Assembly: GCA_033439265.1 (NCBI GenBank)
Contig: JAVTVX010000016.1
Coordinates: forward strand, 17,902,701 to 17,966,700
Direction of reading: 5' to 3'
DNA: 64,000 nt
DNA from: Dillenia suffruticosa
Taxonomy: Eukaryota > Streptophyta > Magnoliopsida > Dilleniales > Dilleniaceae
Below, one piece after another: positions 1 to 64,000 of this stretch. The notes below the pieces were generated by a model. It did no database searches, was not told where the DNA came from, and was given only the letters and a program-made list of their open reading frames with translations. The stretch's first letter is position 1. The number at the start of each line of letters is the position of its first letter. The position numbers were made by a program, and so were the translations under genes.

Positions 1-760
1 AGGTTTTTTAGCTTGAGGCACCAGGCAACAGAACATCTACAATACTACAGCAACAACTACAATGCAAGCTCCAAGCATGAAGGCCTTAGGCTTGCCTGCA
101 GGAGCAAATTGCTATGTGAGAGTGAAGACTATGGAGGTTAGTGAGAAACATAAGAGGAAGGATAATGTAGGCCATGGATTTGTTGTCCTGACTATGACAT
201 ATCATCTATAAATCACTGCATTAGTAACCATGTAAAAGACAAAGAGCGTGCCAATGGTTACTAGGTTGAAGAGTAGTCTAAATCCATGAGAGGGCAATTG
301 CCGCCATGAAGATGCCTGAAAATGAAAGCGAGTTAACATGTAAATACCAACATTTTATGAACAAAAATTTAACAAGTTACACGCCTTCTCATGACTTCCT
401 AGCAAAATTTGATCCTAGATCTCTCCAACTCAACAAGTGTAATATTTTGACCAAAACACGTAGTAATCTTTTAACTTCATTAAACTATTCCAATGGATAA
501 AGACATTATACTTACATAAAAGGGAAAATTACAAGCAACAATTTTGTCCTTTGAATCTAAAATTTGGCGATGGATCGCTCAAGGCATTTACTTGAAAGGG
601 AATTTAATGTTGGGGGCTTATGGTTGTATGATAGAACCAAAGGTCACTTTTAAAGTGTAAATCACCAAAAGAAGAGACTTTATGTTAATCAAGAGTGTGG
701 ATTGATCAAGTCAAAAGAACTTGGAAAATTTGCTGATATAGATGCCACTAAAAAACATAT
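1..760 (-). pseudogene. Partial duplicate of the CAT transporter gene (exon 5 end plus intron 4)
   Basis: Bases 1-760 match 35891-36658 almost base for base and in the same orientation. Bases 1-315 correspond to the upstream part of exon 5 of the cationic amino acid transporter; 316-760 correspond to the adjoining 3' part of intron 4, and the AG acceptor between them is still present. Because intron and exon are copied together, this is a DNA-level duplication and not a retrocopy. It is not functional: the reading frame has an in-frame TGA (complement of 202-204, from a CGA in the parent) and a net two-base loss near 270-290. Similarity stops abruptly at 760. The left side runs off the window, so more of the copy may lie outside. 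Confidence 0.93.
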
Positions 761-1569
761 TACGTCTTGGGCAATAATGAAGTTTCTTATCATTTGCTTC
801 CAATAACATTAGCTATTGCTGTTAAAGAAAGGGGCTCTATTGGTGGAATAGGCTTTAAAGGGTACACTACCACCATTAAGTGCCATTTTTTGAAAGAAAA
901 GGGATTTTTAGTCTACGGTGGTTAAACCTAACACTAGACACTCACTCTGATACTAATTGAAATGCAAACTAGAGGTGGAAATAAGTTGTATGGCACTTTT
1001 TCGATGGTTTGGAGATTTTTCAATTTATCGAAAATGTAGGTAAAATGAAAGAATTGAAGAATAAAAGAAAAATAGAGTACACATAATTTTATAGTGGATA
1101 CACCAACTCAGTATATATTCATTCCTAGGCACCTTCTAGATTTCAACTATTTCTTTCAAATAGCACAACTCATTTGATTTCAGGTGCAAGTGAAATCTTT
1201 ATAAATATTTCCTCTCAAAACTCTTACAACCTACACAGGTTATTTCTCTCTCCAAACCCCAAACCAAGAAATCCTTTGTAATCTTTTGGACTTTTAGTAC
1301 AGGAGGAGAAGGAATGTTACAGTAAGTGAAACTCCAATTTCATATATAATAGATTTGAAGCTTACAAGGAATTCAACAAAAGAGTGCGTTTAAAAAGAAA
1401 AACAAAGTATGTTGCGTGTTCAAGTTAAGAACTCAAAAGGTATTCAATTTGTTGTCTCTTGCTTTCTTCTTTTCTTCTATATGTATTTATTGAGAGTTGA
1501 TGAGAGAGCCATTGTGATAAATTCAAATTTAAATAATCTTCATTAATGCTTCAACTAACACATTGAATC
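761..1569. other. Unassigned AT-rich stretch
   Basis: No reading frame, RNA gene or recognisable repeat was found between the CAT fragment and the LINE. A pyrimidine-rich segment at about 1150-1270 looks promoter-like or UTR-like, but nothing convincing follows it. Confidence 0.5.
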
Positions 1570-3595
1570 TCCTTTTTTTGGTGGAGAACAGAAGGAAAAG
1601 CCAAGAGAACAAACGGCAAAACAAAAAGAACAAAACATTAGCTCGTAACCTCCCCAAATCAGGAAGAAAACCCACACTTAATTCTCTCAAGACACTCCTT
1701 ATCTTCGCAAATGAGATGCCATATTGATGACGGGAGATCCCTAAGTTTAGTCATCCTCTCTTCCCTGACTTGACCCAACATCGCAAGATGATCAGCACAA
1801 GCATTTGCCTCCCAAAAAACATGCTTAATTTGTTTGACATTTAGCTATTGCATAAGAATTCTGCACTTCTAAATGATGAGACTCAAGGGATGATCTTCAA
1901 GAGTGTTTCCTTTTATCAAATTGACTAGAATAGCAGAGTCCACCTCTACTTCAAACCTACTGATACCCCTCTTTTTGGCTAACTAGAGGCCTTCTCTCAG
2001 CTCCCAAAATTCAGCCATAAGCACCTGAGCCTTGCCAATATTTGATATTTATCCCACCACCCAATCCCCTACACCATTTTTAATTAAGCCTCTAGCACTA
2101 GCCTGTCCAAAAGAGGGAGAAACTGCCTCATTCGAATTCAATTTCCACCACCCAACCTGCGGAGGAGTCCATTTAACTTTTAGCTCCATTCTTATCTTCT
2201 TAGGAGCTCTTTTCTTCCACGCAAGGTCTACATCTCTGGCAAGCCTCAGTGCTAACTTAGTAGCCTCCTGAGGGGAGGTTCGGACCTGCTAGAAAGCTGC
2301 TCACCTATATTTCTATATGATCCAGATGGTTGTCATAAAGACAATATTCCCTCCCAGGTTCACTCTTTCCCCAATCCACTAACCCCCTTTTCAAGCCATC
2401 TAAAGAGATTATCATCTCAAAAGTCATGCTCCCCGGAAAAGATAGGACAAGCCAAATTCCATTCCTGCTTAGCTGAATTGCAGTCTCTTAAAGCTTGGAT
2501 TATGGATTCCTCCTGGGAATGGCATAAGGAACAGGTGGCATCTTCACAAAAGTTTCATTTCTTCCTCTCACAATTGGTCATAATTTTCTCCAATCTAGCT
2601 AGCACAAGAAAATTCTAATTCTTTTCAGGCACTTAGCCTTCCAAATCTTACTCCAAATCATCTCTTCCTGGTCTGAGAGTTTATCGCCATCCCTCTCAAT
2701 CATCAATTTGTAAGTTAAAGCCACAGTAAACATCTCATTGTTGCTCCCACTCCAGAAGAACCTATTTGAAGGGTGTGCTTGCCTTGGGACCATAGTCCCC
2801 ATAATCTTATCCACCTTCTCTCTCAAAAGCCTTGCCGAAAGATCTTCTATCCTCTGATTTCCTCTATCATCAAGCATGTTGATCAGCTTTGGCCAAGTAT
2901 TGATTATTTCTGAATTTCTCTAAGCTCCTATCTCCCACCCAAAGCTAGAACTTAATGTCTTTATCATATCTAATTTTCCACTTTAGGCCCCTTTTAATAC
3001 ATACTCGGCTTTTTAAAATGCCTCGCCACAAGGAAGAAGAGCCTACACTCCTTTTATTTTCCATCAAAGAACTATTTGAAAGATACTTCCCTTTTAGAAT
3101 ATCACACCAGAGGGAGCTGTTGTTTTTCATGAGATTTCACCCAAGCTTTGCCAAAAGAGCGATGTTAGTCTCTCTCATCTTTCTCAACCCCAAGCCCCCT
3201 TTTTTTGGGGAGGCAGGCACTTGTCCAATTCACTAAATGAGTCTTCTTATCACCTTTAGCACTTCCCCACAGAAAAGCTCTGTTAAGCCGGTCCAACTTA
3301 TTGCAAATCTTACTGGAGACCCAATTAGTCTGCATAGCGTAGATAGGGATAGCTATAGAAACTGATAGAATGAGAGTCCTCTTACCCACCATACTCAGGT
3401 CTTTGTCCTTCCGATCACTTAATTTCCTTTGAACTTTTTCAACTAAGTGGTTATGGAAATTTCTACCTATTCTTCTATGGATGATAGGGACCCCAAGATA
3501 TCTGCCCGAGTCTTCTATTGGAGAGAATTTACTCATTGCAACCAGACAAGATTTAAGCGACCAAGAGGCACGAGGAGAAATCCACAACCTGCCTT
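1570..3595 (-). mobile_element. 5'-truncated L1-type LINE relic
   Basis: On the minus strand three consecutive parts of a plant LINE second ORF can be recognised. The C-terminal side of the reverse transcriptase is at about 3165-3590 (motifs such as GRYLGVP and AFLWG). The zf-RVT region follows at about 2599-2877 (ending in a WSKIWKAKCLKRIRIFLC-like stretch). A decayed RNase H region lies at about 1640-2300, with an EANACADHLA-like motif near 1790-1810. A short T-run at 1572-1579 is the complement of the poly-A tail. The endonuclease and most of the RT are absent, as expected from 5' truncation. Several frame breaks and stops divide the parts, so it is inactive. An ATTGAAT-type word occurs near both ends, but the target duplication is not convincing. 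Confidence 0.85.
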
Positions 3596-3621
3596 ATTGA
3601 ATGCTCTCAGCCGTTACTCTA

Positions 3622-3665
3622 TTCAACCAATAAAAATGTTTTCTTCAACCAATAAAAATGTTTTC
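3622..3665. repeat. 22-bp exact tandem duplication
   Basis: A 22-base unit starting TTCAACCAATAAAAATG occurs twice head to tail (3622-3643 and 3644-3665) directly beyond the truncated end of the LINE. This looks like a local slippage event. Confidence 0.85.
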
Positions 3666-3944
3666 TTTTGCTTTTCTGTATACTGCTCTACATAGCCAAT
3701 AAGAAACTTGCTTTTGCTGCATAAGATGAATGTTAAAGTTCAAACTTGTCTGAAATGTTTTCTATTGAAAATTTGATTTTCAAACACCTAAGTTGATAAG
3801 CAAGCTTAAATAGAGTGATTTCTGATCAACTTTATTTGCTTAAAATGTACCAAAGTCCAAGTGTCGGCCAATTAAGTTAAGGGTCGATTGGGTTTAGAGA
3901 GTTATAAGCAAGTATTGACTAGATTTGCTAATCGGTACTAGCCA

Positions 3945-5852
3945 ATCTTGGCCATCCAACATCTATTATAAATAAATAAATCAAGGATTCCGAAGAAATT
4001 TAAACGAGGAGTTAAAAATAGTAAACAATGTCAAGTACTCCAAAAGTTATAAATACTTACAAAAGGGGCCTCCAAGATCCAATTACAATCTCTCAAAATA
4101 ACCAAATCAAAACTACCTATGGAAGAAGTCGATTCAACCAACTTTATAAGTACTAGATACCAAGTGGTGTTCTCAATCTATGTGTCCTCTGTAAAATAAA
4201 CAACGGGATGGTGAGTATAAAATATACTCAATGAGTGATACGCATATTGTACATAAAAAAGATTAGTGTGGTGGATATATCAAATATATATTTCAAGTTA
4301 TCATGTCATTCTCAAAATCATTCAATAATAAATAGATTCTCGATCATCATGATTTAATATCAATGCATCCAACAGGTTCACATTTTCCAAACATGGTATA
4401 CCAAAATCATTGTTCCGACAAAGGTCTACCATGACCTAGGTGGGAGTCAAGAAGTTTTAGTAATTTAAGTTCACAAATACCTCAATCTTTGGTGTTGATG
4501 TGGTATTTCATTAATGGTGCAACCAACTATCACATGACCTTATTTATAATATTTAGTTATGGAAGTACTACATGTGTTTGGCTACATCCCATGGTCTACT
4601 AACCCTATCACATCACCTTGTCGGGTCGCACCAAAGAGGAAAATGACTAGTCATTTAATAGGGGTTCAGACACTCACACCAATCCAATCATATGCACTAT
4701 TTCATAAAATTCATAAATTTATTTCATGAGCCATCAATTTAACAAATACTCAATAATAGTCAACATGAAAATGTATTCAATATCAATAAATTAATAGAGC
4801 ACACTTGTTTATTCAAAACATATAGAATGTATAGGAGTTTGAAATTCAATTCTTGGGATATTCCACACACACTAAAATATATAAATTCAAGTTTCGAAAA
4901 TTATTTAGAAAATTCAATAAAAGTATTTTTCTTATTTAAGTATAAATATGAAACCACTCACATTTTGGGAGGGTCAATACTCCCAATCCACAATCCAAAA
5001 CTAAATCAATTTCTCGTAAACTTTCAATTATCTCAACTTAAGATAATACACACAATTTCACTGTTAATCATAAATCAAATTTGGAGTTAGTTGATTTTTC
5101 CTTAAATTTTCCTAAACCCTAGATTTCCAACATAATCAAATCTATGTTCAAATCTTTCTAATAAACATCATAGACATAGGGAAACCATCTTCCATTTAAT
5201 ATTTCTCTTAATTTCATCATTATACAAACTCTAAACCTAAACCCCCAAACTTAATCCTTTGAAACTCAACATAATAATTCAAAAACATGATAAAATAACT
5301 CATATTTAGTTAAGACAAGAAGATTACCTTAAATAAAGTCACTAATTTCGTTCTTAAGTCAAGTTACACCAAAACCCTAAATTTTTCCTCTCTACAAAAT
5401 CTCAAATTTTAACATAAATTGTAATTTCATACAAGATCAACTCAATTATAAGTTAAGAGAGAAAAATTACCTCTATTAGGATCACCAATTTCACCCCTTG
5501 TTGAATTACACCAAGACACTAAGTTTTCCTTTCTCTAGAAAACTTACTTCTCTCACTAGACCCAACCTCCAATGGGTTTCGTTGAGAGTTTTAGAAATCT
5601 CAATATATGGGTTTTTGTTTGAACTCGGTTGCTCTTGAAGAGAGCAAAGAGAGAGTGAGCCGAGAGGGAGAGAGTGAGGAAAGGAGTGGGTTCTTGGGCA
5701 AGATGAGAGAAAGTGGGGGAAGAAGACAGAGAGAGAGTAAAAATAAAAGTGGGGGGAATGGATTTGACTTCTCTTCTCTTCTCTTTTCTCTCTCTTTTTT
5801 TTTCTTTTCTCTTTTTTTCTCTTTTTTTTTGTTGTTTTTCAATATTACAACA
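3945..5852 (-). repeat. Left (3') LTR of the first chromovirus, outer end incomplete
   Basis: It matches the right LTR from about 3945 onward and ends in CA at 5852 next to the polypurine tract. The first 250 or so bases of the right LTR have no counterpart here. A GA-rich then CT-rich block (about 5640-5840) mirrors that at 13150-13270. Confidence 0.88.
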
Positions 5853-8760
5853 TTTAACCCCTAAAAAGAACTTTCGTTCTCAAAATTTAAAAGAAATTAC
5901 ATGTCAAAAAGATAGGGATATTGTGTTCTCATAGCATCCTTAGGTTCCCAAGTCATTTCTTCCACGCGGTCACTCTTCTATTACACATTGACTATGGGAA
6001 CCTCCTTACTTCTCAACTTATTTATCCATCAATCAAGAATGGTTATTGGTTGGACTTTGAAGCTCAAGTTCTCGTTTAACTTAATCGGGAAAGTCTCTAA
6101 AATATGTGAAGGGTCTAACAAGTATTTCTTCAACATAGACACATGGAAGAATCATGGATTTTCTCTAAGTTCGAGAGTAACTCCAAATGGTAAGCCATCT
6201 TTCATATCCTCTCAAGGATCTTGAAAGGCACCATAGCGAGGATTCAATTTCTCTACTTCTGAAACCCGATTACTACTTTGTATAGAGATATCTTCAAGAA
6301 TACCGTGTCTCCCATGTTAAACTCTAGAGATCGTCTCTTTTATCGGTATAACTCTTTTGCCGATCTTGATCTGCCTGCATCTACTCCTAGATTACCTTTA
6401 CTTTCTCTATGGTAGTCTCAATCAACTCTACACTTTCAATTTTTTGTACTCCAACCTCATCCCAACATAACAGAAACATACACTTCCTTCCATATAATGT
6501 TTCGTAGGGTGGCATCTGAATAATCGCCTAATAACTATTTTTATATGCATACTCAATCAACGAGAGGTTTCTATCCGAACTTTCTTGGAAGTCAATCACA
6601 CATGCCCTAAGCATGTCTTCCAAGATCTAAATCATGAACTCCAATTGTCCATCAATCTGAGGGTAGAAAGCTATGCTGAACTTTAATTTAGTCCCAAAGG
6701 CATCTTGTAACTTAGGCCAAAATTAGGATGTGAATCGAGGATCATGGTTAGATTCAAATAACACTGGAACCCCATAGAGCCTCACAATCTCCTCCATAAA
6801 CATCTTGGCCAACCTCTTTAGAGGGTAAATATTCTAAATTGGCAAGAAGTATGCCGATTTAGTATGCCCATCTACTATCACCCATATAGTATCGTGTCAG
6901 CTCGATGTACATGACAATATACTATAAAGTCCATGGTGATGTGCTCTCATTTCCACTTGGGTATCGGCTGTAGTTGTAGGGTCTTGGCCGACTTCTGATG
7001 TTCGGTCTTGATTTGTTTGCACACAAGACACCAAACCACAAACTTAGCTATCTCTTGCTTCTAATAAGTTTCCTTGATGGTTCGGTATATCTTGGTACTC
7101 CCAAAATGCATCACATACACTGAGGAGCATCCCTGTTCAAGTATGGCCCTTGAAAATCATTACTCTTTGGAACATAAATTCGTTTTCTATATACCACCAT
7201 GTTGTCCTCCCAAATACAGAAATTACCATATTCACCCTTGTAAACCTTCTCCACTATGTCCTTTAACTTCTCATCGGTTGCTTGGAGCTCTCTAATATAG
7301 TCACTAAGGTTGGTTACACTTCAAATTTGGCCAAAAGTGTACCACACTCATCATTGGTCAACCTGACTCCAAGGGCATGGAGTCCTACCAAGCATGAGAG
7401 ATAAGAACTCCCATGAAATGCCGAAGAAAAAGACTTACAGCTTAGGGCATCCGCAACTACATTTGCTTTGTCCGAGTGGTAATCTATCACTAAGTCATAG
7501 TCCTTTATTAATTCTAACAACCTCTGTTGCCTCAAGTTTAGCTCCTTCTGAGTAAACAAGTACTTGAAACTTTTGTACTTAGTGAAGATCATGCACGTAG
7601 CCCCACATAAGTAGTGTTACCATCTCTTCAAGGCGAATACAATGGCGACTAGTTCCAAATCATGCGTGGGTTAGTTTAACTAATGCTTCTTTGATTGTTG
7701 AGATGTATGAGCAATACCTACTCGTTTTGCATCAACACACAACCCAACCCTTGTTAGCTTGCGTCACTAAACACCACATAATCACCACTGCTAGTAGGGT
7801 GGGCAGGGTAAGGATCAGAGCAAATATGGGCCTCTTCTTGAGTTCCAAAGAACTCCCTTCGCATTAGTCATCCTACCCAAATTTAACTCCTTTCTGAGTC
7901 AAGTTGGATAACAGAGCCATAATATTGGAGAACCTCTCAACAAATCTTCGGTAATACCCCACCAATCCAAGGAAACTGCTCACCACGGTGACATTCTTGG
8001 GTTGCTCCTACTTCAATATGGCTTTAACTTTCTTCGGATCAACAAATATCCCATCTCAGGATACCACATGCCCCAAAAAGCGATCTCCTTTAGCCAAAAC
8101 TTATACTTAGAGAACTTAGTCACTTAGAAAACTTGGTGTACAACTCCTTCTCCTGAAGAGTTTGCAACGCTATTTGGAAATGCTCAGAATGCTCCTCATC
8201 ATTCTTGGAATATACCATGATATCATCAATGAAGACTATGACAAAGTTGTCAGGATAAGAATAGAAAATCTGATTCATAAAGTTCATAAAAGCTGTGGGA
8301 GTATTGGTCAACCCAACAGGCATCACTAGGAACTCATAGTGGCCATTCCACGTTCTAAACACGGTCTTGTGAACGTCATCCCCTTTTGTCCTCAACTGGT
8401 GGTACCCCAATCTCAAGCCTATCTTTCAAAATACCAAAACCCTTTGAAGTGATCAAATAGATCATCAATCCTTGGTAATGGGTACTTGTTCTTAATGGTC
8501 ATCTTATTGAGTTGCTGGTAGTCTATGTATAACAAGAGGGTGCCATCCTTTTTCTTCACAAATAAGACTGGAGCACCCCAAGGTGAGGTACTCAGCCAGA
8601 TAAACCCTTTCTCCAATAACTCCTGGAGTACACTTTTAGTTCCTTCAACTCTATGGTGCCATTCTATATGGAAGGATTGAGATTGGGGTAGTACCGAGAG
8701 CCAAATCAATAGCAAAGTTGAACTCCCGAACTGGAGGCAAACCAAGCAACTCTTTCGGAA
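5853..8760 (-). pseudogene. Chromovirus pol remnant: chromodomain, integrase, RNase H, RT
   Basis: Recognisable parts in plus-strand order are: the chromodomain end (about 5920-6060, with a WEPKDAM-type motif); the integrase, whose zinc-binding region lies at about 7000-7090; the RNase H end (about 7440-7590, [21 protein letters not shown]); and the reverse transcriptase (about 7900-8750), with the [14 protein letters not shown] and FIDDI motifs. The parts are collinear with a normal chromovirus pol but heavily decayed. It is recorded as a fossil. Confidence 0.9.
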
Positions 8761-11296
8761 ATGCTTCTGAAAATTCCTTCATCACTGGAACATTAGCTAG
8801 GACTATCCATTATGGTGTCGATGATGTGTGCTAGGTAAGCTTCACACCCCTTATTCACTAAATTTGTTGCCTCCATAGCCAAGATCATACAACTCGGTGT
8901 AACCTGCTACTTACCAGTAAATACCACTACCGGACACCCCAGTCTTCAAAATTCCATCTCTTTTGTAAAACAATCAACTAAAACCTGGTGGAAAAGTGGC
9001 CAATCTATACTTAGGATGGCATCAAAATCTACCATTTCAAGTGATGTATGTCTCAAAAGTAGCTTCCCCAATCACCACATCACAACCCCGATACATCTCA
9101 TTTCTGATTAATTGTTCTCCCAATGGAGTGACCACTAATAACTCTTCATCAAGAGGGGTCAAGGGTCGGTTGGAGTACTTAACAAACCCCATACTCACAA
9201 ATGAGTTATTATACCCCGTGTCAATCAACACTCATGCATTAACTCCAAAAATACTCATCATACCTGATAAAAAAACTATAAACATTTGTCAAATCATTAC
9301 ACATATTCTCAAATATGACACCCAAGAGTATTTCATCATATATCTCAATCATAAGCAAATCCAAATTGCTATGCCAATTAAACATGTATGTCAAAATAGA
9401 GACTCAAAGGCCAAAATTACTACTAGGGTCCCTTACCATTTGGCCAAACAAGCCATAATCAAAGGAGGTTTTTGGTCACAATCGAGTAACTATTTGCCGA
9501 GTGATACATCACTCAAGGGAACTCTATGGGTCAATACCTAACCATTTATCTCTACTTAATTTCACAATTTCCCAATAACAATCACATTAATACATATCAT
9601 GCAATTTCAATTTTTCAATCATCAATTAATGATATACATCATCATCATGCTTCAAGGTTATAACCAATGCATCTTTCATGTTATAACTCTAAATGCTCAA
9701 GGTTTATGCCTAAAGATGTACCTGTGACTACATTCGAGTCAGTCTGGGCTTTCTCATTTGTCATCACATAAAATTTATGTTTGAGTTCTTGGTTGAGGGC
9801 ACTGGGAGGAGCAACCACCGTATTGCTCCCAGCCCCTATCCTTGGTGTCACATTTGCCGAGGGTGTAGGAGCTCCAGACTAATTACCTCTCAAGCCACTC
9901 AAGTGACCTAGACTTATTTGGCCCCCTTATCTACCTAGGCCCAACTGAGGGCAAGCATTTCAGAAGTATCTTTCCTTTCTGCAACGGTAACATCTCTAGG
10001 GCTCCTTGCATCATCATCATGCTCCCCGCCGATTTACTCCCTGAGGTGGCACTATGTGCAGAAACATCAAAAGAGAAGGACGTTGGCTTTACGGAAAGCC
10101 AACGGAACAGAATAACGATCCACCTCAATAGGAGCCCGAACTCCTACTCTTCTTAGAACCTTGGCCTGAGAAAAACCCAAATATGTTCTTCTTTCCTTTG
10201 TTTTCTCTAGCTTTTCCCCCTTTATCCACTATTTTCTCAGCTCTAATGGCTAAAGGCCATTTCCAAAACTTCCTTGAAAGAGTAGGTGTTAGTGATAGAC
10301 ATTTTCCCACAAATATTCAAGTTCAACCCTTCCTTGAACCTAAAATGGAGGTATTCTTCAAAGGCCATCACCTTCGGAACAAAAGAGACGAATCTTCTCA
10401 ACTCTGTCTTTTACTCCATCACCGTCTTATTGCCTTGGTAGAGATCGAGGAATTCCTTCCTCTTCATATCTCAGTGGAATCAGCTGTAGTATTTTCCATC
10501 GAATTCCCTAAGGAATTCATCCCATGAGATGATTGTTGATGACCTTTCCCACAAGTTATTCCACCAAATGCAGGCATCTTCTTCCAACAATCCATCACCA
10601 CGAGTTTCATCTCATCTTCAAGTCTCATATCTGCCACTACTTCCTTCACATGGTTGATCCAACTCTTGGCCACCATGGTGTCACACGTCCCTAAGAATGT
10701 CCCACATCCAAGTTATTCTTTGATCAACTTGGATAGTTAAATGGTAGGTCAGGTGCTCAGCATGGCGAAGAAGGTAGAAGGACCCGCTGGTGCCATGGGA
10801 GGTGTCGGAGGAATCACCAAAATCGCCAGAGGGGAGACCGACACTTGGGGCAATGCTTGTAGATGTACACCTTAGGCATTCCACTACTCCGTCCATTTTC
10901 GTATGGCATCAAGTGGTGGTGGAGAAATCCCGGTCATGGGAGCTAGGTGAGTAGAAATTTGAGGAGGTTATGGAGACGCATCCAAAGATGATGCAGCTTT
11001 GAGTTGTGGAGGTAGAGTGGGAAGAATGTCATTCAAGTTCCTCTTTTTTAGTATAGGAGGCATAATTCTACAAAGAGAATCCAAACTAAAATAGTGGAAT
11101 AGAAATTAAACTAAGTGTTTAACCCCCTAAAAATAACATTTCTAACTTCCTAGTACCCATAGGAGGTTTAAAAAAAATCATTGGAATATTTCACATATCA
11201 AAACTTTGAAAATAATTGGAACCCTGTGAAAACTTGTGAAAAACACTTAAAAAATCATTTTAAAACCACGAACCTAGACTCTGATATCAATAAAAT
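8761..11296 (-). pseudogene. Chromovirus gag and protease remnant
   Basis: The protease region is at about 9037-9231 on the minus strand, with a retropepsin-like LIDTG motif. The gag region lies at about 9850-11060, with capsid-like segments at 10464-10896. The primer-binding site and the LTR follow immediately. Many breaks; a fossil. Confidence 0.75.
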
Positions 11297-13282
11297 TGTC
11301 ACATTCAGATTCTAGGACTAGATACGTGACAACTGCCGTGGTACCTTAACCACGTGTGGGCTCCATCCTATAATCTGAGGTACCATAAGACATTATCCAA
11401 TGAAATATTCAATCATGCACAAAGACCATCACAATCCACAAATTTATATTCACACATAATTGGGTCCATTCGGCCATTAACACCCATAAATACATGCAGA
11501 GGCTATCTCGACCATCCAAGATTCATAAGGCATGCATAGGCCATCCCGGCTGTCCATCTTCTACAAAAAATAAATAAATCAAGAGTTCCAAATGAGTTTA
11601 AACAAAAAGTTAAAAATAGAAAAAAAATATCAAGTATTCCAAAAGTTATAAAAGTTACAAAAGGAGCCTCCAAGGTCCAACTATTTCTCTCAAAATAACC
11701 AAACCAAAACTAATACCTACGGAAGAAATCGATTTAGCCAACTTTTTCGAATGATTACTAGATATCAAGCAACATTCTCAATCTATATGTCCTTCGTAAA
11801 ATAAATAAAGGAAGTGTGAGTATAAAATATACTAAATGAGTAATATGCATGTTGTATATAAATAAGATCTATATGGTAGATATATCAAATATATATTTTA
11901 ATTTATCGTGTCATTCTCAAAATCAGTTAATAATAAATAGATTTCTAATCATAATAATTGAATATGAATGCATCCAACAAGTTCAAATTTTTAAACATAG
12001 GGCTACCATAATCATTGCTTCAACAAATGTTTACCACGACTTATGATGGGACCGTCAAGAGATTTTAATAATTTAATTTCACAAATACCTTCATCCTTGG
12101 CGTTGGATGTGGTGTTTCATTAGTGGTACAACCAACTATCCCATGACCATATTTGTAATATTTGGCTATGGAAGCACCACACGTGCTCAACTACATTCCA
12201 TAGTCTACTAACCCTACTACATCACCCCGTCGGGTCATACCATAGAGGAAAATGACTAATCATTTAATTGGGGTTCAGATGCTCACCCAAAGCCAATCAT
12301 ATGCACCATTTCACAAAATTCATTAATCTATTTCGTGATAACAAATACTCAATAATAGTCAACATAAAAATGTATTCAATATTATTAAATCAACAAGGTA
12401 TACTTGTTCATTCAAAACATATACGATGCATAGGAGTTTGAAATTCAATCCTTAGGATATTCCATACATACTAAAACACATAAATTCAAGTTTTAAAAAT
12501 CATTTAGAAAATTCAATAAAAATATTTTTTTATTTAAGTACAAGTATGAAACCACCCATCTCTTGAGAGCGTCAACACTCACAATCTAAAATCCAAAACT
12601 AAGTTAATTTCTCGTAAACTTTCAATTGTCTCAACCTAAAACAATACACACCATTTCATCGTTAATTATAAATCAAATGTGGGGTAAGTTAATTTTCCCT
12701 TAAATTTTTCTAACCCCAGATTTCCAATATTATCAAATCTATGTTCAAATTTTTCTAATAAACATCATAGATTTAGAGAAACCATCTTCCATTTAATATT
12801 TCTCTCAATTTCATCATATACAAACCCTAGACCTAGCCCCCAAATTTAATTCTTTCAAACTCAACATAATAATTCAAAGACAAGATAAAATAACTCAAAT
12901 TTAGTTAAGAGGAAAAAATAAGCTTAAATAGAGTCACCAATTTCATTGTCAAGTCGAGTTATACCAAAACCCAGAATTTTCCGTCTCTACAAAATCTCAA
13001 ATTTAAACATAAATTATAATTTCTTGCAAGAGCAACTCAATTATAAGTTTAGGGACAAAAATTATCTCTATTGGGACCATCAATTTCACCCATTGTTGAA
13101 TTATACCAAAACCCTAAGTGAACCGAGAGGGAATGGGTTCTCAAGTAAGATGAGAGAAAGTGGGGGAGGAAGAGAGAGAGAGAGAAAAAAAAATAAAAGT
13201 GGGGAGAATGGGTTTGACTTTTCTTCTCTTCTCTTTGCTCTTTTTTTTCCCTTTTTTCTCTATTTTTTTCAATATTACTATA
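11297..13282 (-). repeat. Right (5') LTR of the first chromovirus
   Basis: It starts TGTCAC next to the primer-binding site and ends at the point matching the inner end of the left LTR. It contains a GA-rich/CT-rich block at about 13150-13270. Confidence 0.85.
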
Positions 13283-13567
13283 TTATGTTTATTCTTTTAT
13301 GTCCCTTGGTTTAAAAATGTGTTAACTATCAAAAAGACTTAACAATTTCAATTTCCTTGACTTAGTCAAATTATCAAGCAACTGTAATTTATATATGCAA
13401 TTATCAACCAACTGAAAATGCATATGAGTTATGCATAGGATTTGACTTGGCAGTTGACTATATCATATAGCATTGGCATTGGTCAGTCAATTTAATCAAG
13501 GATGGTTGACTGATGTTTGTGCTTGGTCAACTGTTGATCTTCCAAACATTGTACTAGTTAACCAAAG

Positions 13568-15016
13568 TGATAGGGGTTAAATTAGTGTAATATTTATGAT
13601 TGATATTACTTTATTTTTGAATATATATTATACTAATATTTATGTTTTGTGATATTTTATATGGTAGGATTGATGGAGGGAGCTTATTAAGGAAAGTGAA
13701 GAAAAATGAGCTAAATTGGAGTAATTATACAAAAGATGGAAAATTGGACAGTAATGCTCTTTTATTAGCACGTGGGCACGTTGATTATAAGAGGCAATCC
13801 AAAATTTACTATAGTAAAATTTCCTTTCCCAATTGCACATTCAAGAGGAAATTGGGATAGAATTGAAGAGATTGAAGATTTGGTTCCATTCCTAATATTT
13901 AAGGATAGGAAATTTTGAAAATTTAACTCTCAAGTTATTTTATTTCTTAGAGTATTATTTTTAGGAGTTTTCCCTTCTTTATTAATTGAAAAAGGAAGGG
14001 ACTCCATTTTTTTTAGGGTTACACTCCTATATATATAGGAGTGTTACATAATTGTTTTGGAGGGGGAGGTGTGCAGCCCTGGGGCTGTAGCCGGCAGCCT
14101 TAGGAAGATGAATATTCCCTTGGTTTTGGACTTGAGAAGGGACACATTTTGGTGAAAAAAAGCAACAGCCGGGAAATACACTTTTCTTCTTGTTAGTTCA
14201 CATTCTTTCCAACATCAATAAAATCATTTCAGCGAGTTTTTTTTTTCTTTTCCATGTTTTATTTTTAATTTATTCTTCCAGTCAAAGATTTATTGAAGTC
14301 TTGATTTTCGATGACTGTGAGATCTAATTGGGCAGATTAATTCAACATATTATAGGTATTTATTTAATTCATGAACTTCATGGATCATGATTTTCTAGGG
14401 TTTATTGAATAGTGGACAATATTTAGAATAATCTACAACCATTTAAAAATGGCAAGGTTTGTTTGTTTTTAATAGAGTGGTGAATGGCTTCTATGTTATG
14501 GAATGGAATAATCTAATTTCAGCAATCTCGGTGTGTATTTGTCACTTAGAATTGGGTCTCTCTAGATCTTAATGCTATCGAAATATTAAATCTAACGAAA
14601 GTCTCTTGGGTTGTCTTTCGATTAAGGAAGTAATTAACAATGATATCTTAATTACCGAAGAAGTAAGGAAAGATTAGTCATTTCGTGATGTTTAACGGTT
14701 ATAACCAATTTATCTATGGTTGTTGAAATATTTAGTTAGATCGATGATCAATCGCATGAAATCAAGGTGAAAATAATTTCTTTGACTAGACTTTCTTTTC
14801 ATTGATATTTTCACTTTTAATTGATAGTATTTAATTTTCTTATTTTAGTTAATTTTATTTATTTTGTTAGTTTTAGATAATTTCTCAAACCACCCACATC
14901 CATATTTTCCTTAAAGAAGATAAATCCACCCTTCCCTGTGGATTTGACCCTCCTTGTACTTACTCATATTATTTGAAGTAGGAAAATTTTATTTTTTATT
15001 GGATTGACGCCCACCA
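13568..15016 (+). mobile_element. Solo LTR with 5-bp target duplication
   Basis: The segment starts TGATAGGGG, ends CCACCA, and is flanked on both sides by CAAAG (13563-13567 and 15017-15021). Internally it reads like an LTR on the plus strand: a TATATATA-containing promoter-like region near 14030-14045, a later segment with CGAAAG-type motifs, and a CCCTGTGGATTTGACC motif near its 3' end that is common in plant gypsy LTRs. No gag-pol adjoins it, so it is most simply a solo LTR left by LTR-LTR recombination. It sits inside another TTGGTCAACTG-rich sequence, parts of which lie on both sides. The exact clade is uncertain. Confidence 0.72.
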
Positions 15017-15077
15017 CAAAGTAATGCAATGGTTGAACAGATAGGTTGGTCAGATGAACATATAAGCTTGCACATGC

Positions 15078-15165
15078 TTGGTCAGTCGACCGAGTACCTT
15101 GGTTGGTACACCGAGTGCCTTGGTTGATTGACCAAGTGCTTTGGTCGGTTGACCGTGTGCTTTCT
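15078..15165. repeat. 21-bp minisatellite rich in GGT(C/T)G(A/G)(C/T)
   Basis: About four degenerate head-to-tail units of the type CCGAGTGCCTTGGTTGGTTGA. Related words (TTGGTCAACTG, GGTCAGTC) recur at 13440-13540 on the other side of the solo LTR, so both belong to one older sequence that the LTR split. Confidence 0.7.
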
Positions 15166-15309
15166 ATATGCTGAATTTTCATGCTATGCTTGGGATAGTC
15201 GATTATGTTCATGCTTTCTATTTAAGTTAAGGACTGTTAACTCATATTAATATGTTCTTTAAATTGTTTTGCTTATCATTAAAACCTAAGCATGCCAATA
15301 GGACAGTTG

Positions 15310-18300
15310 CCCTAATTTATGTCAAAAAATTACACAGGAGAAGTATGAGTTGATTGCCCTTTTACATGTAAGAAAGAGAGTGAAGTGGAAAAGACTGTTC
15401 CACCCTAAAGAGAAGATTATTCTCTATATTTTCTCAATTTTTCTTCATATTTCAAATGAGAGACAAGAGAGGTTGTTAGTTATATATGCCCACGTGGACA
15501 TTTTGAATATGGGTAGTTATGGACATTTTTGAATAAGGGTAGTTATCCCAAAGTAACTCCCTGGCATGTCTCCCTCTCCCATGATTCTCTCTCTCCCTCT
15601 CCGGTATGTGTGTGGAAAATGGGAAGGTTACTTTTCATTCATGCCAATGATGCCTTCATGGTGTCTTCCACAAAAGTCGAGGAAAGGTTCAATGTTCAGA
15701 AAAATAATAAAGGCAATTGGGACTATACACGAAGAACTAATTGCCTAGAGTGAAATTGAGAGCACGGAAAATATTCTTACAATGAGAATTGTTTCGAGGG
15801 TTCGAGAAATTTTTGCGAATGAAAATTTCTCCCGTTGTTGGAGATCACTGGACTTTGGGTTGAGGTGTCATGAAATAGTGATGGTGGTTCGATTTTCGTG
15901 ATCACCATCCTAACCGAGCGATCCGTACTAGAGATTATGCGATTTCTGTTGATTTATTGAAGCCCTACATATCGAAATATTTATACCAAAATTCCAAACT
16001 TTTAATTTATATGTTTCCGCATGCATATATAATGTAATAAATCCTTCAACGGTATCAGAGCTACATTGGATTTATTTATTAAAATAATTTTTCAGAATTT
16101 TTTTTGGGCATAAAAATGAGGGTCAATAAATCTGGGACTCAGATCACGGATGCGTTTCGTGAATCTGATTATACCATGATATTGCCCATGATATGTAGAT
16201 CACGAATATATTTTTTTGTAATTTTGGGATCATATTAAGGCCATAATATTTGAAGCCAAATTTTCGAACCCTAATGGTAACCGAAACTTGAAATCTTAGA
16301 TTTGTCGAGTTAGTGGACTAGTTGATCCAAGAAAATGGCATAAATGTGTTTCTTACATTCTGATCTACATTTTGGCATATAAATTGTGAATTTTGGATGT
16401 CGGAAAATGGATTTTTTAATTCGGCCACAAAGGGCTGAAACTTTAAATATTATTTTGCCATATTAGGGCTTAAATCATTCAATAAATTGTGTTTAAAATA
16501 ATTTTGGAAGTTTGATTATAATTTTCCGATGAAAAATACGTCAAAAATTGGCCAAAAATGGGATTTCCAGCAGCCGGGTCAAAAGGATCCAGTTACAGAA
16601 CCCTTCGGGTGGAGAAGAAAAGTACTGAACCATCAGGCGCGTGAACAGTGTCTGGCTTCCTGGGTCGGATCCGACCCAGACACCGACCCGCTCCATACCT
16701 GTTAAAAAAACGACTACAGGTGTAGGTGCTTGGAATCGAACCCAAGATGGCGCGGCTTGTGTGGGCACCTCTGTCACGGACCCAAGTAATAAACTCAAGC
16801 CCAATAAGAGAGCTTAACCCAAAAGATCAACCTGTTGAGTGAAAGAGCCTATTGGACTTAAGTACTATTTTATGATTTCTTGGAGATCCGATATGGGATT
16901 CGTAACAACCTCATTCCACCAAGCCACAACATGTGGCTGTAGCAAATCGTATCTCATAAACTATATACCTCCTTCTTGTGAGCGTCCTACACAGCAGCAT
17001 GCTGCAGCGTGTGCAAGCGCATGGATAGCTCGGGCGTGGACCGGGTCAGTTTGTACCCGGATCAGTGCCCAACCCGGATATGCACCCGACCTGCAAACCC
17101 AAGTTGGTTCACGGGAGATGCATGACAGACGCGCCGCACATCTGGTGTGTGTGCCAGACAAAAACTAGCGCGTGAGGGATGTGCTGCCGGCGCGTTAGGA
17201 CCCCGCCGGCCCGTTAGGACCCCGCCGGCGCGTCAGGTCGTTTGGAATTGAATTTTTTCAATTTTCTATAGGTTTTATATTCACATTCGTGATTTTTTGT
17301 GGGTTTTTTTTTTATGTGCCGAATCTAATTCCGAATGGTAAGATGCGATTCCGATTGGTGGTGTATGATGTCAGTTAACTCATACACACAAATTAGGGTT
17401 TATACTCGAATTATTTGGGATTTGTTGATTCGAATGGTACATAAAATATAAAAATAAGTATCAATAAGTCACCAAAGTCTATCTAACTGTATAGAATACT
17501 GTCTTAATAGCAAAGGTGATAAATTGAATGGTGTCAAATATAAGATTTTACGTCAGTAGATTCAGTTTATTCTTAAGGAGTAAGATCTATATGAAATTTT
17601 GAGGTATGAGATGGTGGACCCCAGGTAGGGTACCACACCTCAATATAGAGGTGATAATGAGATATATTGTGCATTGAAAAAAAAATGATAGCCAAATTAG
17701 GCAATGCTTATCGATGGAGAGCACAATGATTTGATCCCGGTCTATGAATAATATCCTATGGCTATGTCGATTAGACTCACTATAAAAGAGTATTATGGTG
17801 CTCTTTCAGCTCTTGAGGTGAGGATGTTGATTTATAAGTTTATAACTTATAATAAAAGGATTGATCATACAATGAAATAACATTTGATACAAATGTCGAG
17901 TATGATCTCCAAGTTGAGGGATACAGGTGAGTCTATTTCGGATGTGTTACAGGTACTGGGTGTGATCTAGTTTTTTACCTGATTCATGGGAGATCATGAA
18001 AATCTGTGTCATGTTCAACGACAGTATTCGTACTTTCGCTGCTGTGAGCAAACATTGTGATCTCAAGGAGGAGCATCTAGAGACAAGTAGGCCACACTCG
18101 GATCATGCTCATGCAACGGAGTCGAGTAAGGACTCCCATGGCGCAAAGCCAACAGCATGAGCATGTGAAGTAGATCTAAGGTCCAAGCAATAAGAAACCA
18201 TCCGAGAATACCAACAACGAGGTACAAAAGCGCAAGAGAAGAAATTTGATAAGACAAATGTAAAGTACTACCTGAGGTAGACTTTGGTCATTTCGCTTGT

Positions 18301-18350
18301 AAGTATTACGAGTAAAAAGAATATCTTTTTTCTTTACGTGGTTTAAAATT
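15310..18350 (+). mobile_element. Ty1/copia relic: LTR, leader and gag
   Basis: A probable 5' LTR ends in CA at 16048. It is followed directly by GGTATCAGAGC (16051-16061), the classic primer-binding site for initiator tRNA-Met. A leader of about 1.4 kb follows and then a decayed gag (about 17490-18300) whose remnants read like the copia UBN2-type gag (LNGVKYKI-like start; an EYYG..S..ALE-like middle; a GHFACKYY-like knuckle near 18285-18305). The pol and the 3' LTR are absent. The LTR start is uncertain (15300-15480). Many breaks; a fossil. Confidence 0.8.
16540..17250. other. GC-rich leader segment of the copia relic
   Basis: This part of the leader is far more GC-rich than its surroundings. 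At about 17185-17242 it holds a short tandem repeat built on GCCGGCGCGTTAGGACCCC (three partial copies). A TGTCACGGACCC word at about 16772 could mark a separate small insertion, but its other end cannot be defined. Confidence 0.5.
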
Positions 18351-19627
18351 TGTCTCATTTATTGTGATACTCACTGATTTTTTGTCGGTAAAAATTTGTC
18401 GTTGATACTAATTTTTCTAGTAATGGTTGTGACATCGGACAGATTTGGGATCAAAGAAGGGGCCACCTTCAAGGCCGGGCTCAAGTGAAAGAAACATTTC
18501 CGTGGCCCTCAGTCAAGCCCACTGGGTGCCACTTGAAATGGATTTGTTGCCGGTAGAATTTCATTTTTCTGGAAGGGCCGTTACACCTTTGCAAGTGCGT
18601 TTTTCAAGACTTTCATTAAAGGCAAAATCTTAATTATTTGGTAAAAGTAAAAGCAATTCCGACTTTAAGATCACCCCTAAATTACTTTCATTTGAATGGA
18701 TTTAACCAGCCATATTAGCATCATACAGGACAATAAAACCTCTCGATCAAAATAGTTTCAGAATAAATTGACACGATGGCACTAACGAGGTCGGTCAAAC
18801 CCGTTCACTGAAATAATTTTAAAATAATAATAATAATAAAATGGAGATTATTCATAATTTTAACACCATAATCCGGATTTTCTTTATCAAGTGCAAAATT
18901 TTGAGTTTTGTGCTTAATATCTCCACCCCAAAAGAAAAAAAAAAAAAGAAAAAGAAAAAGAAAAGAAAATTTTGCGTGTGCGCGCCTGTGAGAAGGTGTC
19001 AACGTAATTTTTGAAAAAAATAATTGAAAGGTGGATGAAAATGATGCAAGATTATTGGTCATGTAGATAATGTGGGCTCTTATATGTTCCTCTAAAGTGT
19101 TTAGGGTAGTGGGGAGAGCACATTTTCTTGGACCCAAAATTTATAATTAAATGAAGATGTTGATTCATTCCACAAATTCCCATCTCTACAAATTTTTGCC
19201 TTGTTTCTTTTAAAAAGCCTAACCAATTTTTAATTGTTTGTGTCATCTAAAAGTCCATACAAAAAGACATACAAGAGATATCCCACTTGAGATTTTCTTC
19301 ACCTTAGAGGGCTATCATGGGTCAAAATGAAAATTACAAGCGGTAGGTGGGACAAATCTCAATCTCAAGTGATTTTTGTGGTTTGAGGTTAATGATAATA
19401 CTACTTTCTTTGTTCATGTTGAAGACAAAGTTTTAGCTTTTATATCCCACTTTACATCAAACTCAAACCTTAACCAAAAAGGAAATGGGCAAACACTCAT
19501 ACCCCATAAATTGCAAAGTGAAAAATGCCTTTTAAAAGAAAACCCATCAAACCCTCCTTCAATGCTAATAAGGATTCAGAATTTAGCAATGTACAGGCAA
19601 TTGGTACGCTAGGATAGCTTTTGATTC
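18351..19627. other. Unassigned stretch
   Basis: No gene or mobile element can be supported. It has a polypurine A/G tract at about 18930-18968 and otherwise unremarkable AT-rich DNA. Confidence 0.45.
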
Positions 19628-19830
19628 CCTTTTTTTTTTTTCACTGCCGGTATCCAGAATCATATTTTAATTAATTCGATTTGAAACGATCCCTATTTAG
19701 AGGACGATTCTCTCAATATAGTTTTTTTATTTCTAAATTTTAAACTCGAGATTAATTAAGAAATTTAATACCACATTTCACTAAATTAATTATATATTGG
19801 TTTTAAGTCTCCCAATATAGTCTTTTCAAT
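19628..19830 (-). mobile_element. SINE, minus strand, with poly-A at the left
   Basis: The complement ends in a TCTGGATACCGGCAGTG-like tail followed by an A-run (T-run at 19631-19641), the same 3' end seen in the other SINEs of this window. The 5' end is not resolved and no target duplication was found. Confidence 0.55.
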
Positions 19831-20820
19831 AAGGAGCCCTCCCCACTATTATTCTCCTTCTTTTATTAATTTTAACATGAAGTTACTGTTAACAAGAGTT
19901 TGATTTTCAAAATTTTCATAAACGAAGAATGTTTCTTCGTTGGTTTTAGAGACAAACGAATGTTATATACAATATTATTTATTTAAAATAATGATAGCCC
20001 ATTGCCGACTCCCAGTATTTCATTCTCAGTCATCTTGTACTAATTGAGTCCACTTAAACATGGGTCTATCAATCTCCCACGAGGACACACCCATTCTGGG
20101 TGATTGGCATCCCTTACTAACATTAGATGTTTTCGATGATGTAAGACACAATCTTAATCTTTGCACAAAGAGAGAGAGATGTATATGTCTTGAGAAAAAA
20201 GATTATGCCTTCCATGTTAGACTGTAAATGAATTATTTATGGTTCTATGGATCCGCAGAATCCAAGATAGTGGAAGACCCCAGTTGGGAGCTCCACTTGT
20301 AGGACAATCAGATTCCTCCTTGAAATTCCTTCCATGACGGTTCTTTTCAATCTCAAGATGCTCATTGCAGAATTATAAACAGTGGTCTACTCACCCATTG
20401 ATGCCAAATAATATATCCATAGAGAGAGAGAGAGAATTGAAATTTGGTTCACATTCTTGTCTTAGTCAAGTCCTACCATCTCTCCTCTTGAAAACTTTTC
20501 TTACTCTATTAACAGTTCAAGGCCTTAAATTGGAAAAAAAAAAAAAAAAAAAAAGAACTCACATTAATTCTTTTTTGAGGTAAATGGTCTAATCAAGTTG
20601 AACCTGACCTGGTAAAGCCCAAGTCAAACGGTACCATTATTTAGGTGATTGAATCTGGAAAAACAAAATTTAGCAACTCCCAAAATATAGTATTTTGCAC
20701 AAAAATTACATACTTTATTACAATTTTACAATTTTCTTTCAAAAAAAATGAAAATTTATATCTTTTTATTTATATTTGAGAAAATTGTTTTATATTCAAA
20801 TTCATTCTTCAACATCAAAT
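19831..20820. other. Unassigned stretch
   Basis: AT-rich DNA with an AG run at about 20406-20417 and a 20-base A-run at about 20534-20555. No gene is visible. Confidence 0.45.
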
Positions 20821-20830
20821 AATTTTGTTC

Positions 20831-20835
<5 letters not shown>

Positions 20836-20861
<26 letters not shown>
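20836..20861. repeat. CT microsatellite
   Basis: About 13 CT dinucleotides in a row. Confidence 0.9.
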
Positions 20862-20866
<5 letters not shown>

Positions 20867-21105
20867 AGGAGAAGCGAGCAACGCCAAGACCTCCGATGTA
20901 GTTTTCTGGTGGTTTTCAAGCCATTGAGCCCGGAGCTCACATAGAATTCGTCAGGATTTCACAAAGCATCAACATAATCTATTTATTGCAAATTGTTCAT
21001 ACACTAACCATTTTACGAATTAAACCAAAAATTTTAATTACTATTTTTTGAGGGTGCAGAACTTTTAAATTCTACTTAAGCTTACAAATGCATGTTCATA
21101 CACTA

Positions 21106-21290
21106 ACATAGTGAAAAGGGCACTAGTACCCCACACCAAAAACCAGGGTTTGAGTCTTGATAGTGACAAAAACAACGTTGGGAGAGTTCCCTCCCGATTG
21201 GGATCCGATGGCAACTCGACCGAAATTAGTCGGAATAAAATTTCGGATATTCGGCGGTGGATCAAGTTGAGTGGACAAAAAAAATAATTT
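21106..21290 (+). mobile_element. tRNA-derived SINE
   Basis: It has an A-box-like TAGTGAAAAGGG start, a B-box-like GGGTTTGAGTC (about 21146-21157), a GAAATTAGTCGGAATAAAA body segment and a terminal A-run (21276-21283). The body is like that of the other SINEs in this window. Confidence 0.7.
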
Positions 21291-21470
21291 ATTTAAAAGT
21301 TGCAAAACATTTAATATGTGAAATATTTAGGTGACTTTTGAACGATACAAAGGCCTCACCTAAGGTTACCGATTAAAACAGGTGTAGAAAAATCCATATT
21401 TCTGATGGATGTTGAAGGAGAAGGTCGATGACTGAAAATAAAATGGCCTCAAAAAACAATAGACACAATT

Positions 21471-21543
21471 TTTTTTTCTTATTTGATCAAGTATCCACGA
21501 CTTGATTAATCCGATTTGAATAATTATAAATTCTAATATAAAA
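21471..21543 (-). mobile_element. 3' fragment of a SINE abutting the tRNA array
   Basis: A T-run followed by CTTGATTAATCCGATTTGAATAATTATAAA matches the 3' end of the SINE at 53825-53999. It is truncated exactly where the first unit of the tandem array begins. Confidence 0.6.
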
Positions 21544-21668
21544 ACTTGCTCTCCTAGTGCCTACATTAATCATGACTTGTACTCGGACAAAGAATAGTCA
21601 AGGCCCTAACTCATCATTTAACCAATCATTTAACTAGCTTTACCTGGCCATTAGATGTGACATTCCAA

Positions 21669-21738
21669 GCACATATGGTGTAGTGGTATCATAGTACCCT
21701 CCCACAGAACTGACTGGAATTTGATTCCTAGATGCGCA
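21669..21738 (+). pseudogene. tRNA-Gly(CCC)-like unit 1
   Basis: Nearly full length (70 bases) with loop CTCCCAC. The 3' half of the anticodon stem is disrupted (AGAAC) and so is the T-stem. Confidence 0.85.
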
Positions 21739-21901
21739 TGTATGTGTATTTTTCATTTTTGTTTAGTAAATAAAATTTTCTCAAAAGAAACTTGCTCTCT
21801 TAGCACCTACATTAGACACGACTTGTGCCCAACAAAGAATAGTCAATGTCTTAACTGATCATTTAACTAGTTTTAACTAGCTATTAGATGTGACATTCCA
21901 A

Positions 21902-21973
21902 GGACATCTGGTGTAGTGGTATCATAGTAACCTCCCATGGTTCTAACCGGGGGTTTGATTCCCCGAATGTGCT
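21902..21973 (+). pseudogene. tRNA-Gly(CCC)-like unit 2
   Basis: Full length with anticodon CCC. The T-stem is intact but the variable region has an extra base and the acceptor stem is mismatched (GGACATC against AATGTGC). Confidence 0.85.
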
Positions 21974-22085
21974 TGCATGTATTTTTTTCATTTTCTTTTC
22001 ATAAATAAAATTTTCTCAAAAATAACTCGCTTTCCCAACGCCAACATTAACCGGCTTTAACTTGCCATTAGATGTGACATTCCAA

Positions 22086-22128
22086 GCACATTTGGTGTAT
22101 TGTTAACATAGTATTCCCCGGATACACA
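22086..22128 (+). pseudogene. tRNA-Gly-like unit 3, internally deleted
   Basis: Only 43 bases. The sequence jumps from CATAGTA straight to TTCCCCGGATACACA, losing the anticodon loop and the 5' T-arm. The same junction recurs in units 6 and 11. Confidence 0.85.
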
Positions 22129-22270
22129 TGCATGTGTATTTTTTCATTTTTCTTTTGTAAATAAAATTTTCTCCAAAAATATATGCCCTCTCTTATTCGT
22201 GGCAAAGAATAATCAAAGTCCTAACTGATCATTTAACCAGCTTTAACAGCAATTAGATGTGACATCTGTA

Positions 22271-22341
22271 GTGCATCTAGTATAGTGGTATCATAGTACC
22301 CTCCCATGATATTGTCTGGGGTTTGATTTCCCAAATGTGCA
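22271..22341 (+). pseudogene. tRNA-Gly(CCC)-like unit 4
   Basis: Full length, 71 bases, anticodon CCC. The anticodon stem is GTACC/GATAT (mismatched) and the acceptor is weakened by transitions at former CpG sites. Confidence 0.85.
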
Positions 22342-22477
22342 TGCATGTCTATTTTTCATTTTCCTTTCTTAAATAAAATTTTCTCAAAAAAAAAATCGCT
22401 CTCACTTGTGCCCGACAGTCAAGGTCATAATTGGTCATTTAAACAGCTTTAACAAGTCATTAGATGTAATATTCCTA

Positions 22478-22525
22478 GCGCATCCTCCCACGATATTGAC
22501 TGGGGTTCAATTCCCCGAATGAGCA
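22478..22525 (+). pseudogene. tRNA-Gly-like unit 5, D-arm deleted
   Basis: GCGCATC is joined directly to CTCCCAC, removing the D-arm and the 5' anticodon stem. The T-stem and 3' acceptor strand remain. Confidence 0.85.
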
Positions 22526-22686
22526 TGTGTATAGTTTTCATTTTCCCTTTGTAAATAAAATTTTTTGGAAAGAAACTCAGTCTCCCATTGCCTACATTAG
22601 ACATAACTTGTGCCCATCAAAGAATAGTTAAGGTCCTAACTAGTCATTTAATCAGCTTTAACTGGCCATTAGATATGACATTCCAA

Positions 22687-22729
22687 GCGTATTTGTTGTA
22701 ATGGAATCATAGTATTCCCCGGATACGCA
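22687..22729 (+). pseudogene. tRNA-Gly-like unit 6, internally deleted
   Basis: It has the same CATAGTA-TTCCCCGG junction as unit 3, leaving 43 bases. Confidence 0.85.
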
Positions 22730-22871
22730 TGCATGTGTATTTTTCACTTTCCTTTCATGATTAAATTTTTCCTGAAAGAAACTCACTGTCACTTCTACCC
22801 GGAAAAAAATAGTCAAGGTCCTAACTATTTATTTAACCAGATTTAACTGGCCATTAAATGTAACATTCCAA

Positions 22872-22942
22872 ACGCATCTGATGTGGTGGTATCATAGTAC
22901 CCTCCTACAGTATTGATGATGGTTTGATTCCCTAAATGCACA
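22872..22942 (+). pseudogene. tRNA-Gly-like unit 7
   Basis: Full length. The loop is CTCCTAC, so the anticodon would read CCT; the T-stem and anticodon stem are both broken. Confidence 0.8.
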
Positions 22943-23100
22943 TGCATGTAAATTTTCATTTTCCTTTCGTAAATAAAATTTTCTCAAAAGAAACTCTCTC
23001 AATACCTACATTAAACACGACTTGTGCCCGGTAAAGAATAGTCAAGGTCTTAACTGATCAATTAACTAGCTTTACCAGCAATTAGAAGTGGCAATCCCAA

Positions 23101-23171
23101 GCGCATTTAGTATAGTGGTATCATAGTACCCTCCCACAATATTGACTTGAGTTAGATTCCCCGAATGTGCA
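23101..23171 (+). pseudogene. tRNA-Gly(CCC)-like unit 8
   Basis: Full length, 71 bases, loop CTCCCAC. The 3' anticodon strand (AATAT) and the T-stem (TTGAG) no longer pair. Confidence 0.85.
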
Positions 23172-23313
23172 TGCATGTACATTTTTCATTTTCCTTTCAT
23201 AAATAAAATTTTCTCAAAAGAAACTCACTCTCACTTGTGCCTGACAAAGAATAGTTATCGTCCTAACCGGTCATTTAACCAGCTTTAACTGGCCATGAGA
23301 TATGACATTCCAA

Positions 23314-23375
23314 GTGCAACTCATATAGTGGTACCCTCCCACGGTACTGACCGAAGTTGGATTCCCGGATGCACA
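23314..23375 (+). pseudogene. tRNA-Gly(CCC)-like unit 9, shortened
   Basis: The anticodon loop CTCCCAC is intact and GTACC/GGTAC can pair, but about nine bases of the D-arm region are missing and the T-stem is mutated. Confidence 0.85.
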
Positions 23376-23539
23376 AGCGTGTGTTTTTTTCATTGTCCTT
23401 TAGTAAATAAAGTTTTCTCAAAAGAAACTCATTCTCCTAGTGCCTAAATTAGACATAACTTGTGCCTGACAAAGAATAGTCAAAGTCCTAACTAGTTATT
23501 TAACCATCTTTTAACTCGCCATTAGATGTGACATTCCAA

Positions 23540-23592
23540 GCACATCTAATGTAGTGGTATCATAGTACTCTCTCACGGTATAGACCAGAGTC
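23540..23592 (+). pseudogene. tRNA-Gly-like unit 10, 3' end lost
   Basis: The body breaks off in the T-arm and fuses directly to the spacer of the next unit (CTGCATTAGACACGAC), as expected from unequal exchange within the array. Confidence 0.8.
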
Positions 23593-23685
23593 TGCATTAG
23601 ACACGACTTGTGCCTGACAAAGAATAGTCAAGGTCCTAAATGGTCATTTAACTAGCTTGGACTGGCATTACATATGACATTCAAA

Positions 23686-23728
23686 GCGCATTTGGTGTAA
23701 TGGTACTATAGTATTCCCCGAACGTGCA
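23686..23728 (+). pseudogene. tRNA-Gly-like unit 11, internally deleted
   Basis: Third copy with the CATAGTA-TTCCCC type of deletion (43 bases), here with a mutated D-arm. Confidence 0.83.
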
Positions 23729-23858
23729 TGCATGTGTATTTTTCATTTTCCCTTTGTAAATAAAATTTTCTCGAAAGAAATTCACTCTCACTTGTTCTGT
23801 CATGGTCCTGACCGGTCATTTTACCAGCTTTAACTGGATATTAGATGTGACATTCTTA

Positions 23859-23929
23859 GCGCATCTAGTGTAGTGGTATCATAGTACCGTACCACGGTAG
23901 TGACCGGGGTTTGATTCCCCCAATTTGCA
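23859..23929 (+). pseudogene. tRNA-Gly-like unit 12, anticodon ACC
   Basis: Full length, with a perfect GCGCATC start. The loop is GTACCAC, giving anticodon ACC (still glycine). One mismatch in the anticodon stem, one in the T-stem, and a broken 3' acceptor strand (AATTTGC). Confidence 0.85.
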
Positions 23930-24059
23930 TGCATGTGTATGTTTCGTTTTCCTTTCGTGAATAATGAAACTAGCTCTCACATGTGCCTAGCAGTAAATGG
24001 TCAAGGTCCTAATTGGTCATTTAACTAGCTTTAACTGGTAATTAGATGTGACATTCCAA

Positions 24060-24130
24060 GCGCATCTGGTCTAGTGGCATCATAGTACCCTCCCATGGTA
24101 CTGACCGGGGTTAGATTCACCGAATACGCA
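24060..24130 (+). pseudogene. tRNA-Gly(CCC)-like unit 13, best preserved
   Basis: Full length, with an intact GCGCATC strand and an intact anticodon stem GTACC/GGTAC around CTCCCAT. It has one T-stem mismatch, two acceptor mismatches, and TTAGATT for TTCGATT in the T-loop. It is the copy closest to a functional gene, but I would still call it a pseudogene. Confidence 0.8.
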
Positions 24131-24293
24131 TGCATGTGTATTTTTCATTTTACTTTGGTAAATAAAATTTTCTCAAAAGAAACTTGCTCTCTCAGCGCCT
24201 ACATTAGACACGACATGTGCCCGGCAAAGAATTGTCAAGGTCCTAATAGGTCATTTAACCAGCTTCAACTGGCCTTTAGATGTGACATTCTTG

Positions 24294-24356
24294 CTGCATC
24301 TGGTGTAGTGGCATCATAGTACCCCCATAATATTGACCGGGATCCCCGGATGCGCA
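24294..24356 (+). pseudogene. tRNA-Gly-like unit 14, shortened
   Basis: Its 3' acceptor strand GATGCGCA is perfect, but bases are lost in the anticodon loop and T-arm (63 bases). Confidence 0.83.
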
Positions 24357-24497
24357 TGCATTTATATTTTTCGTTTTCCTTTTGTAAATAAAACTTTTTG
24401 GAAAGAAACTTGCTCTCACTTGTGCCTGGCAAAAAATAGTCGAGGTCTAACTAGTCATTTACCTAGCTTTATCTGGCCATTAGATGTGACATTCCAA

Positions 24498-24568
24498 GGG
24501 CATTTGGTGTACTGGTATCATTATACCCTCCCATGGTATTGACCGGGGTTTGATTCTCCAAATAAGCA
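24498..24568 (+). pseudogene. tRNA-Gly(CCC)-like unit 15
   Basis: Full length. The anticodon stem pairs through compensating bases (ATACC/GGTAT) around CTCCCAT. Acceptor and T-stem have mismatches. Confidence 0.83.
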
Positions 24569-24730
24569 TACATGTGTATTTTTCATTTTCCTTTGGTAAA
24601 TAAAATTTTCTCGAAAGAAACTCACTCTCCCACCGCCTACATTAGATACGACTTGTGCCTGACAAAGAATTGTCATGATCCTAACTGGTCATTTAACCAA
24701 CTTTACTGACCATTAGATGTGACATTTCAA

Positions 24731-24800
24731 GCGCATCAGTGTAGGGGTATCATATTGCCCTCTCACGATACTGACCTGGGTTTGATCATCCGAATGCACA
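24731..24800 (+). pseudogene. tRNA-Gly-like unit 16
   Basis: Last unit, 70 bases. The loop is CTCTCAC (anticodon CTC, which would be glutamate), the D-arm has lost a base and the T-arm is mutated. After its T-run and a final TAAATAAAATTC the array stops. Confidence 0.83.
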
Positions 24801-25064
24801 TGCATGAATATTTTTCATTTTTCTTTCGTAAATAAAATTCTCAAAACCCCACTTAAGAAATTTTTTTGTGTTATTATACTCCTTTCTCAGTACGCAAAAT
24901 AAAATATACAAAATGAAAAATGCAATCAACTCACTATATTACTAATGATTAGTACTTATTTGTCTATTTTCTTCCGACGATATTATATTATTTAGACAAA
25001 TAATTACTCGCATGTCATCAAATGCATCCAAAAAAATATTATTCCTGTTATACTAATTTATAAT

Positions 25065-25265
25065 GGTACCAACCTCTGATAATTCAATTGGTTCGGGGAC
25101 TAACACCCCTTAATCATTGTCGGGAGTTCGATCCCCTATGGGAACGGAAAAATCAGCGCTAGGAGACCTACCTCCTTAATTATGCCCTGCAAGCGGTCAA
25201 TCCAGATTAGTCGAGACGAAACCCCAAATACTGGATTGGTGGTCTAGTCATGGTACCAAAAAAAA
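25065..25265 (+). mobile_element. tRNA-derived SINE (same family as 42828-43025)
   Basis: About 200 bp. An A-box-like TGATAATTCAATTGG and a near-perfect B-box AGTTCGATCCC (about 25126-25136) are followed by a body with GGAAAAATCAGCGCTAGGAG and GATTAGTCGAGACGAAA, and then an A-run at 25258-25265. The body can be followed word for word in the minus-strand copy at 42828-43025. No clean target duplication was found. Confidence 0.8.
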
Positions 25266-25754
25266 TAATAATAGTAATTGATGTTCCATTTGGGTTTTTA
25301 ATTTTTAAAATAATGTAGAAATTTCTGTTATTTATTTTATACATATTAATAAATTTATAAGATACGCACCGGTTAAAATTATAACAAAATTTACTTTATA
25401 AATTTATTGACATAAATTATTGTCGCAAGTAATAATCATTAAAAATTCAATTTTGCACATATATAATACTAAAAATCAAAATATCAACTTTATAATTAGA
25501 AATATATATTAAAAAAGTCAACGCTGATTAATCATTTTTTTTTTTGCTTATCAATTTTATTTGATAAGAAATTTTTCTCAACCGAACCTATTTACAATTA
25601 ATACAACTCATAATTATATAAAATTGTTTGTATCACATGTTTATTTATACTAGTTAATTGAGAATATAAATCACATGTAGTGCATAATGTCACTAGTTTA
25701 ATTAAGTACCTTAAGCTACCAACTTTACAGAATTTGCTTGCAGTCCATAGTGAT

Positions 25755-26220
25755 TGATGATGCATGGCCAAAAGGACCCAAACTGCACTGAGCTCAAGAA
25801 TGGTTCAGATTGACTCCCTATACTCATATTGCTTGCTCAGTCGGCAATCACCTAATTGATCAACCATTTAGTTTGAAAACCTATCCCTCCCGACCCCTAG
25901 TCCAAGAGACACACTGATTGAAACATGTCAACATGAGATTTATCTCCCAAATGGGTAGACACAGCTCATATCCACACTGTATTCATCGACCAAGTTCTGA
26001 TCAGTAGATAGTTGCTCGATCACAGTACCTCCTTGGTGTTTGGTGATCGCCATTCCTCCATATGAGGCAAATATTTACTTTTCCTGAAAATGCGGATAGA
26101 ATTTTCCGTAAATGGAAAGGAGACTTCAAATCGTAGAAAGAAATCCTTATAGCTGTCCAAACTTTCCCAATCGATAGCATTTAAAATCTTTTGAAATCCT
26201 TTCATCATAATCCCGATAAT
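25755..26220 (+). repeat. Left LTR of the Tat-like relic, shortened
   Basis: It aligns with 31064-31553 and then stops; the downstream half present in the right LTR, and the primer-binding site, are missing. Confidence 0.85.
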
Positions 26221-27420
26221 CTCAAGCTTGAGGTCCAACTCCCGACCAGCCACCCAAATCAGTCGACATCCCTTGTCGCCCCTACTTCTCCCGAAAGGGT
26301 TACTCAACCTCAGATAGAGAGACTAGAATCCAAAATACAAAATATGAACAAGCAGCTAGAAGAACTTAGTCGCACACTTGGACCAGGAACCCAATCCTCT
26401 TCTCACGGATCAAGCCACATACGCACACGGAGGCTCGAAGCCAAAGAGCACCAATAGCCCTCAGTGATATCCCGACACGACCCGAATGATCTAAGGAAAC
26501 AGGTCAAGAAGCTCATAGCAAACAAGCTAATGCGAGCGAATGTGAAGAGAGATTAGCATGCTCAATATCCCACTGGTCTCTCACCATTTAATCCCAAGAT
26601 CTCTTCAAAACCAATGCATCGCGATGTGCTTCTCCCTCTTTTGGAGAGGTACGACGATACCACCAATCCTAGGGATCACATCACCTACTCTATCACCGTG
26701 ATGATCTCGAGAAACATGTTAGACGCCTCCATATGCAAACACTTTCCAACAACTCTGAACGGCAACGTGTTGACATGGTTTAATTCACTCCACCCCTTTA
26801 GCTTTAAGAGCTTTTCTCAACTTCGGCAACAGTTTGAGATACACTTTGTCATTAATAGAGGGGCTAAGAGGAAGTCTGCATCCCTCCTCTCATTATGACA
26901 GAGGAGGACAAGTCGTTGAGAGAACTTCTCGAGACGTTCAAAGCATAGATGATGAAGGTATCTGGACTAAACCATTCCATCGCGATGATGGCACTGCTTA
27001 CAGGACTACGGTCGCCAGAATGAAGACATCTATCACTAAGAATCTTTCGTCCACTATTCAAGAATTTTAAGTACGAGTGGAGAAATATATCGCTACGGAA
27101 GATGTCGAAGCCTTTGATAGGCAATGTAACCAATCAGCTCAGAAAGAGAGTAACCAATCACCTCGTCAATCCTCACCCAAGAAGGCCAGCCAAGGGCCCC
27201 CACAATAATGAAGGTTTACTAGTTACACCCCTCTGAATGAGACTCCTAGTCAAGTGCTCCTCCAAATTCAGAACAAACCCTATATCAGGTGGTCTCCTCG
27301 CCCTACAGAGGATGATTATAAGAAGGAGAAGACTCGATATTGTCACATTCACCAAAACTATGGCCACCTCACTCATGAATGCAAAAGGCTAAAAGATGAA
27401 ATCGAGTTTCTTGTTTGAAG
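26221..27420 (+). pseudogene. Tat-like gag remnant
   Basis: It contains a short coiled-coil-like segment (IERLESKIQNMNKQLEELSR, about 26317-26376). A capsid segment follows (about 26614-26860) with the YDDTTNPRDHI and LTWFNSL motifs typical of Tat/Athila-type gags. Decayed. Confidence 0.82.
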
Positions 27421-27749
27421 TAGTTGGCTGCAAAGATTCATCAGTGCAGAAAGAGATGGCCACCCTTAAAGTTCAAAGCGAGTGAATGAACGAGTCGACC
27501 AGTCGATCCCAAAAGACATGCACAACCGACCAGGTGGAGTGATCCTTTAAGTGTAAGGCAAGTACGACCCCTCACAGCCTTATCTCTCAGCCTACATCCT
27601 ATGAGCACTACATCGATGTAATTGAGTACAAACACAAACAAACAAGGAGGGGCTCCTAGTAGCTCCGATCTTCCAGAATATAGAGCCATCTAGCTCTATA
27701 TCTAAAGAGGTTCTTCTACCTGTCCTGGAGAACCTCCCAAAAAGTAGGG

Positions 27750-28220
27750 GCCCATGATCGGTTTCAGTGACAACGACTTAATGGGGGTCGACCTAAATCG
27801 ACATGATTCCCTCATCATCACAATCAAGATTGAGCAATACAAAGTCAGAAGAATCTTTGTCGATCCAGGGGTTAACTATAACCTCCTTTATTGAAATGCC
27901 TTTCAGTAGATGGGTTTCTCCCCCCATGCACTTGCGGCCTCACACTGGACGGATCAAGGGGCTCTCAGGTGAATAGATCTACCCTGAAGGCATCATCTCA
28001 CTGGCCATGACTCTTAGGTCTCTGCCCGACCATCCAATGGCATCAACTATGTTTAATATGCTTAAACTCTCCTCACTCTACAATGCTATCTTGGGTCGAC
28101 CTGGCCTGAACACTCTGGAGGCGTTACTAAAAACAAAGCATATGAAGGTCAAGTTCAGGGCCTCCAATGGTATCGAAATACTCTGTGATCAAGAACACCC
28201 GGTATTTCCTCTTAAGTAAA
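27750..28220 (+). pseudogene. Protease-like remnant of the Tat-like element
   Basis: Plus-strand coding traces (VRRIFVDPGVNYNLLY-like, then YNAILGRPGLNTLEA at about 28080-28124) resemble the aspartic protease and its following linker in Tat-type elements. Coding similarity ends at about 28220. Confidence 0.72.
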
Positions 28221-28379
28221 TTATACACCTTTCTCTTGGCAATTGCATTCGTAGTACCCCTTGATGGGTAGCCTATGACACCCAGCACTAGTGCTTAATT
28301 TGTTAATTATTGTTTTATTATGACAATATGTTTCATTTCTCTTAGTAAGCCAATTGCGCTGAGAATGGGCTAGTATTGC

Positions 28380-28800
28380 CCAACCTATCTTTAGGGATCT
28401 ATCTCTTCGAATGGATAACTGTCACTTAGTCCTCCCGAATGTAGTCTATCGTTAGAGATCTATCTTCCCGAACAGGTCAGTATCACCCAGTTCTCCCCAA
28501 CGAAGCCTATCATTAGAGATCTATCTCCCCGAACAGACCAGTGTCGCCCAATCCCCCTAAATGGAGCATATCATTAGGCATTTATCTCCCCGAATGAACC
28601 ACTGTTGCCTAGTCCTCCTGAACAGACCTATTGTTAGGGATCTGTCTCCCCAAATGGACCAGTTGCTTTGTCCTCCCAAATGGAGCCTATCATTGGAGAT
28701 TTTTCTCCTTGAATGGGCCAATGTCGTGCAGTCCCCTATAATGAAACCTATCATTAGAGATCTGTCTCACCAAACAGGCAGGTGTTGGCCAGACCGTCGA
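28380..28800. repeat. 60/61-bp tandem repeat, seven units
   Basis: The phrase TTAGAGATCT(A/G)TCTCCCCGAA recurs at about 28391, 28452, 28512, 28573, 28633, 28693 and 28753, a period of 60-61 bp. Each unit also carries a CAGTGTCGCCCAGTCCTCCC-like half. It sits between the protease remnant and the antisense-coding segment. Confidence 0.9.
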
Positions 28801-29059
28801 TGAGAATTCATCTCCCTACATGAGTCAACATTACGTGGCCTATCAAACGAACGGAACCTACCAGACGTAGTTTATCATCAACAAGAGATCCATCTCCCCG
28901 AGAAATGTCTATGATTTGTCCTATCGAATAGCCCATCAAAAAAGCCTCACTATCAGATAAGCGCACCACCCGCCAGGAGATGGCTCCACTAGTGAAGCCA
29001 TATATGTTGAGAGATGATAATGCCAATGCAAAGTAAAAGACAAAACCAGAACAAAAGAA

Positions 29060-30965
29060 CATTTCATTAATGTCTTCAAGAGGAAATTAAAAAGAGAAAA
29101 GAAAATTGCCAAGGGGGAACAGAAAGCCTGATCAAGGAGCACGAAGTGTATCAGGCTCAACCGGAGCAGGAACAGGCATGAGTTCAAAAGATGTTCCCAT
29201 GACCTTCTGGGGCATGGCGCTCGCCAACCCTACTTGATGAACAATCTCCATAACACACTAGAGCCTCTCAAAGAGTTTACGCTGAGTATATGAACGTTAA
29301 TCTACAGCGGCCCTCAGCTCGACTGTCTTTTGCTCAACAACTCAAAGAGATTAGTCATGCATGTCAACCAACTTCCTAGCAACCTGCAAAGATGCCTCAT
29401 GAACCTTGCCCTCCACCTTAACTCTTCGCATTAATGGAATGTTGTATCCAGCTCAACCCTTAGCTACTCCATTGCTTCATGGCCAACGCTCATGGCGGTC
29501 ACAGAAAACCTCACCTCCTCAAGCTCCCTTTTCTTCTACGAAGGGGCCCTCTCCAGTCAAGAGACATCATTTACCATCTGCTCCCTCCATCGCTTTTGAA
29601 ACTTTACCAGAACCATGGTCTGAACAAATGAGCACTAGTTAGTAGACTAAAAAAGGAGAAGCAAACGAGCACAAAGAGAAGAAAGTACCATCATAGCTAC
29701 AGAAAAACATGGCCTCGTTGGCCTGCTCAAGCGAGAGCTTGTTATGTTCCAGATCTGAATACTAAAAGTACAACCAATCAGCTATCTGCTTCCCTTCAAC
29801 AATGTCCATGTAGTAGAGACGATTGTCCCCAATGCTGATCATCATCGTCCCATGCTCCTTCGAGCCTTGGTGCCTATCAAAAGACTGAACGGGGATAGCA
29901 CAAGGAAACACCTCCTCCTCGAGCACCACATGCTTGCCCTTCCCCAAAGGCAACAACGGAACGGCAGAAGATGGCCCTGCACCGGACCCCTCCAATAACT
30001 CGGAGCCAGCATCTTCAAGATGCCATAGGGAAAATCCCCTTACCTCCGTAGAGGAGCACAAAAAATCCATGAGCTTCTTCTTCTTCTTCTTCTCAAGCAG
30101 CAAAGGCCTCTCGACCTTCCTTTTCTCTATGAGCAACAAACCTACAAGCGACAACATCTCATCATCCTGGAGAACCTCAATCCAAATGCTTCTCTACAAG
30201 GCCTCACAATATTTTCCTATAAATTAGACAAAGCTTGAATTATAATAGTCCTGACGAAGCTTCAACCCAGTAAGCAGGCCAACATCGGGCACCGAAAGCC
30301 CGACATCAGGCCTTTTTCCAAGAACTCAATAAAGAAATACTTGTGTGTCCAGCTCTTATCAATAGTCTTAGTATTGAAGAAATTTTAGTTTGACTCAGGC
30401 CGGCTCTACAGCCAAAACTAGCATCTGGTAGAACCCTTCTTCCCATACTGCTTCAGCGAAAACACAGATGTTAGGACTTCAAAATCGAAGCATAAATGGC
30501 AAAAACTCACCACAGAAATAACCACAACTACCAAGCACCAAGTGCTAGGAATCAGCAGAGTATCAAAAATATTCTAACGTAACAAAACCCTAGCGATGGG
30601 GTCGATGTATGGCACCTTCAAACAATATTTCACCGATTGTTTGTACATCAAGACTCAATTCCTTGAGGCCATATTAGCTCTAACAGCATCAATCACTAAT
30701 ACGACATCAGAGTTATCACCTAACAGTATGACGCTTCGGATGTCACGCAATTCTCCATGCGACATAGTGCTTTTGATATCTCTTATGCCAAGAGAAGAAC
30801 CAGACAGTAACCTTTAGCCATTTCTCTCAAAAGATCTTCACGAAAGGCTAAATCATTAAAAAGCCTAACTATTGAAAAAGTGAAAATGGTAGTAGGGAAC
30901 CAGTCAACAAACATGCAGAATAAAAAGCGTATTGGAGATGGTTCGCGGCAATTGAAGCGGCACAT
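29060..30965 (-). pseudogene. Antisense-coding-like segment of the Tat-like element
   Basis: Between the tandem repeats and the 3' LTR the minus strand has coding traces, the longest at 29762-30157 (131 codons, with a lysine-rich run) and others at 28808-29187 and 30783-30965. Tat-lineage elements are known to carry extra, often antisense, ORFs here. No family can be assigned from sequence alone. Confidence 0.45.
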
Positions 30966-31063
30966 ACCGTATTAAATTTTTTGATTCGCAAAATCTGAAA
31001 GGTTCCCGCTATGCTATACTCCTAAAACCCCTTCTCTGAAGTAACCACAAAAGTGGGGGCAAA

Positions 31064-31897
31064 TGATGATGTATGGCCAAAACGGCCCAAACCACACTGG
31101 GTTCAAGAATGGTCCAGAACAACTCCCTATATTCTTATTGCCTGCTAAGTCAGCAACCACCTGATCAATCAACTGTTTAGTTTGAAGACATGTCGTCATT
31201 ACGAAGTTTGCAACCCTCCGGACCCCTAACCCAAGGGACACACTGACTGAAGCATGTCGTCAATACGGGATTTATCTCCTAGATGGATAGACACAACACA
31301 TACGCACTCGATATTCATCAACCAAGTTTTGATCGGTAGACAGTTACTCAATCACAGCACCTCCTTGGTTTTTAGTGATCGCCATTTGACTCTATGAGAC
31401 AAATATTCACTTTTCCTGAAAATACAGATATAATCTTTTGTTAACGGAAAGAAGACTTCAAATCGTGGAAAGAAATCCTTACAACCATCCAAACTTTCTT
31501 GATCAATAGCATTTGAAATCTTTTAAAATGCTTTCATTGTAATCCCAATAATTTTGGCTATCTTCCACAAGAAAATTAGGGTTTTAATGCCCCACATATA
31601 TATGTCTCCCCCACCAGGTAATTATATATATATATCCCATTAAGTATATCAACAAGGTACGCAAACTCTTACGCTCATGCTTATGTATCCTCTTGCCTTC
31701 GGCACAACTTAAGCTTTCTTTCTGTTTGTTTGCTCTCTTTCAAAAACGGCTCTTTAATTTGAGCGTTGGAGCCTCCCCACCGGAGTACTTTCCAACAATC
31801 TTTTTGCAAGTCTCACCATTCGAGATCACTAGACAGCCAAACCATCCCGTTCGAGTTAGCACAGTTTTTATCTTTGAAGTCAAACCCACCTCCAACA
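31064..31897 (+). repeat. Right LTR of the Tat-like relic
   Basis: It starts TGATGATG after the polypurine tract and contains a TATATATATATAT run (about 31625-31636) as a possible promoter. The proposed end is at TCCAACA (31897), followed by ATGAT. The end is less certain than the start. Confidence 0.7.
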
Positions 31898-32319
31898 ATG
31901 ATGTTGACAAGTTTAAAAATAGAATATGAATGGAGAATTTTTCAATTAAATTGTATATTTATGGCATTGAAAATTCAATATATAATGAAGGAATGAAACT
32001 TTTTTTTCAATAGAGGGCTTCAAGTCTATGGCCGAAAAGGTTTGTCCCTTTAAAATCTAATTCAATTCTAATCGAATTTTATCAGGTTCAATGTGATTAC
32101 CTATTACCAGTGGTTTATCTCCAAAAAAAAAGGTCTCAGGTCTTGAATTATGTAATAGTGTTGATATTTTTTTCTAAATAATAATAAAGTAAATCAAAAT
32201 CATTATCAAATACCAAATAACTATTCACAATTACCAACCGGTTATGCCTATTTATACAATGAAACTTTCAATATAGACGCCAAAACTTTTTGTTGAATAA
32301 TTAAAGACAAGATAGAGTA
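31898..32319. other. Unassigned stretch with a possible SINE remnant
   Basis: At about 32000-32131 there is a CTAATTCAATTCTAATCGAATTTTATC-like body followed by an A-run, similar to the 3' ends of the SINEs here but without a readable 5' end. Nothing else was recognised. Confidence 0.4.
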
Positions 32320-32518
32320 CCAAAAGACAATTGATTTAGTGAAAAGAGTGTTAAAATCGCATAACAAATGATTTGGATTTCAAATTTAGAAATGAAAAAA
32401 ACTATATTAAGAGAGTTCTCTCCGAAAAGAGGTCTGACAACAGCTCAGATATAATTAGTCAGGATATGATTTTCGGACACCAATTGATGGATTTACTCTA
32501 TGGCACAAAAAAAATATA
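32320..32518 (+). mobile_element. SINE relic
   Basis: It starts AGTGAAAAGAGTG, carries ATTAAGAGAGTTCTCTCC, ATAATTAGTCAGGATATGATTTTCGGA and a final A-run (32507-32514), the same order as in the SINE at 21106-21290. No target duplication was found. Confidence 0.6.
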
Positions 32519-33221
32519 AAATAAAATAAAAGACAAGACAAGACAGAGCATTGCTTGACCTAAGTTGTCATAACTGTTTCAGATAATGTTTAAAATATAT
32601 ATATCATAAGTTTTAGGTACCTTTTTTGTTGATATATGAATCATTATCAAAATTATTGAGTACTCAAATCTACTTTAAGGAACAAAAAAGAAAAGACCCT
32701 TGTTGAGTTGGTTTCAAATTTCAGATAATTTGATTTGATGCCCAACAAGATAAAGGAAAAGGTGGAAATTGAAGGATAAGGAGATGCAAGTGTGACCCAA
32801 CAGTCCAAAAGAAATTGAGAGAGAACAAAATAAAAGGTAGGACATAAGAAATTGACTTGTACCACAGAAAAAAAGGGTTCAATTAAGATTATGAGATGAA
32901 GAAGGGGTCGTGTAATTGTAATATAGAAGCAGAGGAATCAGTGAGTAGTAGGATGATGGCCCATGCCTTTTTGTTACCATTTCTATTTTGTCAAGTTGGG
33001 ATTCTTGTCTTTGTGCTTCAGAGATTGATAAGGGCATGGTCCTGTTTTTATTGCCTTTTGCATTCTCATTCTCCTCTTATCCCAACCGGCTCCTATAAGA
33101 AGTCATACGTTGGCCTTTAGAGGCATCATAATGCAACTAGTAGAACATCTACTTTTATCCAAATTCAAACCCCTTTTTATTAATAGAAATTTAGGCCAAT
33201 TAAGTTGCTTCTTCGATTAAA
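32519..33221. other. Unassigned stretch
   Basis: AT-rich DNA; a 74-codon frame at 32896-33120 has no recognisable features. Confidence 0.4.
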
Positions 33222-33230
33222 GTGCTTATA

Positions 33231-33407
33231 AATCAATGGACAGTCAATATAATGGTATATAATATTAAATTTCTTAAATAAATTTTGAATTTGAAACATA
33301 GGAATAGAAAAAATTATGATGTGAGAGTCATCCCTAAATAGAGTTTATGTAAATGTTCGAAACAAAATAATTCAAACATGACTCCGGATACGAACAAAAA
33401 AGAAAAG
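33231..33407 (+). mobile_element. SINE with 9-bp target duplication
   Basis: The 177-bp body ends in GACTCCGGATACGAAC and an A-rich tail. It is flanked by GTGCTTATA at 33222-33230 and 33408-33416. Confidence 0.75.
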
Positions 33408-33926
33408 GTGCTTATAGAGCAAAAGTTAAGAGGTTTGAAGAATTGAAGGGACAAATGCAAAAGATCCCATAAATCGTAAATCTTCTTTGAGATTCAATTG
33501 TTCACATTGCACCAAATCATGAGATTCTAGATCTGTGCGTTAGTTTAGGGTTGCCGTATAATCAATAAGACCAACTAGAGGGAGGGTTTTGACTAGAGCA
33601 AAACCCTTCTCCTCATGCATCTGAGGCCATAGTATTCCCTTACAAACAATTCCATCAAATTTTAGAAATTTGAGAAAATGGACATGAAAGCATGATTATG
33701 CAACATTAATGTTAGATCTTTGTGCTGGTATTGCCAATCTTCAACTCCCATGGCTCTAATCCAAGTAATTGCTTGTTAGCTTGGAAAGTTCGGATGGAAA
33801 AATGTTATTAGCATAATGGGTAATTTTTTATCCTTTTCATATTTAATATGTGGACTTAAAAATAATTCGAGCAGTTCATTCTCCTCACGTCAAGGGGCAT
33901 TTGGAAAATCCAACTTGTGCTAATTT

Positions 33927-34087
33927 GTTCTTTTTTTTATAATAAACCCGACTAATTCAATTTTAACAACCATAAACCAAGTTAGGGGCCAACTCTCTAT
34001 ATGTCTATTTTTTATTTCTAATATTCAAATTTAAGATTTTAATTAAAAAAATTTGATACTCTGTCACTAGGTCCACAAATCGTTGAT
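33927..34087 (-). mobile_element. SINE with perfect 15-bp target duplication
   Basis: The poly-A tail shows as a T-run at 33930-33938, followed by AAACCCGACTAATTCAATTTT. The element is flanked by AACTTGTGCTAATTT at 33912-33926 and 34088-34102. The internal segment has the TCTAATATTCAAATTTAAGA word seen in the other copies. Confidence 0.85.
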
Positions 34088-34630
34088 AACTTGTGCTAAT
34101 TTATTTTATTTTATTTATAATCTTTTTCGGATAAAGTAAAAATATATAGATGTATAAAAGATATAAAACTTTATTAATAGAAATCAATTTTTTTGAAAAA
34201 AAAAAAAAACTAAAATTAGTATTACAATAATAAATATTTTATATTAAAAGACACATAAATTGAATGAGAACCATTCTGAGCTTTGTCCGTGTAGAGACGC
34301 ATAAATGGTAAATAGCTATTATTTAAATGTTTATTTTGAAATCAAGATTTAATGCTCGAACTTCTATAGACATGTATATTTTGTTATTTTCGTGATTCCG
34401 ACTTTTTCAAAGAGACCGAAAAGATACATGGTCTATTTGCTAATTAAATTGAAGTTACTTCTTGGCCTAATCATAGATTTGAAGATTAGCTTGTAAGAGA
34501 TGACGAGGCATAACAAAACTCGAGGAATCAAAGGGCACAATACATAAAAAAGAAAAAGAAAAAAAAAAGAATTAGGAATAATTTTCAACAAATCTCATAG
34601 AATAGCAATGGGTCATAAGGATAGCAATGG

Positions 34631-34788
34631 TCAACCAAGTTCTTTAATTAAGTTTTTAAATTTAATTCGTGGTTTAGATATTAAAAAAATTACGTTAGGA
34701 GGATAGTCTCTTAATAGGTCACTATAAATTCCAAACTGAATTAATTAAAATATGATTTCGAATACCGATCATAATATAATAAAAAAAA
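34631..34788 (+). mobile_element. SINE with 10-bp target duplication
   Basis: It ends in CTGAATTAATTAAAATATG, an ATTTCGAATACCG-like tail and an A-run. ATAGCAATGG occurs at 34621-34630 and 34789-34798. A further AATAGCAATGG at 34601-34611 means the flank was already duplicated. Confidence 0.72.
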
Positions 34789-34798
34789 ATAGCAATGG

Positions 34799-35638
34799 AT
34801 CATTGGCTTCCATGGAAACCCAAATCCAAGTCTTGATATTGAGGTAGAGCCTAGAAGGGTAGGGGATAGGCACCCATATTATTGATTTCACACCTCCAAA
34901 ATGAAGAATGTGATAGTTTTATGACCTGTCCTAAAATTTGACAAAAGCGTGGACTTCCAAAATGAACAAAAAGTGAGAGATAAAATAAGCTCCACCCATA
35001 AGAGGAAAGCCATCATGGGACCCCTAATGAACTGTTCCTCTCCTTTGCCCTTTTATTCATGTTGCTCTTCAATCAACTCATCCATAATTGGTTTTCTTTT
35101 CTCAAATTCCCACTTACAATTTACCCTAATGAAGATCAAAAAAGGTTTAAACTTTTCAAGATGCTCCTGATGCAGTCATTGTGAACCCACTATGTCAACT
35201 CCTCCCAGACCTGTTATCTTCAAACATCCAACAACATTGATGCAGTCTTATCTGTGATCATGTGTTGTCAACTACTAGTGATAATAAATATCCACACAGA
35301 AAATCACAGAGAAAAAGGTCTTGAGCATATGCCCATGGGCTTTCTTCACTTTTTTTGCTTTTTCTTTTCATTCACAATTACAAGTCAAAAGCAAACAATT
35401 CAGTGAAAGATCGGATTACATGACCAAATCCTTAGGGAATCAGTCCCAACTCTGCTACAAACACCCACCAACTGTACAACTTCTACACCGCTTGTGCAAC
35501 ATTGGAGCCCCATTCCTCCAGTTCTCTTTCTTACCATCCATCAACCAGGAAAAAAACAGTTTAGGCCAAAAAAGTTGGCCCTAGAAAAAGACAAAAAAAA
35601 AAAAGGCAAAAGAAAAGGTAATTACAAATATTAATGTT
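34799..35638. other. 3' flank of the CAT gene
   Basis: No other gene is visible. The stretch presumably includes the 3' UTR and polyadenylation site of the transporter; no canonical AATAAA could be picked out on the minus strand near the stop codon. Confidence 0.5.
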
Positions 35639-38600
35639 TTATAGTTTGAGACTGCGGTAGTCAGGCCCCTCTGGTTGTAACATTCCGTCACCGATCTTCA
35701 TGCCTAGAGATCCATCTTCTTCGGCATCAAAACTGGCATGAACACTATATAAAACATACACAATCACAGTGAACACCGAGAAAATTCCAAATCTTATGTA
35801 GGAGGGTTTGTCAAGAGATCCAAGCAAGAAAATGTTGAGAAAGATTGAAATGGAAGGGATCCATGGCATTAGTGGGACACCCCAGTACGCAGGTTTTTGA
35901 GCTTGAGGCACTAGGCAATGGAACATCTGCAATACTGCAGCAGCAACTACAGTGCAAGCTCCAAGCATGTAGGCCTTAGGCTTGCCTGCAGGAGCAAATT
36001 GCCATATGAGAGTGAAGACAATGGAGGTTAGTGAGAAACATATGAGGAAGGATAATGTGGGCCATGGATTCGTTGTCCCGACCATGACATATCGTCTGTA
36101 AATCACAGCATTGGCAACCATGTAGAAGACAAAGAGCGTGCCGATGGTGACTAGGTTGAGTAGTATGTCTAAATCCGTGAAAAGGGCAATTGCCGCCGTG
36201 AAGATGCCTAAAAATGAAAGCAAGTTGACATGTAAAAACGAACATTTTATGAACAAAAAATTGACAAGTTACATGCCTTCACATGACTTCCCAGCAAAAT
36301 TTGATCCTAGATCTCTCTAACTCGACAAAAAAAAGTATAATATTTTGAACAAAACACGTAATAATCTTCTAACTTCATTAAACTATTCCAATGGATAAAG
36401 ACATTATACATGCATAATAGGGAAAATTACAAGCAACAATTTTGTCCTTTGAAACTAGAACTTGGCGATGGCATGGCTCAAGGCTTTACTTGAAAGGGAA
36501 TTTAACGTTGGGGGCTCATGGCTGTATGATTGAAACAAAGGTCACTTTCAGAGTGTAAATCACAAAGAGAAGAGACTTTATGTGAATCAAAAGCGTGGAT
36601 TAATCAAGTCAAAAGAAATTGGACAATTTGCTGATATAGATACCACTAAAAAACATATGATTTGAGTGCATAGAATATGTCGGATAGCTTCTACATAGAT
36701 TGATATTCCAATAGATAAGATAATTCATTATGCCATTTTCCTGTTGACATTAAGATGCTTACCTAATCAATTTAATATACCTAATCAAAATCACTCAACG
36801 GGTTTGAGGAATTAAGACTATTGAGTAATACCCATCAAAGATTAAGCCAAATGAGGACAATTTTCCAATTTAATATAGGAAAATTCGACCCCCATTTCAT
36901 TTAATTATCAACTAATTCAGATTCATATAGAAACTATGATCAAAAATTGAAATGTAAATTAATTGAGAATCATCCCCACTTCATATTAATAAATTTCAGA
37001 ACCAAGGGGGAAAGTGAAAGGGTTCAACAATTCACGAGATTCAGACTGCAAAAGGAAGAGCCAGATCAGGCCAAAAACTAGAGATAATAGATTGGATCCA
37101 AACACAAAACCCTAAACGTCGTTGATTGAAGCAGCCCAAGTGCCAATACCAATCCCCCAAGAAAAACATTTATGTGTTTAGTCGTGAGAACTGAAACAGT
37201 TCAAAGGTGGGTCCCAAAAATCAAAACGTCCCAGATAAAAGCATCATCATCAAAACCGCAATGCTCACAACTCACAGCACAACATTAGCATGGACTAGAG
37301 TCGTTACCCAGAAATGCTGAGGCATTGACGGGCGTCGACGTTTTGTGGTGGACCTTAGCAAACCACCTGGGAACCACGCTCGACCGTCCGATCACGCACA
37401 TGTATCTTGCTTGCCCCAACATCGCCACCATCAGCGACGTTAAAATTCCAAAACTGGCCCCACCACCTATTACGTTAGATGCCCATCTCCAGCCGTCCGA
37501 TTTCCCTCTGAATGCCGCCGAAAATGGCGCCTCCGGATCAATCTGGCACCATGGTAATTAATAACCAGTCAGGGTTAAAACCGTCATTTCATAATGAAAA
37601 TTGCAATTGAAAACAGAAAACAGAATTTTTGGTCAATTTTGACCTTAGTTACACTTTTGACATCACCAAAATTTTTCCAAAACAAGTATGAGATGAGGGC
37701 AAAAATCATTATCACAGGGAAAACATGAAGAGAGAGAAAGAGAGAGAGATGATACGGCGTCGTATGGGAGAAGCATGGACATGGAAGCAGCCATCAAACA
37801 GTAAAGCACAGTGACGATTGCAACCGAACCCGAAACTCCAACCGGTATATCCTTAACCGGGTTTCTAACCTCTTCAGCCATCGTTGAAACGGCGTCGTAT
37901 CCAATATAGCTCAAGTAAACCATTGCGGCTCCGTCAAACACGCCCGAAACCCCGAACGGAAAAAACCCACCCGCATGATTTTGCGGGTCCAATGGCTCCC
38001 AAAAATTCTTGGAATTTCCTTTCCAGAACCCGACAATTATCACAAACATTATGAACAGAATATGAATCGCCGTCAACGCCATGTTCAACACTGAGCTCTC
38101 TCTAGTACTATACAAGCACACCCAAAAACAAAAATGTCAATTTCAAAAAACAGAGAGAGAGTAAAAAAGTTGTAGTGAGAGAAAATGTGGGGTACCTGCA
38201 ACAGATGATGAGAGTGAGAATTATAACAACAAGAACAGCAACCAAATCAATTTCATTGAACCCTTTTGGGAGAAATGAAATTGTCAGTCTCCATTTCTCT
38301 GTTGACAGTCCAATTGCAGTCCCTAAGTAGGCCGTGAAACTCCGCGATACGGCCGCGTTGGATAGAACATAGTCCATTACAAGATTTGCACCCGTTAGAA
38401 ACGCCGCAAATTCCCCTAGAATTTTTAAAAAAATTAATAATCCATAAAAATTTTAAAATAAAAAACACGTATATTAATGTTCAGGAATCCGGATTAAATT
38501 AGAATTGGATACCGAAAGTGACGCGGATGTAGCTAAAGGCGCCGCCAGCTACAGGCATGTCGACGGCGAACTCGGTGTAGCAGAAAGCAGAGAGAAGGGC

Positions 38601-38897
38601 ACAGAATCCGGCAATGGCGTAGGAGATGACGACGGCGGGGCCGGCATAGAGTCGGGCAGCGCGGCCAGTAGTGACGAAAACGCCGGCCCCGACCATGCCG
38701 CCTATGCCGAACCCGACGAGGTCGAACCAGCGGAGGGATTTCTGCATGGTTGAACCTGACCGGGCTTTGACCCGACTCATCTCCTCGTAAGACGTGGAGA
38801 CTGAGCAGGCTCGCCTGGCGAGCCGTGTTGGGAGGTTGGATAAGGCTTCGGAGTAGGCCTTGAGGCTTGAGAAAGATGAGCCATGGTTGTTTTCCAT
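35639..38897 (-). CDS. Cationic amino acid transporter, CAT6/CAT7-like
   Basis: A plasma-membrane-type amino acid/proton symporter of the APC superfamily, which in plants moves basic and neutral amino acids. Five exons with GT-AG junctions on the minus strand: 38513-38897, 38196-38415, 37756-38107, 37308-37542 and 35639-36207, together 1761 nt or 586 residues plus stop, the usual length of the CAT6/CAT7 group. The N-terminus (1-58) is cytosolic and ser/arg-rich. The substrate-site glycine motif GIGGMVGAG is at residues 64-72. Other family signatures are GGAFSYIR, YIGYDAVSTMAEEV, NPVKDIPVG, LLPYDAIDPEAPFSAAF, LVAMLGQARYMCVIGRS-like and STPVNAS; about 14 hydrophobic segments follow in order. 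The start is the first ATG, in context AGGTATGG, after a CT/GA-rich leader. No break was found, so it is probably functional. CAT5 is the closest alternative subgroup. Confidence 0.96.
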
Positions 38898-38945
38898 ACC
38901 TCTTCTCTCTCTCTGTCTGAGATTTTTGTTTTTTTCTCTCTCCTG
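38898..38945 (-). other. Probable 5' UTR of the CAT gene
   Basis: A short purine-rich leader (GAGAGAAAAAAACAAAAATC then CAGACAGAGAGAGAGAAG on the minus strand) lies between the TATA-like element and the start codon. The start of transcription is inferred from the usual spacing of about 30 bases. Confidence 0.5.
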
Positions 38946-38967
38946 GGATATGAGGTTGAGGGGGGGT

Positions 38968-38975
38968 TTATAAAG
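38968..38975 (-). promoter_or_regulatory. TATA box of the CAT gene
   Basis: The minus strand reads TTTATAAA, about 70 bases upstream of the ATG. It is immediately preceded on the minus strand by a CT-rich run (38979-39000), a common plant core-promoter arrangement. Confidence 0.62.
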
Positions 38976-40170
38976 GTCGAGAGAGAGAGGGGGGGGGGAT
39001 GAACATCAACAGCATCAGAAACAAGAATTGTGATTAATAACACCCTTTTCTGTTTGGAACAAAAGAAAGTGTAAATAAATATATTTTTTTCTTCTTCATT
39101 TGCAAGTATAGGTACAGATTGGAACTAAAATGATCAAAACCGTAACGGAAGGATAGTCCGCATTTCAGAATCAAACTTGAAACCAGGGTGGAAGCGCATT
39201 AAAATTTCCAAACCACAAAATTAAAACAAAAGGGTAACAGCCATCTATAAAGCAAATGACCAAAAATGCCCCTCCTAACATTCAAATACCAATTATTTGG
39301 GAAGACATTTTAGTCGATAATAATTCATTGATTCTTTGAATGGTTTTGACGGTATATTCTTTTTATTTGATTGTAGGTATTTAGGTTATTTGATTAATTT
39401 AATTAATTATTATAAAATTTATTTTAAGGTTAAAATCTTTCGATACATATTTTTATAATCATGAGATTTTAATTCAAAATTTTAATTAAAAAATTTTAAT
39501 ATTTTATCATCAAATTTATAAAAACTTAATTTTAACAATTTCAATAAAAAAAATCAAAGTATCTCACCGTCAACAACTAAATAATGGCCCGTTGAAAGAG
39601 CAAAATATTTATAAATAAGAGAGTTAAATGAAACATTTTTTATGCTAATAATTTTTAATAAAAAATTATTTAATTTTATTTAAATTTTATCTTCATTTTC
39701 TTAGGCGGGGTCTCAGCTAATACTAATGCCATTTGTAATGAAAATGGAACGCCCAAACTAGGGTGAACAAGTATAATTTTGCCACACTTGTTGCTAAGCC
39801 AAAAATATCTGGCTAACAATGATTAATTGCAAATCCCTGCAAGAGTCTGTTCGAAAATTAACTTTCATGGGTGTAGTAATAGGATTAATCATTGATGATT
39901 TGAAGAATAAAAATAGAAAAATCAAATCATTTATTTTAATCTGTATTAATTTTAAATTAATCAAGTAAAATCTAACCCTTCCTTCCATCCTTCCTTCCTT
40001 CAGTAAGAGAGAGAGAGAGAAAAAAGAAGAATGTTAGATTTGAAAAATAAAAATAAAAAAATAAGTTTCGAAATAGTTAATTTTTTTAATAGATATTGGA
40101 TTCAGATTTATCGGGTAAAGTCAGGCTCTTCGGTGAGAGAGAAAAGAATAAAGAAGAGATAAACTTATGC

Positions 40171-40176
40171 CACGTG
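40171..40176. promoter_or_regulatory. G-box CACGTG
   Basis: A CCACGTGGG context about 1.27 kb upstream of the CAT start codon. G-boxes with this flank are bound by bZIP/bHLH factors and often act as ABA-response elements. Link to CAT is inference from position. Confidence 0.45.
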
Positions 40177-40273
40177 GGAAGCAGTTTGGGATGCGTTACA
40201 TTTGAACCGGGTTCGAAAGGCCCCCACGCAGACGTGTCAAGAATGCATTAGAAAGAAAAGAGACCACGTTTGA

Positions 40274-40279
40274 CACGTG
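40274..40279. promoter_or_regulatory. G-box CACGTG, second copy
   Basis: A GACACGTGTAC context, 103 bp from the first G-box, with further ACGT cores at 40232 and 40266. Clustering strengthens the case for a regulatory element. Confidence 0.45.
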
Positions 40280-41042
40280 TACATAAGGTGGGGTTTATTG
40301 GATTTTTGTAGATATGTTCGTAATGTGGCTTAAGTGCAGAGAAGAGGATGAGAGTATTAGACTAGAGGTTATAAATAAAAAAATAAATTAAAAAATTAAA
40401 AAAGAAAAAAAGAAAAGGGTGGTTTGTTGGGTAGGGCTTGGCCTTGCCTTTGGCCTTGGCGTGAACATTAATGTTGGAAGGGCCGAAGAGTTGGAATTGG
40501 AGAAAGACTTTCGGCCATCAGCTTTGCCTTGGGTTTTGGTCCCCGTTGGTCCGGAAGGGGTCATTCCACTGTATTTTTATTTTCATTATTAATATCTAAA
40601 GATATATACACATAGATCCGATTCAAATATCAATAAAATATTTATTTAAAAGATAATTCTTTTACATAATTTTTTCTGTTATCAAATTTTAAAATCAGAA
40701 AAATTAATTCTACTGGGCGAAGAATTCTTCGTTTTCTCCTTTCGGAGCGGGATTTATCCATTCTTATGGTAACCTTTTTCCTTCTTATTATTATCTTTAA
40801 ATAGCAAGTGTTTTTCTTTTATTTTTCCCCACTCCTAGATTCCATCCTCTATTTTTTTAATCGTTTCTCAATACTACCGAGTAACAGTTGTTCTCTGTCA
40901 TATCTCATCTTCACTTGGCCATGCGTTTAGGGGCCATACCAATTACCAAGCAGTGATCCAGCCCAACGCTACATCAGTATATGCTATTTGATTTCTCCAT
41001 TAAAATATTAAAAAATAAGTTATAAACATAGACTCTCTCTCT

Positions 41043-41128
41043 CTTTTTTTTTATTAAGTTAAAATTTAAATTCGAGATTATCAGATTCAAAAAAGAAAAT
41101 TCTACCGGACTATCCCTTTGAAGCAACG
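41043..41128 (-). mobile_element. Short SINE remnant between direct repeats
   Basis: A T-run followed by TTAAAATTTAAATTCGAGATT resembles SINE segments elsewhere here. TAGACTCTCTCTCT flanks it at 41029-41042 and 41129-41142, but the flank is itself low complexity, so the call is tentative. Confidence 0.4.
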
Positions 41129-42807
41129 TAGACTCTCTCTCTTTCTCACACACAACATTGTATTCACTTATTTAATGTTCTAAATTGTATCACTAAAGTA
41201 TAATTGTTTTCACAATAATTTTATATCAAAAAAATTATTTTCCCAAATTCCGAATAAATATAAATTGGAAATTATGTAACATATGACTCAAATTTTACTA
41301 TTAGATTAACTTGTTTTTCTTTAACTTAGTGAGCTTTCCCACATAAAATTTTATTGTATTATGGGTAAAAACTTGTATTTTACGACATAATATTCAATGA
41401 AAAAGAAAAAAGTATTCTTCGATGGTGAGGAGAAAGCAATAAAAATTAAAAAGGAATTATAAGAAAATAATTAAGTATAAAGATAATAGAAAAGGAAAAT
41501 TTTTGGTCTAAAGATAATAATAGTAAAAAGAATTATTGTGTTTATTGATTTAAAGAATAGTCCAAAGTATCAACATTAATCACTACATATGATTTATATA
41601 TCATTATTCATTTATTATTCGAATACTATTAAATTTATCCCCAAAAAAAAATTCCTTTTCTACAAATAAAAGTGAAAGGGAAAATATTTCAACATTTTAA
41701 AAGTTGTAAAAGTTATTAATAGATCCTAAGATGAGTGGATGTTTTCTCCCACTTGACGTGCCTACATAATTAGGAAATTCTATCGAGTAGACCTTGATAT
41801 GGCCATAGTTCGAATCTAAATGAATCAAACTACGGTTAATAATTCAAAAAACAGTTAATGGGTTTAGGGTTTAAAAATCAACAACGTGTCTAAAGTTTCG
41901 ATTTCAATTCTTCTTAAGCCAGGAACCGGTGGTTTCCAGTTTGAACCACTAGTTTGAACCAACGAAAACTACCTCTTTGAATTGTCGAGAACAACCTTTT
42001 CGAATTGATAGTATTTTATTTTTTTAATTTATTGTCTATAAAATAAGTCACATTAAAAATTAAAAATACTAAAAAACTATTATTAATAATTTGAAAATAT
42101 AAGTAAAAAATTTTCTATTTTAATTAATATTGAATTTAATATAATAATTAAAATTCAGTTATAAAAATGCATATAATTTTATTTTGAAATTTTAATTTCA
42201 ATAAATCATTTTATAAATTTAATAGACCAATAAATATTTATTATGAAAACTTATCGCATATAAATCCTCTGTCATTGATGGACTCTTTCCAACCTATCGA
42301 TCCTCCTAAAAATTAATATCCAATTCATTACCTAGCCAGTTAAAAACTCCACCTCTCAGAAAATCCCGATTCTGTAAGTGATCTCTCTAAAAGAAAGAGA
42401 AATCGGAAGGCTTTCTACTGTGAAAGAAATCTCCCCATCAGAGATATTTGTTTTTGAGAATCTCATACCAGAGAGCTAGATCATAGGATAGTAAGCACCA
42501 CCCTAATTTGACAAGAAAAGAACGGTTTGCATCCTTGGTCTTGCGAACACCCAGGCCCCCTCATCTTTGGTTTGACATATTATCGTATCGCATGGATATT
42601 GCGAGTCCCCCTCCGTCTCTTCTCAAAGGAACTATCAATTAAGTATCTCCAAATGGGCGCAAACTAACTCAGGGAGCCATGCAGATTACATAGCATAACT
42701 AGGGATAATCGAAGTTAAAGCCTGAACCAGAGTTCTCTGCCCCAGCTATATTCAAGGTATTTGCTTTCCATATGAAGATTTTATTCTGAATTCAATCAAT
42801 CAAATAC
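41129..42807. other. Unassigned AT-rich stretch
   Basis: No reading frame or element could be supported. Confidence 0.45.
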
Positions 42808-42827
42808 TGATAATGAGATCTATTATT

Positions 42828-43025
42828 TTTTTTTTCCAGTATCATTGTTTGACCACCAATTTAGTATCCAGAATTTTATTCTGATTAATTTGGATCGATC
42901 GCTTATAGGACTTACTTTAGGGAGCAGGTCTCCCAATGCTGATTTTTCTGTTTCTATGAGAGATCAAAACCTGATTATCATTAAAAGATATCAATTTCTG
43001 AACCAATTGAACCATCAAACGTTGA
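42828..43025 (-). mobile_element. SINE with perfect 20-bp target duplication
   Basis: A 198-bp SINE on the minus strand. Its 5' end reads TTGATGGTTCAATTGGTTCAG-like with a B-box-like AGGTTTTGATCTC. The body has GAAAAATCAGCATTGGGAG, and the 3' end AATAAAATTCTGGATAC precedes an A-run (T-run 42825-42836). The 20-base repeat TGATAATGAGATCTATTATT is identical at 42808-42827 and 43026-43045, so the insertion is fairly young. It is a sister copy of the SINE at 25065-25265. Confidence 0.92.
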
Positions 43026-43045
43026 TGATAATGAGATCTATTATT

Positions 43046-44665
43046 CCGTCTATGCACAATAGGATCCAGATATAGCCTAGGAAACTTTATCAATCGTTAA
43101 TAAGTTTTAGTTTAAGTAATACTAATTTTTTCCCCTTTATAATAGTCTCGACTTCAAATATCATTATAAACAACAACGGAAAAGAAACTTCGCCAACCGA
43201 AATCGGCATTGGGAGGCTGGACTTCTCTTTGCGGCCGAAGAAGCCTTAGGAGACACATGAGTTTTCTACAAGTTTATAGTGGTCATTGAGGTTTGTTTAG
43301 AAACTCAAAATTCGCAAAATATTCAAAAATATGAGATTGTTAGAGTTGACTTATATTTTGAAAAATGTAGCTAAATAAAAAAAAAAAATGGGTCACTTAA
43401 AATGAAAGGAGTTATGAGCCAAACAAAAATTGAACTAAATCGACTCTGTGCTAATCTTTGTTCAGGCCAGCTCGATTCGGTTCCGCTTATTGATACGAAT
43501 AATAATTTTGATACGAAATTTGGTTTATCTAGACATGACCAATGTTTGGATTCCAAACTAAAATTAAACAAGAACCTAACCATGAGAAATTGAATCAAAA
43601 CCATGAAAGTAGTTTTAGTTTGCTCTTAAATTCAGAATTATAGATAAAAAAAATTGTAAGAGAATCATGAAAAATTAAAATCAAATCAAAATTAAAACCG
43701 AAATCATTTAGTTTTAAAATGAAAATCGAAGCTAAAGTCAAAACTAAAGTCATCTGCTGATTTTTAATCCAACTTTTTGTAGTTGATCCTTCAATTCCAA
43801 ACCGTGAAATGTCTGGTATTATTCCTCATGCCAATTCAATTGATCGTGTCAAATGGTACTTGTGGTGGTGCTGTTCATTTTTAATCTGAAGCTAATCGCA
43901 AGCTGTTAACAAAAGACAAAACCCCCATTTTCTTAGCCTAAAAGCAAAAATAGAGATGGATGGATGGGGTTATTTAGGCTATTCCAGTGGCTTTCTAGTT
44001 CGATAAAGCTGGCACTCATTATTATAATTAAACACAAGATGAGGTCAGAGGAGAGTGGGAGTCAAACGTAGTTCTCGAAACGGATAAAACAACTGTAAAT
44101 CTCTGTGTCTGTGGTGGGCATTGTCAGAGAGGGAGAGAGAGAGAGATAGAGAGAGAGAGAGGTGTGCTGTCTGGTTGTTCGTCTGTCTCTCCGTGGCTCT
44201 AAACGGCAGCAGAGCTGCCTAATTCAAATAGACTAGGAAGAGCGGTACAGTAGGAGTCTAGTCAAATAGAGCAGAAATAGTAAGCGGTAAAGACTAAAAG
44301 AGTATGGTGGGGAACAGGAGTATGTATGGGCAAATATCTTATCAGCTTCTCCGGCCAATCACAACCCCATTGCCTTGTCATCGTCTCGTCCATTTCTCAT
44401 TAATTGTCTCGTCCATTTCTCATTAATTGTCTCTGACACCTTCACTCCATTTCAAAAAAAGTTGCCACCCTTTTACCTCTTCCGCCCTTTTCTACCCCTA
44501 ATCCCCCCCTATTCTCTCTCATTCCACTTTTGCTGGAGTCTTGGCCGTGAAACCACAATTAGGGCATCTCCTTCACTCCCTCAGATAACTGCATTCATCT
44601 CGTTCTCTGGTATGGTAATACGCATCTCTAAATATAACAATACCCTATTGAATACATAGATTTTT
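43046..44665. other. Unassigned stretch
   Basis: It contains a GA microsatellite at 44128-44161 and an exact tandem duplication of about 23 bases (TGTCTCGTCCATTTCTCATT) at 44383-44429. No gene is seen. Confidence 0.5.
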
Positions 44666-45195
44666 TGCGCAAGGAAGACACATCAATGAATTCAACATAT
44701 AAAAAAATTAGTACCTCTTGTTCAATATTACTTGTTGTAGCGGATTTCAGATCAGAATGGATTGAATCACATATACCAATGATCGGGTATAGAATCATAG
44801 GTCGAAAATCACACATATCACAATACAAGTCCTTTTGATGATTTCCTTATATGAAATTTTTTCCTAAAATCACAAAACAGATGATGGTTTTGGAAAAATA
44901 GAGTCTTCTCTCTCTCTCCTCAGTTCTCTCATACTCCTTGAGTGTTTTTTTATTTCTCTCCCTTCTAGCCACATATTTATAGGTGATGAAGAAGAAAGTT
45001 ATCAATTTGAAAATTTTTTCTTAAATGGAAGCAATCAATTTGAAATATTCTTTCTAAGTGGAAATGATCAATTTGAAATCCAATTTTATGACGGTAAAGC
45101 CAAGTAGAAAATTTTCACTTAAGGTGGATGGAAGCAGGCGGGTCGACCCAGCATGAGCGCCCGTAAACATTGATTTTACTGTAGGGCTTCTAATA
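44666..45195 (-). repeat. Left (3') LTR of the copia relic
   Basis: 530 bp, matching 49617-50160 throughout; contains a TTTATAGGTGATGAAGAAG segment shared with the right LTR. Confidence 0.88.
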
Positions 45196-45699
45196 TCTCT
45201 CACTCACACATGATAGAACGAACCCGTTCAAACTTTCTTGAGATCCAACTCTACGAAATCATCGTTTTAATAAAAGAAAATGGATCATACGACCTACGAG
45301 TATACCACCTGCACTTGGGAGCCTAAGCTATGTACCTTTTAGGGTTAATATAGTAGCTGCAAACCAGAAAAAATATCTTTGTGTCTCGTTGTGCTCTAAA
45401 CTCATTTTGTTACACCATCAATATATACTCGATCTCTCAAATGTCATACTTGATTTTAACTTTTCTATCATGTATTCACAATTATGTCTTTACTCCCAAA
45501 AAAGAAATATAATTGGTCAAATAGTGAGTACATATGAAAGGTATAATCAAAAGAGTCTTCTTTGCCGCCTACATGTTACTCAATAATAAACAAACTATTT
45601 TCTCAACACGTCTCAGAAAATCAAATCAAAAGATCGAATCAAATATGATCATAAGAAACATGTCAAAGTAGCAAATATCTGTTTATTATCTTATCATTG

Positions 45700-48600
45700 T
45701 TGGAAGTCACATAGGCACCATTGAAGGAATTCATACAATGAGGAGACAGAGATTTTCATAATAAAAACTCACTTACTTTCCTTTGTTAGTCGTCTGTAGC
45801 ACATGTGGTATGAAACACATGTTATGGTGAAAAAAACTCTCTATACTTCTTGTACAAAAGCGTATGTCTTTTCTTTCAATAAAACCATCATATGGATCTA
45901 AACTCAAACACTATCACATAAGCGTTTAGTCCGAGTTTTCAATAGTTCACTATTTGAAACACTTCATTAAAAACTCGCATCTAGTTTTTAACTAAGCTTA
46001 CATGATTGTGAGCTATCATGTTCGGTCTATTAATACCCTGATAGCACAAAGTATAATTAGTGTTATTTTCAGATATCTTAATATCCTCTTTACCGCTCGC
46101 TAATGAATTAATCCAGAATTTGACTGATATCTACTTGTCAATCCAACTATATAACAAATGTCAGGATGAGTACACATTATGATATACATTAAGCTCCATA
46201 TAGTACTTGCATATGAAACTTTTTCCATATATTCAAAATATTGTGGAATTTTTGGACACATTTCTTTACTAAATGTTTCACATTTTGCAATTGGTATATC
46301 AATAGATTTGCAATCCAACATACAAAATTGTTCTAGAATTTTCAAAATATAAAATTCCTATGATAAAGCAAGAAACTTCTCTAAACAATTTCTTTGGATT
46401 TTCATACAAAAAATGTAAGTTGTTTCATCCAGATCTTTCATTTCAAATTTTGAAGATAACCACTTTTTAATAACCATAATAATATTCAAATTATTTCCAG
46501 CATATAAGATATTTCTACATAAAATGATAATATCACAAAATTATATTTTAACTGTTTTATATAAACATAATGGTCACCCTCGATTATCGTAAACTCATAT
46601 GTAACTATGGTTTGATAAAATTTTAAATATCATTATCTGAATGATTGTTTAAAACCATAAATCAATTTTCGGAGTCTGCAAACTTTACGCTTTTGGTTTT
46701 TAATAATGAAACCTATATGTTGCTTTATGTAGATTTTCTTATCCAATTCTCCATTGAGAAAAATAGTATTAACATCTATTTGGTGCAATTTAAAATCCAA
46801 ATGGACAACAATAGTAAGGATAAGTCATATTGAAACAAATATTACAATAGACGAAAATGTTTCTTCATAGTTTATATCTTCCTCCTGGATATAGCCCTTA
46901 TCAATCAAACGTGTATTGAACCTTTCAACAGATCCATCTGCCTTACGTTTGATTTTAAGAACCCATTTGTTTCCAATAGCCTTACATCCTAAAGGCAAAT
47001 CAACCAATTCCCAAATCTAATTTGATTTCATAGACTTCATTTCCTCTTTTATCGCCTTTATCCTTTCTGCATTATTAATTGATGAAATAACCTTTTCAAA
47101 TGTTTTAGGATCATTTTCATCAAGTAGAGCTATTATGAAAGGTTCTCCTCCAATCTCAAAATGACAACGGGGAATACCTTTACAAGTACTTCTCCACAAT
47201 TGAATTTCCCGTAAAATTAAATTATTCGATAGAATTTTGTTCCCACTAGATTCAAGAGAACGGATTATCTCATCATCTCTCACTGTTCAACTATTTGGAA
47301 CATCAATACTATTAAAATCTTGCATTTCATATAATGTTATATTTTTATCAGTTTCACATCTCGATGGAAATTCATTTTTCAAGAATGTAACATCTTTCGA
47401 TTCTATTTCGGTTATACTTCCATCCTCGTGTTCCCAAATGAATACATATCCTTTTGAATATTCAGAGTATTTAATTAAGATACACTTTTTCCTTTTAGTA
47501 TTCAGTTTCTCATATTTATGGTTTAAATAATTAACATATGCTGCTGACCCCAGGGTCGCAAATCACTTAGATCAAGCTTTTGGCCTGTCCAAAGTTCATA
47601 GGGAGTCGAAGTAACTGATTTAGAGGGCACACGGTTAAGTATATAAGTAGTAGTCAACAAAATTTCTCTCCAATAAGAGATTACAAATTCGCTTGCGCCA
47701 TTGACCTAACCATATCCAACAAGATTCTATTCCTCATTTCTGCAACACTATTTTGTTGCAGAGTACTAGGAATAGTGAACTATTTAATTATCCATTTTTC
47801 ATCACATAAATCCCTAAATTGATCTGACAGATATTCACGTCCATGATCTGTCACCATTGCCTTAATCATTTTGTTTAATTGTTTTTCAACTAATCTTAAA
47901 TATAGTCTAAAACAATCCAATACTTTCGACTTATGGGAGATCCAATAAATATGACCAAAATGGCTAAAATCATCAATAAAAGTGATGAAATATGATACTC
48001 AATGCCTTGTTCTCATATTCATTGAACCACATATATCAGAATGGATTAATTACAATAGAAAATTCGCTTTGGTTCTTTTACCAAATGGCTTTCTTGTTAC
48101 TTTTTCTGCTAAACAATGTTCACGTATTGACAATTTCACTTTTGAGATACTGCCCAAAAGTCCCTGTTTAACTAGTTTGTGTATTTTTTCTTGCCCAATA
48201 TGGTCCAGTCTAGCATGTCATATATTTGTATCCATACTCCTGAGTCAAGAGTCCAAAAATGATTCGATTCAGCGAGTATAATAGTGCTAGAAATACAAAC
48301 ATTATGTGAAAAATGTTCAAACAATACCTTCCTAGGTTCAGTGTATTTATAAGCATAGTGACCCAATTTGCCATAATTATAACATATTTGATTGCTTTTA
48401 TCCTTTTTCTTTCCTCCATCGCGTTTACTTCTCTTGCGGTGATCAGTTTGGGTTTTCTCAAAATTTGGAATATTTTTCTTGAATGTTCTCTTATTCCTTT
48501 TACGTTTGAAGTCAAAAGCCCTATAGAAACTGGAGTCAGCAACATAAGCCTGTCTGGAAGATCTAGTTGTCTCTATGCACCCATCTTCCAATTCAATATG

Positions 48601-48700
48601 ACTCTTAATATTCTCAAATATTTTAATAGTAGGATTGTGAATCATATTCATTTTCATTAGTTCCTAATTTTGAGGAAGCGATTTAATGACAGCTTGTATT
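45700..48700 (-). pseudogene. Copia gag-pol remnant
   Basis: Along the minus strand: a gag end with a zinc-knuckle-like segment (CYNYGKLGHYAYKY, about 48360-48400); an integrase region (about 47240-48170); an RT start with the IGNKWVLKIKRKADGSVERF motif (about 46900-46980); and an RNase-H-side region with a YASTIWSLMYIIMCTHPDI-like motif (46100-46345). Copia family; fossil. Confidence 0.88.
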
Positions 48701-49616
48701 GCTGCTCATCTGTCAATATATATCTAACAGATTTCAACTCATTAATCATATTTGACATTTCCCTTAGATGCTATTTCATCGAGTGATATTATTTTTTCAC
48801 ATATGTGTCAAATTTGATTATAAGCTGTCTAAACTTAATTGATGAAATCACTCTAAACTTTGCCTTTAAAGCATTCTATATTTCAAGTGCTGTTTGGTAT
48901 ATTTCAAACTCAACTATCAGATCATCTTGCATACAGCTTAACAACGTAATGTGAGCGTAACTATTTTTCTTTTTCTAAATTTTGTACGATTCGTGATCTT
49001 TCTGTTGTAGAGAAGTATCGCCAAACTCTACTTCTTCTATCGTGTGATGTAGAGTTTCTAAATATTCTTGTTTTTCAAGAATGTTATAACTCTTCGATAC
49101 CAAATATCGAAATTATCACCGTTAAGTTTCTCGCTCTTATATAATTTGTTACAGTATTTTTTGTTGCAATAGCCATTTTTTTTTCTATATAATGCATATA
49201 AACATTAGTACAAAACATTTATCAGCACTCGAATACGTTAGCCGCAATATATTATTGAAATAATATTTATTAGATATAGATAGTATAAGATGGAAAGTTC
49301 GCATAACTCTCAATCATCTCTTTAAATCAAAATATCAATATAAATTTATCTCAATATATATGAACTAAATTTTAGGGTTGGGAGTCTCAATTCAACCATC
49401 CCATACTTCCACTAGGATAAAGATCCGTAAATATGATATAAGTATGCATATGTCTCATTTTTCAAACATATATAATAATCACACATAGAACACATGTATT
49501 AATAATTATTCATATACTATAGGTAAAACTGCCATTAAAATACTCTCAAAGTTTTACACAATTCTAACCATGGACGGTTTCAAGCATAGATTCAATCACT
49601 TAAGCTTCGATACCAG

Positions 49617-50160
49617 TGTAAGGAAAACACATCAGACAATAAATTCAACATATGAAAAAATGATACCTCTTGTCTGATGTTATTTGTTGCAATGGATTTT
49701 GGATCAGAATTGACTGAATCACATGTACCAATGGTCGGGCATGGAATCATAGGTCAGAATCGACACACATGTCACAATCCAAGTTTTTTTGATGATTTCC
49801 TTGCACAGGGTTTTCTCCTAAAATCACAAAACAAAAGATGATTTTGGAAAAATAGAAAGTCTTCTTTCTCTCCTCTCAATTCTCTCACACTCCCTGTGTG
49901 TGTTTTTTTTTCTCTCCCGCCTAACCACATATTTATCCACATATTTATAGGTGCTGGATAAGAAAGTTATCAATTTGAAAGTTTCTGAGTGGAAATGATG
50001 AATTTGAAATCTTCTTAAGTGGAAATGATCAATTTGAAATATAATTTTATGATGACAAAGTCAAGTAGAAACCTTCCACTTAAGGTGGATGGAAGCAGGT
50101 TGGGTCTACCCATCATGGGAACTCATAAATATTGATTTTACTATTGTAAGGCTTCCAACA
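49617..50160 (-). repeat. Right (5') LTR of the copia relic
   Basis: 544 bp; on the minus strand it begins TGTTGGAAGCC and ends CCTTACA next to the primer-binding site. Confidence 0.88.
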
Positions 50161-50585
50161 TCTTATCAACCGCTGGGGCTTGTTTTGCTTCCTTTGTTTA
50201 CAAATGTTGAAGCAATGGAACAACATGCAGCTCTCAATAGTTTCTGTAGATTAAATCCAGATATTTAGGGCATCTAGTTGCAACTTAATGACTCAATAAT
50301 CCTAATTTAGGCTAGGCCCATAAATAAACCAACTCATTTATCACAAATTTTAAACTCATTTATTCAAAAGTTTGAATTACAACTTATTTACATAAATAAA
50401 TTTATTTAAAATTTAAAAGAAATTGCATGAAATATAAGTTCAAATTTGATTGTCTCAACCCATTTAGATAATTAAATGTATCCGGACTTGAACATAACTT
50501 TTTTAAGATTGAAGCATTTCAAAAGATACATAAATTAAAAGCATTCGTATTTGATTCAACTTTATTTTATTAGAGGAGATTACTT
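50161..50585. other. Unassigned stretch
   Basis: AT-rich, nothing recognised. Confidence 0.4.
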
Positions 50586-50744
50586 TTTCTTATACTTAAT
50601 CATTAATATTTGAAAATCTCAATAATTCAGTTTGGTCCAAATTTAGAAGATAACTCTTTTAATGTCTGTATTTTAATTTTTAAGATAATTTTAGTTAAAA
50701 AAGTGTAATATTTTGTTATTAAATCACAGATGGTTGGCAGAGGC
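50586..50744 (-). mobile_element. SINE remnant with imperfect target duplication
   Basis: A T-run at the left, TTTAATTTTTAAGATAATTTTAG-like internal segment and TGTAATATTTTGTTATTAAATC match the SINE at 53825-53999. AGAGGAGATTACTT at 50572-50585 and AGAGGCGATTACTT at 50739-50752 differ at one base. Confidence 0.62.
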
Positions 50745-50752
50745 GATTACTT

Positions 50753-53700
50753 ATTGTTTTAAACTAAAGCAAATTAGAATCAAATTGTTCTCACACTCAA
50801 AATCTTCCATCTTAATTTATAATTTGTGGGCTGTTTTCTTGTGTTTTTTTTTTCCTCTCCAGAGATTCTGTTTTTCCTTCGTTAGTTGGGTGTGTGGAGA
50901 GAATGCTAAGATCGAGAAGCCAGACATGCCTTTAAGCATTCCTTCTTGGTTGGGCGTTTTACTGGTCCCTTTGGCAGTTGGTTGAGGATGCATATGAATC
51001 TGACTCACCTCCTCTGACTCACCTCCTCTTTCTTTCTCTCTTGCCCCACTTACGAGGCAACTTCTCATTTTCTTTGGGGAAGAAAATGAAAAACCAAAAA
51101 AAAAAAAAAAAAAAAACCCCAATATTTTGTTGATTTGTGTTCCCAATGCCAAGTAAGTGGGAGGGGGGGGGGGATTGTGTTGCTAACCTGCTATTGCTAG
51201 TTCAGTTGGCCCTTCCCCTCTCCTGTCCGTCACACTATTTTTTATTTTATAAAGCGGAAAGAGCTTTTGATTTTATAAAGGTAGAGCATAGAGCCAGACA
51301 TCCCTAATTAATTGGACCTTTGTATGGTCTGTATTTTGTTTTATTTTATTTTGATTTTTAGCCAAAAATTAAAATTATTTGGACTTTGCCAGATGATGAT
51401 GTAAAGAAATCAATGGTTTGTATTTTCACCACATGAAGAGTTAAGCAGAGATGCTAATTAAAAACACTTCTATGATTAACTTGAGGCCTCACGTAGAACT
51501 AATCAGAAAATTTTTAATATTTAATCGGAAAATATTTATTATTTTTGTTTAATAAATAAATTATAAATTTAAAATTACACGATTGTGTAAAATTACAAAT
51601 AAATTTAAAATATTTATTCATTACCTTTTTTATTTATCAACTTCATTAGTACGTGAGTTTGAATTCAGAATTAGCTCCTCATTTAGGTGCTAAGCATGAT
51701 TTTCTTCAACCGGTATCTTTGTATACATTTGGCATGCCTATTTGATTTATCGATGATTATTATTGAAATCATTTAAATAAATTTTTAGATTTAAATTTTA
51801 TGTATAATAAAAATAAATATTAAGAAAATATTATTTTTTAAAATTTTAATTTGACTCTAAAAATTTAATTAAAATCAATATAATTATTTAATATCGTGAT
51901 TTATTTTTATTTTTTAAAAAATTCCCTACCGTGGAATAAGCCTGCGGAGGTAAGTTATCTCTCACTCCTCAAATCTTGTGGATTCTTTTTGGCTGGGCTG
52001 TACCCACAGAATTTAATCTCAGTGTTTGTACGATGAGAATATAAACAAGCGTTAAGCACGTTACAAGTACTTTTCTTGGGACCCCTTTTGTATCCCTTGT
52101 CTCTGTCCTTAAATTACACACTCACCCTCGTTGAAGCATTCTTTGTTTTAAAAAAAAAAAAAAATTAAAGCAAAATACAATTGGCTATCTCTATTACGAG
52201 TATTTATGGGGCATGTTTGTAACGAAAGCCAAACCCTTCTTCATAATTTGGTCTTAGTTGAAGGGATCAAAATTGTATTCCGTTCACCCCCGTTACCATG
52301 GACCACCCTAAGGGATAAGGTAAGAGTGGTAAGAGTGGTAAGAGTAATTACCTATAAACCTTCCTCTTTGTAAACCCAGAAGGAAAACTCTCTCTCTCTC
52401 TCTCTCTCATTGCTATGTATGTATACCCATAAACAAGAATTGTCGCAGGAAGTTGATAGTCACAACCTTTGCGCAAATCATGTGTCGCAATTGTTAATTG
52501 GAACTTCAAGAATTAAAGCGACAAAGCAAAAGGTTTACTCGGCGCATGCTCCGAGGCGATGGCAAGATATAAAGATTAGGTAGAATTGGTACTTATTTTA
52601 AATTTTAATTTTATTTTATTGTTGCAGTCGGTGTGCTTGTGTTGAACAAATTTGAGAGGTAAGTCTGGTTCACATGTCTATGCCTTACCTTTTCTCTTTT
52701 GTCCAAGGTGATGAGGACTAATTTAAAGCATTCTTGCAGGCAAAAAAGATTTTAGAAAAATTTCTCCTTAATAACAGGTTTTACTTAAAAAATTTTAGAC
52801 AAAAAATTATAATCACATCTAAAATGCTTTTCAACACATTTTGTAGACATGTCCTTCAAAACCTTTTGCAATGATTTCAAGTAGTAGTGTTTATATAAAA
52901 TTTGAAATTAATTTTATAATATTTTATTCAGAAACTACTCATCAAATGTACTTATTAATACACATACATAATTTATTTATTATATATATAATTAATATTT
53001 AGTTGGTTTAAATTTAATCAAAATTAAAATATATGTGTACACGCGTATATATATAAAATTTATATACACCTTTTCTCTTAAAGAACGAACCGATTAAAAT
53101 TAAATTTAATTAAAATTAATATAAATATCGGATATTTATATATATGTGTGCATGCGCGCATATTATATAATTAGATAAATTTTTATTAAGACCCTCCAGA
53201 AAAAGGATTGAGAGGACTTTTAAGACCTTTTTGTAAATTAAATTTATTTAACACCTATTCATAAGGTCAGCAATGCGATGGATGGCAACCCTTAACTGAT
53301 ATTTGATATTCTTGAGTTTTTTTTGACTAACCAACGGCGATACCCCAAGTATTTTATAAACACTCTCTTTCGCAGTGTTAGGTCTCTTTTGGAATTTGGA
53401 CAGATATTGTCGCTTGTGTCAAACTACATAGATCTTATCAACCTTGGTGACTTTGTATGCTTGGGATATGGTGTCCTACCTTTATATGGGTGTAAGTCCG
53501 GGTTAGGCAAGCGTACTACATATGCGGCGCCTATTAAAGAATTAGGGTTCTGGGTTTGACTGTGGCTATATGCCAAACTTTTCAAAAAGTCCCTAGTCTT
53601 TTAGGAACGCTCTTGTACTTTACAACATAATCATTCACGAATAACAACCTTATGTCTTTCTTGAAGTTTGACATCAAGACCTAAATCATACAGTTTGAGT

Positions 53701-53812
53701 GAGTACTATAAACATTATTTCATATTGAATTTCCAGCAATTGGCCTCTCCGAATAGACTTTGTTTAGAGAGCACTATGAATGCAATCGATAAGATTATTT
53801 TGGATTAGGCTG
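50753..53812. other. Unassigned AT-rich stretch
   Basis: It holds a 16-bp tandem duplication (TCTGACTCACCTCC, about 50998-51029), an A-run at 51097-51116, a G-run at about 51163-51173 and a CT microsatellite at 52390-52409. Frames such as 53323-53559 look like chance. No gene is supported. Confidence 0.5.
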
Positions 53813-53824
53813 TGATATGTCTTT

Positions 53825-53999
53825 GCCTTTTTCATATTTAATTATCGGTTTTTGAAAACTCAATTAATCCGATTTGAATAATTATAAAATCTAATTTAGG
53901 AGTTGATTTTTTTGATACTTGATTTTTCATTCTCAAAACTTACAAAATCTTAATTAAGAGAATTTAGTATTTTGTCATTAGATCCATATATCGTTGATA
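53825..53999 (-). mobile_element. SINE with perfect 12-bp target duplication
   Basis: 175 bp. TGATATGTCTTT is present at 53813-53824 and 54000-54011. On the minus strand it ends in the AATAATTATTCAAATCGGATT type of tail seen at 21471-21543 and elsewhere. Confidence 0.83.
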
Positions 54000-54011
54000 T
54001 GATATGTCTTT

Positions 54012-54469
54012 TCTCGGATAATTAGCTTGTTAAGTACATATATACATATACATAGGGGTTGATACAAAAAGGGGATGCCCCCTTGATTTTTTTTAAAATA
54101 TTAATATATATTTTTAATGACATTTCTAAAAAAATAAAAAGTTGAGGAATATCGCTGATAGTTACATAAATATCATTAAAAGTCACTAAAAAAAACTAAT
54201 GAAAATCTTAAAAATATCATCAAAATTTTAAATACTATTTATTAACTAAAAATTTTAACATATAATCCCTTCTCTCCTTTTACCCCCACATTCTGTATTT
54301 CGTACTCCTCCACAAAGATAAATTTTTGGCTTCGCTCGGGGATATTTGGGCTCCTTACAACTTGAATCTCTTGCCTCATGGTTTTTGGGAAAACGAAGAG
54401 CATGCCCACTTGTGTGCACGTGCAGTGGCACCCAAGTACATATTTGGGTCGTATGAGTAACCAAATAAC
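54012..54469. other. Unassigned stretch
   Basis: AT-rich; no gene or element recognised. Confidence 0.4.
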
Positions 54470-55164
54470 CTACCAGATAAGCCGTGGATTATTTTGAACA
54501 CAGACTGGGATAAAGTTCCATAATACTTTGGGCCTACAAAGTACTGGTATGGAGTTTGTCATGATTGATCCGGAGTAGCTAGTTAAGAGGACGCTCGGGC
54601 CATAAGCCCCACGTTGGGCTTCTATTCAACATTTTTTTAAGTGTTTTTTTACCACAAATCGGTATTCAGATTTTATTCTACTAATCCAGTCCGAATACTA
54701 TAGGGCCATTAAGAGGTTAGCTGATCAAAATCTCATTTTTTCATTTTCATGTTTCAAAACCGAGACCTATAGTTAAGGGAGTGCAAAGCACTGCCGCTGC
54801 ACCCATGGGACTTTAGTTCTATTCAACATCTCTTAATCATCGAAAGAGACGGTAGATGCATCTCTTATACCAGAGAATTGTGGAAGGAATTGGAGGAATG
54901 ATTTGGAGAATGCAATGACCATTCCTCTGTCAAATCCAGAGAGAGATTAGCTCAATTTCGTTAGAAAAATTATCTGTAGTTTAATACTACTCGATACTAT
55001 AAGGATGAATTGTCATGTTTAATGCATGTTCTACAGTGTACTTGTTGAGCTTCAAGATCTGTTATAAAGATGACCGGTTTTAATAGATTAATACAGTTCT
55101 TGTCGGGAAATCAAATTTTGGTGATGGAACACTTACCCACAGTGAATAAAGCCTATTTTATGGT

Positions 55165-55170
<6 letters not shown>
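54470..55170 (+). mobile_element. Ty1/copia gag relic, split by a SINE
   Basis: From about 54830 to 55170 the plus strand carries the remnant of a copia gag of the type whose conserved points are a TRELWKELEERFGE-like segment, a YYKDELSCLMH.LQCTC-like segment and, at the end, ILVMEHLPTVNKAYFMVLR. Its upstream part is separated by the SINE at 54633-54816. No LTR or pol adjoins. Several breaks; a fossil. Confidence 0.82.
54633..54816 (-). mobile_element. SINE with perfect 13-bp target duplication, inside the copia gag relic
   Basis: 184 bp on the minus strand, with GGGTGCAGCGGCAGTGC (A-box side), AGGTCTCGGTTTTGAAAC (B-box side), GGACTGGATTAGTAGAATAA and an A-run (T-run at 54644-54650). TTCTATTCAACAT flanks it at 54620-54632 and 54817-54829. 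Confidence 0.88.

Positions 55171-55241
<71 letters not shown>
55168..55241. repeat. GA microsatellite, about 37 units
   Basis: An uninterrupted GA run of 74 bases that starts precisely at the ATGGTTTTGAGA end of the gag relic. Confidence 0.97.
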
Positions 55242-55242
<1 letters not shown>

Positions 55243-55989
55243 GCATGTTACTTTGGTGAGGTAAAAATAGTGGCATGTTTTTGACGTCACAAACTCAATG
55301 AAAGATAGGGAAATGCAAAGAAGCCTTTCAAGAAATGAGATAATTGAATAAGAGTGATTTGCACTGTAATTTGATGCATGTTTCAAAATACATGGATATC
55401 TTGACTGGAATAAGGAGTTGCAGGAGAAAAGAGGAAACAACCAAAAGAAAATATGGAGAATGGAAGCACAAAAAAGGAGAAAATTGATGCTATTCACAAG
55501 ACAAAAGAAGGGTTATGAGAAAAAGGAACGGTGAATAGAGGCAGAAAAAAAAAAATAAATGATGGATAAAGGAAAGTCTCGCCCGGTTTGAATATAAAAA
55601 AATTCATCATCAAACAAGGATATAGAGGCTCAAATGGATTCACAACACGTAGGTTCCTCTAAATGATATAGAAACTCAAAGAAGTGCAATTCAATTGCAT
55701 GAGAATACACTCCAAATTATCATTTAACAACTTGCTTTTACAAAGTGATGTCCAACAGGTTTTATAGAAGTACACATCATTAAATCTAGCTCTTTTCTTA
55801 GATAAAACTTAAATGACTTGTCTAGTAGGGACTTGTAGCAACTACCTTAAATGACTCATGGGGACCGGTAGTAACTTAAATACTCAACTACAGCCATTAA
55901 CATTATTGATTAGATAATACTATTAGAATTTATTAAATTATCACCAATAAAACTAAATGGAGATTAGATATTCCATGTCAACATAATGA
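55242..55989. other. Unassigned, possibly 3' end of the adjoining gypsy fragment
   Basis: It lies just beyond the integrase end of the gypsy fragment and may contain its 3' LTR, but no second copy is in the window to prove it. Confidence 0.4.
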
Positions 55990-57310
55990 TATGAATAGTA
56001 ATTTTATGACACTTGGCATCTGCATCATCCTTCCTTTGTTGGAAAAGATTTGCCCTCAAATCTGCAAGTTCTTCATCAGCTTCATATGGAGAAAGATTCT
56101 TGATATTGAATGGTGTGGGTACATTGAAGTCTCATGGAAGATCAATCTTATATGCATTATCATTGATCCTTTTCAACACTTTAAATGGTCCATCAGCTCT
56201 CGGCATCAACTTTGTTTCGCATTTAGATGGAAATCTTTCTTTCCGCAAATGAATCCAAACTACATCCCCTAGTTGACAGACGATTGCTCTCCGATTCTTG
56301 TTGGCTTTCTTTTCATAATTTTCAATTTTCTTCTCGATTTAAGCCTTAATCTCTTTGTGCAAAGTCTTCATTATCGAATCTCTTTGGTTGTCATCATGAT
56401 GAACCTAGTCCTTAGTTGCCAATGGTAGCAAATTTATAGGAGTGAAGGGATTAATCACATATACAGTTTCAAATGGAGAACTTCCTATAGTGCGATTCGA
56501 AACCCAGTTGTAAACAAATTCTCCATGAGCTAGTTTCTCATCCGAATCTTTTTGATTCTTAGAGACTAAAGTTCTAAGGATTGTAGTCATGGTGCGGTTG
56601 ATAGCTTCAATTTGTCTATTGGTTTGTGGATGGCAAGATGTACTAAAGAGCAACTTTGTTCCAAGCTTTCCTCATAGTCTTCCAAAAGCAACTTAAGAAT
56701 GTCACGATCTAACACAATAGTTTTGGGAATACCACGGAGTCGAATGATTCCTAGGAAATATAGGTAAGCAATGTGTGAAGCATCATTAGTTTTGTGACAA
56801 GAGACAAAATGAGATATTTTCTAGAATCGATCCACAATCACCATAATTGCATCCTTTAGTCGCTGATAAGCCCAGAACAAAGTCTAGGCTTACAGCTTCC
56901 CGTGGAACATCTGCTGCTGGTAGTGGGGTATAGAGTTCTAGTGATAGAACATGACTCTTGGCTTTTTGGCATGTCACACAATGCTTAATGATGTTTTGAA
57001 CATCCTTTACCATTTTTGACCAATAAAAATGTTCCCTCATCACATTCACTTTTGTTGACACCAAAATGATCAGCAATGCCTCCTCCATGGATTTCATGAA
57101 TTAACAGTTCTAACAGTTCCCTTATAGAACTTTAAGGAAGACAGAGCTTGTTGTCTTTGAACATGAGCTGATCTTGTACATAAAAATGATTCATTGAACT
57201 CTTTTTGGCAAGCTCCAAATATATGTGAGAAATCAAAATCTTTAGCATAAAGTTCTTTAAGTACCTCAGAACAAAACAACTTGGCATCCATCATGGTGAG
57301 TAAAGAATGT
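55990..57310 (-). mobile_element. Ty3/gypsy fragment: integrase region
   Basis: Minus-strand remnants of an integrase: a zinc-binding segment with HCVTCQKAKS (about 56950-57000), a core segment with [19 protein letters not shown] (about 56590-56650), and a C-terminal region down to 55990. The wording differs from the two long-LTR chromoviruses in this window, so it belongs to another gypsy lineage (Reina-like is one possibility). Upstream parts are missing because the next element begins at about 57312. Fossil with several breaks. Confidence 0.82.
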
Positions 57311-57311
57311 G

Positions 57312-60273
57312 TTACGCCCCAAACTGGGTTCGTGAGCAGCCGCTCATTACCCTAAATGTCGGCTTTGTTTTCACAGAAAATCAGGTAGAATCTTTTCATA
57401 TTTCGGAGGTCTCCCATATACAATTTGACCTGTATATTCAAAATCAACCTGTCAATTAAACAAATGGCCATCCTGGCCTCTCTAAAATCAATAAATCCCA
57501 TCGCAAACATCCAGGACAACGCAAGTCTATAAAATTTCTAGCAGTTCTAGCCACAAACCTCTACTGTCATGCCCAACTAGAGCATGAGCAGCCGCCACAC
57601 CGAGCGGACCTAAGTTTATATAAATGTACAATAAATTTCCCAAGTAGAAAGTTTAAATGCTTACAGATGCCTCAATGTAAGTAAAATGAACCAAAGCGAG
57701 AGTTATGTACACAACTGCCCATAAGTTATATATTCATCCCATCATATACACGGCCAACTACGGATCTCAATATCAAAACCGCGCAGGGTTGAAATAAAGT
57801 ACGAAATTCATATTTCAAATTTAACTTAAACCTCACCGTCGTAAATACCAAATCCCAGGGTATGTTGTCAAAATCTCTAGAGCCTGAAATATCACTCTAT
57901 CACAAAAATCCTGTCTGAGGAAGAAAAAGAGAGGGGTGAGTATCATGGGAAGATAACTAGTGAGTGAGGAGATTAATCTCAAGTACAAATAGTGTAGGTG
58001 AACATTGGAGTGTCAAATAGTATCCTTCATAAACAATAATTCAAGTTTTTACAGTAAATCATGGTATGTTCAATAAAGTGAACTCATTTATTCAATCACA
58101 CGGTATCATACATATATGCATCCATTCAAAATCAAGTAATATCAGATCAACCAAAAAATGATCCTGGCAAAGTTCAACCATGACCAAGGACAGACGCATC
58201 GGGGGTTTTATTAGGTATAAAGTTTCAAAAGTCGCTCTCTACCCCGACGTTGGCTATGAGTTCACTGGGGTTAGCTCATAATCGTGTATAGGACCCCGCC
58301 CGGTGCTAGATGGTGGCGTCACACACATCCTCGCCCTACAAGGATTCAACCGGCCGCGCCTATAACCCTTACAATTGATGACGTTTGCGGATATCTTCTA
58401 CAGAAGCGTATCCGGGAAACCCGTACCTTTACAAACGCTCTTCGTAGATACTGAATCATCAATGTCACTATCATAGTATCACAAGGGCACAACGTCCCAT
58501 AGGTAAGAATCATATTATCGCATAACTAGTGGGTATCCAACCAATATAGTTCATAAAAAACATTTCAAATTCGTTTGCCAATACATTCATAAAATCATTT
58601 CAAATCTAAGCCAATGCGATGACAGAATAGAAAACATATCTAGTTCTCAAATAATGGCACAATATCATTTCATTTCAAATATGAATGCATAGTCATCAGA
58701 AACATAAATTTACGACACTCCAAAAATCATAAAACAAGTTTTAAAATTTAATATCACACGTCGAGTCAATGTATATCAAAAGTATGTTTTATTGAAAACA
58801 CGACAGAAACAACTTTTACTATTTTATACAAGAGATTAGAATTCCACTCACATTTGTAGGGAGGGTGGTCACTCTCTATTTTCAAAATAATCCAACCTGA
58901 CTCCTCGAGTTTCCAAAAAGATCAATCCAATCAAATCATACCAATTTAATATCAAATAAAGGCCTAATAAAGGATTTTCGATTTTTCTTCTCAATTTAAT
59001 AGAATCTTAATTTACCCAATCTCCTTTCTGGATTCCCGTTTCATCAATTTCGAATTATTTGGCTCGCCAATGATCAAATTTTCACTATTTCTCTTTTTTT
59101 TTTCTAATTTTTCTCGAATTTAACACATTTCCGAAAATATATAAAATTTTTGATTTTTTTTATTCAACCGAAATTCGACAAAATCAATCCAAATGTTTAA
59201 GTGATTGCAGTTCTTTCACCCAGAGTTTCTCGGATCTCAGATCTAGCTTCCATTCGCTCGTCAGATTAGTTTAAAATCTATAAAATTTTCAAATTTTGAA
59301 CGATATTAGCAACTAACTCAAATTTTTAACACCAAATCCTATAACTTCAACCAAATCGTAGTCGTTACCTGCAATGAAGATGCAGGTGAGCTCTCGAAGG
59401 AGAAAGCCAGTTGCGGGCTCATGGGTTCGTAGGCTGGTGGGCTAGTGGGCTGGCAGGCTGGCCCGCTGGTGGGCTCGCGGGCTCGGGCGCTCACGGGTTA
59501 AGGCTCGCACTCGCGAGCTGGAGGGCTCGCACTCGCGAGCTAGAGCGCTCGTGGGCTGGAGCGAGTGCTTACGGGAGGTCTGCAGTCGTGCGCTCGAGAG
59601 AGGATAGCGCGCTGTGAGGCTCGCACGCTCGCGAAGGGTCGCGCGCTGTGGCGCACTGTGCTCGCTTAGAGAGGATCTGTTATGCGGCGGCGCTTTCGGC
59701 GAAGAGAGTGAGGCCGCGGTGGAAGGAGCTCGGTGAATTTCGGGCGAAGTCGAGGATAGAGAGAGAGAGAGTGCGTGAAGGAGAGAGAAAGAACAAAGGG
59801 AGAAAGGGAAAGTGAAAGAGTGGTGGCGATGGCGGAAGTAGCGGCGGCGGCAATCGGGCGCGGCTGCGGGAGAGGAAGATACGGAGATGAGAGGGAGACG
59901 AAGAGTTGGAGAGAGAGAGACAAGGAGAGAAAGAGAGATTAGGGCTTTAGCCCTAATCTGATTTGGGGAGAGGGGAGTGTCGCGTTTCGACCAAAACGCA
60001 ACACTTCATTCTCTCCCTCTCTCTCCTCCCGTTTTTTTTAGGCATATATATACATTCATATATATATTTTCGCACCCACATTTTCGTTAGCTTGCGAATT
60101 TCATAAGAATAATGGGTTCGCTACGATTTATGAACACGACAATTTAATTTATACCAAAAATTCAATTTAAAGGTCCCAAAATTAAAAATCAATATAAATA
60201 AAAATTTTTCCTCTATGTATATAAATATTTCAAAACCAAAACACTTGTTCAGGTACCGAGTATTGGTGTTATA
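57312..60273 (-). repeat. 3' LTR of the second chromovirus
   Basis: It begins TGTTACGCCCC and ends beside the polypurine tract. Near its 3' side (plus strand) it has a GC-rich block (59380-59700) and a GA-rich block (59750-59940) ahead of TTAGGGCTTTAGCCCTAATC, comparable to the GA/CT block in the LTRs of the first chromovirus. The other LTR is outside the window, so the ends are inferred from motifs. Confidence 0.75.
59425..59650. repeat. GC-rich GGCTCGC-type degenerate repeats in the LTR
   Basis: Repeated words GGGCTCGC, GCTCGCACTCGCGAGCT and GCTGGTGGGCT give an irregular short-period repeat in an otherwise AT-rich LTR. Confidence 0.7.
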
Positions 60274-63200
60274 TTTTCTAACCCCCTAAAAATAAGTTTC
60301 ATTATCGAAACTGAAAGAAGGCTAAACAGCAAACAACTGGAGGTGCTGTCTCCTCATAGTCTCCTCAGGCTCCCAAGTCTCCTCCTCGACCTGATCACTC
60401 CTCTACAAAACTCTGACCAATGTGACTTCCTTGCTCCGCAGGTTTCTGACCTACCGATCTAGAATAGCTACGGACTGAACTGGAAGACTAAGGTTCTCTC
60501 GTAACTCAATAGGTGGAGGCTCAAGTACATGAGAAGGATCGGCCAAGTACTTCCTGAGTACTGAGACATGGAAAATATCATGAATACAAGAAAGTTCATC
60601 CGGCAGCTCTAACCTGTATGCCACACTCCCAACCCTCTCAAGGATACGGACGGACCCAATACATCTGGGGCTCAACTTGCTCCGTTGTCTGAACCGTATA
60701 ACTCCTTTCTAAAGAGATATCTTCAAGAAAACCATATCTCCCGTGGCAAACTCAAGAGATCACCGCCTACGATCGGCATATGCCTTTTGTCTGTCCTGGA
60801 CGGCTTTCATCCGCTCACGGATGACCTTAACTTTATCCTTTGTTTGCTCAATCAACTCAGCACTACTGAGACGTCGCTCTTTAACATCATCTCAGCATAT
60901 CGGGGTGCGACACTTCCTGCCATACAGTTCCTCATACCGGGGTATCCCTATACTGGTCTGATAGCTTTTATTATATGCGAATTTGACCAGTGGAAGGTGT
61001 CGATCCCAACTACCCCAGAAATCCATCACACATGCCCTCAGCATTCCTCAAGGGTCTGAATGGTCCTCTCTGACTGACCATCTGTCTGCTGGTGATAGGC
61101 TGTACTAAAATTCAGCCTTGACCCATTGCCTCCTGCAACTTGGGCCAAAATCTGGAAGTGAATCTCATGTCACTGTCTGATACTATCGACACAGGAACAC
61201 CATGCAGTCGGACTATCGTATCAATGTAAAGATGTGTCAAGGTCTCCAAAAGATAGTCGTTGCGAATAGGAAGAAAATGCGTGGACTTGGTGAGTCGATT
61301 TACAATCACCCAAATAGTATCATGCCGTGATAAAGTCCATGATAGTCCTGTCACAAAATCCATAGTAATGTGATCCCACTTCCACTCAGGGTTGGGTAAG
61401 GGCTGTAATGTACCAGCCGGCCGCTGATACTCGGCCTTTATCTGCTGGCAAACTAAACATCTAGCCACAAAATCCGTGATTTTCCGTTTCATGCCAGGCC
61501 ACCAATAACTATCCCGAATGGTTCAATACATTTTGGTACCACCCGGATGCAATGCATAAACGGAGGAGTGCGCCTCCTCGAGTATGGCTTTGCGGAGATC
61601 GCTGTTGGCGAGAATGCAAACCCGTTCTCTGTATATAACTAGTCCGTCATCACGGAGTTGGAAGTCTCCACTCTCGACTCTGCTGATCTTCTCAAGAATA
61701 CTCTGGAGCTCCTCATCTGACCCCTGAAGCTCTTTAATACGATCAAGCAGAGTCGGTCTCACCTCAAATTGAGCTAATAGTGCTCCTTAATCATCACTAG
61801 TCAAACTAATCCCGAGTGTACGGAGTCCCATCAAGCAAGAGAGGTAAGCACTCTCTGTCATAGTAGAGGGAGAAGAGGAGGATGATGACTTTCGGCTCAA
61901 TGCATCTGCCACCATATTTGCTTTTCCTGGATGGTAATCAATGATAAGGTCGTAGTCTTTCAATAACTTCAACCATCTCCTTTGTCAGAGGTTCAACTCC
62001 CACTGGGTGAACAAGTATTTTAGGCTTTTGTGATCCGTGAATACCCTACAAGTCACCCCATAAAGATAATGCCGCTATATCTTCAATGCGAAAACTATGG
62101 CTGCCAACTCTAAATCATGTGTTGGGTAGTTAACCTGGTGTTTGTTCAGCTGTCGCGAGGCATATGCAATAACCCGACCATCCTGCATCAGAACACAACC
62201 CAATCCCTATCGGCTAGTATCACTGTATACTATATATTCCCGTCTCCTAGTGGGAATGGCTAAAATAAGAGCGGATGTCAACCGTTGTTTGAGCTCTTGG
62301 AAACTCGCCTCACAACGGTCATCCCAAACAAACTTGACCCCCTTCTGGGTCAATCTCGACAACGGAGCAGCTATCCGGGAGAATCCCTCTACAAATCTGC
62401 GATAATACCCGGTCAAACCAAGAAAACTACGAATCTCGGTAACTATTTGTGGCTGCTCCCATTTAACTATAGCCTTAACCTTCTGCAGATCAACATAAAT
62501 ATCCTTCATGGAGACAATGTACCCCAAGAATCCAATGTCTCAGCCAAAACTCACATTTCGAGAATTTGGCATATAGTTGCTTCTCACAGAGTGTCTGCAA
62601 TACCATCCGAAGGTACTGAACATGATCTTCATCACTCCGTGAATATACCCAAAATATCATCGATGAATACGATGACGAACCGATCCAAGTAGTCGTGGAA
62701 AACTCGGTTCATTAGATCCATAAAAGCAGTTAGGGCATTAGTCAGCCCAAATGGCATGACTAGAAACTCGTAATGGCCATATCGGGTGTGAAAAGCTATC
62801 TTGGGTATATTTTCGGCCTGAATTCTCAATTGATGATAACCCGAACGGAGATCAATCTTAGAGAAAACCGTAGTTCCCTGCAGCTGATCAAACAAATCAT
62901 CTATACGTGGCAGAAGATATTTGTTTTTGATGGTGGCTTTGTTCAATTGCCTGTAGTCACTCGTCTCTTGCCCCGGAATACTAACGGTGGCTATCTGGAC
63001 CTCCGAAACTCAACATTTTTCGTGAAACAATCCACGGAAGCCTGGTGTAAACTCAGTCAATCCATCCCTCGGATGACATCAAAATCTGTGATAGGGAGGG
63101 GAATCAGATTTGCCTCTAATATCGCCTCCCCAATACCGACCTCACAACCCCTATAAACTGTATCTCGAATGATATGTTTGTCAAGAGAAGTGACTACCAT

Positions 63201-63330
63201 AATCTTCTCATCAAGTGGCGAAAGAAGTTTATCAGAATGGCGAGCGAACGTGTCTATCACATATGAAAAATTTGACCTGGTATCTATAAGAATACGGGCG
63301 TCGAGACCAAATATCCGCATGGTACCTAAA
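60274..63330 (-). pseudogene. Pol remnant of the second chromovirus
   Basis: Plus-strand order: chromodomain end (about 60330-60480); integrase C-terminal part (60451-60675, HDIFHVSVLRKYL); integrase core (61112-61492, with [14 protein letters not shown] and ITMDFVTGL); RNase H end (61787-61972, [17 protein letters not shown]); RT (62207-62946, [21 protein letters not shown] and FIDDI); and protease (63057-63353). Collinear with a normal chromovirus; fossil. Confidence 0.92.
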
Positions 63331-64000
63331 GATAGGAAAAAGATTAAATACATTTAAAATACGAAGAAAAGTAGACATATTCATATATATATCAAACTAG
63401 TTAAGTTTCTAAAGTTTTAACTAGTCAAAATTGTACATCGACGTCATGACATACAAGAAGCTCATACAGAAAATACAACAAAAATACTATACTAAGGGAT
63501 CTGCGGGAGGATTACCCATAATAATATTAGGGTTTGCCTGTGCGTCCTCCTACATCATAGTAAACACATGAGCTTGGGCCCTAGGCTGCTATCGCAACGA
63601 TCCTAACACTGTATTACTCCCGACTACAGTCCGAGGAGCTGTAAGAGCTGAGTGCACAGGTGCCACCTGCTGGCCTGTGTCAGAAGTACCAGTACGACTC
63701 TGCAAAGTCGATCCTCCTCGACCTAAATCTGGACAAACACTCCTAACGTGACTTTGCTTCCTACACCAGAAGCAAGTAACTGGTGCTCTACATGCCCCAA
63801 AGGCATGGTGATTGCTGCATCTACGGCAGAAAGATTGTCTCTATGTAGTAGGCTGTGTAGGCTATATAGAGACACTAGGGGCTGGTGCCCCAAAACCCTG
63901 TGGTTGAGGTCTCTGTCCTGGTCCTGTTGGTCTGAAGCTAAAAGAACCTCCGGGATATCCAAAACCTCTACCCCTCTTCGAAGACTATCTACCCTGTGAT
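63331..64000 (-). pseudogene. Gag remnant of the second chromovirus (cut by the window edge)
   Basis: A CCHC-type zinc-knuckle region lies at about 63730-63790 (complement). The rest of gag continues beyond 64000. Confidence 0.7.

Follow-up and report, generated by a model that had tools for sequence, protein, structure and literature searches.

The tandem array at positions 21543-24844 of the window (the whole 64-kb stretch of Dillenia suffruticosa DNA analysed here) is a fossil tRNA gene cluster, of a kind already known but built around an amino acid that is not usual for such clusters. It very probably derives from one nuclear tRNA-Gly(CCC) gene that, together with its flanks, was amplified in an early burst, methylated, little homogenised and left to drift neutrally, and that now probably yields no usable tRNA. 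The founder would have been a single nuclear gene flanked by about 110 bp on its 5' side and about 50 bp on its 3' side; slippage or unequal crossing-over most likely produced the head-to-tail copies. An early burst would have expanded the array, with at least one already broken copy being recopied; the array would then have been methylated, and transcriptional silence and neutral drift with little homogenisation would have followed.

Layout of the array and identity of its tRNA

The array consists of sixteen head-to-tail units on the + strand, with unit edges set by hand from profile matches (Table 1), in agreement with the initial annotation, which had placed sixteen tandem units at 21544-24846. 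In the 16-unit alignment, each unit runs from a 5' flank through a tRNA body of 71 nt into a 3' flank that contains a T-run. Also as proposed at the outset, a CAA lies within 10 nt upstream of the tRNA body (12 of 16 units) and at least four T lie downstream of it (15 of 16). Unit length ranges from 156 to 246 bp with a mean of 206.4 (n = 16); the earlier figure of about 233 bp is near the undeleted size but not the mean.

In the last profile round, the unit profile matched the array in 18 pieces scoring 33-252 bits, against a best score of 13.2 bits when the array was dinucleotide-shuffled 50 times. Elsewhere in the window (1-21500 and 24901-64000) the profile gave three matches, all with E of at least 3.8, and blastn of the array against the 64-kb window placed 0 of 55 rows outside the array. 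Decayed copies included, 16 tRNA-derived loci stand head to tail in 3.3 kb, which agrees with the density of at least three per kb that marks a plant tandem tRNA gene cluster. Satellite DNA forms long homogenised arrays with many copies per genome, and the earlier term "minor satellite" is generous for 16 copies in 3.3 kb, at one place in the window and hardly homogenised.

Table 1. Coordinates, strand and state of the tRNA in each unit of the array
Unit	Position	Strand	Features
1	21543..21788	+	tRNA body from 21669; anticodon CCC; B box TTTGA
2	21789..22023	+	tRNA body 21902-21973; anticodon CCC
3	22024..22179	+	28-nt deletion inside tRNA, common to units 6 and 11
4	22180..22392	+	tRNA body 22271-22341; anticodon CCC
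5	22393..22573	+	tRNA positions 8-30 deleted; anticodon CCC; B box TTCAA
6	22574..22779	+	28-nt tRNA deletion as in units 3 and 11
7	22780..22991	+	anticodon CCT
8	22992..23221	+	tRNA body 23101-23171; anticodon CCC
9	23222..23425	+	8-nt deletion in D-arm; anticodon CCC
10	23426..23591	+	lacks tRNA 3' end and 3' flank at junction with unit 11; anticodon CTC
11	23592..23778	+	28-nt tRNA deletion as in units 3 and 6
12	23779..23967	+	tRNA body 23859-23929; anticodon ACC
13	23968..24180	+	tRNA body 24060-24130; sole default ARAGORN call on native DNA; anticodon CCC
14	24181..24406	+	tRNA deletions of 2 and 6 nt; anticodon CCC
15	24407..24618	+	tRNA body 24500-24568; sole Rfam gathering match of the window, 29.1 bits; anticodon CCC
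16	24619..24844	+	last unit of array; anticodon CTC

ARAGORN identifies the consensus unit as tRNA-Gly(CCC), a single isotype, and none of 200 mononucleotide shuffles of the consensus yields any tRNA. The tRNA identity given in the initial annotation is thereby borne out, as is, with the unit alignment, its view of a tRNA locus amplified with its flanks. Going by the ARAGORN call, the consensus would resemble a known plant tRNA-Gly(CCC) gene; four tRNA-core strings had no match in the literature searched. Default ARAGORN on native DNA called unit 13 as Gly CCC; at a lowered threshold it reported Gly at the body in 5 of 16 units (2, 4, 8, 12 and 13) and Arg and Glu at the body of units 7 and 16, which is weak evidence because many calls also fall off the bodies. 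Rfam tRNA matches at E up to 1 cover 7 of the 16 units, all on the + strand and at unit positions, with one unit reaching the gathering score of 29. Nine of the 13 units that keep an anticodon read CCC, and each of the other four (CCT, CTC, ACC and CTC) is a single change away. Two tRNA-core patterns gave 0 matches in prokaryote contigs and 0 in viral contigs, a result with little bearing on a plant.

It is hardly credible that this tRNA likeness arose by chance in an unrelated satellite. Although 15 of 16 units fall below the Rfam gathering score, as such an origin might predict, the shuffled consensus never gave a tRNA and all seven Rfam matches lie on one strand at unit positions. Moreover, sliding the 3' partners of the cloverleaf by 1-3 columns leaves only 28-47% of cells paired, versus 72.7% in register.

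Array edges and mobile-element readings

A unit of this size could also be produced by a tandem array of a Helenus-type TRIM, with LTR and internal part alternating and a tRNA-like promoter, instead of by an amplified tRNA gene. The Helenus element of Selaginella, with an LTR of 120 bp and an internal part of 85 bp, comes near the unit size here, and one animal TRIM family with tandem arrays is mentioned (PMC10886601). AAAAC is present at both array edges (21541 and 24843) and could be read as a 5-bp target-site duplication; however, it is of low complexity, a 5-mer is shared near two random points in 17.5% of cases, so that the pair is not beyond chance, and the stretch between the copies is without TG...CA ends. 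No LTR was found at the array and no extra LTR was seen at its end, the consensus contains no polypurine run of at least 9, and the best match in a primer-site search restricted to initiator Met (10/13) lies inside the D-arm of the tRNA itself. According to PMC10886601, TRIM families conserve the A and B boxes and in many cases disagree in isotype, whereas here a whole Gly(CCC) body is recovered and TTCGA is missing from 11 of 11 readable B boxes. We therefore regard a TRIM origin as improbable.

An origin by tandem amplification of a tRNA-derived SINE is very unlikely. It would account for a tRNA-like part with an A-rich 3' end, and a possible SINE head, recognised by eye, lies about 220 bp downstream of the array (25067-25160). 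But a SINE starts at the tRNA 5' end and finishes in a tail, whereas the array and its units open with the 5' flank. The tRNA is internal to the unit and has a 5' flank, a CAA and a T-run of its own.

The 7-base microhomology AAATTCT at 21528 and 24835, a possible seed of the duplication, is matched in 8.8% of random pairs and is not beyond chance. Among the 25 longest of 101 inverted pairs in 20000-26500, no terminal inverted repeat adjoins the array. Two pairs (I4 and I7) flank it, about 1.0 kb away on the left and 0.7 kb away on the right; each matches a run of A to a run of T and was discounted for its low complexity.

Copying, decay and cytosine changes

Because units 3, 6 and 11 have one identical 28-nt tRNA deletion in common, at least one already broken copy was recopied. 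The tree of units is nearly a star, with internal branches making up 6.9% of its length (6.7% trimmed), which argues for an early burst and little later homogenisation; mean pairwise identity is 0.76-0.79 at each spacing from 1 to 15 units (0.78-0.80 trimmed). The best supports in the trimmed tree are 88% (units 5 and 14), 86% (4 and 8) and 71% (13 and 15). A clade of units 4, 5, 7, 9, 12, 13 and 15 (94%) was dropped because it rests on 28 poorly aligned 5'-edge columns, and it vanishes without them. A short 5' edge, located by string search in 6 of 16 units, is a shared feature from which no order of duplication is claimed, and a dimer repeat formed by alternating edge types was rejected, the runs count (by hand) being not significant.

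Deletions of at least 2 nt are absent from 9 of the 16 tRNA bodies, and none of the 16 units looks intact. The B box TTCGA survives in 0 of 11 readable units, having been altered in four ways (TG in 7, AG in 2, GG in 1 and CA in 1). Divergence from the consensus amounts to 143/991 (14.4%) in the tRNA body, 71/729 (9.7%) in the 3' flank and 239/1540 (15.5%) in the 5' flank over all columns, or 155/1253 (12.4%) after 28 poorly aligned edge columns are dropped. Within nine bodies, 72.7% of cloverleaf cells pair (shuffle mean 73.3%) and covariation is 0.132 (0.131 in shuffles). With as much change in the tRNA body as in the flanks, or more, and no excess of compensatory pairing, the decay appears neutral. 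Correction for base class gives a counter-point, in that the body is then slightly more conserved than the flanks (ratio 0.80, or 0.90 in the trimmed alignment), at unremarkable ranks of 59 of 230 and 39 of 202 circular shifts, respectively. Together, the deletions, the missing B boxes and the absence of any detectable constraint establish a loss of function, which was half of the original description, "silenced and lost".

No hidden conserved element emerged in the unit, whose most conserved 12-mer is ordinary (permutation P 0.51). The sequence CATGCATG, presumably an RY-type motif, has nine occurrences in the array and one outside; its 12-mers are absent from the 14 most conserved listed.

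The survey of PMC11700998 required cluster members to be high-confidence tRNA genes, whereas here one unit of 16 attains the Rfam gathering score, with a margin of 0.1 bit. We therefore file the array as a fossil and not a live cluster, and usable tRNA is probably not made from it today. That it might be silenced yet usable through one or two active units (13 and 15), in the manner of the Arabidopsis Ser/Tyr cluster, which becomes active again in root tips although it is methylated (PMC12308677), seems quite unlikely. Unit 13 is called by ARAGORN and unit 15 passes the Rfam threshold, but both have mismatched stems and a B box without TTCGA, and no constraint on the tRNA body is detectable.

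The loss of TTCGA from 11 of 11 readable B boxes, by four routes, is also the basis of a further explanation: that the array went on being copied for reasons other than tRNA supply, as a small repeat that seeds heterochromatin or acts as a boundary, while its Pol III promoters were lost by convergent removal. Consensus CpGs survive in 40/100 cells, so an intact founder would give 0/11 TTCGA with a probability of about 0.004; with change in 7.3% of the cells of T columns, a TTTGA founder would have at least 4/11 changed with a probability of about 0.006. Both values are hand arithmetic that treats copies as independent at a site picked after looking, and the former rises to about 0.09 with the lowest single-CpG survival (3/15). 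Neither founder explains the B boxes comfortably. Convergent removal is nonetheless improbable, and we retain neutral decay of an amplified tRNA gene.

Transitions in the trimmed alignment are graded, with 54/202 at CG, 38/196 at CHG, 90/852 at CHH and 62/1723 at A/T sites, although scoring against a majority consensus may misassign ancestral states. Column permutation gives P values of 0.00005 and 0.0042 (trimmed), and transversion rates differ little (0.069, 0.046 and 0.049, trimmed). An order of CG > CHG > CHH is the trace expected of plant-type methylation, and it is from this order that we infer probable silencing, the other half of the original description. The CpG observed/expected ratio of the array (0.56) is only slightly below that of the whole window (0.61), so a methylation reading does not set the array apart. 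The grading extends across tRNA and flanks, suggesting that long-term silencing of a cluster is legible from sequence alone.

Comparison with known tRNA gene clusters

Plant tandem tRNA clusters are on record for Pro, Tyr/Ser, Ile and Cys (PMC12308677, PMC11700998 and PMC10701932). No plant Gly-CCC tandem array is described among the literature matches listed, in line with the initial annotation, which knew of none; because PMC12652284 covers tandem tRNA genes for 21 amino acids, a Gly case may appear in its tables.

The Arabidopsis chromosome 5 tRNA-Cys(GCA) cluster (PMC10701932) is alike in being built head to tail from short units that each hold a single tRNA, all of one isoacceptor, between its flanks, in a degenerate edge copy, in copy number that shifts mostly by whole units, and in being described as epigenetically, if incompletely, silenced. 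It differs in having 4-6 units of about 420 bp that are 84-94% identical in the reference (here 16, at about 78% mean), in its four high-confidence tRNAs (here none clearly intact) and in overlapping Helitron annotations. The Arabidopsis tRNA-Pro and tRNA-Ser/Tyr/Tyr clusters are likewise plant nuclear tandem arrays described as methylated, with CG and CHG methylation reported for Ser/Tyr (PMC12308677 and PMC11700998); they carry other isotypes, and Ser/Tyr is expressed in root tips, whereas no body here is clearly intact. The maize tRNA-Ile cluster, a single-isotype plant tandem array of 28 copies, serves a different amino acid and was detected with a high-confidence filter (PMC11700998).

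Also comparable are the human 1q23.3 repeat, whose units also contain tRNA genes, two of them Gly, but measure 7.3 kb with five tRNA genes each, are 98% identical and number 9-43 per allele (PMC4041453), and Helenus TRIM elements, with a unit of about 200 bp and a tRNA-like Pol III promoter, which as LTR retroelements have a PBS, a PPT and target-site duplications, features without a clear counterpart in this array (PMC10886601). Surveys with high-confidence filters would miss fossils such as this one. Clusters may therefore form more often than such surveys suggest, and be less confined to Pro, Ser, Tyr, Ile and Cys. Set beside these systems, the array appears to represent the final stage of a plant tRNA gene cluster, after a burst, probable methylation and neutral decay.

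Layout of the array and identity of its units

The tandem array of 16 units proposed in the initial annotation was recovered by a profile search together with unit edges that were placed by hand. The units are 156 to 246 bp long (mean 206.4) with a consensus of 230 positions. The unit has a tRNA body of 71 nt, preceded by about 110 bp of 5' flank and followed by about 50 bp of 3' flank that is rich in A+T. In the last round of the profile search, which is independent of the hand-placed edges, the first piece starts at model position 105 and the last piece ends at 114, so the two ends of the array are almost in phase with each other. The CAA upstream and T-run downstream that had been noticed by eye do recur: CAA lies within 10 nt upstream of the body in 12/16 units, and a run of at least four T follows it in 15/16. 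Directly 3' of the tRNA body, nine units carry CATGCATG, which has one further occurrence in the rest of the window; no copy of the repeat was found in the remaining window.

Coordinates of the array and of other features in the window
Feature	Position	Strand	Observation
tRNA-Gly(CCC) array	21543-24844	+	16 units, head-to-tail
Dimer repeat within array	23966-24837		units 13-14 / 15-16, 438 bp, 82% matches
ARAGORN call on native DNA	24060-24130		sole call in the array
Rfam tRNA match at gathering score	24500-24568	+	passes by 0.1 bit; only Rfam gathering match in the window
A-box-/B-box-like motifs	25067-25160	+	~220 bp downstream of array; by eye, possible tRNA-derived SINE head; no Rfam match at E up to 1
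Retrotrans_gag match	26557-26895	+	downstream of array; weak (E 0.001, below Pfam cut-off); perhaps a decayed LTR element
Second tandem repeat	28384-28774		period ~61 bp, 6.4 copies, 70% matches
Three permease ORFs	35642-39005	-	match AA_permease_2, AA_permease, AA_permease_C; only ORFs of ten scanned above Pfam cut-offs

ARAGORN reads the majority consensus of the unit as tRNA-Gly(CCC) and called no tRNA of any kind in 200 mononucleotide shuffles of it, which upholds the consensus fold originally described. The absence of any covariance-model signal had been named as evidence against this identity; a permissive search of 20500-26000 (E up to 1) returned seven Rfam tRNA matches, all on the + strand and all at unit positions. 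Lowering the ARAGORN threshold adds little, because the Gly calls at the body in 5/16 units are accompanied by Arg or Glu calls there in two and by many off-body calls. Among the 13 units that keep an anticodon, nine have CCC and the other four have CCT, CTC, ACC and CTC. Tandem amplification of a tRNA-derived SINE is scarcely credible as an alternative: such an element would begin at the tRNA, but the array units begin with the 5' flank.

Decay of the tRNA bodies and probable past silencing

The array looks dead, and the suggested loss of function is supported by deletions in the tRNA, by B boxes lacking TTCGA and by the lack of detectable constraint. Deletions of at least 2 nt occur in 7/16 tRNA bodies (units 3, 5, 6, 9, 10, 11 and 14, numbered from the 5' end). 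Divergence from the consensus is 14.4% in the tRNA (143/991 cells), 9.7% in the 3' flank (71/729) and 15.5% in the 5' flank (239/1540), the last becoming 12.4% (155/1253) when 28 poorly aligned edge columns are trimmed. With base class allowed for, tRNA change amounts to 0.80 of the flank-based expectation (rank 59 of 230 circular shifts), or 0.90 after trimming (rank 39 of 202); this slight conservation does not set the body apart from other blocks in the unit. Across the nine bodies without large deletions, standard pairs fill 72.7% of cloverleaf cells against 73.3% with shuffled partners, four pairs are changed on both sides against 3.1 expected, and covariation is 0.132 against 0.131. The cloverleaf is thus present, without a sign of upkeep after the copies formed. 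A cluster that is still usable would require constraint, and since none was detected we regard continued use as very unlikely.

Not one of the 11 units with a readable B box retains TTCGA, and drift from neither an intact nor a TTTGA founder readily accounts for this. Hand arithmetic on the observed counts, for a site picked after looking and with copies treated as independent, gives a drift probability near 0.005 for either founder, and about 0.09 for the intact founder at the lowest CpG survival seen. The missing motif could instead mean that the array was copied for reasons unrelated to tRNA supply and that its Pol III promoters were removed convergently, a reading that we consider decidedly improbable.

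In plant heterochromatin, deamination of 5-methylcytosine would leave excess change not only at CG but also at CHG. Pooling both strands of the trimmed alignment, transitions affect 54/202 CG, 38/196 CHG, 90/852 CHH and 62/1723 A + T sites (column permutation against CHH, P = 0.00005 for CG and 0.0042 for CHG), and transversion rates are similar (0.069 for CG, 0.046 for CHG and 0.049 for CHH). Untrimmed transition values are much the same, and rates are alike in tRNA and flank. Since the excess extends to CHG, this graded pattern suggests that the array was methylated in the past, in keeping with the silencing first proposed. However, the array's CpG observed/expected ratio of 0.56, against 0.61 for the whole window, is a depletion hardly beyond the window's own and counts against a special history of the array.

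Growth of the array

Internal branches account for 6.9% of tree length (6.7% trimmed), and mean pairwise identity is almost the same whatever the distance between units (0.76-0.79; trimmed 0.78-0.80), which suggests that the copies arose in an early burst and then drifted independently. One 28-nt deletion inside the tRNA is common to units 3, 6 and 11, so that a unit already broken was most likely copied in turn. The closest pair in the array is that of units 13 and 15 (identity 0.87), and units 14 and 16 reach only 0.78. A seven-unit clade with 94% support in the first tree was gone once edge columns were dropped, and we therefore do not propose any sequence of duplication events.

Arrays of this kind usually arise by slippage or unequal crossing-over. 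Either would fit the matches at the array edges, yet neither match exceeds chance (7 bases, 8.8% of random pairs; 5 bases, 17.5%). The AAAAC at both edges is also readable as a 5-bp target-site duplication, as for a Helenus-type TRIM with a tRNA-like promoter in place of an amplified tRNA gene; in Selaginella, Helenus has a 120-bp LTR and an 85-bp internal part (PMC10886601), which together resemble the array unit in size. However, a polypurine tract was looked for and not found, the one primer tried matched only within the tRNA, and no extra LTR was seen, making such an element a very unlikely source. The joint explanation is very probably burst, methylation and neutral decay of one tRNA-Gly(CCC) locus: the gene and its flanks would have been duplicated head to tail in an early burst, and the copies would then have drifted independently, without detectable constraint.

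Comparison with known tRNA clusters

Among the matches listed in the open-access literature, none describes a Gly-CCC array from a plant. A high-confidence survey of flowering plants reports clusters of Pro, Tyr-Ser and Ile tRNA genes, its filter being one that should leave out pseudogenes (PMC11700998), and the main text of an earlier survey of tRNA genes and pseudogenes in eukaryotes does not mention 'Gly' (PMC2888827). A study of 50 plant species counts 1338 clusters in which the neighbouring tRNA genes are not identical, each cluster holding 2 to 110 genes, and its tables may therefore well include one for Gly (PMC12652284). The Arabidopsis Cys cluster comprises 4-6 units, one edge being occupied by a pseudogene (PMC10701932), and methylation of the Arabidopsis Ser/Tyr cluster is predominantly CG and CHG (PMC12308677). 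The human 1q23.3 tRNA tandem repeat has two Gly genes in each 7.3-kb unit (PMC4041453), whereas the Dillenia array has one tRNA-Gly body per unit of 156-246 bp.
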